Below, piece after piece: positions 1-64,000 of a stretch of DNA of 64,000 nucleotides. Made by a program: the position numbers and the translations under genes. The notes under the pieces are model-generated. The model did not search any database. It was not told the origin of the DNA and was given only the letters and a program-made list of their open reading frames with translations. The DNA is taken from positions 69,519,554 through 69,583,553 of the forward strand of contig OX485803.1 in the NCBI GenBank assembly GCA_950295325.1. The letters are read 5' to 3'. The stretch comes from Polytrichum commune. Taxonomy: Eukaryota > Streptophyta > Polytrichopsida > Polytrichales > Polytrichaceae. Positions within the stretch are counted from its first letter, which is position 1; the number at the start of each line of letters is the position of its first letter.

Positions 1-1624
1 ACATGTCATCATAACACATCTCAAACACAACGTAATAATAAAATATTCTTCTATTATTAAAATTACAAACTATAGTTCTTTTTTAATGATAATTAATTTC
101 AACACTCCCAGTTGAGGAGTTCAGTCACAAGTGTTTCTTAATGAAAAGAAGAATAAACTTGATCTATCAAGGTATTTGATGAGATTCAATTCAACATCAC
201 TTTGTTTATCAAAGTTCCATTAATTATTTGAAATCTTGAGCGCTTCATCTCACCCTTTCACTGCTCTTTTGAGTGCTTGCTCAAAAGAGGCTATCCTAGG
301 GGGGCATTGGCAGTATTTTAGAAATGATGTGCGATAAAATACAAGGTGTTTAATAGCACTTCGAGGTAAAATTTTGAGCAATTCTATATATAATACAGGG
401 GTTGAATTAATGTTGGAAACCTCTTATAAAAAAATACCATGCATTGTAACATGTGTAATTATATTATTTAAAATAGCCTTGAATAAGGGTATCCTATGTT
501 AAATACTATGTAGGCTCAAATGGGTGGATGAAAATTAATTTTATTTATTTCAATTTTGTAGATGAATTATGGTTTTAGGGTTTTGGATGTTGTAATCCCT
601 ATAGATAATCCCCCCCCTTTGAAAATAAGTGGTTATTGCAAGTGCCTCCAAAAATTTACTATGAGTGCCCCACACCCCCCGCCCACTCTGCGGGAAGGCT
701 ATACATTATAGCCATACATGATTTTTTGAAGCCAATAGTTGGCCCACACATATTACGAATGTTCAGAGTATGCCATAACCGCTTATTTAAACGGCTCATT
801 CTTCCTCACTTTAGCACACAAGACCATGACATGTGTCATTGCACTATTGATTATGACCATATCAAAACTTAGTCCCAACCTGATTAGAACTTCAATCCGA
901 GCCTGATCAAAATTGTTGTATGCTGATGGGTAACAAATCGAGAATAAACACCGCTACAATATATTTCTTAAGGCAAACAAAGTTAAAGTTCATGTGTATG
1001 ATTATGCAAACTCTCTTATTTGATCCGTTATACTCCTTTTAAACATATGCATGCTCTCTTATTTCATCCGTTATAGAGTAGAGGCGCCCATAACCGATCA
1101 CTTAAGAGATTTTACGCCAGATGTGGAGAAGTACAAGTGGTGCAAACTTTTCCCGTGCCGGAAGATAAGAATCAAGAGGATTGGATTTTTTTTGGGTAAT
1201 TTTATGCCTTAAATTGAAATTACCACAAATTTTTGAAGCCAAAAGTTGGCCCGATCATATTACCAATGTCTAGAGTCTGAATTAACCACTCATTCCTCCT
1301 CACTTTAGGACTCAAATCTTGGACACGTGTCATGAAACTATTGATCCTGGCCTAATAAAAAATTCACCCTCAAAATGATCAAAATTCAATCCCATCCTAA
1401 TCGAGATTTTGCTACCCTGTAGATTGCCGATGGGTCCGCATCGGGATTTGGGATTAGGTGCCTCTACCACATAGATGATGCCTCAACTTTAGTGTAGGTT
1501 CTTCGATAATTGACTTAGGTGCACAAGTAATGTAGTTTTTTCTCCCGTGATGCTAGGCCCACCAAATCTGAATACAGAAATACAATATTTTATTCCTGTC
1601 TGATAAGTTCTATCCTATAATAAC
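1..1624. repeat. Non-coding left edge with a diverged ~215 bp direct repeat
   Basis: No gene is supported here. Two stretches, about 720-935 and 1228-1440, share the same order of short blocks, including a shared 'gaagccaa.agttggccc' segment, 'ctcactttag' and 'tgatcaaaatt', so they are an old direct duplication. Short open frames in the area lack any recognisable domain and are treated as chance. Confidence 0.5.
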
Positions 1625-2093
1625 GATACTTTGTTCACCTACATACCGAATTTCTTACTGTCGACTCTTGCGTGTGCAAGTGGGGAACCCTAATATAGGT
1701 GCTGGGATATTTGACTTGGGTGCACAAAAATCTCGTGTCTGGTGCTACTCCCCACACAAACCAATAATTCACATAACAATACACAACACCCACGTACTGT
1801 TTGTTCAGTGGGTCATCACAAAGCTAGAGAGGTCACATTTGTAAATTGGAAACTTGGATGGATGAGAATTCCCTAATATGCGAGGAATTCTCTCACCTGT
1901 GACCCCAACATGCCCTGCCCACACATTGGGAAATGTGGCAGGATGGATTCCTGGGGCTTGTAATGTGAGGATGTGAGTATTTTGCGTGCCCAAGTGGAGT
2001 CTTCGCCCATGTGGTAGGATAGACGAATGGATGAGCTGCATGGATGAGTTTCTGTCGGGAAAACTAGTAATCATGGATGAATAGAGAGAGGAT
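1625..2093. repeat. Dispersed repeat, partner at 17948-18129 and 19117-19440
   Basis: Positions 1625-1812 match 17948-18129 closely, and 1813-2093 match 19117-19410 in the same order. The second locus has about 1 kb of extra sequence between the two halves. The block has no convincing coding frame. Its right part leads directly into the tandem array that starts near 2094. Confidence 0.7.
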
Positions 2094-2253
2094 GGGGGGA
2101 TGGAGTGAGGACATTGTCAGCTGAGGCTGGAGCTTTGTGTATTATATAGGGTGACCCCACCTTCTCCTTGTGCCTACAATGAGCCGCATGGATGAGTTTC
2201 TGTCTGGAAAACTAGTAATCATGGATGAATGAGGAGAGGACGGGGGATGGAGC
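2094..2253. repeat. 157-bp tandem satellite, first copy
   Basis: One unit of a tandem repeat recognised by 'gacattgtcagctgaggctg', a 'gtgaccccacctt' block and an ending of 'atcatggatgaatgagg'. The same unit recurs at 3460-3619 and 8423-8970, with starts at 8576, 8732 and 8891, giving unit lengths of 156-159 bp. Two transposons split the array. Confidence 0.8.
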
Positions 2254-2255
2254 TA

Positions 2256-3457
2256 CAGTCTAACCTTGATAATATCACACCATCCGTTTCACCATAAAGT
2301 GTGATATAAACAAGGTGTGACATATTTGATAATGTCACATTTTGAAGATTTGTGCATAATGTGATATTATCAAAAAAAAAAGGGTAGAAAATCAAAATGA
2401 AATTACAATGTAAAAAAAAAAAAAAAAAAAAAACACAAGACTTCAATGTTTTTGAATGTAAAATATAATTCAAAATTGTGAATAACAACATGAGCACATC
2501 ACAATGTGTCATTGAGATCAGCCAATCACTAGCTTCCAATGTAGCAACAACAACAAAAACAACAACACAACGAAGAACACCTACACTGCATGAAGAAACA
2601 CAAGCCTATGATAGAAAGTGTGCATTTAAATTCCAAATGAACAATGGTTCATTATATACAAGTGAGCTCGACCATGAGCTTGACTAACCTACCTAGGAGA
2701 CTGTTTCTACTTATGAGCTTGACTAACCTACCTAGAAGACTGTTTCTACTTATGAGCTTGACTAACCTACCTAGAAGATTGTTTCTACTTATGAGCTTGA
2801 CTAACTAATCTAGAAGATTGTTCCTAATTGAATGCCCACTTAGGATGAGCGGCTAACACTTATGATCTTACTAGATTCTCCTATGCGACTATTGACTATA
2901 GAAACAGTGAAGACCGTGCCACATATCTTGAGATTTCTACATTGCAAACCAATTGAACTAATTTAGCTTAAGTCGACACTACTCTGTACCAGCTCAGCTA
3001 AACCGTAGAACTTAACATCCTAAATTACTTCACACAAGCTGAAACCCTCAAAGACACATAGGTGAACACATGTGACGGAAGGTGGGGTGCATAGAGGCCA
3101 AGAAGTCTTGGCAGCGCCGTCAAAGACAACACCTTTGAGTGCCGTGTATAGACAGCACCGTTCAGGGTTGGTGCACAGAGGCGGCTCATGACCCTTTGAA
3201 TAACATTGCATTTATCACAGGGGTGGCTCATGACCCTTTTGGCTACTACAATATGTCCATCCAACCATCACATACAATCCATCCATATTTGATATTATCA
3301 CATTTACACTACGGATTTTGGAAAAAAATAGTGACATTAACAAGGGTGATAGGGATAATAACGAGGGAGTTTTACACTAAGAAAATCGGTTTCAAACTTT
3401 TAGGTGACAGTATCAAGGTGTCCCATTAACAAGGGTGACATTATCAAGGTTAGACTG
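2256..3457. mobile_element. Non-autonomous pogo-like (Tc1/mariner) element
   Basis: The 1,202 bp element has 23-bp terminal inverted repeats, 2256-2278 and 3435-3457, beginning CAGTCTAACCTTGATAAT and differing at one base. TA dinucleotides flank it (2254-2255 and 3458-3459), as expected for Tc1/mariner target duplication. Removing it rejoins two halves of the 157-bp satellite. It encodes no transposase. The CAGTC-AACCT terminus resembles pogo/Tigger ends; the family name is inference. Confidence 0.75.
2675..2826. repeat. 39-bp tandem repeat, about 4 units
   Basis: Units start at 2675, 2714, 2753 and 2792, an exact 39-bp period, and read 'tgagcttgactaacctacc' at their starts. The last unit is more diverged. 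The repeat lies inside the pogo-like element. Confidence 0.9.
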
Positions 3458-3459
3458 TA

Positions 3460-3619
3460 GGACATTGTCAGCTGAGGCTGGAGCTCTGTGTATTATGGTG
3501 ACCCCACCTTCGCCTTGTGCCTACAATGAGCCGCATGGATGAACTTCATGGATGAATTTCTGTCAGGAAAACTAGTAATCATGGATGAATGAGGAGAGGA
3601 TGGCGGATGGAGCAAGGAC
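3460..3619. repeat. 157-bp tandem satellite, second copy
   Basis: This unit lies between the pogo-like element and the Harbinger element. Its left end abuts the TA target site and its right end stops at the Harbinger target site within 'ggac-att-gtcag'. Confidence 0.8.
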
Positions 3620-4020
3620 GTTAGGCCCGCGCACATGAGCCAGAATACGCCGCTCCGCCTGGCGGGCCGGAGGAATCTCATCCGGCCGGAACAGACCCCT
3701 CCGCCCTCCACCGGCGAGGGCGGCGAAGCGGACCTCCGCCCCAGCCCCGGGGTTGCAGGGTTCGCTGCCCTCCGCCACTAGGTCACATAAAAATCTCACC
3801 CCAGCTGTCAGTAACTAATGAGCCCAGCAAGACACCACTTTAACACCCCTCTCCACCCCTCCCCAAAACATACTTAAGCACAAGTTTGAACACTAAACAT
3901 CCACATCATTCACTTCCTCTTCACTCACACCCATTTCTCTTCTCTCATATTCACACCCACATTTGGGCTTTCTTTCTTCCACGTCACCCTCAAGTTGGGC
4001 CTTTTTTTTTTTTTTTTATC

Positions 4021-4806
4021 ATGGAGGAAGGCTTGGGTTATTTGGGGAAAGTAGTACTTGCATCCCCTCCAATTTTGGGGACTCCATCTCTCCCTACCAA
4101 TGACGAAATTTCGGGTTTAGGTTCCTCATCTCTTCCGGCTAGGGAGTGGACCCATGGTGCCACCAAATTTCTCATAGATTTGGTGAAGGAGAGGATTGAG
4201 AGCTTTGGCACAACTGTGTTTAAGCAACAAAATTGGGAGAGGATTAGGGAGCAAATTTTGAGGGAACATCCTAATGAGGCTAGGAGGACTTGGAGTCAAA
4301 TTAGGGACAAATGGGACAAGCTCAAGCGGCACTATCACAAGGAAAAGAAACTCCACAATGTCACGGGTGACAATGCAGGATCACAGTGGATTTGGTTTAA
4401 CACCATCGATGAGGTACTCTCTGGTACCGCCAAGGCGGATGGTGTGCCCGGTGGGATGGACAATGGCGAACATGTGGGTGTAGAAGAACAAGTTCCATCT
4501 CAAGAAGAAGAGGCAACACAAGAGGGTGGAGAGGAGGAGCCGGATTCTCCTCGAACTAGAGCCGCAAACTTGCCTGGAGTCCGGGGACAACCAGTGAAGA
4601 AGAGAAGATTGTCAAATGATATGGCAGCTTCTCTGGATCGGTTTTGTGAGTCTACCCGTAGAATTGAGGAGTTGAAGTTAGAGGCGGCTGTTGAAATGCA
4701 GAAAGAGAATAGGCAGTTGGAGTTGGAGATGTTTAAACTAACTCAAGCATCACAGGAGAGGATGGCAGGTCTTTTTGCAAGTGTGCTGCAAAATCTAAAT
4801 AAGTAG
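4021..4806 (+). CDS. Myb/SANT-like DNA-binding protein of Harbinger element (ORF1)
   Basis: The 261-residue protein starts at the first ATG (4021), just after a T-rich tract; the reading frame is open further upstream only with non-ATG codons. Residues about 43-125 form a trihelix/Myb-SANT domain (EWTHGATKFLIDLV, then QQNWERI and TWSQIRDKWDKLKRHY). An acidic stretch rich in Glu follows at about 158-180, then a basic patch (KKRR), and a helical C-terminus (EELKLEAAVEMQKENRQLEL) likely to mediate protein contacts. In PIF/Harbinger elements such a protein binds the element ends and helps bring the transposase to DNA. The gene appears intact, unlike its partner. It faces the transposase tail-to-tail with about 1.95 kb between them. 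A host trihelix factor is the alternative, but its position inside defined terminal repeats argues for the transposon gene. Confidence 0.85.
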   Translation: MEEGLGYLGKVVLASPPILGTPSLPTNDEISGLGSSSLPAREWTHGATKFLIDLVKERIESFGTTVFKQQNWERIREQILREHPNEARRTWSQIRDKWDKLKRHYHKEKKLHNVTGDNAGSQWIWFNTIDEVLSGTAKADGVPGGMDNGEHVGVEEQVPSQEEEATQEGGEEEPDSPRTRAANLPGVRGQPVKKRRLSNDMAASLDRFCESTRRIEELKLEAAVEMQKENRQLELEMFKLTQASQERMAGLFASVLQNLNK

Positions 4807-6762
4807 ATATGGCAATGTTGTCATTGGAAGTTTCCAATTTCATTGTACTTGATATTTTGATGCAATATAACAATATCTCTTTGCCATACAATTACATATC
4901 ATAGTTTATATATGTTTCTTATTACATTTCCTTGAGTTCATATAATATGTATATGTTTAATAAAAATTACAATCTTCACTAAAAATGTACATGCTTCTTT
5001 TATACGGTGAATGTTAATGCACGACATACTTCTACAATATACATAATCAAGTGTATTCGCTTTCTTAGCAAATTACACCCACATCATGAATATTGTCTGC
5101 TAATACAATTACATTATGTGACACTAGAAATCCGTGCGTTTGTAATTACCTATACACTTCATTCAATGCACCTACAACATAAATGTTTTTCCTAACAATT
5201 GTATAATTCCATATAATTGTCTTCACAGTATACTGTCACATTCTCAAGCATGCGTTCTATAATAATTTATATATTTATTACAAAATACACATTGTAATTA
5301 TAACAAACTGTTAGCTCCCATGCAGTCCAACCTCGTTGGTACGACAATCATTTCTACGACACCCTCGATATTACGACACATTTTTGCGGCACCGACTTCT
5401 TGGCTTAACACTCCCACTTTCATACGTCTACGGCACTCGATAATGCGACATGTAGAGCTTACATTATCTCATATAAAAAAAGAATAAATGCTACAATTCC
5501 TTTCATCCATGTTATGTACATGTACATTACATTCATTTTCACTTGGAAACTACTTCAGAGCTTCACTTGTCATTGGAAACTTCATGATAATTGGGGTAAC
5601 TAATGTACAATGGACAAGGTAAGTTCATGGTCCGACTTCCTGAAAAATAAAATGAAACCCTTGGGCCCCTCACTACGTGTAAACCAAATATGGACCAAGA
5701 AAAATGACCATGCACCAAAAATTGAACGTATTGATTTTTTTAATATATGCCCAAAAGAGGGCCATTTTGAGAAAAATTCAAATTTGACCTATGTTTTGTC
5801 TTGTCTTGGGCTTCACTTGTCTTCACTTCTTGTTAATGTGTCGAAGATGTGCCTCGCAAATCTTTTCACAACAATTCTTACAAAAATTAGGAGCAATTTA
5901 ATTTGTGCATGTTCAATGTAAGGTACATGTGACATGTACCATGTGTTGGCACTACACTAAAAATGTTATTTAATATTTGTTTATATTTCATGTTGCTACC
6001 ACCATATCTTGCTTAACACTAATTCTCAATTTGTTGGTAATTAATGTTGGAACATTTGCTATAAGAAATGTTGATATTCTTCTTATATCGTAGTTCGTTA
6101 TTTTCATGTCCCTAATAGAACTACATTAAAACATGTAACCTCCACATATTACCATAGTTCATATTTAGTGTTTGAATTTACATTTCATATAACCTATTTT
6201 GACAGGGATATTGTTTTTTAGTGTATGTGTTCGTACGAAGTGTATGAAATCCTATTTAGTGTACTAGAAAACCATGCTAAAAATGACCGCAAATGTGGCC
6301 CCTATTGTGGTTCTTTTGACCACCCTAAGTAACAATCTTAAGACACTTACAATTTTTTGTTTTGCAACGGCAATTTACTTAGTGATGCTAAACGTCATGC
6401 ATCATTACTATCTAATTCTTATTTCATATAATCTATAGCGTTTAAACTCGTTGCATGTGTTTTAAAGGTCATATTTGTTGTGTGTTTTAGTTCCCTTGAA
6501 AGTACAAAATTTTTAGGTCATTTGTCATATTAAGGAGAAGAAACACCTCCACAATACGACATTTGTTGCATTTCCCAAAAGTGTCTTACCAAAGACAAAG
6601 AGCAATATTAATATAATTATGATATTTTCCAAACATTAACATTTACATATTGTTTATTCGTCACTCAACGACGAGAATTACTGAAGACACATTTCATAAT
6701 GTTTGTACCAATCATTTATACACTATAAAATAGAACAATACAACATAGACTAATACTGTACA
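4807..6762. other. Spacer between the two Harbinger genes, with MITE remnants
   Basis: No gene is supported. At 5323 a pogo-like terminus (CAGTCCAACCTCG) is followed by recurring 'acgaca' blocks; its opposite end was not found, so it is a fragment. About 5951-6266 belongs to a MITE family with ACACTAAA-type ends that recurs at 18219, 51089 and around the hAT element. The segment 6121-6205 matches the flanks of the hAT element at 56100-60990 and shows what the unoccupied site looks like. Confidence 0.6.
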
Positions 6763-8079
6763 TCATAAAGATGGGTTTCTTGCAACCCAAGCTTCAAACA
6801 GGGTTGCCCTCATCTGTTCTCCCGCTACTTTACCAACCCGACCATCTCCAGGCACTCTTAGAGGTCCCCTACGTACTCCAACAAAATGATCGGCACGTTG
6901 ATCTATATTCTCTGGCAATAGAACACGCTCCGAGAATATCTTGCAGTAATTATGCAAAACACAACACGCAAGAGTGATTGTAGCGGCCTTATCTACGCCC
7001 ATATTCAAATTCTTCAAAATTCTCCATCGATTCTTCAATGCCCCAAAAACTTGTTCAATCACAACTCTGCCAGAATTCAAGGACTCATAAAATCTTCTTT
7101 TATCTTGAAACCTGGGATCATTAACACTAGACTTAAAATTCTTCAACAGATAGGGACGGCTAGGATAGGCGGAATCTCCAAGCAAATATGGTTGAACTTC
7201 CAATCCACCAATTTCCAAAACTGGCTCCGGTAAAATCTCTCGTGTCCTCAATTGCGTATAGATTTTGGACCAAGCAAACTGAGCGGTATCATGCACTCCA
7301 CCGGACTGCCCTGCACACATATTCCAAAAAAATCCCTCTGCATCGCACACTGCTTGCAATAACACACTATGAAACTTTTTTCTATTGAAAAAATCACAAG
7401 GTATAGGGGTTAAACCCCTTTGAGGCCTAGTAGACAAATGAATGTGGGTGCTATCTATAGCATCCACCACATTGGGCAAACCGGTAAGATCCCTAAACTT
7501 ACGGATAGTATCCATTATTCTATGCCCTCTAGGCGCGTGAATGTATACACTAAATAATCAATTTCTAGAAGACAATACTCTACAAACAATTAGGGTATAT
7601 TTTCTAATGGTAGATTCTCCACAACCATATAACATATTCATGGCTTTGCAAGAAAAACCATGGGCTAATCGGTATATAACTAAACACACTTGCTTCCTAA
7701 TGGGTATAGGAGGCCTGACAAACATCTGCGCAGTAGGACGCAAAAATGGTGTTAGTTCGGCAACCAACTGTTCAAATGCTAGAAAACTCATCCTATAGGT
7801 CATACGGTATTTCCGATCTAACATATCCGGGGTGGTATGCCACACATTTCCCTCAACAACATCATAATGGATATTTTGTTTTGGTTCTACCCACCACAAT
7901 CTTTGCGGGAAACGTAACATCCACGAATAAACAACAACTAAAGGAAAATACCTAGCCCCTACACTTCCATCCAACAATTCTAATGTTGGTCGCACACGCG
8001 TTTTACGAATTGGAAATGTGAGAAAGACAACCATGAAGGCAAAAAAAACTAAAATCATATCCTCCTCCCTCGTGGCCAT
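6763..8079 (-). pseudogene. PIF/Harbinger DDE transposase broken by one in-frame stop
   Basis: Reading from the ATG at 8079, the frame runs 173 codons, meets a TGA at 7560-7558, and continues in the same frame for another 264 codons to the stop at 6763. The first part holds an N-terminal helical/HTH region ending in a conserved CGESTIRKYT block. The second part is the DDE_4 nuclease: catalytic Asp in VDAIDSTHIHL, second Asp in LLGDSAYP, and Glu in VVIEQVFGALKNRWRIL. The stop lies in a linker just before a conserved YIHAPRGHRIM segment. The downstream part also begins with an internal ATG (7515), so a truncated nuclease could be made, but it would lack the HTH. One nonsense change appears to be the only defect, implying recent activity. 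Confidence 0.85.
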
Positions 8080-8422
8080 ATTGACTTGTATTTGAAAGCG
8101 ATGAAATATGAGTGAGGAGCTGGGCCTCCCTCACCCATTTAAGCTTTGGGCGGACCAAAAGGTAACCGCCCTTAGCTGTATTTTTTTAGAAAAAAAATAT
8201 TTGATTCAAAAAATTTCACCCCGCAGCCTAGGAAATTTCCTGGCGCGGGGGGTAGGTGGCGGAGGCTGGGCGGCGGTGGACGTGGGCGGGACCGCCCAGC
8301 CTGGCAGGTCAGCCTCTGCCGTGGGCCTGACCGCCCCCCCCCCCCGCCAGCCAACCGCGGGGGGCCACCTGGCTTCCGCCAGGCGGAGGCTGGCGGCCCA
8401 ACATCCTCATGTGCACAGGCCC

Positions 8423-8970
8423 ATTGTCAGCTGAGGCTGGAGCTCTGTGTATTATGGTGACCCCACTTTTGCCTTGTGCCTACAATGAGCCGCATGGATG
8501 AACTGAATGGATGAATTTATGTCAGAAAAGCTAGTAATCATGGATGAATGAGGAGAGGATGGCGGATGGAGCGAGGACATTGTCAGCTGAGGCTGGAGCT
8601 CTGTATATTATGGTGACCCCACCTTCGCCTTGTGCCTACAATGAGCCGCATGGATGAGCTGTATGGATGAATGTCTTTCGGGAATACTAGTCATCATGGA
8701 TGAATGAGGAGAGGATGGCGGATGGAGCGAGGACATTGTCATCAGCTGAGGCTGGAGCCCTGTGTATTATGGTGACCCCACCTTCGCTTTGTGCCTACAA
8801 TGAGCCGCATGGATGAGCTGCATGGATGAATGTCTGTCGGGAAAACTAGTAATCATGGATGAATGAGGAGAGGATGGCGGATGGAGCGAGGACATTGTCA
8901 GCTGAGGCTTGAGCTCTGTGTATTATATATGGTGACCTCAGCTTCTGCTTGCACCTACAATGAGCGCTCT
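8423..8970. repeat. 157-bp tandem satellite, about 3.5 further copies
   Basis: Units begin at 8423 (immediately after the Harbinger end), 8576, 8732 and 8891. They are more alike than the copies left of the transposons. The last unit fades near 8970. No coding frame is supported. Confidence 0.85.
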
Positions 8971-9874
8971 TCCTCTTCTTGTCTAGCAAATCAGAGTGCA
9001 TGCCAATCAACAAAGAATCCAATAGCCAAGGCCAACAACAAGGGTTGTAGTTGCTAGTAAGGGCCACTTCACACTTCACACCGTGAAATTGTGAGAGCCC
9101 AAAAGAAAGTGTCCAAATGCCGTCCCAACACACCTCCAAAATCTAATAGTGTGGTCAAGGACTCTCAAGTGTAGTGTGAAGTCATATGTGATCGGGCCCT
9201 CAATCAAATGTTATTTCAATGGATTTCTGTTCATGTGAGTCCTCATGTATGATAAAATAAAATAAACCAATGGTTGTGAACGATCGGAGTGCCATGATCT
9301 CCCGGTTTTGTGTTAGGCCTACCTCCAAGAGGTGGCTTTTGAAAATAATCCAAGTGACCATGAAACATGATCCATTTGATGCCATGTAGGAATCCATGTA
9401 GACTCTACATCCATCTTGCATTCACTTAAGCCTAACCCGCACATGCTGGTGGGGAGGCCAGTCACAGGCTCCCACTAGTAGGGACACTCTTTTGAACCAC
9501 TTTTGGGCAGCGGCAACGACTGGTCGCAGCAATCGCGCTACTCGCCCGTTTGCTGTACATCTCATATTTTACCAACAAATGTTACATTGATAGTGAAGGG
9601 TTTAGGGAAACATTGACAACTTTATTTGGTAAAAGATCAGGTGCATAGTAAGGATCTAGCACCGTGTAAATACAAATAGTATGTCACACTAAATATCATA
9701 TTTCACTAATTGTCCACGGAGATATTTGGCAAGATCAGTTTAGGGTTTATTCTTTCCAAGTCCGATTGGTTACACGTTGTGTGAACTTTCGGTTTTTTCT
9801 TTATTAATTTGAGGTATATTCTCTATATTCCTCTAGAATGATTGATAAGTTTTGTGAGGTCTTGTTCAACTAAG

Positions 9875-10130
9875 TTATTTCTCAAATTCACCGGTTCATA
9901 TTTGTAACTTAAGGTACAAAATTATCATGAAGTCTCGAACTTGAACCGTGTTATTTCTCAAACTCGCCGGTTCATATTTGTAACTTAAAGTATTGAATTA
10001 TCATGAAGTCTCGAACTTCAACTGGGTTATTTCTCGAACTCACCAATTCATCTTTGTAACTTAAGGTACCAAGTTATTGTGAAGTCTTGAACTTCAACCG
10101 GGTTATTTCTCAAAATCAACCAGTTCATGT
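9875..10130. repeat. 76-bp tandem repeat, about 3.4 units
   Basis: Units beginning 'ttatttctcaa' start at 9875, 9951, 10027 and 10103, an exact 76-bp period. Related sequence with 'accggtt' motifs is scattered at 21735-22080 and, inverted, at 52235-52400, so this is part of a dispersed family. Confidence 0.85.
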
Positions 10131-10161
10131 GGACTAACCGCCGGCTCTCCCCGGTTCTCGC

Positions 10162-10228
10162 CCACACTTACTGGTGGCAGTGAACGGAGTTCACCTGTTC
10201 ACTGCTGCCCACCACCAGTTTGTGTGGG
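10162..10228. repeat. Imperfect hairpin of about 67 bp
   Basis: The arms pair as CCCACAC, CTGGTGG, AGTGAAC against GTTCACT, CCACCACCAG and GTGTGGG with small internal loops. It sits near the right end of the non-autonomous Harbinger element. It may be a remnant of a smaller foldback element. Confidence 0.6.
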
Positions 10229-10361
10229 CGGCCTATTACTCCATTGGTCCCTCAAGCGTAGTGTGAAGCGAACTTGGACCAACTCCACCTTTTTCCACCA
10301 ATGAGAGTGCTTGAAGTGTAATGGTCACGGGCTCTCAGTCTCATGTGTGAAGTGGCCCTAA

Positions 10362-11395
10362 GAGTAAGAGTAGACGGAGGATGGAGAGATGGAGAGATGG
10401 AGAGACACAGATAGAAAGGCCGGGGATTTGTGGCACTCAAGTAAAGTCATCCGGTAATGAAAATCGGATGAGTCCATCAAGAAGCTCGGATGGAGCTTAC
10501 TTTAGTGAAACCCTCCGAGTTGGCATGTAAGACCTATTTTCTCCCTCATAGTTATTTTATAAATATTAATTAGTTGGCAAGGGGCAATGATGTGGCCTTG
10601 GATGCTCTAAGCCTATTTTCTAACCTCCCATGAGTTGTTTCCAAGGCCATGATGTGGCTTTGAATTCCACATGATTATTTTGATAAATATCGCAAGATAT
10701 CAATGTGTGCAATATATAATTATGACGTGTTGTCATAGACATTTTTTTTTGTTCATAATTCATTTATATTTTGCACGGGTGTGATTGCTCAAACATTTGT
10801 AATATGTCAAATTAATATATATCACCTTATGATAAATTGGTGAACTAAAAAAATGAATTCAATATTATTTTATTTTATTTTATAAAATAAATAATATACA
10901 CCATGTATTTTAAAGATAATAAAATTTGTGATGAGGATAAATTATTACAATAATTGAGATAGGCTATAGTCAGAAATTTATGATTTTCTGAGTATACCCC
11001 ATCCATAACGTTGTCCCACAAGTCTAATTCCAAATAACATATCATATATTTATACCTTATATTATATTACCTAAAAAATAAAATTGATATTTGTATAATT
11101 TTTTGATATATGTTTTATATTCTATCTTCATTGTTTCATTTTGATCATCTTATAAACACTTGCACTAATCTATCATTATAATGACAAAGATAATTTTAAA
11201 TGGTAAGTCACAAAAGTATAACCTCAATGTTAATGAGGAGTTTGTAATGTTTTTGACCTTCAAGTTAATTACGTGCTTCATTGATGGTTTCACTTCCAGA
11301 ATGAAATCCCAATCAATTAGAAGTGCACATATATATTGGATTTTAGACCTTGAAGGTGAAGTGCACTCAATATGGGATTTGTAGTCAAGCGGCCT
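10362..11395. other. AT-rich spacer, no gene seen
   Basis: Only short frames without a domain are present. A short run of GATGGAGA repeats occurs near 10380-10405, and the rest is AT-rich without clear structure. Confidence 0.5.
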
Positions 11396-11619
11396 TCAAG
11401 AATGCGATGGAAGCTATCTTATGAGCGATGAGCAGTGAGCGGTGAGCGGTGAGCAGTAACACATGAGCAATGAGCAGTAACATATGAGCAATGACTCCAA
11501 ATTTAGTAAAGACATACGGGTTTAGGGTACATAACCAAAATTTTGACAAATTAATTGCATATTTTCAATTGTAAATTGCCAGTATTTTAAATGAAGCACA
11601 CGTGAAAGGACCCTATTGC

Positions 11620-12430
11620 CATGGATCATTTTAAATACTTTCAATCCATTGCTGATTTTTATTATAATAATCCAAACCAATACATGTCATTTATTGACAT
11701 CCTTACACATGTAGTTACAACCCACACTTGTACAACTACTCACATTTCATAACACCAACAAGTTCAAGTAGGTGCATAACCTCATTATACGTATATGTAG
11801 GTGTCATAATTGTGAACCACTCAAACTGCTCACGGGCTCAGTTAAGGCCCACAATCTACAAAAGCAAGGAAATTAGATATTAAAAATAGTCAATATGTAG
11901 GTAGCTACTAGATTTTGAGACATCCGCCTGTAGATGCGAGTTGTGTAAGAGACTGGTATTAAGTCTGGATCAACCCGGGTTCGAATCCGGTTGGTTACAT
12001 TGACTGGTGCTATCCCAAATTGAGCTAATGATAAAGTAGGAATAATCTATAGGCGGATACCAAGAAGAGGTTACTACGCGGATGTGCGTAGAATCTTGTC
12101 GATTATTTTTTATTTTTAGAAACTTGTTATTATTTATCTGTGTGATTCAATCAAACCGCTCACGGTTGGGTCGTAGTCTAAATAGAATTGAAGTTACTGA
12201 ATCATTTGAAAGACTTTCAGTCCATAACTAATTTTTGTTATAATAATCCAAACCAAAACATGCCATTTATTGACATTCAAATATATGTTGCTTAATAGAA
12301 CACTTGCAATACTACTCACATTTTACAATATCAGCAAGTTCAAGTAGTTGCATGACCTCATTATATGTATATGTAGGTGCATGAATGAACTTGTCACTCT
12401 CGTAATCCACCTTGCACAAAAATCTAAACA
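11620..12430 (-). repeat. Internal duplication of the transposase 3' end
   Basis: The stretch 11620-11835 parallels 12193-12405: both contain 'ttataataatccaaacca', the 'catttattgacat' block and the reverse of a peptide ending in a tyrosine-rich VYNEVM motif. The element therefore carries two copies of the C-terminal tail of its transposase gene, the outer one diverged. Confidence 0.7.
11915..12110 (+). other. Possible tRNA-derived SINE (B-box-like sequence)
   Basis: GGGTTCGAATCC near 11983-11994 matches the internal B box of tRNA genes, with a plausible anticodon-like stem (AGACT/AGTCT) about 20 bp upstream, and the segment ends in a T-rich tract near 12105. A clear A box and acceptor stem are not seen, so it is not a functional tRNA gene. 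It lies between the two copies of the duplicated transposase tail. Confidence 0.35.
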
Positions 12431-14095
12431 CATAATAAAGATAATTACAATACCCCATTTTCCTTTTTTTCCCGATGCATGAGATGACATTTTCGTGAAA
12501 TCCGGGCATGTGCAATGCGGGATTTCGCCAATTGTGACATGGTAGGTGATATCCTGCTTGGAGACAATGTTGATTATCACTCCAAAGCCCGGATATGAAA
12601 TGGCAGTGACCCCAACCACATAGTAATCTTCCATGAGTCCGGTGCTTTCCCATTTGTTTTTGTGATCCGCCAGTGGTGCTGTTGGATTACGACGCACTGT
12701 CTTCCCAAACCTGAATGTAGGGTGGACGTCCGGGTTTAGTGGCATACAAAAATGCGAGCGAGGGTTGGGAAGAGTTGCGATTGTTGAAAGCCTACGACGA
12801 GGGGACAATGCCTCCCTCTGCTGTAGTTGAAATTCAGCATCTTCAAGTGCCAGAACCTCCTCTCTCGATAGATTGGTACCTATCTTCACCGGCCACATGT
12901 TGGGTACTATAGGCCAATCCAACACATATTTCTTCATACTGCCACTCACACAATGCTTAATATCGTCAAGGCAAAATCAAAATTCATATTCCACATTGTT
13001 GGGAGAGCAAAATTCCTTCCTGAGCCCTTTGTATGTTGGAACAGGTGTGTCATGTTTTTCAATCCCGACTTTGGTATTGTACATAGTCCCTGTAATGGCC
13101 TGCAATACCCAACATCGTTTGGCTGAGTTGGGTGGCAATCCTGCAATGTGCCACTTAGAAGGAAGACAATCAGTCTTTAATACAGATGTGGTATGAGCCA
13201 CACCATGAATTGCAAAATTCAACGATTCCTCTATGCGTTGACGAGTTGCTCGGGTGTTGGGACGAGGAATGAAATAGTTCACTTTGTCGGGTCGATGAGA
13301 GTCACAATCAACACCCGGTGATAGGTTGAGTTTGCGTTTGGTGGAACCAAAGAGCTCTGACCCTTTCAATGCACAATCTCTAGTGTTGACGTCTTCTGCC
13401 CCTAGATAAGACTTCATGGCATCAGCCAACATTTTTGGATCTTCACACCTGGCAGCCGCTTTGAGTTTTAAGGATGCCGAATCAAGAACTTTACCATCAG
13501 ACCCCCTTTCAACCATGTCCGGTAATTTGTAATTTGCATGAAGGCACGGACCATGTCATCCACTGTAGCTTCATATAAACAAGTCATCTTGTTGCCGGAC
13601 TGTTGGAGCCATTTTTTGTGTACAGTCTTTGCAAGGTTGCATGTTGGCATTTCCTCACATTGTTCTATTGTCATATCCTATGAACAACACACAAATATGA
13701 GGATAATAAAAATATAAGATATATATAATAATGGAAGAAAAATGAATGACATTGAATATTGAATTTTGATATGTACTTACTAATAACATATGACCACTTC
13801 ATTGTCTGTAACGAAAGTGCTAAAAACCCAACCACTCTGAAAGGCCAAGGATGCCTTCTTCCGAGGCAGATCCGGATGACAACCACCAAGAACGAATCAC
13901 ATGATACTTAGTCTCGGCGTCGTTCATTGTTTTCACGTCTTTGTAATCCTTGCATAATTACTTGTGTTGAAACTGCAAGGATGGTTTGATATATTTTTGG
14001 GTCATCTTATCCAAGCTCGTAGACCAATGGAAAAGACATGTACGCTCACGTGCAACCATGGAGAAATACGTCACACAATACGAAAAAGAAGAACA
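12312..14095 (-). pseudogene. Decayed SWIM-type MULE transposase
   Basis: Several overlapping frames on - form one broken protein. From the N-terminal side: a segment near 14090-13880 with CLFHWSTSL and SEWLGF blocks, then 13674-13468, 13516-12977 and 12949-12323. The last contains a SWIM zinc-finger start, CTCPDF, with the following Cys/His residues displaced into a neighbouring frame (12653-12312), a clear frameshift. The CxFHW block resembles the C-terminal part of the MULE catalytic domain; the DDE residues themselves could not be placed. At least three frame changes and stops make the gene inactive. Assignment rests on the SWIM finger, the MULE-like borders and the tail; certainty about the subfamily is low. 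Confidence 0.65.
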
Positions 14096-14531
14096 ATCTT
14101 CTGAGGCGGAGATGGAGGTAGGTTGTACGAACGAAATCGTAAGAAAATAACTTTAAAATCAAAATAAATTTGGAGGTATGTAATGTATACTATATTCTAC
14201 ACGCCAAGAATACGATTCCATATAGCATGAACAAAATGATTTTGTTTTGCATGTTTTAGAGCCAAAAAAACAATTAGAGTTTTTTTAATTCTTCTAAAAT
14301 CTTCAAAAAATGAAAATTTTATGCAGGAAATCTAATCATATTAATTTCAGTAGACTTTGGCGATTTATGTAAAATTGATATCATCCAAAAATTCTGAAAA
14401 ACATTGGAGTGAAGGGCAAGGCTATAATCTATGGACTTGATTTTTTTCGGAAATAAATTAGAATATTTGAAAATATTATAGCAACTCCGGAAAGTGACTC
14501 AAATCAAGGTGTATTTCTCTTCCAAATGGGT

Positions 14532-14804
14532 AGCCGTTAACGGCCACTCTTTGTATGATGCTAACTTCTATTTTCTAGTTTAGGGTACCCTTTCTTGGGT
14601 TTCAGTCTTCATTTAACAACATAATTTCTTTGAAATAAAATCACATATATACATATATTTCTTATGTATGTTCCATCTAAAAGTGTGGCTGTTAACGGCC
14701 ACTCTTGGTTGCATCTCAAATTTATTGGTAAATAAGTTTATTTTTTCATGTATACACTCATTTCCTTCATTTTTTTCCTCCAACAAGGGTGGCCGTTAAC
14801 GGCC
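14532..14804. promoter_or_regulatory. Three copies of a GGCCGTTAACGGCC palindrome
   Basis: Near-identical 14-bp palindromes occur at 14532-14545, 14687-14700 and 14791-14804; the third is perfect and the others have one change each. All are followed by A/CACTCT-like sequence or 'atct'. They lie in the region between the two divergent genes of the MULE, where a shared promoter would be. They are probably protein binding sites; the function is inferred. Confidence 0.55.
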
Positions 14805-14982
14805 ATCTATATTGAAATTTCAGATTCTATTCTATATGTGGTTTTTCCTTATGTATACTCTCACTTTCATAAATATTTTTGTATATTATTTTAGCTTGCA
14901 GATGTGATTTATTTCATATGTATATATTTATTTTAATTTAGTTTTATCTTTCATATGGATGATATTTTTGTGATTTAGATAT

Positions 14983-16570
14983 GGAAGTTGTACATCTTTC
15001 TGAAGATCAATTAGAATTGCAATTGCATGCATTTTTAAGAAAGAAATTGTCAACACATCTTCCCGTCTTGAACGGTTGAGGTATCAACCAAGGGCAAAAT
15101 TAAAATTCAACATTTCACTATGTCGAATGGTTGCATTGCCTGTTGTTAGGTTTTTTTTGAAAAATAACGTTATGAACCTGGCTGCACATTTTATTGCTTG
15201 TGGTTATATGGAAGGCAACGGGGTTTTTTCCGTGGCCTTGGAAAACAGTGAGGGGAAAATAATAGATGTTACCGATAATATCATTGAATCATGGAGTGAA
15301 GATTGGGTACGGACAAATGATGTATTTGAAAAAATATTGCAAACTGATGAGGACCTCAAAGTTTTCTCTCGCAAAATGTTTATGATGTGGGATGGAAACT
15401 ACCGTTTGCAAACATGGTTGCCCATTATTAATCGAGATCATATACATGATCATGCTTGACATTATGCTGTTGAAAGTATTATTTTGGACGTCAAGAGAGA
15501 TATTGCAACCATGTTGGCAGCTTTATATGAAGTGGTAATTCCTTCATTCTTCTCTTTTTATTTGTTCGGTTCATTTGGTTTTCTTTTAAGTTTATTTTTT
15601 TATTATATATTTTTTTTCCATAGCTTATCATTGGTTGTTTTATTTTATCATGAGTAACTAAAAATCCCATGTTTGTACGAATCTTGTTCATAAGCTTTGC
15701 CGCATTCAAAGCATTGTTGGACAACCACTTTCATATTTTAAAAAAATTGTCTCCAAAGAAGATCTTACTGCCGCTGATGCCAAATAAAAATTCCAGATAT
15801 AGAACTTGGTTCCCTTTTACTGTTGAGGCTCTTAATGGATTTCTATATTAGGTTATTTTTCTAAAGTATTAGTTTTTCACGTTATTTTTCTTCTTGTATA
15901 TATATATATATATATATTTTGAATTCTATAATTATATGTTTTATTACATCTTATTTTTATTATGTGTGATTTATCATACTCTTATATGTTTTTCCTTGGT
16001 GTAGCAAGAATTGGGAGATGTTGCTGCTACTGCTCAAAGGAAATTTTATGAGAAATACCCTGATTCTACACATTGGACTTCAAGTGCAGTGGGTGAATTT
16101 GTTTCCAAAGCTGTGGAGAGGGTATGATTGACTTCCCATTTGGAACTAAAGAAACAACTTTCCATTGCAGATCCTAGACATTCTCCTATGTTCTTAAAGC
16201 ATGTGAAGTCTCATTATAAAAGTCACGATGAGAATCCTGAGATGATTCAAAAAAAACTTTGGATGTTAGCAACTTTGGCAATGGATACATCTATGAGAGT
16301 GGAACAGTTCATCTACTCTTCGTGAGGCTCTCAAGTTTCCGAAACCAAAATTCAATGATATAGAGTTTCCTAAGTGACTTGATAAAGCTACTTGGTGGGC
16401 TCAGGTGATAATTTTTTGTCTATGTTTTTTGGAAAAAAATATTTTTTCAATCATTCAATTTTTCTAATCTTTATTTTGTATTTGACAGTTGGCTATTGAG
16501 ACCGAGAAGCTCTTTGATGCTACTGTGGCTAATATGCATGTGTCTATCAACTATCTTTCAGATGGTATGG
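14983..16570 (+). pseudogene. Unidentified companion gene inside the MULE, spliced and decayed
   Basis: From an ATG at 14983 the frame reads a leucine-rich start (HLSEDQLELQLHAFLRKKL). It shifts frame near 15060 and continues as a 127-codon stretch, 15076-15459, with ALENSEGKIIDVTDNIIESW and a DDVFEKIL-like helix. Splice-like borders follow: a donor near 15536 (GAAGTG|gtaatt), an acceptor near 16004 (gtgtag|caagaatt), a donor near 16404 (CTCAG|gtgata) and an acceptor near 16489 (tttgacag|TTGGC). The later pieces include EKYPDSTHWTSSAV and ETEKLFDATVANMHVSINYL. Several stops interrupt it. I do not recognise the family. It faces away from the transposase gene across the palindrome region, so it may be a second MULE gene or captured host sequence. 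Confidence 0.5.
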
Positions 16571-17194
16571 ATCATGTGCCCACTATTTTTTATTTTTTAT
16601 ATTTGATTTCCAAGAACTTCAACAATTTAAACCTACTACCCGATTTATATCTACAATTCACTTTTGTTGTTCTTTATGTTTTGCACTTCGTAAATGTCAC
16701 CCTCATGATGGTGTTATGATATATTCAAATTTTACATTGATGTGTATTATAATGAGACATTCTAACATGCTACACTTGTTTTCAACATGAGTTTGCTTAC
16801 ACATTATCTCCAATTACATTATTATTATCTCAACAGTTGAATGTATATTAGTTCATTTTTTATACAAAATTGTTATAGCAACATTCTCATTTGTTGTTCA
16901 TTTGGACTATAGACCCTTACATGTAATTCCACAATCATAGGCCCCAACGGATTTACAAACCATAACCGGGAAAAAATTGAAGGCTCACAGGTTCACACTC
17001 GCATGCTCACAGACTAGCAACCCCGAGTCATGTACATATTGGTATTTTTCATTGCTCACTACTTGCAATCTAGCATTCATATTGTTTGTCCTCCCCAATC
17101 TTCTTATTATTGAACCCTAAAAAATTATTTCTTTAGGCCACGGTTATAGGATACTAGGGGTTCTATTACCAAATATTTTGTTTTCTTCACCGCT

Positions 17195-17452
17195 CACAAA
17201 TTACCGCTCATCGCTCACCGCTCATCGCTCACCGCTCATCGCTCACCGCTCATCGCTCACCGCTCATCGCTCACCGCTCATCGCTCACCGCTCATCGCTC
17301 ACCGCTCATCGCTCACCGCTCATCGCTCACCGCTCATCGCTCACCGCTCATCGCTCACCGCTCATCGCTCACCGCTCATCGCTCACCGCTCATCGCTCAC
17401 CTCACCGCTCATCGCTCACCGCTCATCGCTCACCGCTCATCGCTCACCGCTC
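17195..17452. repeat. 14-bp minisatellite (GCTCACCGCTCATC), about 18 copies
   Basis: A nearly perfect tandem array fills the right MULE terminus; one unit is shortened near 17400. The left terminus holds only a few degenerate copies in inverse orientation (11428-11495). A reading frame of 138 codons crosses it but merely reflects the repeat. Confidence 0.95.
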
Positions 17453-17479
17453 ACAAGATAGCACTCCCCTCAAGAATGC

Positions 17480-17947
17480 AAGGGCAATGTTATTTCTGAA
17501 GTTTGGCAAGGCGGACAACAATTTTCGGTCGGGTTTAGAAAATTTGTCTAGAAGGTTGCCCCAACCCGGATTTGATACCTCCGAAAGTTCATGAGGGGGT
17601 ATTTAACGTCCGCCCATGTTAATTTTTCTTTAAAATAACCGGATTAGTAGTGATAGGTTGGCAACACAATATGCCCCCACTTGCTTCTATATGAGGCATT
17701 ATTTATTTTTTATGTCTATACCCCTTTATATTGGTGCCTTAAGCATTAGATTAGACTAGGATTGTAAAACTACTAAAACTTGGTATTTTTGAAACCCTTG
17801 AGACAAGGAGCCGACGACATATGGAAGTATCTAAAGTGGTTCATCTCATCCGCAAAGATGAATGAACTCTCACTAATGAGAATACATGAGTGCCACGAAT
17901 CCTTGGCTAGAGAGAAAGGCGGCATACACATAATATTACATAATAAT
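17480..17947. other. Spacer, no gene seen
   Basis: Non-repetitive sequence without a supported coding region lies between the MULE target duplication and the dispersed repeat. Confidence 0.45.
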
Positions 17948-18129
17948 GATACCATGTTCACCTACATACCAAATTTCTACTGTCGACTCTCTTGCGTGTG
18001 CAAGTGGGGAACCCTAATTATTATAGGTGACTTCCCACACAATAATATATCTCGTGTCTGGTGATACTCCCCACACAAACCAGTAATTCACATAACAATA
18101 CACAACACCCACTGTTTGTTCAGTGGGTC
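17948..18129. repeat. Dispersed repeat, second copy of 1625-1812
   Basis: It shares long blocks with 1625-1812, including 'gtgcaagtggggaacccta' and 'cataacaatacacaacaccc'. Its continuation, seen directly adjacent at the left locus, resumes here only at 19117. Confidence 0.75.
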
Positions 18130-18218
18130 CTAAGTAATGTTAGGCAACTAATATTATATCAATAAGAATTAGTTACATAAGGTCTTTCATAAGATTATGC
18201 ATATTGTATTAGTTTGAC

Positions 18219-18437
18219 TACACTAAATATTTTATTTAGTGTCACTTACTATTTGGAATTACACAATGTTATACTCTTTACTATGTATCTCATTATTTTC
18301 AATATAGGGCAAATTTTTTGTTTGGACATTATAAAACATCAATGACTTTACTTGGTAAAGCATTACATTAAAAGCAAAAAGATATAGCATTTTATAACTT
18401 CATATAGCAAGTGATACTAAATACAATATTTAGCGTA
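18219..18437. mobile_element. Small MITE with ACACTAAAT-type ends
   Basis: The ends CTACACTAAATATTTTATTT and, inverted, CTACGCTAAATATTGTATTT match over about 28 bp with few differences. The element is about 219 bp and has no coding sequence. No clear target duplication was found. Relatives lie at 5951, 51089 and 55611. Confidence 0.6.
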
Positions 18438-19116
18438 GAATGGGCGTGTGTTGTCTTGGCCCTTTCCACCTTGCATATAGCACGTCGTTTTAATGTGGTC
18501 CCCACACATTTCGGAAACAATGGGGAATAGTGGGGAATGTTAGGAAATGCCACCCATCACCACCACCATCACCATGTTATCCGTTGTATACCTATGGACC
18601 AATCCAACATCATGCCCTGTGAGCCGTCTTTGTGTTTGAGGTCATATTACAAAGCCCGCGAGGTTACTGTAGATGGCTCTCTATTTCATCTTCACATGTG
18701 CCGGAACGTACTAGTTTCCAAATAGGATACAAATGGGTCTCGGTGAATGTGAGCATGACACGTGGCAAGTTATGAAGGGGAATTATTTATTTTTTGTTGG
18801 AAAAGAGAGCCCTCTACAGTAATCCTCTCATGCTTCTTTATGTGCGGGCAAGCCTTGTGGGGGCTATAGATAGAGGTACGAGAAAATCTTCTTATACAAG
18901 TGTGCGTTTTATTGGCAAGAGGAAATTCTCACAAACAAACACACGAGGCTCATCCATCTATCATGAATGAGAAAATCATTCACATCCGATAACTCCCTTC
19001 CCTTTTTCTCACCATCCATCCATCTATCCATCCATCACAAAATCATATTTTAATCAACTTTGACGCGAGAATTAACTTTACAAAACTCGAATTAGTCTAG
19101 TGAAAGTCATTTGAAA

Positions 19117-19445
19117 TGAATCATCACAAACCTATACGGGTGAAGTTTGTAATTTAAAAACCAGGATGGATGTAAAATTTGCTAGTATTCGAGGATTTTT
19201 TCACTCGTGGCCCCAACATGCCCTGCCCCCACATTGGGAAATGTGCCAGGATGGATTCCTGGGGCTTGTAATGTGAGGATGTGAGTATTTTGCGTGCCCA
19301 AGTGGAGTCTTCGCCCAGGTGGCAGGATAGACGAATGGATGAGCTGCATGGATGAGTTTCTGTCGGGAAAACTAGTAATCATGGATGAATGGAGAGAGGA
19401 TGGGGGGATGGAGCGAGGACAGCTGAGGCTCGAGCTCTGTGTATT
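19117..19445. repeat. Dispersed repeat, second copy of 1813-2120
   Basis: Strong match to the left-edge repeat, including 'ggattcctggggcttgtaat' and the start of the 157-bp unit. Here the unit is not amplified: it occurs once and degenerates at 19440. Confidence 0.75.
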
Positions 19446-20843
19446 ATGGCAGCACTCTGCGTTGTGTGTATTGCAGAATCGTTTCTTCCGCTTTCTCTTT
19501 CTGCTTGCTTGTTTGTTGTGAGTAGAATATGACCATAGGACCATTAGGGTTTCGAGAAGTCTCTCATTTTATTGATTTTTTTCATCGTGACTTTAGATCC
19601 AGACTCTCTCAAGCTGTCTGTGTGAGGCCATGCTGACTCTCTATCTCTAAGCTTCTACTGCAATTTTGTCAGACTAGCTTAGGGGTGACAGATGAGCAAG
19701 TGATCTCTCTTTTCTCGAGGTCTCGGACTTCACCTCAATCCCAGCTGCAAATTTTCCCTTTTCATCAATTTTGGTTATGTAGGAACTTCATCCTCTTGAC
19801 AGCTTGGAGGGATATTTGAGACTTAAGATTTAGGGGAAAGAAAAAACAAGTAAGAAAAAACAAAACCAGCGTACGTGACTGCGTATTTATCTGTAACGCA
19901 GCAACTAGAGATTTTGATTAGCTTTGTATTAGGACATATAATCCTCGCTACAATACCAAAATTTTCATCATGCCGGGTTACTGTAACCAGAAGCAAAATC
20001 CATCAGTCATGCCTGTTGAAGAGTCAGATGGCCGCGTCTCATCGATGGTTGGAGTTGCATTATTTTTTTATGTGATCATTGTGTGTTGACGAGATTGATG
20101 ACACTTCTTCCTGCCTTTCAGGTGTTACATTAAACTCCACGATTGAACCCTGAAGGCAGCAGCAGAAGAGCAAGAAGCAGCTGTTGCAGGTTTGCTTCCT
20201 GCAGAACGGAAGACTAAACGGGGCATGCACGGAGACTGAACTACTTTAGTCGACACCATTTCTCAAGTCAAATGTGCCCCAGAAGTTCTGGTGAGATCTA
20301 AGGCTTACCTTTGAATAGCTTGACAAGCATCCCAACAACAGATGGTTTTATAGAATGCACAAATTTACACTGGCATGATGTTGGTTAGATGTAGATAATA
20401 GCACTGGATCTGGAAGGCTTGTATAATGATCTACATTTTTGCTAACTGTAGGAGATTTTATGAGGTATCATGATCCGCAAGAGAAGGATGCGATGGCATT
20501 TGATGAAGATGGTGTTGGCACCGTGGTAATATTGTACCTGAAATGGCTGTCACCTAGTGTTTCTGCAAACTAATTGTAATTTCATTGTGCATATTCTTGA
20601 GGCGTCAATCTCTAGTAAGGTTATACACTTTTTAATTGCTGAAAGTCTAGTGTGGGTTCCAACAGAGTTCTCTTCAACAGAAACAAACTTTAACTATGTT
20701 TGAACAAATTATCCAGTTGTAATTTCCAGTGATAGGAAGGTCAACCCTATAATTTCCAGTGCAAGTGCTGCCCTCACATGTTGGATCCCCCAATTTGCCC
20801 CATGCTCTGTAACAGGAAGGGCACCCTAAATGGTATTGGACAT
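19446..20843. other. No supported gene
   Basis: Unique-looking sequence without a convincing coding frame, splice pattern or repeat that I could support. Confidence 0.4.
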
Positions 20844-21235
20844 TTACTCTGTTGTGAAATGGTGATGTACTCGGAATTTATATCCCAATGCTTTGGTCAC
20901 CATTCGTTTCAATTGTCTTGGATCATGGATGTTCAAGGACTCTGCAATTTGTTTGAATTGAGTTCCTTCGTTCAACATAGTTTGCACATAGTCAACCAAC
21001 TTGGTTGTGGGCTCCACATTTGGTTTAGCCATGTGTGATTCTGCAAGGCCCCAATACACACACACAAAAATTGACAAACCAAGTGCACTTGGACTTGCAG
21101 ACACTTGTATCAACTTACAATTCTCTCTTGGCGGTTTTGGCATCGGGTTCTGATATTCCGTTTGAAGTCTTATTGTGGCTAGTCTTAAAGTCTTATCTAA
21201 TATAACAACACCGGCAACACATGTTGCTTCAACAC
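20844..21235 (-). CDS. Small unidentified gene with at least two exons
   Basis: On - an exon-like stretch begins at about 21235 after a pyrimidine-rich acceptor (tctctcacgcag|TGTTGAAG) and encodes VEATCVAGVVILDKTLRL and so on, up to a good donor near 21125 (GAATT|gtaagt). A second acceptor (ccttgcag|AATCAC) near 21041 precedes an ATG at about 21033 and a 62-codon frame ending at 20844 (VDYVQTMLNEGTQFKQIAES then HDPRQLKRMV). The second segment looks like a short helix-turn-helix. Joining the two exons directly at these borders gives an early stop, so the true splice pattern or start is unclear. The family is not recognised; it may be a gene fragment. Confidence 0.35.
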
Positions 21236-21359
21236 TGCGTGAGAGAAAGAAAGAACGATTGTTAATTAGTTTGGGCAATGTAGTGTAGGATTGTTTGAAC
21301 TGATCCGTGCATCTATTGTGCAGGAGCAACGTTGCAAACAAGAGTTGTGAGAGAAATTG

Positions 21360-24300
21360 AAGTTAGACTCTCATTCCAGAAGTACATTGACCAACTACGA
21401 GTTGAGAAGCTTCGTGAAAATTTTGACGGCGGTTGCGTGAATGATTATGATGGTAATAGCAGAACATCTTGAAGTTCAAGTTGGAGGTGGAAGCGGAAGC
21501 GCGTGTTACTAATGTTCGAAATACTAACTTCCATCTTCTACAAACTCTCAGGTGTGTGTATACCTTTTATCGCAGAGAGAGAGAGAATTAATGCATGCAT
21601 TTTCCTATAAGAGGGGTCGTATTATAAACACATCCTCTTCAGACGTCATTGTTAATCCAAGAGCATAGCGGACTCTTTGAAAATATCATTTATTTCTGCA
21701 TCATTTGTAGGCATGATGGGTCAAAATCCCAGGGTTTCCAAGTTCAACCAGTTATATGGTGTAATCTTTTGGATTTTCTCTATCGATTTGGGGTATAGTT
21801 CATAGATTCCTCGAAATGATCGGTAACTGTTTTGAAGCTTTGAACTTTAACAGGTTGTTTCTCAAACTCAATCAGTTATAATCTATAACTAGCAGTCGGT
21901 TCTCCCCGTTCATTGTTCCAAAGTCCAACCGGTTACATGTTGATATCTTTCGGTTTTCCTCTATCAAATTATTTTCACTTAAATATAGAGTCTCCCAAAC
22001 TGATAGGCGATTTGCATAAAGTCTTGACCATGAACTGGCTATTTTTTAAACTCCACTGGCCCATTTTTAACTAGTGGTCAGAGGTACCCATTCGTAGCGC
22101 TAGAGTTCGCAGCCTTCTACCAAAATCTAGGCTTGAGGTAGATGGTCCCATTGGCGAAAATGGGACATCTACCAAATTCCTAGATATCAGGGTTAAGGCG
22201 ATGAACTGTAGGGTCTTGTATATGCATATGTCAATCATGTGCTTTAAGATAACATTAATTTTATTGATACTACTGTGCCTCGAAAGTTTGTTGATTATCT
22301 TTTGATAATTGTGACAAAATATGTTAGGTGACCTTGAGCCCCTCCACCTGCACACTCTTCAAGAGTTGCAGCTCATATTGCTTCAAATCATTGAGGTTTG
22401 TAGATGCATGTCCATTTATGGGCATGGTGAAACATGGGGTTTAACGAACTACATACTAGTTGTTAGAACTTGATTGAGCCTGCATGCATGATTTATTGAG
22501 ATTTGATTTGCCTCCAAAGCATCATCATCGAAAGTTGAGGGTGAGTCCTTGGGAAGTCCCTAGCCCCTAAACGCTCAAGCCTTCACATTCCAAGAGTAGT
22601 ACTGAGTTTTTTTTGTTATGTAACAAAATAGGCTTTGTTTTCTTCAAATCGAACCATGTGGATATGAACTACACTACCATATATTGAATTTGAAAATTTG
22701 AAGTCAAGTTAACATAGCAACATTGAACAAGGTCTTCATCCATGGGTAGCTAGAAAAAACTCTAATTTTTCTTGCTTCATGACCATTTTGGTCATGCCAC
22801 AAAATTTTGAAAGTTGGCAACTTTGCCATAATACATTATGTGGTTGACAAATGAGTTGCTCCCAAAAATTTGATTTTTTTAGCAAATTTAGATGACATTC
22901 GTCACCCTTAGTGTTGGGAGGTACCACATGAGGTCGTTTTGGGAGATTCCCCCTTCATCATGGAGCAAACAACATGAGCACTAAGTTTTTGACCAAATCC
23001 GTCTAGGCAAGTTGTTCACAACGACCACCTTGTCCCAAGGAAAGAAACCCCACCCGGGCAATATATGTGAAAGATAAAGGTTACTAAATTTGGCTTCCGT
23101 ATTTGGGCAACACATGGAACTGTCTCCCAAAACATGCAATGTCAACCTATGAAAAAATCTTATATGCTTGGAATGTGGGGATTTTATATGTTATTTTGGC
23201 TCACATGGTAGTGGGCAACACCCTACACCACTACATAGCTTTCCATCCATGTGGATTGCCACCTAGTGGGTTGCAAACCCAAGTAGAATAGTAGGTGGCG
23301 ACCCATTTCGGATTGCTTGATCATTTAAGGGCTAGAGGTATGGTTTGGAGTGCCACACACTTTATCTTGGTATGATGTAGTTATGGTTTTTGGGGTTTTG
23401 CACGTTTCTTTGATCACTCACTACTAAACTATTATTTATCATGAAGACCTCCAAATCACTAACACTACTACATAATGTGGGTTTCTATAAAGTGTACATT
23501 TATTTGATGGGATGTGTCCTATGTGATAGTTGGGTGATGGTTTTAAACTTTTGAACTCAACCCAAAATTGAACCCAAAATTGAAGCCACACTTTAAATCC
23601 CACATTTTGTAATAGTGCAAAATTCTCAATAGTGGTTGGGTTGATGTGGAAAAGAATGTGGGTGTGTTTATTGTGCCACTTTCAATAGTGGTGCGATCCA
23701 CATGTCCTACACATTGGATTGAAGAGGTGATGACATTCATGATCCTAATTTATGAGCGTACCCCTCATCCATGCATGTAAAATGAAGGCTCTTACATAGG
23801 GTTGTGGTTATTTCATCTCAACTATATATTGTTGTAGTAATTTGGTCCGTTGGAGGTAATTATAATGTTGCAAAATTAGGAACCTTCGATCTACATGCAT
23901 ACTATTTCATGACGTTTTGTTGGATGAATGGGAGGCACTCTATACGCAACAATTTCTTCTTGCCTTGCAATAGGTTAGTGGGTCGTCACAATGGGTTGTC
24001 TAAATTCATGGTCATTGACATAGCAGACAATGAGAGTAGGCAACTTCTCATCACAAGAATTAAGATTGTCCATATGTACTTAGTGACGCACATCCTTGTA
24101 GGCACATTGAGCAAGTTTCATTCTGAAATTGGGTAAGATTGAAGGTTATGTTTGCTTGTTTGGCGTCTTTTGAAGGATTAAGAACAACAACACTGATCCA
24201 ATGAATATCGTCTTCCTACAACAAAGTTCAAAATCTTTACATGTGAGAGTTTCTTAAATCAAGAGGGCCATGAAGATGCACATGGTTTTGCTCATTTGTA

Positions 24301-25082
24301 TGATCCACTGAAAGCACAGTTTGTTTGTAACTTGTTTGTTGAAATAATTGAAGTTTGGCCATGCATCGGTTCAATACATTGATTCATTGTTAGGGCTTAG
24401 TTGAAGCAATTACAAGCTTCTCAAAGAGATCTTGTTGGTGACACCAAGATTCAAAATTATCACCTTTTTTGTTTGTTGGTTTGTTTGATATATTGTGTAT
24501 AAAACTTGGTTAGTTTCCACTTTGTAGTTGGATGGAAATTAAAACTCTAGAACCTTCTAGGTGTTTCAGGTAGTTAACCAAGAAAATACCAAATTAGGCC
24601 TCATTTAGGGCACAAAACCATGAGTGGTAACATTAATTAGCAAGATGCACTTGATTGACGCATTGCTATAACTCTTTATTTGGAATGGCCATTTTCATCA
24701 TGTGCATTCTTGCACATTATTAGCATAATACATATTTGTAATTTGTTTGTTAAGAATTATAGCAAAGTGTAAGTCCAAATGACATCAAATAATACTTTTG
24801 GTGTAGTTTTGAAGCTAAGAAACTACTTTCACTTTCATTCTTGACATTATAATAACCTTTATTTGTTTAGATAGTAAATGATTTCATCCCAACATTAGAG
24901 TTTGGATTTTCCTTTAGGATGATCAACTTTTGCATTGTGTTTTGTAGAGTGATTTACTTATTATTGTTGTCAATCATTTTATAACTTTGCTAAGAATATG
25001 ACGTTTCTATATTGTTATGGTAGATCAAGACAATCATTGTGTACTTACAAGGGTATGGTGTGCAAAATAGGTCATTATATGA
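21360..25082. other. 3.7 kb without a supported gene
   Basis: The stretch 21735-22080 is related to the repeat family at 9730-10130 (accggtt and 'tttctcaaactca' blocks). The rest, including the 2 kb before the kinase-NLR gene, shows no convincing frame. Untranslated or short first exons of that gene could lie at its right end; a tag just before 25071 could serve as an acceptor. Confidence 0.45.
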
Positions 25083-25115
25083 ATATCCACATGTTTGGGA
25101 AATAACAAATGTTCC

Positions 25116-28100
25116 ATGATGGCCAAGATTTTGCAACGGTTTTTAATTTGGGGTTGTATAAGTATTTGCTTCTTCAAGTTTTGGACATACGTGCGAAAAG
25201 GACAAGCACAAAATCAGCATGGAGGTATTTTGGAATGGCAGAGCAAAGAAGTGACCAAACTTCATGAAGTTCTCAAGACAAAGCAAGTGTTGAATAGGAA
25301 ACAATGTGAAAATCTCCTCAACAAACTCAAACAAGTTGTGTATTCTTTCAACGACATGATCATGTGTACTAATGAGACCTCCAATATTGGGCTTGTGCTG
25401 GCGGAATTATGTCGCATTATTCAAAGAGTACGAGTATTGGTTGAAGATTGTGGGAAGCAAGAATGGTGCCATGCAGCTGCATTTCAAATGAACAATAGGG
25501 AGGCCTTTCGAGAACTTGTGTATGATTTGAAGTGTTTTTGGGATGCAATATGCAAAATGTATTCACCTTCGTGTGTGGAGTCACAATATGACATCCCACT
25601 TATTGATTTTAATGTGGCCACTTATGACGAAATTCAAGGTGATGAAGAAGACCTAAAAGAATGGCTAAAAACAATGCCCAATGATATGGAGGACTATGAA
25701 TTGGCGAAATATTTGTTGAGGAGATTGCAATATGACTTGCAACGAGTGGAAGGTGCAGAATTGGATGCCTTGGAGGTTTCAGATGATTTTATGAAACCAA
25801 AGTTCTTGGAAAGATTAGGTTCTGGAGCAACGGGTGAAGTGTACAAATCCACTTGGATGGGACTTCAAAGTGCAACAAAAGTAATGACAACTTTTCCAAA
25901 TTCTCTCAAAGAAGCCAAAATCTTAGCAGGTTTGAGCCATCCGAACATCATTAAATTTATCGGTTGTGGAACTATTGAAAACCTTGAGGAGAGTCTTGAT
26001 GAAACAATGGAAGTCTCACAAGAATTACATTTAGTAATGGAATTAATGGAGATGAGCTTGGGTGGTTTCTTGAAGAAGCAAAAGAAAACCTTATCATATG
26101 TTGTTGCAATTGATATAATGTATCAAATTGCAAAGGGCATGTGTTATCTTCATGACATGTATGTTGCCCATCTTGATTTGAAGCCAGACAATGTGCTTCT
26201 AAGCTCCATGACAACCTCGAGATTAGATGGAGATTGTGGCCATGGTTTTGTCAAATTGATGGATTATGATACTTCCAAATTGGAGGTTCAAAGCAAGCCA
26301 GAATTACAAATATATACTATTGGTACACCAAAGTATATGGCACCTGAGATGAAGAACAAAAGCAAAGAAGACCCACCTTGTGCGGCATGTCCTTTTCAAG
26401 TTGATGTATGGTCATTTGCTATGACATGTTCAGAGATTCTTTCTCTTAAGCAACCGTATTGGGACACTGAGAACAGGAAAGACATCTTACAAAAGATAAA
26501 AGATCATGTTAGGCCAGACCTGCCTATCAATTGTGACGAGCTTACCGTGTTGATCGATGAATGTTGGGTTGAAGATCCTTTACAAAGGCCAACATTTTCA
26601 AACATTTGTGAACGACTCACAACCTTGAAGACGAAGTTCATGATTGGAACATACTCGAATGATATACCACGGTTTGAGAAAGACGGGTCTATGACCCAAA
26701 ATATGGAAAGGAAATTGAAAGCCTCAAAGCATGTCAAAAAGAAGGTAAGAACACATTCTATTATAATGTGCTTATTGTTTACCTATCACATGTCATGTTT
26801 TTATAGTTATTAATTAAATTTGCTTAAATTGGACTTTGATTATTGAATTCTTACCATAGGATCCTAACATATGTATTCTTGGTATAGGTGGATGAACCAT
26901 CAACACAAAATGAAAAACCGGTTGATCTTGAAAGTAAGCTTGCCAAAGTGAGAATTCATCTTAAACAAGTGAATATCTTGGGTCTCACTGGTATGGGTGG
27001 AATAGGGAAGACCACCTTGGCTAAGGCTGTATTCGATGATGTGAAATCCACATACAATGCATCATGCTTCATTGAACAATTGAAAACTAGAAGTTCACAT
27101 GAAATCCTATGGGAAATTTTACAAAAACTTGGAAGCTTGGACAAAGAAGCAAAGCCTAATAAGGTAGATGCACAACAAATGGTGAGGGAGTTGTTGGTGA
27201 GCAAGAAAATCATTCTTATATTGGATGATCCATTAGATCAAGTTCAAGTGCGTGATATAATTCCAACAGATGCTCAATTTGTCAACAAAGGCACCAATAT
27301 TATCATAACAACCCGTGATTGGGGTCTGATGAAGGATATTGTGGGAAAGAATGGTAAGATAGATGTCAAGGAGTTAGATAGAAATGCAGCACATGAACTC
27401 TTTAATTCTTATGCTTCCATAGATGAAGGACAATTGTCACTAGAATTCCTTGATATACGAGACAAAATTGTAGAAGCTTGTAAGGGCTTGCCTTTGAGCT
27501 TGAAAGTCATGGGTGCATTCTTGCGAGGAAAGGAGAGGATTCGAAGTTGGGAACGGGCTTACCAAAGGATGAAAAGAGGTAGATGTTTGGATGGTGACGA
27601 AGGGCTTTGGAGTACATTAAGGGTCAGTTTTGATGGATTGAAAGACGAAGAAAAAAAATTGTTTATAGACATAGCATGCTTCTTTCCCATGGGGCATAAA
27701 ATAGAAAGAGCTTTGCTTAAATGTGCATCTCCAAGTCGCGTGCTTGATGTGTTGGTGGATAGGTCCTTGGTCAAAATAAACGTAGACGGATTCCTAGAGA
27801 TGCATGACCAACTACGCGACATGGGGCGAATGATGGTTGAGACGGAGGAGGTGTATAAGGGTACTCGAATTTGGAAAAAAGACATGATCCCTTTAGCAAA
27901 TGGACAAAAAAATAAGGTATTTCTATATGTGAACCATTGAAATTAGGGTGTTTATAGCCAAATTGAGTTTCAAACATGTTGGTGAGAGGGTTCATATCTA
28001 AGTTGTACAAACATATACTAGATGTTCATGTAATATGCACTAAAATGGTTTATATTTTCTCTTGTTTGTTAATGACAACATTTGATTTCTATCACCACTT

Positions 28101-31100
28101 TATTTACGAAGATGTGATTTTGATATTGTTTATATTTTCCAAACACAGATGTACCAAAAACTTGAAGGCATTTTACTAAATGAAGAAATTTCACCGAGCC
28201 CTTTCAACATTCACAAAGGCATTGTACACATGTATTTCAGCTCCCTACATCTATTGATTTGTAGGTCATTGACAACCTTTCCAGAGGGATTGGGGAACTT
28301 GACTTCTCTAAGAACCTTAGATTTGTCCTATTGTTCAAGCATGAGAACATTAGCAGATGGATTGGGGAACTTGACTTCTCTAAGAACCTTAGATTTGTCC
28401 TATTGTTCAAGCATGAGAACATTAGCAGATGGATTGGGGAACTTGACTTCCTTGACAACCCTCGATTTGTCATACTGTGAGAGCATCACAACATTACCGG
28501 AGGGATTAGGGAACTTGACTTCTTTGACAACCCTCGATTTGTCATCGTGTGAGAGGCTAACAACAATACCGGAGGGATTGGGAAACTTGACTTCTTTGAC
28601 AACCCTCGATTTGTCATTCTGTGAGAGCATCACAACATTACCGAAGGGATTGGGGAACTTGACTTCTTTGACAACCCTCGATTTGTCATGGTGTATTAGG
28701 CTAACAATATTACCGGAGGGATTGGGGAACTTGACTTCTTTGACAACCCTCGATTTGTCATCGTGTATGAGGCTAACAACATTACCGGAGGGATTGGGGA
28801 ACTTGACTTCTTTGACAACCCTCAATTTGGCCAGGTGTTGGGGCCTAACAACATTACCGAAGGGATTGGGGAACTTGATTTCTTTGACAACCCTCGATTC
28901 GGCCAACTGTTCAAGCCTAACAACAATACCCAAGGGATTGGGGAACTTGACTTCTTTGACAACCCTCCGTTTGTCGAAGTGTTCGAGCCTAACAACATTA
29001 CCGAAGGGATTGGGGAATTTGACTTCTATGAGAACCCTCCGTTTGTCGAAGTGTTCGAGCCTCACAACATTACCGGAGGAATTGGGGAACTTGACTTCTT
29101 TGACAACCCTCCGTTTGTCGAAGTGTTCGAGCCTAACAACAATACCGGAGGGATTGTGGAACTTGACTTCTTTAACAACCCTCCATTTGTCTGGTATGTG
29201 GGGCCTGAGAACAATACGGGAGGGATTGGGGAACTTGACATCTTTGACAACCCTCCGTTTGTCGAATTGTTCGAGCCTGATAACATTACCGGAGGGATTG
29301 GAGAACTTGACTTCTTTGATAACCCTTGATTTGTCAAAGTGTTCGAGCCTCACAACATTACCGGAGGGTTTGGGGAACTTGATTTTTTTGACAACCCTTG
29401 ATTTATCCCATTGCTCAAGCTTGACAACATTAGGGGAGGGATTTGGGAACTTGACTTCTTTGAAAACCCTCTGTTTGTCAGAATTTTCAAACATAACAAC
29501 ATTAACGGAGGGATTGGGCAATTTGACTTCTTTGACAACCCTCCGTTTGTTGGAGTGCACGAGCATGACAACATTACCGGAGGGATTGGGCAACTTGACT
29601 TCTTTGACAACCCTCGATTTGTCGGAGTGTACGAGCATGACAACATTACCGGAGGGATTGGGCAACTTAACTTCTTTGACAACCCTCCGTTTGTCCGAGT
29701 GTACGAGCATGACAACATTACCGGAGGGATTGGGCAACTTGACTTCTTTGACAACCCTCCTTTTGTTGAAGTGTTCGAGCCTCACAACATTACTTGAGGG
29801 ATTGGGGAACTTGACTTCTTTGATATCCCTCGATTTGTCGAAGTGTTCGAGCCTCACAACATTACCGGAGGGATTGGGCAACTTGACTTCTTTGACAACC
29901 CTCCGTTTGTCGAAGTGTTCGAGCCTCACAACATTACCGGAGGGATTGGGCAACTTGACTTCTTTGACAACCCTCGATTTGTCGGAGTGTACGAGCATGA
30001 CAACATTACCGGAGGGATTGGGCAACTTGAATTCTTTGACAACCCTCCGTTTGTCGAAGTGTTCGAGCCTCACAACATTACCGGAGGGATTGGGCAACTT
30101 GACTTCTTTGACAACCCTCGATTTGTCGGAGTGTTCGAGCCTCACAACATTACCGGAGGGATTGGGCAACTTGACTTCTTTGACAACCCTCGATTTGTCA
30201 TCGTGTGAGAGGCTAACAACAATACCGGAGGGATTGGGAAACTTGACTTCTTTGACAACCCTCGATTTGTCATTCTGTGAGAGCATCACAACATTACCGA
30301 AGGGATTGGGGAACTTGACTTCTTTGACAACCCTCGATTTGTCGGAGTGTTCGAGCCTCACAACATTACCGGAGGGATTAGGGAACTTGACTTCTTTGAC
30401 AACCCTCGATTTGTCATCGTGTGAGAGGCTAACAACAATACCGGAGGGATTGGGAAACTTGACTTCTTTGACAACCCTCGATTTGTCATTCTGTGAGAGC
30501 ATCACAACATTACCGAAGGGATTGGGGAACTTGACTTCTTTGACAACCCTCGATTTGTCATGGTGTATTAGGCTAACAATATTACCGGAGGGATTGGGGA
30601 ACTTGACTTCTTTGACAACCCTCGATTTGTCATCGTGTATGAGGCTAACAACATTACCGGAGGGATTGGGGAACTTGACTTCTTTGACAACCCTCGATTT
30701 GGCCAGGTGTTGGGGCCTAACAACATTACCGAAGGGATTGGGGAACTTGATTTCTTTGACAACCCTCGATTCGGCCAACTGTTCAAGCCTAACAACAATA
30801 CCCAAGGGATTGGGGAACTTGACTTCTTTGACAACCCTCCGTTTGTCGAAGTGTTCGAGCCTAACAACATTACCGAAGGGATTGGGGAATTTGACTTCTA
30901 TGAGAACCCTCCGTTTGTCGAAGTGTTCGAGCCTCACAACATTACCGGAGGAATTGGGGAACTTGACTTCTTTGACAACCCTCCGTTTGTCGAAGTGTTC
31001 GAGCCTAACAACAATACCGGAGGGATTGTGGAACTTGACTTCTTTAACAACCCTCCATTTGTCTGGTATGTGGGGCCTGAGAACAATACGGGAGGGATTG

Positions 31101-34046
31101 GGGAACTTGACATCTTTGACAACCCTCCGTTTGTCGAATTGTTCGAGCCTGATAACATTACCGGAGGGATTGGAGAACTTGACTTCTTTGATAACCCTTG
31201 ATTTGTCAAAGTGTTCGAGCCTCACAACATTACCGGAGGGTTTGGGGAACTTGATTTTTTTGACAACCCTTGATTTATCCCATTGCTCAAGCTTGACAAC
31301 ATTAGGGGAGGGATTTGGGAACTTGACTTCTTTGAAAACCCTCTGTTTGTCAGAATTTTCAAACATAACAACATTAACGGAGGGATTGGGCAATTTGACT
31401 TCTTTGACAACCCTCCGTTTGTTGGAGTGCACGAGCATGACAACATTACCGGAGGGATTGGGCAACTTGACTTCTTTGACAACCCTCGATTTGTCGGAGT
31501 GTACGAGCATGACAACATTACCGGAGGGATTGGGCAACTTAACTTCTTTGACAACCCTCCGTTTGTCCGAGTGTACGAGCATGACAACATTACCGGAGGG
31601 ATTGGGCAACTTGACTTCTTTGACAACCCTCCTTTTGTTGAAGTGTTCGAGCCTCACAACATTACTTGAGGGATTGGGGAACTTGACTTCTTTGATATCC
31701 CTCGATTTGTCGAAGTGTTCGAGCCTCACAACATTACCGGAGGGATTGGGCAACTTGACTTCTTTGACAACCCTCCGTTTGTCGAAGTGTTCGAGCCTCA
31801 CAACATTACCGGAGGGATTGGGCAACTTGACTTCTTTGACAACCCTCGATTTGTCGGAGTGTACGAGCATGACAACATTACCGGAGGGATTGGGCAACTT
31901 GACTTCTTTGAGAACCCTCCGTTTGTCCGAGTGTACGAGCATGACAACATTACCGGAGGGATTAGGCAACTTGACTTCTTTGACAACCCTCCTTTTGTTG
32001 AAGTGTTCGAGCCTCACAACATTACTAGAGGGATTGGGCAACTTGACTTCTTTGACCTACCTCGATTTGTCGAAGTGTACGAGCATGACAACATTACCGG
32101 AGGGATTGGGCAACTTGAATTCTTTGACAACCCTCCGTTTGTCGAAGTGTTCGAGCCTGACAACATTACCGGAGGGATTGGGCAACTTGACTTCTTTGAC
32201 AACCCTCGATTTGTCGGAGTGTTCGAGCCTCACAACATTACCGGAGGGATTGGGCAACTTGACTTCTTTGACAACCCTCGATTTGTCGGAGTGTACGAGC
32301 ATGACAACATTACCGGAGGGATTGGGCAACTTGACTTCTTTGAGAACCCTCCGTTTGTCCGAGTGTACGAGCATGACAACATTACCGGAGGGATTGGGCA
32401 ACTTGACTTCTTTGACAACCCTCCTTTTGTTGAAGTGTTCGAGCCTCACAACATTACTTGAGGGATTGGGGAACTTGACTTCTTTGATATCCCTCGATTT
32501 GTCGAAGTGTTCGAGCCTCACAACATTACCGGAGGGATTGGGCAACTTGACTTCTTTGACAACCCTCCGTTTGTCGAAGTGTTCGAGCCTCACAACATTA
32601 CCGGAGGGATTGGGCAACTTGACTTCTTTGACAACCCTCGATTTGTCGGAGTGTTCGAGCCTCACAACATTACCGGAGGGATTGGGCAACTTGACTTCTT
32701 TGACAACCCTCGATTTGTCGGAGTGTACGAGCATGACAACATTACCGGAGGGATTGGGCAACTTAACTTCTTTGACAACCCTCCGTTTGTCCGAGTGTAC
32801 GAGCATGACAACATTACCGGAGGGATTGGGCAACTTGACTTCTTTGACAACCCTCCTTTTGTTGAAGTGTTCGAGCCTCACAACATTACTTGAGGGATTG
32901 GGGAACTTGACTTCTTTGATATCCCTCGATTTGTCGAAGTGTTCGAGCCTCACAACATTACCGGAGGGATTGGGCAACTTGACTTCTTTGACAACCCTCC
33001 GTTTGTCGAAGTGTTCGAGCCTCACAACATTACCGGAGGGATTGGGCAACTTGACTTCTTTGACAACCCTCGATTTGTCGGAGTGTACGAGCATGACAAC
33101 ATTACCGGAAGGATTGGGGAATTGGACTTCTTTGACAACCCTCGATTTGTCGGAGTGTACGAGCATGACAACATTACCGGAGGGATTGGGCAACTTGACT
33201 TCTTTGACAACCCTCAATTTGTTAGGTTGTTCGAGCATGACAGCATTGCCGGAGGGATTGGGGAACTTGACTTCTTTGATATCCCTCGATTTGTCGAAGT
33301 GTTCAAGCCTCACAACATTACCGCAGGGTTTGGGGAATTTGACTTCTTTGATAACCCTCCGTTTGTCGGACTATTTGAGCCTAACAACATTACCGGAGGG
33401 ATTTGGGAACTTGACTTCATTAACAATCCTCGATTTGGCCAAGTGTTCGAGCCTGACAACATTATCGGAGGGATTGGGGAACTTGACTTCTTTGACAATC
33501 CTCCGTTTGTCAGAGTGTTCGAGCATGACAACATTACCGGAGAGATTGGGGAACTTGACTTCCTTGGAAACCCTCGATTTGTCACATTGTTCTAGCATGA
33601 AAACGTTACCGGAGGGACTGGGCAATTTGACTTCTTTGACAACCCTCGATTTGTACCAATGTTCTAACATGACAACATTACCTAAGGGATTGGGGAACTT
33701 GACTTCTTTGACAACGATCCGTTTATCAGAGTGTTGGAGCATGACATCATTACCGGAGGGATTTGGGAACTTGAGTTCTTTAACAACCCTTGATTTGTCA
33801 TATTGTGAGAGGATCACAACATTACCGGAGGGATTGAAGAACTTGACTTCCTTGACAACCCTCCATTTGTCACATTGTTCAAGCCTGACAACATTACCGG
33901 AGGGATTGGGGAACTTGACTTCTTTGACAACCCTTGATTTGTCACATTGTTCAAGCATGAAAACGTTACCGGAGGACCTAAGGATCTTGACTTCTTTGAC
34001 AACCCTCGATTTGCACCAATGTTCAACCCTGACAGCATTATCGTAG
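25116..34046 (+). CDS. Kinase-NB-ARC-LRR receptor (moss-type PNL), about 2,851 residues
   Basis: Exons are 25116-26744, 26888-27916 and 28149-34046. Both introns have GT/AG ends and lie in phase 0. The first ATG is at 25116; the frame is open 11 codons more but without ATG. Exon 1: a hydrophobic segment (about residues 3-25), a helical region recalling plant MLKL-type N-termini, then a kinase domain with the glycine loop LGSGATGEVYK, HLDLKPDN in the catalytic loop, DYD in place of DFG, and APE. Exon 2: NB-ARC with P-loop GMGGIGKTT, kinase-2 ILILDDP, RNBS-B IIITTRD, GLPL, an FIDIACFF block and MHD. Exon 3: about 80 LRRs of 24 residues. Such proteins are intracellular immune receptors in mosses; the LRR probably senses a ligand, NB-ARC switches and the kinase may signal. 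The LRR number is far above the usual 10-30. Short upstream exons are possible. Confidence 0.88.
26745..26887 (+). other. Intron 1 of the kinase-NLR gene (143 bp, phase 0)
   Basis: Donor AAGAAG|gtaaga, acceptor ttggtatag|GTGGATG, and a branch-site-like tcctaac 28 bp before the acceptor. Reading across it would end the kinase exon 22 codons later. It separates the kinase from the nucleotide-binding domain exactly between codons. Confidence 0.85.
27917..28148 (+). other. Intron 2 of the kinase-NLR gene (232 bp, phase 0)
   Basis: Donor AATAAG|gtattt and acceptor ccaaacacag|ATGTAC. It separates the NB-ARC exon from the LRR exon. The LRR exon happens to begin with ATG, which could mislead gene predictors into calling a separate LRR gene. 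Confidence 0.8.
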
Positions 34047-34515
34047 GGCCTAGGGAACTTGATTTCTTTGACAACCCTCAATTTGTTCAATTGTTCAAGC
34101 TTGATAACATTATCGGAGGGATTGGAGAAATTGACTTGTTTATGAACCCTCCATTTGTCCCAATGTTGGAGCTTGACAACATTACCGGAGGGATTGGGGA
34201 ACTTGACTTCTTTGAGAAACCTTTGTTTGTCCAAGTGTTTGAGCTTGACAACTTTATTGGAGGGATTGGGGAACTTGACTTCTTTGACAACCTTCCATTT
34301 GTCTTAGTGTTGGAGCCTAACTACATTACGGGAAGGATTGGGGAACTTGACTTCATTGACAAGGCTCCGTTTGTCCGAGTGTTTGAGCCTAACAACATTA
34401 TTGGAGGTATTGGGAAACTTTACTTTTTGGGAAACCCTCCATTTGTCCCAGTGTTTGAGCCTCAAAACATGAATGGAGGGATTGGGGAACTGAATTTCTT
34501 TGACAATTGGAGAGC
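28270..34515 (+). repeat. 72-bp coding repeat array (LRR units), about 86 copies
   Basis: Each unit encodes a 24-residue LRR close to LPEGLGNLTSLTTLDLSECS plus four residues. About 80 units are in frame up to the stop at 34046 and about six more decayed ones follow. Because 72 is divisible by 3, other frames are also open over long stretches, including 1,213 codons on - (28400-32041). These mirror the repeat and are not separate genes. Units near 33500-34500 are the most diverged, while the middle ones are highly alike. Confidence 0.95.
28486..31902 (+). repeat. Recent internal duplication: 1,545-bp block repeated at +1,872 bp
   Basis: The block 28486-30030 recurs at 30358-31902, an offset of exactly 26 repeat units. 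By eye the copies differ at a single base (28824 A versus 30696 G, an Asn/Asp change in one LRR). Different units border the block on both sides, which defines its ends. Unequal exchange or gene conversion within the array is the simple explanation. Confidence 0.9.
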
Positions 34516-34530
34516 TCAAATAACTTTACT
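34047..34530 (+). pseudogene. Decayed 3' tail of the LRR array
   Basis: The LRR frame continues recognisably after the stop at 34044-34046 but meets further stops at 34143, 34305, 34470, 34491 and 34521. Each lies where other units have a sense codon one base away (for example GAG to TAG at 34044). The receptor was probably once longer at its C-terminus, or these repeats became 3' untranslated sequence. Confidence 0.75.
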
Positions 34531-36382
34531 TGATCCTAGGGTTAACCGTATTGTAGTGATTCAGAGTGTTGTCCAGATTAAGGTGACTAATCTACCTAAT
34601 CTCCTTGTAATTTGTTCTTATCTATTTTTGGTTATCTTCCCTTGTTATGTTGGTAGGTGTATTTGTTCTTATTTTAAAATCTCCTTACATTGTATACATT
34701 ATGATGGACTTTTAAATATAACTTAAAGGTCCTCTTTTGTTGTAATGAATTTCTCTTCTTGATGATATCTCTTCAAGTAGTCTCGTTTGACCACGTGTTG
34801 CTTATAATCTATCAACTTGTTTGTTTGTAATTCTCTTCTTGTGTTTGAACCTCTTCATGTGCCGCAGTTGTCTCATTAAGCTCAAATTTTAATTGCTATA
34901 TTTGATCTAGATTTTGTTCTTTTTTTTGTGTATCATAGTGTTGTACTTCTTCTAGTGCCACAATTGTCTTCTCTTCTTCTCAAGAAACAGTTATCTCTTT
35001 CTACAAAAGCTAAATATCTTCAGTAACCCATCGATACAAGTATCCAAGTAACCCTCTTTTACAAATTGACCAAGTGACCATGTAGCCAAGTATCTCTTCT
35101 ATAAGTTGCCATGTAACAAATTAACTCTTCCTCCAAATCACTAAATAGCCAAATAACAAGTTTCTCCTTCTCTTCCAAGTATCTTAAGTAACCAAATTGC
35201 CAAGTAACACGTTTCCTCTCGGTGGCAACTATCCAAGTATCCAAGTAACTATATGTCCAAGTAACTAAGTAGCCCTTCTCCTTGGTGGCAACTAGCTAAG
35301 CGTCCAAGTCACAAAGTAACAAGTTTACTCTTCTTCTAAGTCGGTAAGTAGCCAAGTATCCAAGTAACATTTCTTCTTGGTGACGACTAGCTAAATAACC
35401 AAATAACAAATTAACTCTTCTTCCAATCGGTAAGTGACCAACTAACAAGTCTTCTCTTCTCTTCTAAGTATCTCAAGTTGCACGTCTCCTTCTTCAAGTA
35501 ACCAAGTAGCCTTTCTTTAAGTAGCAAGTAATATTTCTTCACCAAGTAGCTAAGTAACTTCTTTACAAGTAACCAAATTCCCTTTTATTCCAAATTTTTT
35601 TCTCTCCTCTCTTATTTCTAGTCTCCTAACTGTTAGTTTCCATTACTCGAACTTCTTTTCGTTAAAACATGTGTGAATAGCAACTTAATAATAATGAATT
35701 TGTTATTAGACACTCTCTTTCCATGTGAAAGAGATTTGTTGTTTACATGTGTGGTAATGCCTCTACTAACCTTCCACTTTCTTATCAACTTTTGAGGAGG
35801 CATCCTTGAGTCATTCTCTCCCTTAGTGATTCCAGTTAATTTTTAATCCCTCTTATAATAATCCACTTCTCATAACAATGTCATTTAAATTCTCAGCTAT
35901 ATGGGACTACATCTATTTTTAGCACAATCACAATAGTTGTATTAAAATTTCTATTATAATTGGATTACATTCTATTTCAAGTGCAATCAATGTATCTTAG
36001 TTCCAACTATAAATTGAACACACTCTATTTTGGTGCATTTAAAATTCTATTTAAAATTTAGTTAGAACATCCCATATCTATTTTTTTAATAAAAAATCTT
36101 AGTAATATATGCATATACTCAATTTTATCATATTAAAAATTATATCATAACACCTTTTATAGTCGTATTACTCGTCATATTTATTTTCCTTAAGCAATCA
36201 ATCATGCTCATGAAATATAGATATCATAGGTTTAAAAATCATTATGATAAATTCTATAGCGGAATGAAATAGATATGCAAGGAATATACATATAATTTTG
36301 GCTCATTTCAAGAACTTGATAACTCTTAGACTAATAAAAATCATTAATTTACAAAAATACAAGATTTTAATTATCAATGTCC
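34531..36382. repeat. Downstream spacer with degenerate CAAGTAACCAAGTA repeats
   Basis: From about 35020 to 35600, variants of 'ccaagtaaccaagtagcc' alternate with 'ttctcttcttc' blocks in irregular order. No gene is supported. The remainder to 36382 is AT-rich and featureless. Confidence 0.6.
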
Positions 36383-39328
36383 TCACATGTCGCAACCTTT
36401 GCTAGCTCCCCGTAATTATCTTGGTTGTTTCTCAATCCTAGCAAAGGTCACAAGCGCTAATCCTTCACATTCCATCCGTATTAATGGTTAGCTCCTTATA
36501 CCTTGGATCTCCAAGCTCATAGGTGGGTGACCAACCCTTCTACACTTGCATTCAGGACTCTCCCCTTAGTTGGTAACCAATGATTAGATGTGGATTTTCA
36601 TACATGAAAGTCCAATCTTTACTTGATCATCACGTTGCCGGAGCAACACTACAACAACCCAAACCATACTATGCAACTATGCCCCCACGTTGGGCCAACG
36701 CCCGTGGAGGCCATATATTTGGCCTCGGGTGGGTTCGGTCGGCCACGCTGCCTCACCCATATAAGCCTCTAGGACTTTAGGCAGGGCCCCTATCCCACTA
36801 TCAAGTAACCTTTTGTGTTGCACACCTCTCCATGAGGAGTGCCCGCAACACCATGGGCACAAGGCGGATCCCGGAGTGACACCCAGGATTTGTGGTGCCA
36901 TTGGTGATAGGGCCCAAGTGATCCTAGTGTGGGTGTGTGAGCATAAGATTGTGACCACATGTCATCTTAACCTTCTAAACTTCTAAATTGATCAATTGAG
37001 GTTGTGTGAGTGATTAAAAAGTGACAAGTGTTTAGAGTTAGTTGAGTTTTGCGAGTTAGGTGTCAAATTAGAATTAGCATGGCTATCATGATTCCCAAGA
37101 TTAATTAAAAGTTAAAAACTAAAAAGAGTGAAACAGTTAGAACTTAGGTTGAAAGAGGATAGGTTGGGAGTGGCTTAGGCCAATTTAATTAGTCGTTTAG
37201 GGTTAGTGTGGTGTTCATTTAGGGGGGCAAGGCTTCTTTTAGAGGTGATGAGGTTGTTCGATCTTCGGATCCAGCCGAGGGGGGTCCCTTGAATGCCCAG
37301 GAGGTTGGTTCATTTTCTCTCTCTCACACGAACTTGCTGTGGACGGTGAGGCCAGGGGGCGGAGCCCTATCGAAAATGGTGGCTAGTAGGCTACTGTTGA
37401 TGAACGTTGGCTAGCAAGGAGAGGCAGGGAAGCGTAATGCGGCTGCCAGTCGGTGGGTACATTGAAGAGAAGGGTCAGACGAGATTCGGCCGAAGGGAGG
37501 CTTGGGGCTAATGCTCACACTGGCTGCCATTCGGCGAGCTCAATAGTTTCGGCACCAGGGACTAAGGTGCATCATCGTGAGAGCAAAGGGGGGGGGATTT
37601 GAGGATACACCTCTCAGGTGCTGAAGGATGTTGCGGCGCGGGGGAGAGACAAAACTAACAGCTAGGAATTCCTTGTGTGAGCTCTATTCTTTAATCCAGG
37701 ATAGAGAACAATACAAACAAAATTCGGCAGCAGAGCACGGAATTTAAGCCCCTGCCGTTTCAAGAGCGTGAGGGAATCCACTCCACTCCCGGGATTGTAG
37801 CTCTGGATGCAGAGCATTTCCACTGCCTATTGGGGGCGGAAACAATGTGGTTAGAGTTGACCCAGGGAATGGTTCAAGAATGCAGGCACGTGACCAAATC
37901 AGGCCAAACAACAACCAGTAGCTGACCTAAAGGCGAACTTCTTGGTACCGAGGCCGAATTGAGCCGGAACAGCCACGTTTGCGGACTAACAGACTGAGGT
38001 TAAGGAGGTGTGTGGAGCTATTGTCTAGACAGGTGGCTGAAGGGGCAGAGTTGGGACTACTAGTAAGGAGGCCGAGACTACAGCCAGTAAGGTCCCCATT
38101 CCAGGAGCTTGGGAAGGTGCAGCGGGAGGCCGAAGGGTGAAGCCAACATAGAAATGAGAGTTAAAATGATTAGTTAAATGTATGGGTGGAATTAGGGGCT
38201 ACTAGGTGCTTAAGAGGATGCCTCAATGCCATGGGGACATGGTTGGGATTAGTTAAGTAGACATTAGCTATAGGTAGGAGTCAAGGATGTTTGAGTGATT
38301 TTGGTTGTGATGCCCACGAGGTCACAGAGTATTTCTCAATACTTCAACCTTGTGTCATTTGAATAAAGGAGGTGTGTTTTGGTATTCATGTGGGTGCAAT
38401 TGAGACCAAGTCACAAGCACTGAGTGAGGTTGATTAATCATATGTGAGCCTGAGGCTCCCACCGGACTAGGACGCATAAGGGTGGGGGTTTAGGGCTGAC
38501 AGGGTGAGGGCCATGGGCGTTGGGAACGCCTCCCACCCATGGAGACTAACAATCACGAGGGTAGGGCCATGAGTTATGAGTTGCTTATGGCAACCGAATT
38601 CTAGAATGCTAAAGATTACCTCAATCGGAGGTGTGAGCTAGGAGATATGGTAGTTTGAGTGGGGCGTTGTCCCGGTAGAGCCCTCTAGGACAGCAGTGAC
38701 CTGGGAGTTGCGCCCACAACTGCCTAGGTTTGAACGGCCATAACTTCCTCAATACTTGCTTGAATGGGGTAAATGAGGGGTTCATCAACATCTACGCAAA
38801 GAATATATGTCGATGGGATGGTTGCTTGATACCATCAGAGATCCTATATAGAAGCTATGATGGTCTGAAGCTGCTAGGGTCTTCTAGCCCCAACGGCTAA
38901 GAGAAAATGTCTATTTGGCCCCAACCCTTATAGAGAGACAAAAAGATACTTGACGGTGGGGTAGGGGCATGTCCAAAGTCCTAAAGGCTTACATGGGTGA
39001 GGCAGCTTAGCCGACCGACCCCACCCGGAGCATACTCGGCAATTTGCCCCGGGTTGTTGTAGTGTTGTTTTGGCAACACGATGATCAACTCAAGAGTGGA
39101 CCTCCATGGATGGAAGTCAACATTAACCATTGGTTGCCTACTATGGGGGGAGCCCCGAATGCATGTGTAAGAGGGTTTGGTGACCAAGCCATGAGCTTGA
39201 AGGTCCGCAGTATTGAAAGCTAACCATGCATCTGCGTGGGATGTGCAGGGTAGCGCTCGTGGCACTTGCTAGAATTGGAAAGCGGTCAAGCTAAGTTAAA
39301 GAAAGCTAGCAAGGGTTGCGACATGTGA
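36383..39328. mobile_element. Element with ~400-bp terminal inverted repeats
   Basis: The stretch 36383-36790 matches 38935-39328 in inverse orientation at roughly 70 percent, starting TCACATGTCGCAACC at both ends and sharing blocks such as 'gctgcctcaccca' and 'acactacaacaaccc'. The interior is richer in G and C than the surroundings and has no clear coding frame. Target duplications are not evident. A non-autonomous MULE or another long-repeat DNA element is likely; two diverged inverted copies of a single repeat would be the alternative. Confidence 0.6.
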
Positions 39329-41660
39329 ATGCTATCACACTTGCTTGTCTTCTACATGGTTGATATTGCTGCCAAAGCTTAAGCCAATGATGATGCATTT
39401 CTCAAACTTTTCATGAGAGCTATGATGGTGGATGTTTGTGATTCCTTGTAATAGGTTGTTAGCCATAAGGTCGTACTAATGTGGAGATATGAGGGCGTAT
39501 CCATTTCTTTGGCTATCTTGATGTTCACCCATATCTTCTCACGATGGTATATTAGAGTATAGTTCAAAATGGAGTCACGTGTTTCTTCGGTTATGAGAGT
39601 AAGGAAAGCAAAGTCCTTAATAGCTTCGGACTTTGTAAGACTCATGAACTTGTATTACTTCCCTTTGTAGTAACATTCTCTCACTAATGTGCGAAAAATA
39701 GTACAAATATTGTTGTCTTGGAGTGAATCTCATTGAGATGGAGGTGAAGGTTACGAGCTTATGTGACTAGCTCATAACCTTTCTTTAATTTGCCTATCAC
39801 CATCTTTCCTCCCATCTCCAATGTAAAGGCTCTAAACTATAGATGCAAAACTACCGCTAATCTAGATGGTATTTCTCTTGTTTCATTGACCACGCATCAT
39901 GTTTGGGCCCATAATTATCATTCAAGAACAACTTCATTATCATCATAGCATTGCTCAACTACATTGCCATTACCCTATCAAGATAATTATTCAGTGGTTG
40001 CACTAGAAAACGTGTAGGGGTTTCAAGCCCATGATGGTTGATAGCTTCAAACTAAATGAGTTCTACCACAAATGAAGAGTGGTTGATTGTGGCTTATATT
40101 GTGCATGTTAATAGACATGTGGCAACACCTACCGTTGATGGAAGGGATACATGCTTGAACAATGGGTTGATTAACCGGCTCAATGGTGGGGTCTGTCGAA
40201 TATACCTTAAACCATACCATCACAAACATAAGCTGCCATTTTTTGACATCATGTTTCATCATAGAAAGGAATACCCCATTAAGGCTTTGATGATGTTATG
40301 ATGAAAGTTGATGATTTCTTTTTCATCCTTTCGTATTGATGCTTCCAATGGTTCAACATATAAGAAGTTTGGGGAATGTTTGAATAATAATACCATGTCA
40401 CAATATATATATATGAGTGCAAGCATGGTAAAGTGAACCAAGAAAGTGCTATGGTCAATGTAAATTTGGATGTGTCATTAGAAAGTGACCACTATTAAAT
40501 ATAAGTGTGATTCTTCTATGAATATAGAAATGTTGTTATTATAATACACTAGTATAAGAATCAAGTGATTGAAAGAAGAATGAAGAAAACATGTGTTTTA
40601 GAATATTTATGTGTCATTTTTCAACACATACGCAAACCAATTAGGATTTGCAAGTGTTTGAAAGTTATATATAAGTAGTCTCATAACAACATATTAAATT
40701 AGAATTCTTGTATGATGACCTAGAACATACGTGTATGCACATGTTTGTTGAAAAAAAAATTAAAAAAACATTCGTTTCAATGTAAAAAAACACTTGCATC
40801 AAACAAAAATTTGGCAACTTTACTTATGAGTACCATTTGAAGGGTGAATTAAGTTTTTTTTTTAATATTAATATATACACAAATGTCATGGTAAAATAAT
40901 ATCCAATATATTGTAATTTTTTTTAAACATTACATAGTCAAATTTGATGTTTTTTGTAACGAAGTACTTGATCCATTATTTTTAATACAAGGAGCACTAG
41001 TAATGCAAGTGAGATTAACGAGGGAATCATGGAAAAGCATCCAAATTCTTATCATGATTGGAAGCCAAGGCGTAAATCGAGGAAAAACGTCCAACTTGGG
41101 GATCTAGATTTAGCAAGCTACAATCATTCATTGATTGTTATTAATTAAGCTTCACACGGCCTTTAATAAATTTGGGATCCTTTCAATATTAGATTCATTG
41201 GGTCTATAAAATATATCAAGCAGGGTTATAATAAACTTACGGATACTTTACGTGACATAGAGTGGACATAAAGGTCCATGTTCCACGTGGTTCCTTTTTT
41301 GTTCTCTCATGTTCTCTCTCACTTTCTCATGATATCAACAAGTGTTGAATTCACTTACAACGAATGAGTGCAAGGATCAAAGATTGTCTACTTTTATGTG
41401 CTTGCCCACACAACTTCAAATTCATACCCACAATCTGTCAATTAATTTATGCTCAAATAAAAGTCAACTACTACTTAGTTTTGGAATAAGTTATAGGTGT
41501 GGCCAACTCCCATGTCTCGCACTTCAACCTACCCTTCCTCTTCTATAACAACGTTCAATGTCCTATGCGACTGTAATTTGGTTGAGAGCGGTTCGCTTTG
41601 ACCCCTTTGACACTAGTTCAAATGGTTTCTTGATTGTTTCAACTACTCCTCTTGTTCATG
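39329..41660. other. AT-rich spacer, no gene seen
   Basis: No supported coding region. Several short A- and T-runs lie at 40740-40930. Confidence 0.45.
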
Positions 41661-41675
41661 TTCAAGTTTGCTAGC

Positions 41676-43433
41676 ATCCACTATAACCCCACGCCCGAAT
41701 GGCCCAAATATTACCAATACACAGAACCATCCCTCACGTCCATCATATACATACATAATCAAACAACACTCACAACCACCCCACATATCCCACAAGAACT
41801 AACAAACATACTAAAAAGAATAACAACCACAAATATTGACATACACCCTATTAAACCTACCCATGCACAATACAACGTTAAACTCTCAAACAAATGGAAA
41901 AATGCCCCCCATGTAAAAATCCTCCCCTCCCCTAACACCACCCCCACACCCCTACCTCCCACATACCACCACATTCACCCCCTCAAATTTGACCCATTAT
42001 CATGCATATACACAGATGGCTCATTCATCCCGCCATCCAAAAACTCCGAGGGACAAATAGTAGGCAATCTCACAGGGTCGGGAGTGTATAGCCCCAATAA
42101 CAACACCCAAATCTCAGAAAGACTACCCGGATATCAAAACATCCTAAGAGCCGAACTAAATGCAATCCTCATAGCTATAAAAACCATCCAAACTACCCAA
42201 AGAGACACACACATATTTACAGATAGTCTTAATAGCATATACTTAATCAATAATCACATACAACACCCAACATCCCAACACCACCACCCCGACAACCTAC
42301 TCATCGCTACCATTATCAACCATATATACTGGACCCCACAAATGATCTACATACACAAGGTAAGAGCGCACACATGCATTAGTGGAAATGAAATGGCGGA
42401 TACACTAGCAAATGCAGGAACACAACAAAACAAACCCGACATCACACCAAGAATACACATAGCCCGCACTACCCCATATTGGCTAGCAAGTTGCCCAACC
42501 GGCACACACGACGGAGCAATCCGTAACCTCCGCACATTCATAACAAAAGCACATGAAAGTCAAGAATCCGCATCAGCCAACCAAAAATACCTATACGTCA
42601 ACAAATGGCTATCAAACGAACAAATAAACCAAAAATTGTCAAATCACTTTTGGAAAAGCAAGCAGGTCCCCGACACACAAATTACCCAAACCCTCAAATT
42701 TAGATATGCACAATACATGGGCAACCATAGAAAACATATATTTTGGCCTCTCCAATACCCAAATCCCAACTGCACACTATGCCAAAGAAATGACAGAGAC
42801 ACATGGCCCCACCTACTATCAACATGCGAACACCCTTATTTAAAAGGGCTTAGAATCTCAAGACATAACAAAGTTGTCCATCTGATCACACAAACACTAC
42901 AAGCCAACAAAAATACCCGATTCTTTACACTAGCCAATGCTGGTAACCTCAACAACCAACCGCCAGACAACACAGTACCCGGTTGGCTCCTAGCATGCAC
43001 ATGCCCGCAAATGCCATGCCACTGCCAAGCCAAACTAAGACCTAACATAACGTGCATTATAGGAGCCCACAACCAATCACCAACACCGATGCTACCCTCC
43101 CCTAAACATACAATCCAATTCATCGAATTTACATACTGCCATGACAGATTTCCTGAAGAAGCACTCACTCATAAACACACCAAATATGACCCACTCATCA
43201 ACACCATACAAAATAACGGATGGAAAGTCAACCCCCTAATTACCATCACAGCCGGAGTAAGAGGTGCTATCCACGAACATTCCATGGAAAAGCTAACCAA
43301 CCTAAAAATCCCAAAACACAACATTAAAACCCTCATGAAGAAAATACATGAAAATGCCATCAAATATCTCACATACCTCGTCCTAAACAAAAGAAAACTC
43401 GACAACAAACAAACCCCTGTCCCCCCACCCTAA
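41676..43433 (+). pseudogene. LINE ORF2 C-terminal part: RNase H and zinc-knuckle region
   Basis: The frame runs 585 codons from the truncation point to a TAA at 43431. It lacks an own start and the endonuclease and reverse-transcriptase domains. An RNase H domain is visible: Asp in YTDGSF, Glu in RAELNAI, Asp in FTDSLNSIY, and the closing GNEMADTLA. A Cys/His cluster follows (CTLCQRNDRDTWPHLLSTCEH, a zf-RVT-like pattern at about residues 370-390), then a Cys-rich stretch TCPQMPCHCQAK and a basic C-terminus. In the complete element RNase H would remove RNA from the RNA-DNA hybrid. The frame has no internal stop, so the insertion is young. Which LINE clade it belongs to cannot be said without the reverse transcriptase. 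Confidence 0.85.
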
Positions 43434-43500
43434 CTAAACTTAACTAATATAATATGATACAATGTGATAACAAGAGCCCACCTCCCAAAAGAGGCATAAC

Positions 43501-43578
43501 GCCCTATATTGCATCACGGGATACCGTGATCAATACAGGGCTAACGGGCTCGCATTCATGCCGGTACACAATACCGGC
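43501..43578 (+). other. Two conserved-looking hairpins in the LINE 3' region
   Basis: Hairpin 1 pairs 43501-43519 with 43524-43541 (GCCCT.TATTG.ATCACGG stem, 4-nt loop, one bulge and one mismatch). Hairpin 2 pairs 43560-43566 with 43572-43578 (GCCGGTA/TACCGGC, 5-nt loop). They lie 20 bp before the insert end. In several LINEs a 3' stem-loop is what the reverse transcriptase recognises; that role is inferred here. Confidence 0.7.
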
Positions 43579-43845
43579 GTCATTTTTTCTTTTCTTTCTT
43601 CAAGTTTGCTATGTTTTTTCCGCGTGGAAAATTTTGGTTCAACAAAGTTTGTTATTTTTGGATTAATTCAAATATGGGAGTGCGCTCTCAACTAGTTTGC
43701 AATGGAACCTGATGAACCACAACTTAACATTTGTCACTTCTGCGGTTTAGGGGTAGCATATCCTAAACATGTCTTTTGTCGATCCCTACGTGCAATTGAT
43801 TCCAAATTGAGCTGAAAATTTGCACAACACTCAATCCTAAACATA

Positions 43846-44767
43846 CCGTAGTTTAATAGCAGGTTCGGCACAAAATAATTCTAAAAATAGATGCCTAAAA
43901 ATTTGGAATATTATTGGCATTTTTTGCCAAATATAAAATTAATTATTTTTGAAAATTGCCTAAAAGTAAGAATTTTTTCTTCTCACTAGAGTTTTACTTA
44001 CAATGGAAGCATATGTGAATTTTGAAGGAGAGAAGGTGCTCCTTTTGTAATCAAGCTCACGTACATTAGTCCACAAAGAATATGGGTTAAGAAGTAGCAA
44101 GACTCTAGGCGAGGCTTTTCAAATGTGTTGTGCACAAATTTTTGGAGTCCAATTGAGCATAGAAGATGAAGTTTTATAGAATTTTGTCCAACTAACACAA
44201 GTTGAGAAATCAATCCTTCTTCCACCTCCAACAAGTTTTGTGTCAAAACAAGTCTTTATGCAAAAGATATGGACAAAACATTGCAGCCGTGTAAAGATCA
44301 AAAAATTAAAATGCGTTCATAACAGTTTTTTGGAGCTCATTTGTGCATAGAAGATCAACTTTTTTGGAATTTTGTTGGTCTAAGAAAAGTTTAGAAATCA
44401 AGTAATCTTTCACCTCCAACAAATTTTATGTCATTTGAAGACTCTATGCAAAAGTTATGCGTGTTATAAAAATGATGTCTAACTAGGTGCTTCACCTCAA
44501 AGTTTACATATCCCATATGCATTGTTGAACACAACTCCACTCTACTTGCATAAAGCACAGAGCATTCTCAACTCTTCACTCACATCTTACTTGTCATTCA
44601 AAGCAAGAGAGATGTACAAGATATAAGTTGAAATAGAAAATTAAAAATGAATGTAAGCCGAATTTTTAAAAATTAAAAGAGAAAATTGCCGAAAATATGA
44701 ATATACTATTTTTGAACTTTAATTAAATATTAGGCAGCAAGTTGCCTAACCTGCTAGTAAACTACGG
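43846..44767. mobile_element. Non-autonomous TA-flanked element, 922 bp
   Basis: The ends CCGTAGTTTAATAGCAGG and, inverted, CCGTAGTTTACTAGCAGG match over about 26 bp. TA lies at 43844-43845 and 44768-44769. The interior contains an imperfect direct repeat of about 140 bp (44130-44270 and 44320-44460) and no transposase. A Tc1/mariner relation is suggested by the TA site. Confidence 0.65.
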
Positions 44768-45037
44768 TATACCATTGGAATTTTTACTTGGACTTGTGGT
44801 AGTGGGTGTAAAGCCATGTGGAAGGTGCACAGTTGTGGCATCATTGTCTCAAATTGCAAAGCTTCCCCAAAAATCACAAAATGATGGCTTCAAGATTTGT
44901 GAGCTGATTTGAGTAGGTATATTGCCCCTCTTTTGAATGAGGGTAATATTTTGTCATTTGCAGATGATTTGAGTGGAGGTTTGATCAAAAAACCAACCCT
45001 AATTTAATTTCTAAATTGTTGCCCCTCAATACCACTA

Positions 45038-45585
45038 CACGGGTTGATCACTTAGTGCATTTTAAAAACGACGTGCGGCATAATATAGAGAGAATTAAAA
45101 TCATTTGAAATAAAAATTATAAAGGAATTCCAAATAACGAAGGGGCCATTAAATGTAGACAATCCCATTCTAAGTAAGTTAGATGAACATAAAATGTGGG
45201 CCATTATTTTTTTGTAAAATTAATGTAGGGGCTGAAGATAAGGATCCTAGAAGGTATGTTTAGTATGGTATGTAAATGGGTTTAGGACTCACGGGGATGG
45301 ATGATAATTGGGATTTCCATCTATCCAAAAATGAATGAAAAGGGAACACGCCGTCGTTGGGGCCTCTTCCCCATGCCCATTTATTACTTGAAAAGAATAG
45401 AGTACAAAAAAATGCAGTGACTTGGACAATATAAGTAATGGAAGGGTGCAAACAAATGGGCCATTTATGAAATTTAAGTAATTATAGAGAGGCTTTAATT
45501 CAACCCTTGAAGGTAAATAGCCCCAAAACAAAAAACCCCCAACCGCACGTGATGCACAAAAATGCCTTAGAGTGATCTACCCGTG
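45038..45585. mobile_element. hAT-type MITE, copy 1 (548 bp)
   Basis: Termini begin CACGGGT-GATCACT and inverted repeats extend about 40 bp. An exact 8-bp target duplication, TACCACTA, flanks it (45030-45037 and 45586-45593). A second copy in opposite orientation lies at 53258-53807. No coding sequence. Confidence 0.88.
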
Positions 45586-45593
45586 TACCACTA

Positions 45594-46556
45594 TTGACAT
45601 TCTCCTACGTGATAAAACGTTTAAAATTTTGGACCATGAATAGTCACCACTAACTTGCAAATATCTATGCGGTTAGATTTCTCAAAAAAACTTCAAATCT
45701 TCAACTTGAGTCACTGAAATTGAGGTCACATTTTCTGAGCAGATTTGAGGGAAATTGGGCGTGGGAAGTTAGGGGAAATGCACTAAACTTGTCATCTCAT
45801 GTAAGTTATGTCAAATATCTAGAACGCAGAATTTGGGTCTCTGCAAATCAAGATTTAGTATGCTTGTAAATGAACCACTGTAAAGACGCCATGTTGGTAA
45901 TCATCTGCACTCAATATGCATTGATTTTTTTTGTTTCAATGCTCTCAGCTGACAATCTCCATGATGCCATTCGGCAATTAAGCAATGATTTCAAAGTGGT
46001 GAAGTTTCTAATGTAGATAATTTACAAACAAAAAAAAAATGCAAATACAATGTTGATAAAAAGAACTTTGAGATCAACACATCCACCAGGCAAGCGCATA
46101 ACATGGAATGAGCCGAGTATGCTTCACAGGGCAAGAGATTTTACAACATACATAAACAGACAACGCAAAAGCATACTATATGATGTGTTTGAAAACCCTG
46201 GGTGCAGATCCATTTTTCATCCAATATGACTTTTATAAATTAATAAAACTGAGGATAGCTGAAAAACGGTAAGCAACATTAGTATGTACACGACTGAATG
46301 TGCTTCATCACATACAATACAGAATCTCCACTAATCACCACCTCAGCTGCTACCTTTGGACAGGGTGCTGCAAGTACACAGGTATTGTTTTGTTGAGATA
46401 CCAGGCTATCAACCCCTAAGAAGCACCATACACCAGATTCAAAACGTGGTGACATGTCTTTTGCCAGACTTCTATAACCAACTACAAGTAAAAGATTGTT
46501 CATAGACTTTTGATGGGTGGCCCGGGAATCATGACATCCATCTGGAGAGACCCACA
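45594..46556. other. Spacer downstream of the SICKLE-like gene
   Basis: No supported gene; its right part would hold the 3' untranslated region of the SICKLE-like gene, which runs on -. Confidence 0.4.
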
Positions 46557-46867
46557 CTAATAACAACCAGCTGGTTCCAAATTCCTGAAGAGCATCCTAA
46601 CAAAGATTCATATCATTACAGAAAATTCTTGAGACAGAGTAGAGAAACACAAAAACATCTGACACCCTGAAACAGGATTCCGTATTGTACCATATGCTCT
46701 GCTTGTATGATTTCCGGTGCCAAAATTGTGAAGAGGTTTGGATCTTGTTACAAGGGATCGACTCACCTTTGGGAGTACATTGCAATCTGGTGTACCCGCC
46801 ACCTAGTGGGATTTTCAGCCACACCTCACAAGAAACTCTTGACATCCTAATTTCACGCTTATCAAGG

Positions 46868-47578
46868 TTAATACAAATGCTGCCATGGATCCTCAACCAT
46901 GGACTTGTCAAAGAAGATGTCGGGACGATCCCTTGCTGAGGCACCTGGTCCATCTCCTGTTCGTTGCAACTTTGGACCTCGGCCCCCTCGCCCTCCACTG
47001 CGATTCATGTCACCACGCCAGGAGCCCCCACCTCCTCGTGGGCTTGAATCTGACCAACTATTATTTCCTGCATATCCTCGACCTCTGCCTCGACCCGGAC
47101 CATGGTGTTGTTTGTCAGTGTTCCAGCTACCCTCGCTCATGCGTTGCTGAGGTCCTGGAGCAGAAGGTAGGGGTAGAGCAAAACCTGGCTGGTATGGATC
47201 AAACGAAGGAATGGGACTACCAAACCCTCCACTTAGGTGGCTGAAAGGTGGAGGGGGTCCTCCAGGGGGATGGAACTCAGGTTGCCAAGTGCTGCTGCCA
47301 ATTGTTAAGTTCTGCAAAGGGTAAGGTGAGGTGGAAGAAGTATGCTGCTGGCCAACAGATCCTCGTTCTTTCCTCTTCGGGTTTGTGAAACCTGCTAAGG
47401 GGTCGGAATAGTAATTGAACCGTGGCGTCTGAGCATCAGAAGTTGGAAATTGATCTTCAAAAGGGTTGGTAAGCCTTGTTGTAGGAATTGCTGGTGCAGG
47501 GGTACTCTGAGATGGATGCGCTTCAGCTTGTTCCCGCATAGCCTTCAGCCTTGCTCGTCTCACCTCCTGGTCTTCCAT
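46868..47578 (-). CDS. SIC: SICKLE-like RNA-processing protein
   Basis: The 236-residue protein starts at the ATG at 47578 (MEDQEVRRARLKAMREQAEA); a likely acceptor of a 5' untranslated intron (ctactgcag) lies 10 bp upstream. It shows the order known from plant SICKLE: a charged N-terminal helix, the block RFNYYSDPLAGF, a Pro/Gly-rich middle, an RGG-type stretch (GPGRGRGRGYAGNN, then GGRGGRG) and the C-terminal MVEDPWQHL. In Arabidopsis SICKLE acts in the nucleus in microRNA biogenesis, intron-lariat handling and splicing. The frame ends three residues after EDPW, whereas Arabidopsis continues. A GT at 46874-46873 and an acceptor at 46586-46585 would join to a short exon (46584-46557) adding NLEPAGCY, so an alternative or true 3' exon is plausible. 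This is one of the few clear host genes here. Confidence 0.78.
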   Translation of the reverse strand: MEDQEVRRARLKAMREQAEAHPSQSTPAPAIPTTRLTNPFEDQFPTSDAQTPRFNYYSDPLAGFTNPKRKERGSVGQQHTSSTSPYPLQNLTIGSSTWQPEFHPPGGPPPPFSHLSGGFGSPIPSFDPYQPGFALPLPSAPGPQQRMSEGSWNTDKQHHGPGRGRGRGYAGNNSWSDSSPRGGGGSWRGDMNRSGGRGGRGPKLQRTGDGPGASARDRPDIFFDKSMVEDPWQHLY

Positions 47579-47599
47579 CACTGAGCTCTGCAGTAGAAC

Positions 47600-48960
47600 C
47601 AACATCCATGTCAGAGCCCTTCAAAAACACATGGGTATGATACATAACCATGTGGCAGATGAGGTGGCATTCCAAGATTGAAGAGGATGACTTTCCCATA
47701 GAATAACCTTGCCCTCCCTCACCCTCCCACACCCTTAAGATACACAGACCTGTACATAAGGTAGATGGGTCTGAGTGGCCCGTTTTCTTGAACGGACCCC
47801 TAGATTTGGTTGGTATGTGGTTTGGTGAGGATCAAAGAACAAACATCATAAAGACACAAGTTTAAAAAAGATTGGACCACATCTTCAAATACTAATAACT
47901 ACTCTACACTCAGTAGTGAACACAATTGGGAGGACCTATGTATCCAGTTAAGAAATCAACAAACATGCACTTCCAATAACCATAACTAAATCAGGGAGGT
48001 CCGATTTTCAATCCTGTTTTTGCATATGTTTCATTGCAGATTGCTAATGCAACATGAGTTTTGTTGTGTAAATCTAATTGATAGAAGTTGGAGAACATGA
48101 AAAACGAACAAATAACACCCATATACCTTAAGGAAAGTGAGCCAGGCTAAACATTACATTCGTCACTGACTTCCAGATTATCTGGCAAAAGTTCCTCTTC
48201 CTATAGTAGGTCATAATGCACTTGACGTCGGTACAGGAGTATCGTCTCAGACATTGTCAGTTTCCTAACTGCAAGTGGCCTTCCAATTGATAAAGCACTG
48301 CTAATCCCAGTACGTGTCTAGAGTCTTGCATCGAAGTCTGGGAAGGCAAGCCTCAAGGTGCGTTTACACATAACCAGGTTGAGTTGTGGTTTGGGCCCCC
48401 TTTCAACTACAACTACGACTTTTATTTTCTTGTCTGTTTACACACAACTACTCTTGTAGTTGAAGAGTGGATTTGACCTCAATGCTCAGAGTGGATTTGA
48501 CCTCAATGCTCAGAGTGGATTTAACCTCAACGAATTGGTGCACTCCGTGAAGTGGAAACAAAAAAATCATGGATTCTCCTGCAAAGTTTGTCTAAGAGTG
48601 ATTGCCTCCTACAAATCCTCTCCTATGCTTTGGGCCAAAGCATGAAGTTCTCTCCCAGTGCCACATAATAACTTTACACAAAGTAGAGCCAAAGAAAGTA
48701 AACTACAACCATCATCGCAACTACTCTCAACTACAGTACACCTTGTAGTTGGGCAGGTGAGAGTAGTTGTGGTGAGGCCTAACCATACAAAGAAGAAGTG
48801 AAATGAGTTCCAGCGCTTGTCAATTTTCTACAACCCTTATTTGCAAAAACAGAAGAATTCGGGAATAATTTTTTGCCAACTCAGGAACAAAAAGGTTCCA
48901 AGTGTTCAAAAAGTCACTGCGATACATTCCCGGATTCGGTGTCTCATCAAATGGAGGATT
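47600..48960. other. Upstream region of the SICKLE-like gene, with a 24-bp tandem repeat
   Basis: It probably holds the promoter and 5' untranslated exons, but no TATA box could be assigned. A 24-bp unit (agagtggatttgacctcaat plus four bases) repeats three times at 48464-48535. Around it, 'caactactc' and 'tgtagttg' blocks recur on both sides (48400-48770), suggesting a small mobile element whose ends I could not fix. Confidence 0.5.
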
Positions 48961-49015
48961 CCACAGAGAAACCCTAAGTGTCCCTAACCTCGTGGATGCA
49001 CCCTATCAAAAAGTG

Positions 49016-49312
49016 TCAATGTCTCCGTAAAGGAGAAACGGAACTTGGCATGCTCCACTCCATATGCCAATGTATCTGCTCACTTTCAATTGCAGAGTAC
49101 AAAAGACGATCTAGTGTCCACAATTCCCTTGGAAATGCTTCAGCAACGAATTCTTTTGTAGTAGCACTAAAATAATCAAGTATCAGTAACAAAGTGTACA
49201 CTGCATGTGCAGATTGCGCAACATCATCCACAAAAAGGATTAATGACTTAAAGATGAACATCTCAATCTCGAGGTCAAATTCGGTACTTAGCCTCAAACC
49301 GAAGAAGGGCAC
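49016..49312 (-). CDS. Unidentified exon-like frame
   Basis: A 98-codon frame on - encodes a helical, protein-like sequence (FKSLILFVDDVAQSAHAVYT, then EFVAEAFPRELWTLDRLLYS) and ends after a SLRRH-like tail. Its composition resembles real protein more than its neighbours do, and G+C rises from here to 49780, where further short frames occur on -. No start context, domain or splice pattern is certain. It may be an exon or fragment of a host gene transcribed on -. The family is not recognised. Confidence 0.3.
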   Translation of the reverse strand: MPFFGLRLSTEFDLEIEMFIFKSLILFVDDVAQSAHAVYTLLLILDYFSATTKEFVAEAFPRELWTLDRLLYSAIESEQIHWHMEWSMPSSVSPLRRH

Positions 49313-49801
49313 GGAGTTATGTTTGTTCGTTTGTTCGTTCGTTTGTTTGTTCTTCTATCTTCAAATGTCACCTAATCAAAGAAAAAGAAGAGACTGTAGA
49401 TCTTACACGAGAGGCTCTCAAACAGCGCTTAGCAAGCTACTGCATCCTGCCCTGCCGCGCTGCAATCAATTGTGCCCAAATTTGAGCAAATTTGCTCCGC
49501 GAAACCGGTGCAAAGAGTAATTGAGCTAACGATGCAAGTGACTCAGCGTAGCCATTTGGATGACTGGAAGAATGAGCGAGTGCTTTCCTCCACGAGCGCC
49601 AGATTCTCAACGTTCCTCTCCGACGCAACCCAAACCCTTCCCATATTTCTCAGAAGGTGCCTTCAATTTCGTCAACAAAGGACCAAGGACGAGTTAGGGC
49701 TGACGTGGGGCAGGTGTTCCAGCTGGACATGCCTCCTAACTTTTTATTACTTGGAGAATTCTCCAGCTGGACAGGACCCCAGCGGTTATGGGAGCAAATA
49801 A

Positions 49802-51088
49802 CGTAAGTTAGAAGTACCTAAACCCAACATAGCAAGAATATGGACACCTATATTTGGAGTGGTATGTAGTTAGGTGTGGATTTAAGAACGCACACCAAAA
49901 CGACATGTAGTCAAAAGAGATCATTGGACTGTGCGCTCAAAGTATCATTCTAGGCCCAATAGTCAACATGATTGGGGGGATCTATGTGACCACTAAATGA
50001 GCACAGTCCAATCTTCACTTTGGTGACAGATAAGATATTCATTTGAACTCTAAAACTATGATGCAAATGGTTAGGGGCACGATTTGGATTTGCTAATCAT
50101 CTCGCACTGCTTGTGTGTTTCGATTCCTACGAGAAGTGGGTGCAAAGGGAAAAATATCATAATATTACATGTCTACCTTAGGTGGTCAACATATATGCAA
50201 ATTATGGGATTCAATCACAACACCATGGTCCACATATGTCTATATTACATGCACCTCGATACCCTAGGTTCCACCCATAATCAACACCCTAAAATTTTGG
50301 CTTCATGAGTACATATTGAACTTAAAGTGTCCACTACCTTAATATTAGGCTCCCATGAAGTTGGTTTTGGACCATCTACCAATAAAATTCAAAACGAAAC
50401 CTCATAACTTTTTCATACATAAAACAAATAAAATGTATAATATAATTGGTGTGTTTTGATCTCATCTCAATTAATAGAACTTATACTAGTACTTATGTTT
50501 AATGCTTAAGTGATGGTTTTAGCACTAACAACCTTGCGTGTATTGGTTGTTGAGGGAGCCATGTAAGGGGTCCAGTTAAAAAAACTCTAGTCTCCCTATA
50601 GGTTTATGTTGGATTCATAGGTCCAAATTGACTTCACTAGATTAAGTTTAGGGTTTTAATGCTTATTTTGGGTTAGGTATATTAATAAAGAAACTTCCAA
50701 AAATTTAAAGTGTACTCAATGTTTTTACCTTCAAATTACATGTTCGCCACGAATGTCTTGACCATGTTTTGTTTCTCGGTAAACACATGCTCATATAGCT
50801 TTGTTGCAACTTGTTTGATTCACCCTGATTCAACTAAGCCTATAGACCAAATTGGGGTCTCTAACCCCGAGTTAGGTCCAATTTTGACACATTGAAATAA
50901 TGATTCCCAAGCTCTACGTAGCAATCGAGTTTGACATCCCAGAGCTCGTCATCCACTCTCCTCACGTTGGTTATATACTCCATAATTCCAAAACTAGAAC
51001 ATGCTAAATTGTCAAGTAATTAAATTTTTCAATAGAACATGCAAATTTTGTTCCATACGAGCAATAAAACTAGCAAGACGTGGATGAA
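49802..51088. other. Spacer, no gene seen
   Basis: AT-rich sequence without supported coding regions or clear repeats. Confidence 0.45.
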
Positions 51089-51482
51089 CTACACTAAATA
51101 TGATATTTAGTGTCGCCAATTCTAATTGTCTTGTGTAATACTAATTGCAAACTGTGGAGTAGTGTCACCAACACTAAATATTAACCTAATAATATGTCAT
51201 TCCTTGAAAAAAAAATTGGCCATTATAGATTTAACAGTGTCGCAGGTAATGTCACTAACAAAGTGATTTTTCATCCATATTTCAAGCAACCATGACAATA
51301 TTTCATCACATATTTGCTAGGATGCAAATCATACCAAACTTTGTTTCAACAATTGACATTTGGATGAACTGAAAGTAAGTTGGGATGACAATATTTGTAA
51401 ACTCGTTCATAGGAAGTGTCTCTAAAAAAGTTACCACAGTGACATAAAATGCCATATGACACTAAATATCATATTTCGTGTC
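51089..51482. mobile_element. MITE with ACACTAAATATGATATTTAGTGT ends
   Basis: The left end carries the near-palindrome CACTAAATATGATATTTAGT and the right end its relative in inverse orientation. The interior of about 340 bp has no gene. It belongs to the same family as 18219-18437. Confidence 0.55.
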
Positions 51483-51778
51483 CCGAGAGGAGTAGTAGTT
51501 ATAAACCAAAGGCACTTGCCAAGTTAGTGGCAAGAAGTAAGCAACTCCCTCACGACGCGGTTGCAAGGCATTAAAGAGCCTAACCGTAGAGCATAAACAA
51601 CCTAAGCAACTTTTGATTGTTTCCATCAACCATGAAGATGTGCACATCACATGAAATATGAAGGGAGGAAGGCCACACGCATTCAAAAAACGCTAGTTTT
51701 GAAACGGAGTCAAGTGGGCCAAGGTAAAAAGATTTTCCACCTTGAGAAAGCACATAACAATCTTGAGGAGCCTGGTGT

Positions 51779-52188
51779 CATGTGGAGGTCGCACACATTT
51801 CAATACACCGGTTTCAAAACAGAGATCAATGCGCCAAGATAAAAGAATCCTGGCCTTGACATGTGTCTGACCCCGGGGGTGTTTGGTTTCAAGGTTGGTC
51901 CCTCTTTTATGGGGTATAATAAACATCCGGTTTCAACTCCAAATTAAGACGGCAATTGTGTTGTAAGGCTTTAAACCCATGACTCTGAATCGGAGTTGAA
52001 AAAGGACGGGTTGTTAACCATTCAAAGTGGGGATCACCCTTGAAAAGCAAACATTTTACATTGAATAAAAGAGGATCCCATCTTGAAACCGAGCTCCCCA
52101 AGGTTAGGCACATGTCAAGGCCATGATTCTTTTCCCTCAGTCCATCGATCTCCATTTCAAAACATGCGTTATTGTGTAGCCTCCACAT
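51779..52188. repeat. Foldback repeat with ~135-bp arms
   Basis: 51779-51912 and 52053-52188 are imperfect inverted copies; shared blocks include 'atgtggagg', 'aaaagaatc.tggccttgac' and 'ccctcttttat'. About 140 bp lie between them. A transcript would fold into a long hairpin. No protein is supported. Confidence 0.65.
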
Positions 52189-52566
52189 GAATGGTGGAGG
52201 GAGTCCACCCCTATGTCCGGGAAGAACCGGCAGTTAGTTGCAGATGAACCGGTTGAGTTTGAGAAATAACATGTTGAAGTTCAAGACTTCAGGAAATTTA
52301 CCGATCATTTAAGAGGAATCTATAAAAGAATATACCTCAAATGAATAAAGCAAAACCGGAAGATGTCAACATGTAACCGGTTGGATTTAGAATCACTAGG
52401 ATCTTGATCAAGTATGGCCCAAAAACCTCCCGGGCACCGGTCCACCCGCATCTGTGCAGCACCAAATTGGAGAGAATTGAACAAATTTGGGAAGAGTGGC
52501 ATGCTCACTGTCGGCATAAATACCAACCGAAATCGCTTCCGGAGATTTCAGTTAACTTGAATATAA

Positions 52567-53103
52567 GGGCCGCTTTACACCTAGAGGCCGGGCCAATTCC
52601 CCTTGAGGCCGATTGCATGAAATTTCAGCCCCTTTTTGGGTTGGAGGCCGGCCTCAACTACACATTATAATATGATTATGATGGGGGTCAATTTTTCCAT
52701 ATGTAAAGGCCTTAAGGTCAAGAAGCTAGGCCGATTCAATAAATCTAGCATAATCCAACAGATCTAGCATAATCCAACAGATCTAGCATAATCTAGCATA
52801 GAGCCATTCATATTCCCACATGATCCAATGGATATAGTTCGTTGAAAATATATATTTTATTAAAATAAAGTTCTTTTCTATTGAAATATGACATTGGCAT
52901 TCCATTTTGGGTGCACCCAATTCAACGAGCTCAGGTTGTGTCAAACCATGCATTTTCTTATTATAATTTTCATACCACCAAATCGCCCCGGCCTCTAGGT
53001 GTAAAGGGGTTGGGGCCGATTTCAACCTTTTGGCCAATCACAAGTGAGGATTTCAAGCCTCTTACACAACGATTTGGCATGGCCTCTAGGTGTAAAGCGG
53101 GCC
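52567..53103. mobile_element. Harbinger-type MITE, 537 bp
   Basis: Ends GGGCCGCTTTACACCTAGAG and GGCCCGCTTTACACCTAGAG (inverted) match at 22 of 23 positions, with TAA at 52564-52566 and 53104-53106. A second partial terminus lies inside at about 52992-53013. A 21-bp unit (aatccaacagatctagcat) repeats near 52735-52800. Confidence 0.82.
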
Positions 53104-53236
53104 TAAGACACAAGTGTACTAGTGAAAACCTGCCAGCTTCGGAATTTGATGTTCACGGTCAAGGATTTCTTAGCGTTGTTGTTGCCCCCCTCCCCCCCCC
53201 CTCTTGAATTATGAAGAAGAAGCTTGTTTGTGGTAA

Positions 53237-53914
53237 CATAACAACGTTATGTGGGATCACGGGTAGATCACTCTAAGGCATTTTTGTGCACCACGTGCGG
53301 CTGGGGGTTATTTGTTTTGGGGCTATTTACCTTCAAGGGCTAAATTAAAGCCTCCCTATAATTACTTAAATTTCACAAATGGCCCATTTGTTTGCACCCT
53401 TCCATTACTTATATTGTCCAAGTCACTGCAATTTTTTGTACTCTATATTCCTTTTAAGTAATTAACGGGCGTGGGGAAGACGACCCCAATGACGGTGCGT
53501 TCCCTTTTCATCCATTTTTGGAGAGACGGAAATCCCAATAATTATCCATCCCCATGAGTCCTAAACCCATTTACACACCATACTAAACATACCTTCTAGG
53601 ATCCTTATCTTCAGCCCCTATATTAATTTTACAAAAAAATAATGGCCCACGTTTTATGTCCATCTAACTCACTTATAATGGGATTGTCTACATTTAATGG
53701 CCCTTCATTATTTGGAATTCCTTTATAATTTTTATTTCATATGATTTTAATCCTCTCTATATTATGCCGCACGTCGTCTTTAAAATGCACTAAGTGACCT
53801 ACCCGTGTGTGGGATTGACAATATTCCACAAAATATTCCCGAATATTCTCACATCCAGTATGAACATGGAGAGTATTATGTGGAATATTGTCAATCCCAC
53901 AGAACGTTGTTATG
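53237..53914. repeat. 120-bp foldback split by a hAT MITE
   Basis: Outer arms CATAACAACGTT (53237-53248) and its inverse (53903-53914), and inner arms 53810-53830 and 53879-53899 (21 bp, perfect), form one hairpin of about 120 bp once the MITE and one target copy are removed. Confidence 0.75.
53258..53807. mobile_element. hAT-type MITE, copy 2 (550 bp, inverse orientation)
   Basis: It is the inverse counterpart of 45038-45585, with the same CACGGGT ends. An exact 8-bp target duplication, TGTGGGAT, lies at 53250-53257 and 53808-53815. It is inserted in the left arm of the foldback. Confidence 0.9.
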
Positions 53915-55610
53915 ATCTGAACAATGTTAGGAACCTCATCTGTAATCCATTAAGAGATATATAATTTCCTTTCATACTGGTGCCTCCGACGAATCTCATT
54001 TGGACGTTGGTGCACTAAATCTTGTATAAAAACATTTTAACTTCTATACTGGATGCCGATCAGGCCTGACATGTTGAATATGCTTCGAGGTTTCGGGGAG
54101 GTTTCCTAATGTTCATGAATTATGTGTGATGAAACATCATCATCATCACCAACAGTATGTGAGGTTAAAGTACTGTGTGTGTATGTATATGTATATGTAC
54201 AATATACTATAATGAATTCAAGGAATATGAAGAAAAAATTCCAACTTCAACATATTTAAGGTCATAATAATCTATGTCCAAAACCAGATTTAGCCATTAC
54301 CTTTTGAGCAAATTCTTTGATGATAAGTTTTGAAGATCTCATCTTGATATTCTATGTTTGAGTACCTAACACAACAATAGAGAGTGCAATGAAAAAAAAA
54401 TCCAATTTAAATAACACTTTACTATTACTTTCAGGCGTTTGACCAAAAAAATTATGGTTTTAGTATACTAGAGCATTCTTTCTGTATACTTGATTATGCT
54501 TGCTTCCTTCATTTGATTAACTCCTTACTTGCTTTGTCCTACTAATCACTCAAATCTCTCTCTTTGAGCGTTGGCGGGCTATGGTTTAACCCACCTTGTG
54601 AAATAATGCCTTCCTTGGCCAATACTTTAACTATGTTCTTCACTTTTGGGTATTCACTCAATTGCCACCTTCGGTCAATGGTTTTACATTTTCTTTTAAA
54701 CTTCTAATTTACATTTGGCACTTTGCTGATAGGTCGCTTAATCACTAAGAATTAAAGTTATCTTACACTTCCTCTCTTTTACACTGAAGTGTTCTTAACT
54801 CGCGGACATTGGTTTTACTATACTCTTAACCACTTTGAGTGTTTGTTGGACACACAGCCAATAGTTTACTCGATTACTCGCAAACTAATTCAATATGACT
54901 CTCCTTAACAATTAACACTAATCATTTATGTAATTACTTTCACTTTCGTTCTAACACATGATCATTATCGTTATCAAATTTTAGTTTGATCTCACTTTGA
55001 TTCTCAAATAAATGTTCTCGCAAACTCACACTCTTGCAACTTCAATCAACTTTTCTTGATCTCAATTCTCTCACACTTGGACAATTCACTCACAATTTCC
55101 ATTCACTCAATCAACCACGACTCATTCACAAAACAATCATTCATATATAGTCCATCCATCAAGAAAATAATTTAGCCGACCGTCAGCGTTGAGGTATAAC
55201 TCATATTCAAAACAACAATAAACTCAATCTCAAGGCTACAATCCCGCAATCACTACATTGTTGTTTTACAACATGTTGGTTGGTTTACATAAAGTAATTT
55301 AACCATTATCCTTACACAATCACTGTGTCGAGGAAGCGCAGACCACCGAGTTCAACCATGCACTCAAAATTGTCTAGCAGAATGTCTGTTTACTGTAGTT
55401 TCTTAATCTTGTTTGATTTCTTACCAGTAGTCATCCCAAGCCTCATGAAGAAATCCCTACGCATGTATGCAGTGTATCAAGCGTAGGGATTAATAATTAG
55501 TACAACTCTAGTAAGATACGGCAATGCGTAGCATAGTGATCAAGTAGGAATATCAGTCGTAGGAATAATGATGAACAGTATTCTGTAGGATATTCAACAA
55601 TGTAATAGCA
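53915..55610. other. AT-rich spacer, no gene seen
   Basis: No supported coding region or clear repeat in about 1.7 kb. Confidence 0.45.
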
Positions 55611-55634
55611 CTACATTAAATAGGATATTTAGTA

Positions 55635-55951
55635 CTCCCTCTGTTTCACAATAAAACCATGGTTTCTGCATAAACTCCGTGCCAGAATAAAACCATGGTT
55701 TTGTTATTACCACTACTCATGCCTATCATTCACGGCTAACAACGGCAGTGCAGCTGGGCCTACTAATAAATATGGTATATTTATCTAAGAAGCTACAGTA
55801 GCCTCGGTAAATACTGTATACTCCGTGCCAGCTTGCTAATTTTCGGCAGCTCCCAATTTTGGTTAAAAAACGCATTGTGGTTCAAAGCTGGTCACTGTTC
55901 TTAATCCCGCACTGAAATAGAAACCACGGTTTTATTTTGAAACAGAGGGAA
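55635..55951. mobile_element. Stowaway-like (mariner) MITE, 317 bp
   Basis: Ends CTCCCTCTGTTTCA and TTCCCTCTGTTTCA (inverted) match for about 30 bp, followed by 'aataaaacc'. TA dinucleotides flank it (55633-55634 and 55952-55953). The CTCCCTC start is typical of plant Stowaway elements. It is nested within a repeat of the ACACTAAA MITE family. Confidence 0.8.
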
Positions 55952-56638
55952 TATTTGATTATATGTAGTGTTGTTACCACCCTACCCTACTCAACAATAA
56001 TTTTCAATTCCTTGACAATTAGTGTTAGACATAAATGTGCCGCTACCTTCCCTATTGCACCTCCCTTATTATATCCTTTTTGTTTCATATCCTTACTAAC
56101 ACTACATTCAAACCAGTGTTGGTCTGTTATAAGGGGTCTCGGCGGGTATGTCCCGAGGGTATCAATAGGGTATTCAAAACCCGACCTGTCTTGTAACCCT
56201 AAACCCGAAACCCGGTTCTTATTCATACTGTGCCGTGTATGTGCACACGGGTTACTGCGGCAGCTACCAGAGCGGAAAGTTTTCTCCTCGACATTCACAT
56301 TATTGAAACCAGTTGTTGGCAGCATTTGTTGAGAGTAGGTACAGTAGGTTATGAGTGATGAGAAATTGTTGGTGGATTGTTAATACAAAGAGAGTGTTCT
56401 TCAATGTTGAGCGGAGTGCCTGTAAATGCAAGACGCGGAGTGGGTGTAACTTGTAATGCCGAAAGCGGGAGCAGATCTGTACTGCAAAGAATATGCCTCC
56501 TTCTTCTTGTTAAATTCTAGGTTTTGTGTTTTGTGAAGCATTTCACTTTGTGGCTTGGAAATCTGAGGTTGGGGTTGGAAATCTGAGGTTGTGGCTTGGA
56601 ATCTGAGGTTGGGGTTCATTTTCTCGTATTCACTTACC

Positions 56639-59600
56639 ATGTCGTCGAGTGTTCAACCAAGTTGCGATGACGATGCAGGAAACGTTACCGAGAGCATCGA
56701 CTTGGAGAGACAAGATTCAACACGCATTAACGAAGGGCGTGATGATGCACAACGACCAATTAGCGAAGGGCAGGGTTCTGAAGACGAAGCTGCTTGGCGA
56801 GCTTGTTATGTGGGATTGAAGGCAAATCAATCCTTCTGGACACCCTACCATCGCAGCTCAGCCGAGTGGGCTTTCTTCCGATTGAAGGGAGAGGATATGA
56901 GCATTAACGTGAGAGAGAGACACAAAAACTGAGGTGTTGGGTTTGTCACCCAATTGAAGCAGAATCGAGTAACTCAAGTGGTAGGGGCACTCGCTCAAGG
57001 AAGGGGATTCTCCAGTATAACCCTGCTCATGGGATCACGAGCATGAAGACCCACGTCGAGAATGAGCATGCGGAGGAGTTCGCTCGATATGTGCGAGAAT
57101 CGAAGGCTGACGAAGGAGAGACTGCTCGGCAGAAAACCAAAAAGCGCAAAGGAGCACCACCGTCATCCATCACAGCATACTTCGGTAACACTAAACCCTA
57201 TGCAAAGAATGATGTGCAGCAACATCGATTTATTGAAGACCTTGTCTTGTTTATTGCCAAGGGTTATGAATCATTGTGGATAGTTGAATCGGCTTGGTTG
57301 CGGCGACTTATGATGCGCCGTGACCCAAAGGTGGTCTGTCCAAGTCGCAAGCAACTTGTCCGCGAGCATATACCTGCGATGTTAGAGAAGACGATGGACC
57401 GCTATGTATTACCTCTGATTAGTAGTTGCCAGACTGCTAGCATCACATTCGACTTGTGGATGTCTCGAACCGGTTGGGATACATTCGCGTTGGTTGTGAA
57501 CTTTATTGACGATTGTTGGGTGCCTCGCCATGTGACCGTGGGACTCTTCGAAGCACAAGATACAAGTGGATCTGCTTTGGCCGAAATTGTGAAGCCTTTA
57601 CTGGATGAATTTAAACTGACAGACAAGATTGTAGCTTGTGTAAAAGACGAGGGTGCCAATTTGGCAACGCTTGAGCGTGCTCTACAACTTACAGTTTCTT
57701 GTGACATTCTAGGGTTAGCTAAACCTTTTTCATCTGCCTGCTTTGGTCACATTATGTCCAAGGTCTGCCATTATGCTACCAATGACGAGCAAATGTGCAA
57801 GGGTATGAAGGAAGTGTCATTGAAGAATGCCCAGAAATCATTGCAGGCTTGCATCACTTGGACGAAGAAGTCGGGTAAGGGCCGTCAGGAGTGGGATAAA
57901 GCTTGCATCGATGTTGGGTTGCCTACCAGGAAGTTGAAAACACCTGTGAAGACTAGATTTGCCTCTAAAGTTGTGTTGTTCCAGGAGACCCAAGAGTATG
58001 CGGACGCCATCAGCATTTGCTACAGAAGGCAGTCTTTGAAGTTGCAAGCTCGCGTACCGAGCGGGATGACGTGGGCTACAGCAAGAACCGTCACTCAAAC
58101 CCTCAACCCAGTTGTGCAACAATGTGTGCTTAATCAAACTCGTGGATATTGGTTGCTTTCAGATGCACTAGCTGTTGCCTTCCGCATGTCTATCGAGTTG
58201 CAGGGAGTGCATGAACAGAGGTCACGTGTAGTTCCCCCTCTTCAGGTGGGTAAGAAAATCATTTTCGCACCACTTGTTTGTCAAGAAGTAAGGGCCGTGA
58301 TGATAAGTTAGCTCCACTTCTGAATGTTTTGAAGTCAATCAGCCCTCCTCACTGCACAGTGCACATCCACTGATTTTGCAGAAACAACATGAAGAACATT
58401 CTAAATAACAACAAGGTGATTTTAGTATCATATATACTATGTCTCTGAGACCTTATTACTTCGATGCACATTCTAAGATCTGGGTCACTCTTCCTAACTA
58501 CCTAATCAAAATTGTCGGACAAAGCCAAAATAATTTGAAGCCAGGCCTGTCCTTGACAGAGAAGGAATTGAAAAGAAAGGTTGAATTTAATGGCTTTCAA
58601 AACAGGATGCAATGGGTTCTACTTGGAAATCGTGTCAGATAAATGGCATCTGATGGTTTCTCACCAGGATTCCAATCAGCAAATTAATAACCACCAAATG
58701 GTATCTATACACAACTTGTCTCTTGGTTGTAATTAAGGTCTGTGTTATCTACAGTGATGTAATTTGAGATTTCATCATCCACCAGTCTACCGTAATTAGA
58801 AAGCACATCTCAAGTAGGTTATGTCAATTTAGATGGAAGACAATGGATCACTGACCACACTTTTAAAGTTCCAAGGTTATACTAGGTACTCTTTCAAATA
58901 CAGTTAATTCTTTGTCTAGATAAAAAGACGTTGACAAGGGATTCACTATTTCCAGCAGTACTAATGTAGTGATGAGGAAATTAGGAGTAATTTGACATTA
59001 CTAATGTTCCTCTGCTGAATATTAGTGATGTCTAATTAGGAGCTGCTAATTTAGTTAATTGAAAAAATATCCAGCTCCTAATTTGACATCCTAATTAGGA
59101 GTAATTTGACATTACTAATGTTCCTCTGCTGAATCACACAAACATTGTGTGGATTCCCCTTGATCCAAAACAACACAAAGTAGTTTACTGGACACAAAAC
59201 TGTGTTGTAGAATCTAACTCACCTTCCAGAAAGCCTCTGTGAAGAACTATTTACAGGTTCTTTTGACATACTGAGCCGTCTGGTTCTACGATCCTGATCT
59301 TTATCCACTCTCATTGCAGCCACCTCCTTTTCCATAACTATTACTTCTTTGCGCATTTTCTTTGCCTCAACCTCCATAGCTTTACTGAGGGTGTCCACTT
59401 TCTTCAGGTGGGTGACTTCGAGTCTAAGATTGAAATTCTGAAGGCGAGGATGGCGAAGACAACTGTGGATGTCATGAAGCCGTTTCTCCGATTTTCTCTA
59501 CAATTTGTGGCAGACCAAGCTCACAATATGTTGTCCTTGATGTTGGACCCTCGATTTAAGGGGCCGGAGTACGTGATTGACTACGTGGGAGTTGCCAAAG

Positions 59601-60172
59601 CGAAGCAAGTGGTGGAGGAGTATGACAAGAAAATTTTGATTCCTTACCTTGTGAAGGTGCACAAGTTCTTGAACCCTGGTGGGTCCCCAACCACAACTCT
59701 TGATCATGCTCCGTCAAATATTCTATTTGGTGCTCCAGCGTTTGCTAAAGAAGCTTGCAAGGGCATTCTCATTGCGGAGCTGTCACTTTTCCGGCGTCTC
59801 ACTATAGTGCATCAAGAAGCGGAGGAACCTCTGACGTGGTGGAAGCTCAATACATCGCGTTTCCCTTTAGTTTCTTTTCTTGCACGTCAGATTTTGGCTA
59901 TTCCAGGGTCACAGATTGAAACGGAGCGGATTTTTAGCATTGCAGGTGTGCTTACAAGTCTGCGTTGTTGCCGCCTTGGTTTAAATAATTTGGATAGCTT
60001 GATCATGATCAACAAGAATTGGCCTGATGATTCAAGACATGAATGTGAGGTCACTGAGGTGGTCAAAGATGTCAAGGATTATTTTGCCAAGGAGATGGAA
60101 ATAGTTGACGAAGCTGAAGATGAGATTGAGGAAGCTGGTTACTTTGAAGAGCAGGTTGAAGATGAGGAGTAG
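56639..60172 (+). CDS. hAT transposase with BED zinc finger (frameshifted N-terminus)
   Basis: The first ATG is at 56639. This frame ends at 56932 in the middle of a BED finger (SAEWAFFRLK); the finger continues one frame over as CWVC and later HVENEH, giving Cx2C...Hx4H. So one small insertion or deletion near 56930 breaks it. From an ATG at 57043 the rest is open to 58245 and, after an intron (58246-59407), from 59408 to 60172. Visible hAT features are Asp in TFDLWMSRTGWD, Asp in ACVKDEGANL and the C-terminal dimerisation region SQIETERIFSIAGVLTSL with WWK upstream. The enzyme would cut and rejoin the element ends in the nucleus. Without the finger, terminal-repeat binding is doubtful. The acidic C-terminus (EEAGYFEEQVEDEE) is unremarkable for the family. 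Confidence 0.85.
58246..59407 (+). other. Intron of the hAT transposase gene, bordered by a 13-bp direct repeat
   Basis: Reading CAG|gtgggtaaga and tttcttcag|GTGGGTGAC, the splice joins codons in phase 0 and restores the protein. The 13 bases TCTTCAGGTGGGT occur at both ends, so the insert looks like a duplication-flanked insertion. A 41-bp repeat lies twice inside (58980-59020 and 59094-59134). Confidence 0.75.
59223..59407 (-). pseudogene. Antisense exon-like coiled-coil fragment within the hAT intron
   Basis: On - a 62-codon open stretch encodes a heptad-like peptide (KVDTLSKAMEVEAKKMRKEV, then MEKEVAAMRVDKDQDRR) followed by a Ser/Arg-rich end. It stops at TGA, or at a good donor GGAAG|gtgagt at 59222. 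The text recalls the C-terminal coiled coil of plant microtubule-associated MAP70 proteins; this is recollection, not a search. It may be a captured host exon. Confidence 0.45.
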
Positions 60173-60915
60173 GAATTGTAAGCTGATTAGATTGAATAGC
60201 AGGCTGATTATTTAGGACTAAATTTGATTACGAAGGGCATGACGATGCTTTGTGATGCTTTGTGATGCACATGAAAATGATGCTGTTGTTTGTGCAAAGG
60301 AAATTCCTGCTGTATATCTTTGATGGGTTCATGTGACCTGTCTGAATGTATTACGAAAAATGCTTTGTGAAGCCTGTGGCCTATAGCTCAATTGTCTGCC
60401 TGTAGCTCAATTGTCTGTCTGAATGTATTACGAGAAAGGTTTTGTGAAGCCTGTGGCCTGCTAGCATCTTGGTGGCCTATTGAGTACAACTACAAACCAG
60501 CGTCACCAAGCCTATTACTACTCACGGCTCTGGATTATTCAGAAATTCTTGAAGGGGCAGGTAATCCATGAAAAAAATGCCTGACCACACCGTGGAATTG
60601 TTTACAGAGACTGTTCTGTAATGGTGTACATAAGTGGTTTACCAATCAATACTCTCACCGAATCAATACTCTCAGTGGGGTAAAACATATCCGACCCGTG
60701 TTCATATATGTCTGGTATCATATCTTATAATATTGAGCTTCTTATGCTCTTTGGAATTTCCCCAAAATTACATTATTCATATCATTACTGTATTTGCAAA
60801 AATGCATTGTTTGTAATACCATGGATCCAACTAATCCTAGTTTCTAAGGAATCTTTATTACTTAGAACCGACTGGTATGTCCAATTTTAGATAACAAACC
60901 AACACTGATTCAAAC

Positions 60916-61151
60916 ATGTAACTTCCACATATTACCATAGTTGCTATTTAGTGTTTGAGTTTACATTTAATGTTACTTACTTTCATAGGGTTGCCTGGTC
61001 TGTATGTCGCAGTACATAAAGGCACACTTCACATCCTCTAATGGCACTGCGGGGCTAGCTTATCCGACGACGCATCTCGCAAGGACATTTCCTGCAATTT
61101 CGTCCGCTATTTGGTGGAGTTGTGTCGCATTGTTCACATATGCCTCGATGC
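60916..61151 (+). pseudogene. Flank repeat followed by coding-like fragment
   Basis: 60916-60990 continues the repeat seen at 6121-6205. From about 61020 a coding-like stretch begins; if the MITE at 61152 and one 8-bp copy are removed, the frame reads SLSDDASRKDISCN, VELCRIVHICLDA and on into LESKRPRARRDLHAF beyond the MITE. The family is not recognised. Confidence 0.35.
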
Positions 61152-61843
61152 CAGGGCTGATTTTTCACAAAGTTTTTGCCCGTCCACGTTCAAAAACCTT
61201 GAATTGAAAGGCAAAAAAATTGCAACCCGTCTCCAAACCGGTAATTACTAAACCAACCCGTCCATGGAAATGTTAAAGTTAAAACAACCCGTCTCAAAAC
61301 CGGTTTGAAAACGATAATACCCGTCCCGCAAGAGTCTCTTACAATGTTGGTAAAAAATTAGAAAGAAAAGAAAAACAAACAAAAAACAAAAATACCAAAA
61401 GATGTCAACATGTGAATGGTTGCACTTGGAAACAATAGGATGATTCTTGACAAATTATGACTTCAATGTTCGTCAGTTATTTGTCTTTTGCTGTCGATTC
61501 TCATCTTTCTAGTACACCCCATTCTAAATTTTGTGGTTGATGAATTAATGTATGCAGGTGAATCAAGCACTTCAAGATTGATATATTGATTGGGTATTAG
61601 TGGTTTGATTGCATTATGCTTATATTCACATGTCATCATATATGATATAATGTAACTGATATTTATAGTATTTATTTTTTTGGAAAGAATTGTCAAACAA
61701 ATTGTTATTTTTAGAACCCATCCAAAGTGAATTTGACACGTCCAAAAACCGGTTCATTTTCTAAGAACGTGTCCACTGGAATTGTTTCTTTTTTATGAAC
61801 ATGTCTCTGGACATGTTAGGGACCTTGTGAAAAATCACCACTG
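61152..61843. mobile_element. hAT-type MITE, 692 bp, within coding-like sequence
   Basis: Ends CAGGGCTGATTTTTCACAA and CAGTGGTGATTTTTCACAA (inverted) match well. The 8-bp target duplication CTCGATGC is exact (61144-61151 and 61844-61851). The interior has 'cccgtc' and 'aaccggt' motifs and no gene. Confidence 0.9.
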
Positions 61844-61851
61844 CTCGATGC

Positions 61852-62460
61852 GACTCAGGGTTTAGAGTCCAAGCGGCCGCGTGCACGCAGAGACTTACAC
61901 GCTTTTCGTGGAGAAGTCCTCAGAAAATGATTTGAAGGTCTATCTTGGATTAGAAATCGACATTTCAGCGACGATGCCTATGGGAAGTGGTGTTTGGTGG
62001 ATGCGTCGGCTTCCAGCTTACTGAAAGTCATCACGCAGGAGCATTTCTTGTTGCCACTGCCATCCATCCCAAAAAGAGCATGAAGACAGATGAGGCGAAT
62101 CTGAAACGTGAGGAGTTAGCTTCGTTGGTTGCAAATTGGAGGGCCGAATTTAATCTGGATGCGAGTAAGCTCGACGACAGCCAATTCACCCTCTTTCTAG
62201 AAGCCACTGGATCTTCAGGTTACAAGGAGCTTTGCGACCTCAAAGACGATTCCAAGCATTTGAAAGAATCGCAAGCGGACAAAACATATGACCTGAATAA
62301 TTTGGTCAGCGAACAACAGCAGCTGGCCCTCGGCAAATTCGAGAAGGCATTGTCTGCTTACCTTTAGTCGGAATTTCACTGGGAGGAGAATTTGCTCTCA
62401 GACACTGGCAACCTCCAGGGCGTGGAACAGAGGTGAGAACACTGTCCTGAATATCGGCTC
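61852..62460 (+). pseudogene. Coding-like fragment of unknown family
   Basis: Three frames take turns: one before 61980 (TYTLFVEKSSENDLKVYLGL), a second at about 61970-62075 (GKWCLVDASASSLLKVITQE), and a third at about 62030-62364 (KREELASLVANWRAEFNLDA, LALGKFEKALSAYL). After a TAG at 62365 the third frame continues to a possible donor near 62434 (CAGAG|gtgaga). The mixture suggests a decayed or heavily spliced gene. Function unknown. Confidence 0.4.
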
Positions 62461-62569
62461 GTCGTTAGGAGGCCGTTGCAATCATTACAGTGATTCGCCG
62501 TTGAGGGACGTATAAGTTAAGACACCGGTTATCAGAGCCCAACATTTTCCTTTTTAATTACACCCATAC

Positions 62570-62770
62570 CCAGACCATGCCCATCAGCAGTGACCCATGC
62601 CCACCCATTATAATATCAAACCCATGCCCACCCATGAACAATAATATCGCAGTCATGCCCACCCATGCCCACCCCTGAACAATAATATCGCAGCCATGCC
62701 CACCCATGCCCACCCATGAACAATAATATTGCACCCATGCCCACCCAAAACCCATGGGCATGGGTGGATA
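62570..62770. repeat. Minisatellite based on CCCATGCCCACC, with a 41-bp higher unit
   Basis: The short block 'catgcccaccc' recurs many times. A 41-bp unit containing 'aacaataatatcgcag' starts at 62637, 62678 and 62719. Frames rich in Gly-Trp-Ala on - reflect the repeat only. Confidence 0.85.
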
Positions 62771-63139
62771 TGGGCACCCAATGTAGGGCTCTGCTGGTTA
62801 TGGTATTTTTGCCTGCTGCGTTTCGAAGTAACAAAGCTGCGAATCATGCCTTGTGGAAGTACTCACATTCATTGTCAAATTTTCAAAGCCTTCACAGCCT
62901 AAGGAGGTCCCGAGTGTGCACACCAACCGTGAAGATGCGAAGTTTGAATGGGGTGAGTGGTGCTGGAAGCATGTCGTGGGGTCCGTAATCAGAAGTCTGC
63001 TTTCAATACATTGAAACTTCTAGTATAATAAGAAATGTGTAATCTGGAAGTATGACCAAATCGTAGTATTGCAAGCCTAAAATCTGATCTAGAGGAAGAC
63101 ATATTCCACATGATGAGAAACGTCTTCGCGAGATTGACA

Positions 63140-63680
63140 AATTTAAGTTCCCCAAGGGTTCGATTTCCGAAAGTTACGTGAGTTTACCCTTCAAGTTTGC
63201 CTTGGTTATCGTCATAATAATGATTCGAGGTTGGCACACCCTGGAAGGGCATTTTTGAGGGAACTCATGTTCAAATCGTCTCAGGAGCCTATCCTCGACG
63301 GCGAGAATGCCTTAACCCCAGGGCAGTATGGAAAGGTGCAAATTGACGAGACTGAAGGTGCCTACTGCAGCTTTGAGCAAGAGCTTTCTGCTCTGTGCAC
63401 TGGTAAATAAGCAACAGCTCGAGCACAACTGAGTCATCTCTGGTTCTGAGATCAGTTTATGGAAGTCGAAAGATAAAATGTTTTACGTCGGTAATACCTG
63501 TAAATTGTTCATTCATTTGGCTAAGGGCAGTGGCTTGGGACTGATACTCTACGGAGAAATGTGTATACTTGAAGGTTCAGGTGCCAAACCCTATCAATTA
63601 CAGGTGACGTATTTACCTCAGGAAGGAGTTTCTAGGGTGATATTGCTACAGACGGCACCGTCATATGCAATTCTTTCCTA
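63140..63680 (+). pseudogene. Further coding-like fragments at the right edge
   Basis: Short open stretches have protein-like composition: RLREIDKFKFPKGSISESYV near 63120-63190, ELMFKSSQEPILDGENALTP up to a TAA near 63409, and KLFIHLAKGSGLGLILYGEM near 63500-63560 ending at 63681. They lie in different frames and may be exons or decayed pieces of the gene represented at 61852. No domain recognised. Confidence 0.3.
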
Positions 63681-63681
63681 A

Positions 63682-64000
63682 TACCACTCTTCATAAGTTG
63701 CAAGAAGTGGCAGACATCTCAAAGGACTACAGTAGTCCCTCTCTGATGGAACTAAACAAGTGCCACGGAGGGGTTGACCAAGATACCACATTTAGAACTT
63801 AATACTTGTAATTATTCGAGGCCATTCGTAAGTGTCGATTCCCCGTGTTGGAAAGTGAGATTTGTGGAAAATAGTCAAATCTTCTACCTGTGCACTGTAC
63901 GTATGTGATGAAAGCAGAGCGAGATCCAATTTCAGTCCAATATGTCCACAGGGAATCTCAGAACTGAGAAGATCGTTCCTGCACTGCTTGATTAGAAGTT
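63682..64000. other. Right edge, nothing supported
   Basis: No feature could be supported in the last 320 bp. Confidence 0.4.

Follow-up and report, generated by a model that had tools for sequence, protein, structure and literature searches.

A moss kinase-NB-ARC-LRR gene with an 80-unit leucine-rich repeat array and an apparently MLKL-like N-terminal exon

What kind of protein is encoded where a kinase domain, an NB-ARC domain and a very long leucine-rich repeat (LRR) region follow one another in a moss genome, and what might so long a repeat region do? Such a locus occupies positions 25116 to 34046 of a 64,000-nucleotide stretch of Polytrichum commune DNA (hereafter the window; G000:C1:69519554-69583553), and it was compared with the 408-Mb genome assembly to which it belongs (64 contigs, seven of them amounting to ~406 Mb). 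The original prediction had described a moss-type kinase-NLR (PNL) with about 80 LRRs built from near-identical 24-residue units, and had suggested a hypervariable recognition domain or a scaffold. Our analysis points, with somewhat better than even confidence, to one gene encoding an intracellular NLR of the moss PNL type, in which an MLKL-like head, a TNL-like NB-ARC domain and an 80-unit LRR superhelix would be joined and the recognition surface would be renewed by recombination.

Gene structure and membership of the PNL class

The three parts form a joined reading frame of 2,851 aa without internal stop on the forward strand, extending from the first ATG in the exon-1 frame (25116) to the last base of the stop codon in exon 3 (34046). 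Exon 1 (25116..26744) carries the putative MLKL-like head, composed of a helical region, a brace and the kinase, and is followed by a phase-0 donor GT at 26745; exon 2 (26888..27916) encodes the NB-ARC domain (Pfam, E = 1.3e-36) and a winged helix of the ROQ1 type (WHD_ROQ1, 5.3e-13); exon 3 (28149..34046) encodes a 40-residue linker, 80 LRR units and a short end before the stop. The two introns, of 143 bp between kinase and NBS (26745..26887) and of 232 bp between NBS and LRR (27917..28148), are both GT-AG and phase 0, and the kinase, NB-ARC and LRR exons splice in frame as had been proposed. A domain search of the joined protein gave the same picture, with the kinase, the NB-ARC domain, the ROQ1-type winged helix and the LRRs all far over the Pfam cut-offs.

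Domain order and phase-0 introns are the features by which PNLs are recognized in mosses in the available part of the class description (PMC3352924), and the window gene shows all four of them, an N-terminal kinase, a central NB-ARC domain with a C-terminal LRR region, and two phase-0 introns, in agreement with its earlier assignment. The PNLs of Physcomitrium patens (PK-NBS-LRR, later Pkn-NLR) have the same domain order and both class-typical introns (PMC3352924); compared with that class by description, the window gene is set apart by an 80-unit array that is reshuffled between copies, and its apparently MLKL-like head goes unmentioned in the available sections on the class. Both acceptors and the second donor were located at matching phase-0 places in 11 of 11 genes examined (the window gene, L001-L007, L010, L011 and a gene with 212 units), and the first donor in 10 of them; it was missed by our script in L005, the exon-1 frame of which is broken by a stop.

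These class-defining introns count against a reading of the locus as dead, or as separate genes for the kinase, the NB-ARC domain and the LRRs, a reading that draws on the gene being known here from genomic DNA alone, on the stops or frameshifts carried by some copies and on the continuation of the array beyond its stop. It is also opposed by purifying selection on exons 1 and 2: dN/dS between the window and each of seven copies (L001, L002, L003, L004, L006, L010 and L011) ranged from 0.25 to 0.51 across the N-terminal region, the kinase and the NB-ARC domain, the seven rows representing six independent comparisons because the heads of L010 and L011 are identical. Left out were L005 (stop in the kinase exon; also excluded from alignment A5), L007 (same head as L010), L038 and L039. 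Past the stop at 34046, about six more units continue in the exon-3 frame with several further stops, forming a degenerate tail (34047..34460). In L001, the nearest copy, the unit corresponding to the one with the first stop also has a stop and is followed by nearly the same sequence, so the C-terminus of the window protein looks inherited, unlike a fresh lesion. With the terminal stop apparently common to both copies, we consider separate genes or a dead locus very improbable.

The closest solved NB-ARC domain is that of ROQ1 (1.3e-43), with which the window protein also shares its type of winged helix, and the next is 7crb (9.5e-29), presumably RPP1. No TIR domain was detected by Pfam in the window protein, unlike the TIR-NLRs ROQ1 and RPP1, and its LRR units are far more numerous than theirs. 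The identity of these closest NB-ARC relatives agrees with the PNL-TNL affinity reported previously (PMC3352924). Monocot kinase-NLRs of the Tsn1 type also have their kinase at the NLR N-terminus (PMC11218826, PMC10952240); compared by description, they belong to the CC/RPW8 clade of the survey in question (PMC11218826).

The N-terminal exon and plant MLKL proteins

The kinase exon, the front part of the gene, appears to be MLKL-like and to resemble a known plant cell-death protein, a likeness missed by the original prediction. The kinase domain itself (25803..26618; Pfam PK_Tyr_Ser-Thr, 1.8e-38) was compared alone with the PDB, where 6ka4 (2.6e-25) and 6lba (1e-23) came first and the next entry reached 8.2e-21. 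With a profile of 29 PNL exon-1 proteins, 6lba (1.5e-44) and 6ka4 (9.1e-40) again came first, the next match being at 2e-32, and the alignment to both ran back into the brace, from profile position 186; 6lba added a weak collinear segment of 13 bits over the helical region, and 6ka4 none of note. In the PDB these entries bear the labels 'Protein kinase family protein' and 'F22L4.1 protein'; we take them to be structures of Arabidopsis MLKLs. By these comparisons, the brace and kinase are of MLKL type.

The helical region and brace (25119..25802; residues 1-228 counted from the second Met) were assigned by profile comparison. The HeLo domain of plant MLKLs corresponds to DUF1221 (PMC8559963, PMC10951266). 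When the N-termini of 30 PNLs were compared with those of four DUF1221-type kinases (L032, L033, L035 and L036; DUF1221 E-values 6e-6 to 1.8e-4, one over the cut-off), the profiles matched over 145 columns with a probability of 97.1 and an E-value of 4.8e-11; the reversed control gave 1.9, and 30 column shuffles scored at most 18.3, compared with 76.5 for the real profile. By profile-profile homology, the PNL N-terminal domain is thus related to HeLo/DUF1221. Among the matches listed, no NB-ARC domain lay near the four kinases. A genome-wide search for DUF1221 returned 15 matches at E-values up to 1, the best of which (over the cut-off) and several on contig C5 lie in kinase frames. At least three (C6:29251049, C4:5412060 and C3:8796763) are situated just 5' of NB-ARC exons among the matches listed, and the frames that contain them, 578-580 aa long, are like PNL kinase exons.

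For the window itself the link is indirect. Residues 1-228 matched no Pfam family over the cut-off, DUF1221 was not listed for them at E-values up to 1, and the match of the window's own N-terminus to 6lba was not significant. The profile made from PNL N-termini only likewise had no significant match in the PDB (best 0.27), and 6lba was recovered, at 1.8e-5, only when the four DUF1221-type kinases were added to a profile of 11 PNLs. By way of its relatives, the N-terminal region of the window protein thus appears related to HeLo/DUF1221. A single-sequence AF2 model of exon 1 was uninformative (pLDDT 37.8).

Other labels for the N-terminus were considered. RPW8 was matched by 6 of 30 copies (best E 0.003; the window's match under the cut-off) and GIT1_C by more of them, 10 of 30, and on these counts neither was adopted. 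Nor do we propose a membrane anchor at the very N-terminus, since the Kyte-Doolittle hydropathy averaged across 19 residues attains 1.6 in 8 of the 30 copies.

The order of helical region, brace and kinase is that of plant MLKLs (AtMLKL) and of wheat Pm13. The catalytic lysine, catalytic aspartate, asparagine and metal-binding aspartate are present in the window, and the lysine, aspartates and asparagine are kept in 31 of 31 copies aligned; the window kinase thus looks active. It resembles in this respect Pm13, the kinase of which keeps its catalytic residues, and differs from the kinase domains of AtMLKL, which are pseudokinases (PMC10951266). Since the window protein is, unlike plant MLKLs, fused to NB-ARC and LRR domains and its kinase looks active, we do not file it as an MLKL. 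In the accessible sections of the openly licensed literature (including PMC3352924, PMC11218826, PMC8559963 and PMC10951266), we found no moss kinase-NLR that had been assigned an MLKL or HeLo identity. Separately, a region on another contig (G000:C5:49254253-49399008, including L033-L036) holds kinase frames that match DUF1221, with no NB-ARC domain nearby among the matches listed; these are candidate moss MLKLs.

The leucine-rich repeat array and its turnover

The array (28269..34028; Pfam LRR_14, 1.5e-244) consists of 80 successive 72-bp (24-aa) units without an indel, so that the earlier estimate of about 80 becomes a count of exactly 80 units in register. Their description as near-identical holds for blocks: units 4-24 (28485..29996) and 30-50 (30357..31868) form two copies of a 21-unit block at 99.87% identity, and shorter blocks, 6-7 units long, are repeated with 98.8-99.5% identity. 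It does not hold for the array as a whole, in which the mean pairwise DNA difference is 15.7%, and 47 of the 80 units are distinct in DNA and 44 in protein. The antisense open frame within the array (28400-32056, minus strand; 1,218 aa) is best explained by a 72-bp unit that lacks antisense stops.

When the window array was divided into four 20-unit blocks, and these were aligned and modelled with AF2, a confident LRR fold resulted (pLDDT 92.3 for the 20-unit model; helix at unit positions 6-10, strand at 16-18), in line with the solenoid that had been anticipated, and a Foldseek search with the LRR model was headed by SHOC2 and the Leptospira protein LIC11098. The regular superhelix so predicted, and the presence of the scaffold protein SHOC2 among the best fold matches, would suit a structural scaffold or autoinhibitory sleeve, the length of which matters and the surface of which does not bind pathogen molecules. 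Such a coil is hard to reconcile with variation that is concentrated at exposed positions instead of being even, and with array interiors that differ among copies with identical heads (both described below); we rate it as improbable.

The size of the LRR domain is unusual, as the original prediction had stated: at 2,851 aa, the protein is longer than the longest validated plant NLRs in the consulted part of RefPlantNLR (1,845 aa for CC and 2,048 aa for TIR types; PMC8559963). An LRR array of such size was not found in the accessible parts of the openly licensed literature (including PMC9950082, PMC10952240, PMC8796025 and PMC10641006). Within this genome, however, long LRR exons are common, which could not be seen from the window, and the window array is not the extreme. 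At least 118 NB-ARC-exon matches (those listed ending in other NLR types) and at least 80 kinase exons were scored, and 77 of the 80 kinase exons listed are followed on their own strand by an NB-ARC exon at a distance of at most 5 kb. The same linker precedes an LRR frame in 20 copies including the window (a 21st match, at E 0.6, was excluded), with frames of 205-2,265 aa, one of which (1,531 aa) is cut by an assembly gap; the window frame of 1,986 aa is the second longest. It is the third longest among 58 LRR frames hand-picked from the matches listed (213 matches in all), a rank that is approximate and biased to similar arrays owing to that choice. A related locus (L008/L009; G000:C3:12191201-12211200, minus strand) carries an NB-ARC exon followed by a single open frame of 5,224 aa that contains 212 units, with a 47-unit block duplicated at 99.8% identity; its kinase exon is broken by one in-frame stop. 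Across the copies read, the first LRR frame holds 5 to 212 units, and part of the family is decaying, because several copies carry stops or frameshifts.

Comparison of closely related copies, in which the head was taken as exon 1 through the end of exon 2, revealed arrays far less alike than their heads. L010 and L011 have no mismatch in 2,791 head positions and arrays of 90 and 73 units (the latter including a frameshift); the first 7 units are 99.6% alike and the last 40 identical, with unlike middle parts of 43 and 26 units between them. L004 and L038 differ at 1 of 2,814 head positions and have 69 and 35 units, and L006 and L039 at 18 of 2,802 with 58 and 44 units (scan counts for these four loci, out-of-frame units included). 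The window and L001 show 102 mismatches in 2,798 head positions (96.4% identical), a 3' flank at 94.8% identity, and 80 versus 61 in-frame units; not one of the window's 80 has an identical counterpart among the 61 of L001, and nowhere is a run of three collinear units at 93% or above throughout. The LRR array thus seems to turn over faster than its flanks, as read from one genome assembly in which misassembly of arrays is possible. In L001, too, the array continues beyond its stop as a decaying tail. A further copy, L007 (G000:C6:6386901-6396900), is inverted and 99.945% identical over 7.3 kb to L010 (G000:C6:6414001-6424000), and runs into a 200-N gap inside its array; as L007 may be an assembly duplicate, the two were not counted as a pair.

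Could the extra units be tolerated ballast, in an ordinary PNL with unstable 72-bp repeats, where length is irrelevant to recognition? The very recent block duplications (99.87%), the freely varying unit numbers among copies and the decaying tail are what such a reading would lead one to expect. Variation within the arrays tested is nevertheless concentrated on exposed strand positions and least at scaffold positions. Unit position 21 had the highest pN in 4 of 4 arrays (0.57-0.62); at the exposed strand positions 15, 16, 18, 20 and 21, pN exceeded pS in three of the four (0.32/0.25 in the window, 0.38/0.29 in L001 and 0.33/0.22 in L010; raw values carrying no significance level); and at the 17 scaffold positions (all but the exposed five and 23 and 24), pN was below pS in all four. 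The 212-unit array is the exception at the exposed positions (0.36/0.40), and its pN not being above pS is a further point for ballast. Against it, none of the 47 distinct window units contains a stop, whereas stops are expected in ~12 of 47 if the observed differences are placed randomly (minimum 2 in 2,000 trials), a result qualified by the fact that the units derive from the open frame itself. We regard ballast as the less likely reading and favour an array that would supply a renewable recognition surface. The term hypervariable therefore stands by comparison of gene copies, within one genome and not among individuals; recognition is what we infer.

A possible mode of action

According to the model that we favour, the many variable concave positions of the LRR coil would bind pathogen or host targets; binding would lead to nucleotide exchange and oligomerization of the NB-ARC domain and so to clustering of the heads; and the kinase or a released helical bundle may then trigger cell death or defence in the manner of MLKL and RPW8-type bundles, possibly through phosphorylation and membrane attack. 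Recombination among the 72-bp units would generate new surfaces, with the signalling exons retained by purifying selection.

More broadly, and as a proposal that falls a little short of an even chance, moss kinase-NLRs may be MLKL-type executioners fused to a TNL-like NB-ARC/LRR half, combining a sensor with a necroptosis-like effector, the sensor being an expandable repeat cassette exchanged between copies with identical heads. Arabidopsis MLKLs act in TNL-mediated but not CNL-mediated resistance, as stated in the available text of PMC9950082, a pattern with which an MLKL-like head joined to a TNL-like NB-ARC domain agrees. If our proposal is true, the kinase-NLR fusion would embody this genetic connection in physical form. 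An MLKL-like head would suggest an old link of TNL-type receptors with MLKL, and would make the action of kinase-NLRs directly testable by existing cell-death assays. To date, a kinase domain from P. patens has been reported to give a modest and variable response in N. benthamiana (PMC11218826), and a 2023 review notes that the role of the kinase domain in immune execution still needs experimental evidence (PMC10952240). The array would in turn offer a natural system for the growth and reshuffling of a recognition solenoid beside a constant signalling half, at sizes that exceed the validated NLRs of RefPlantNLR (PMC8559963).

Elsewhere in the 64-kb window, Rfam and tRNA scans gave no matches. 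Mobile-element remains are represented by a DDE_Tnp_4 transposase (6766-7557, minus strand), a reading frame that encodes an RNase H domain (41634-43430, plus strand) and a hAT dimerisation domain (59267-60169, plus strand). A 320-aa frame (3844-4803, plus strand) contains a Myb/SANT-like DNA-binding domain, and positions 17203-17453 hold a tandem array of 17.6 copies of a 14-bp unit.
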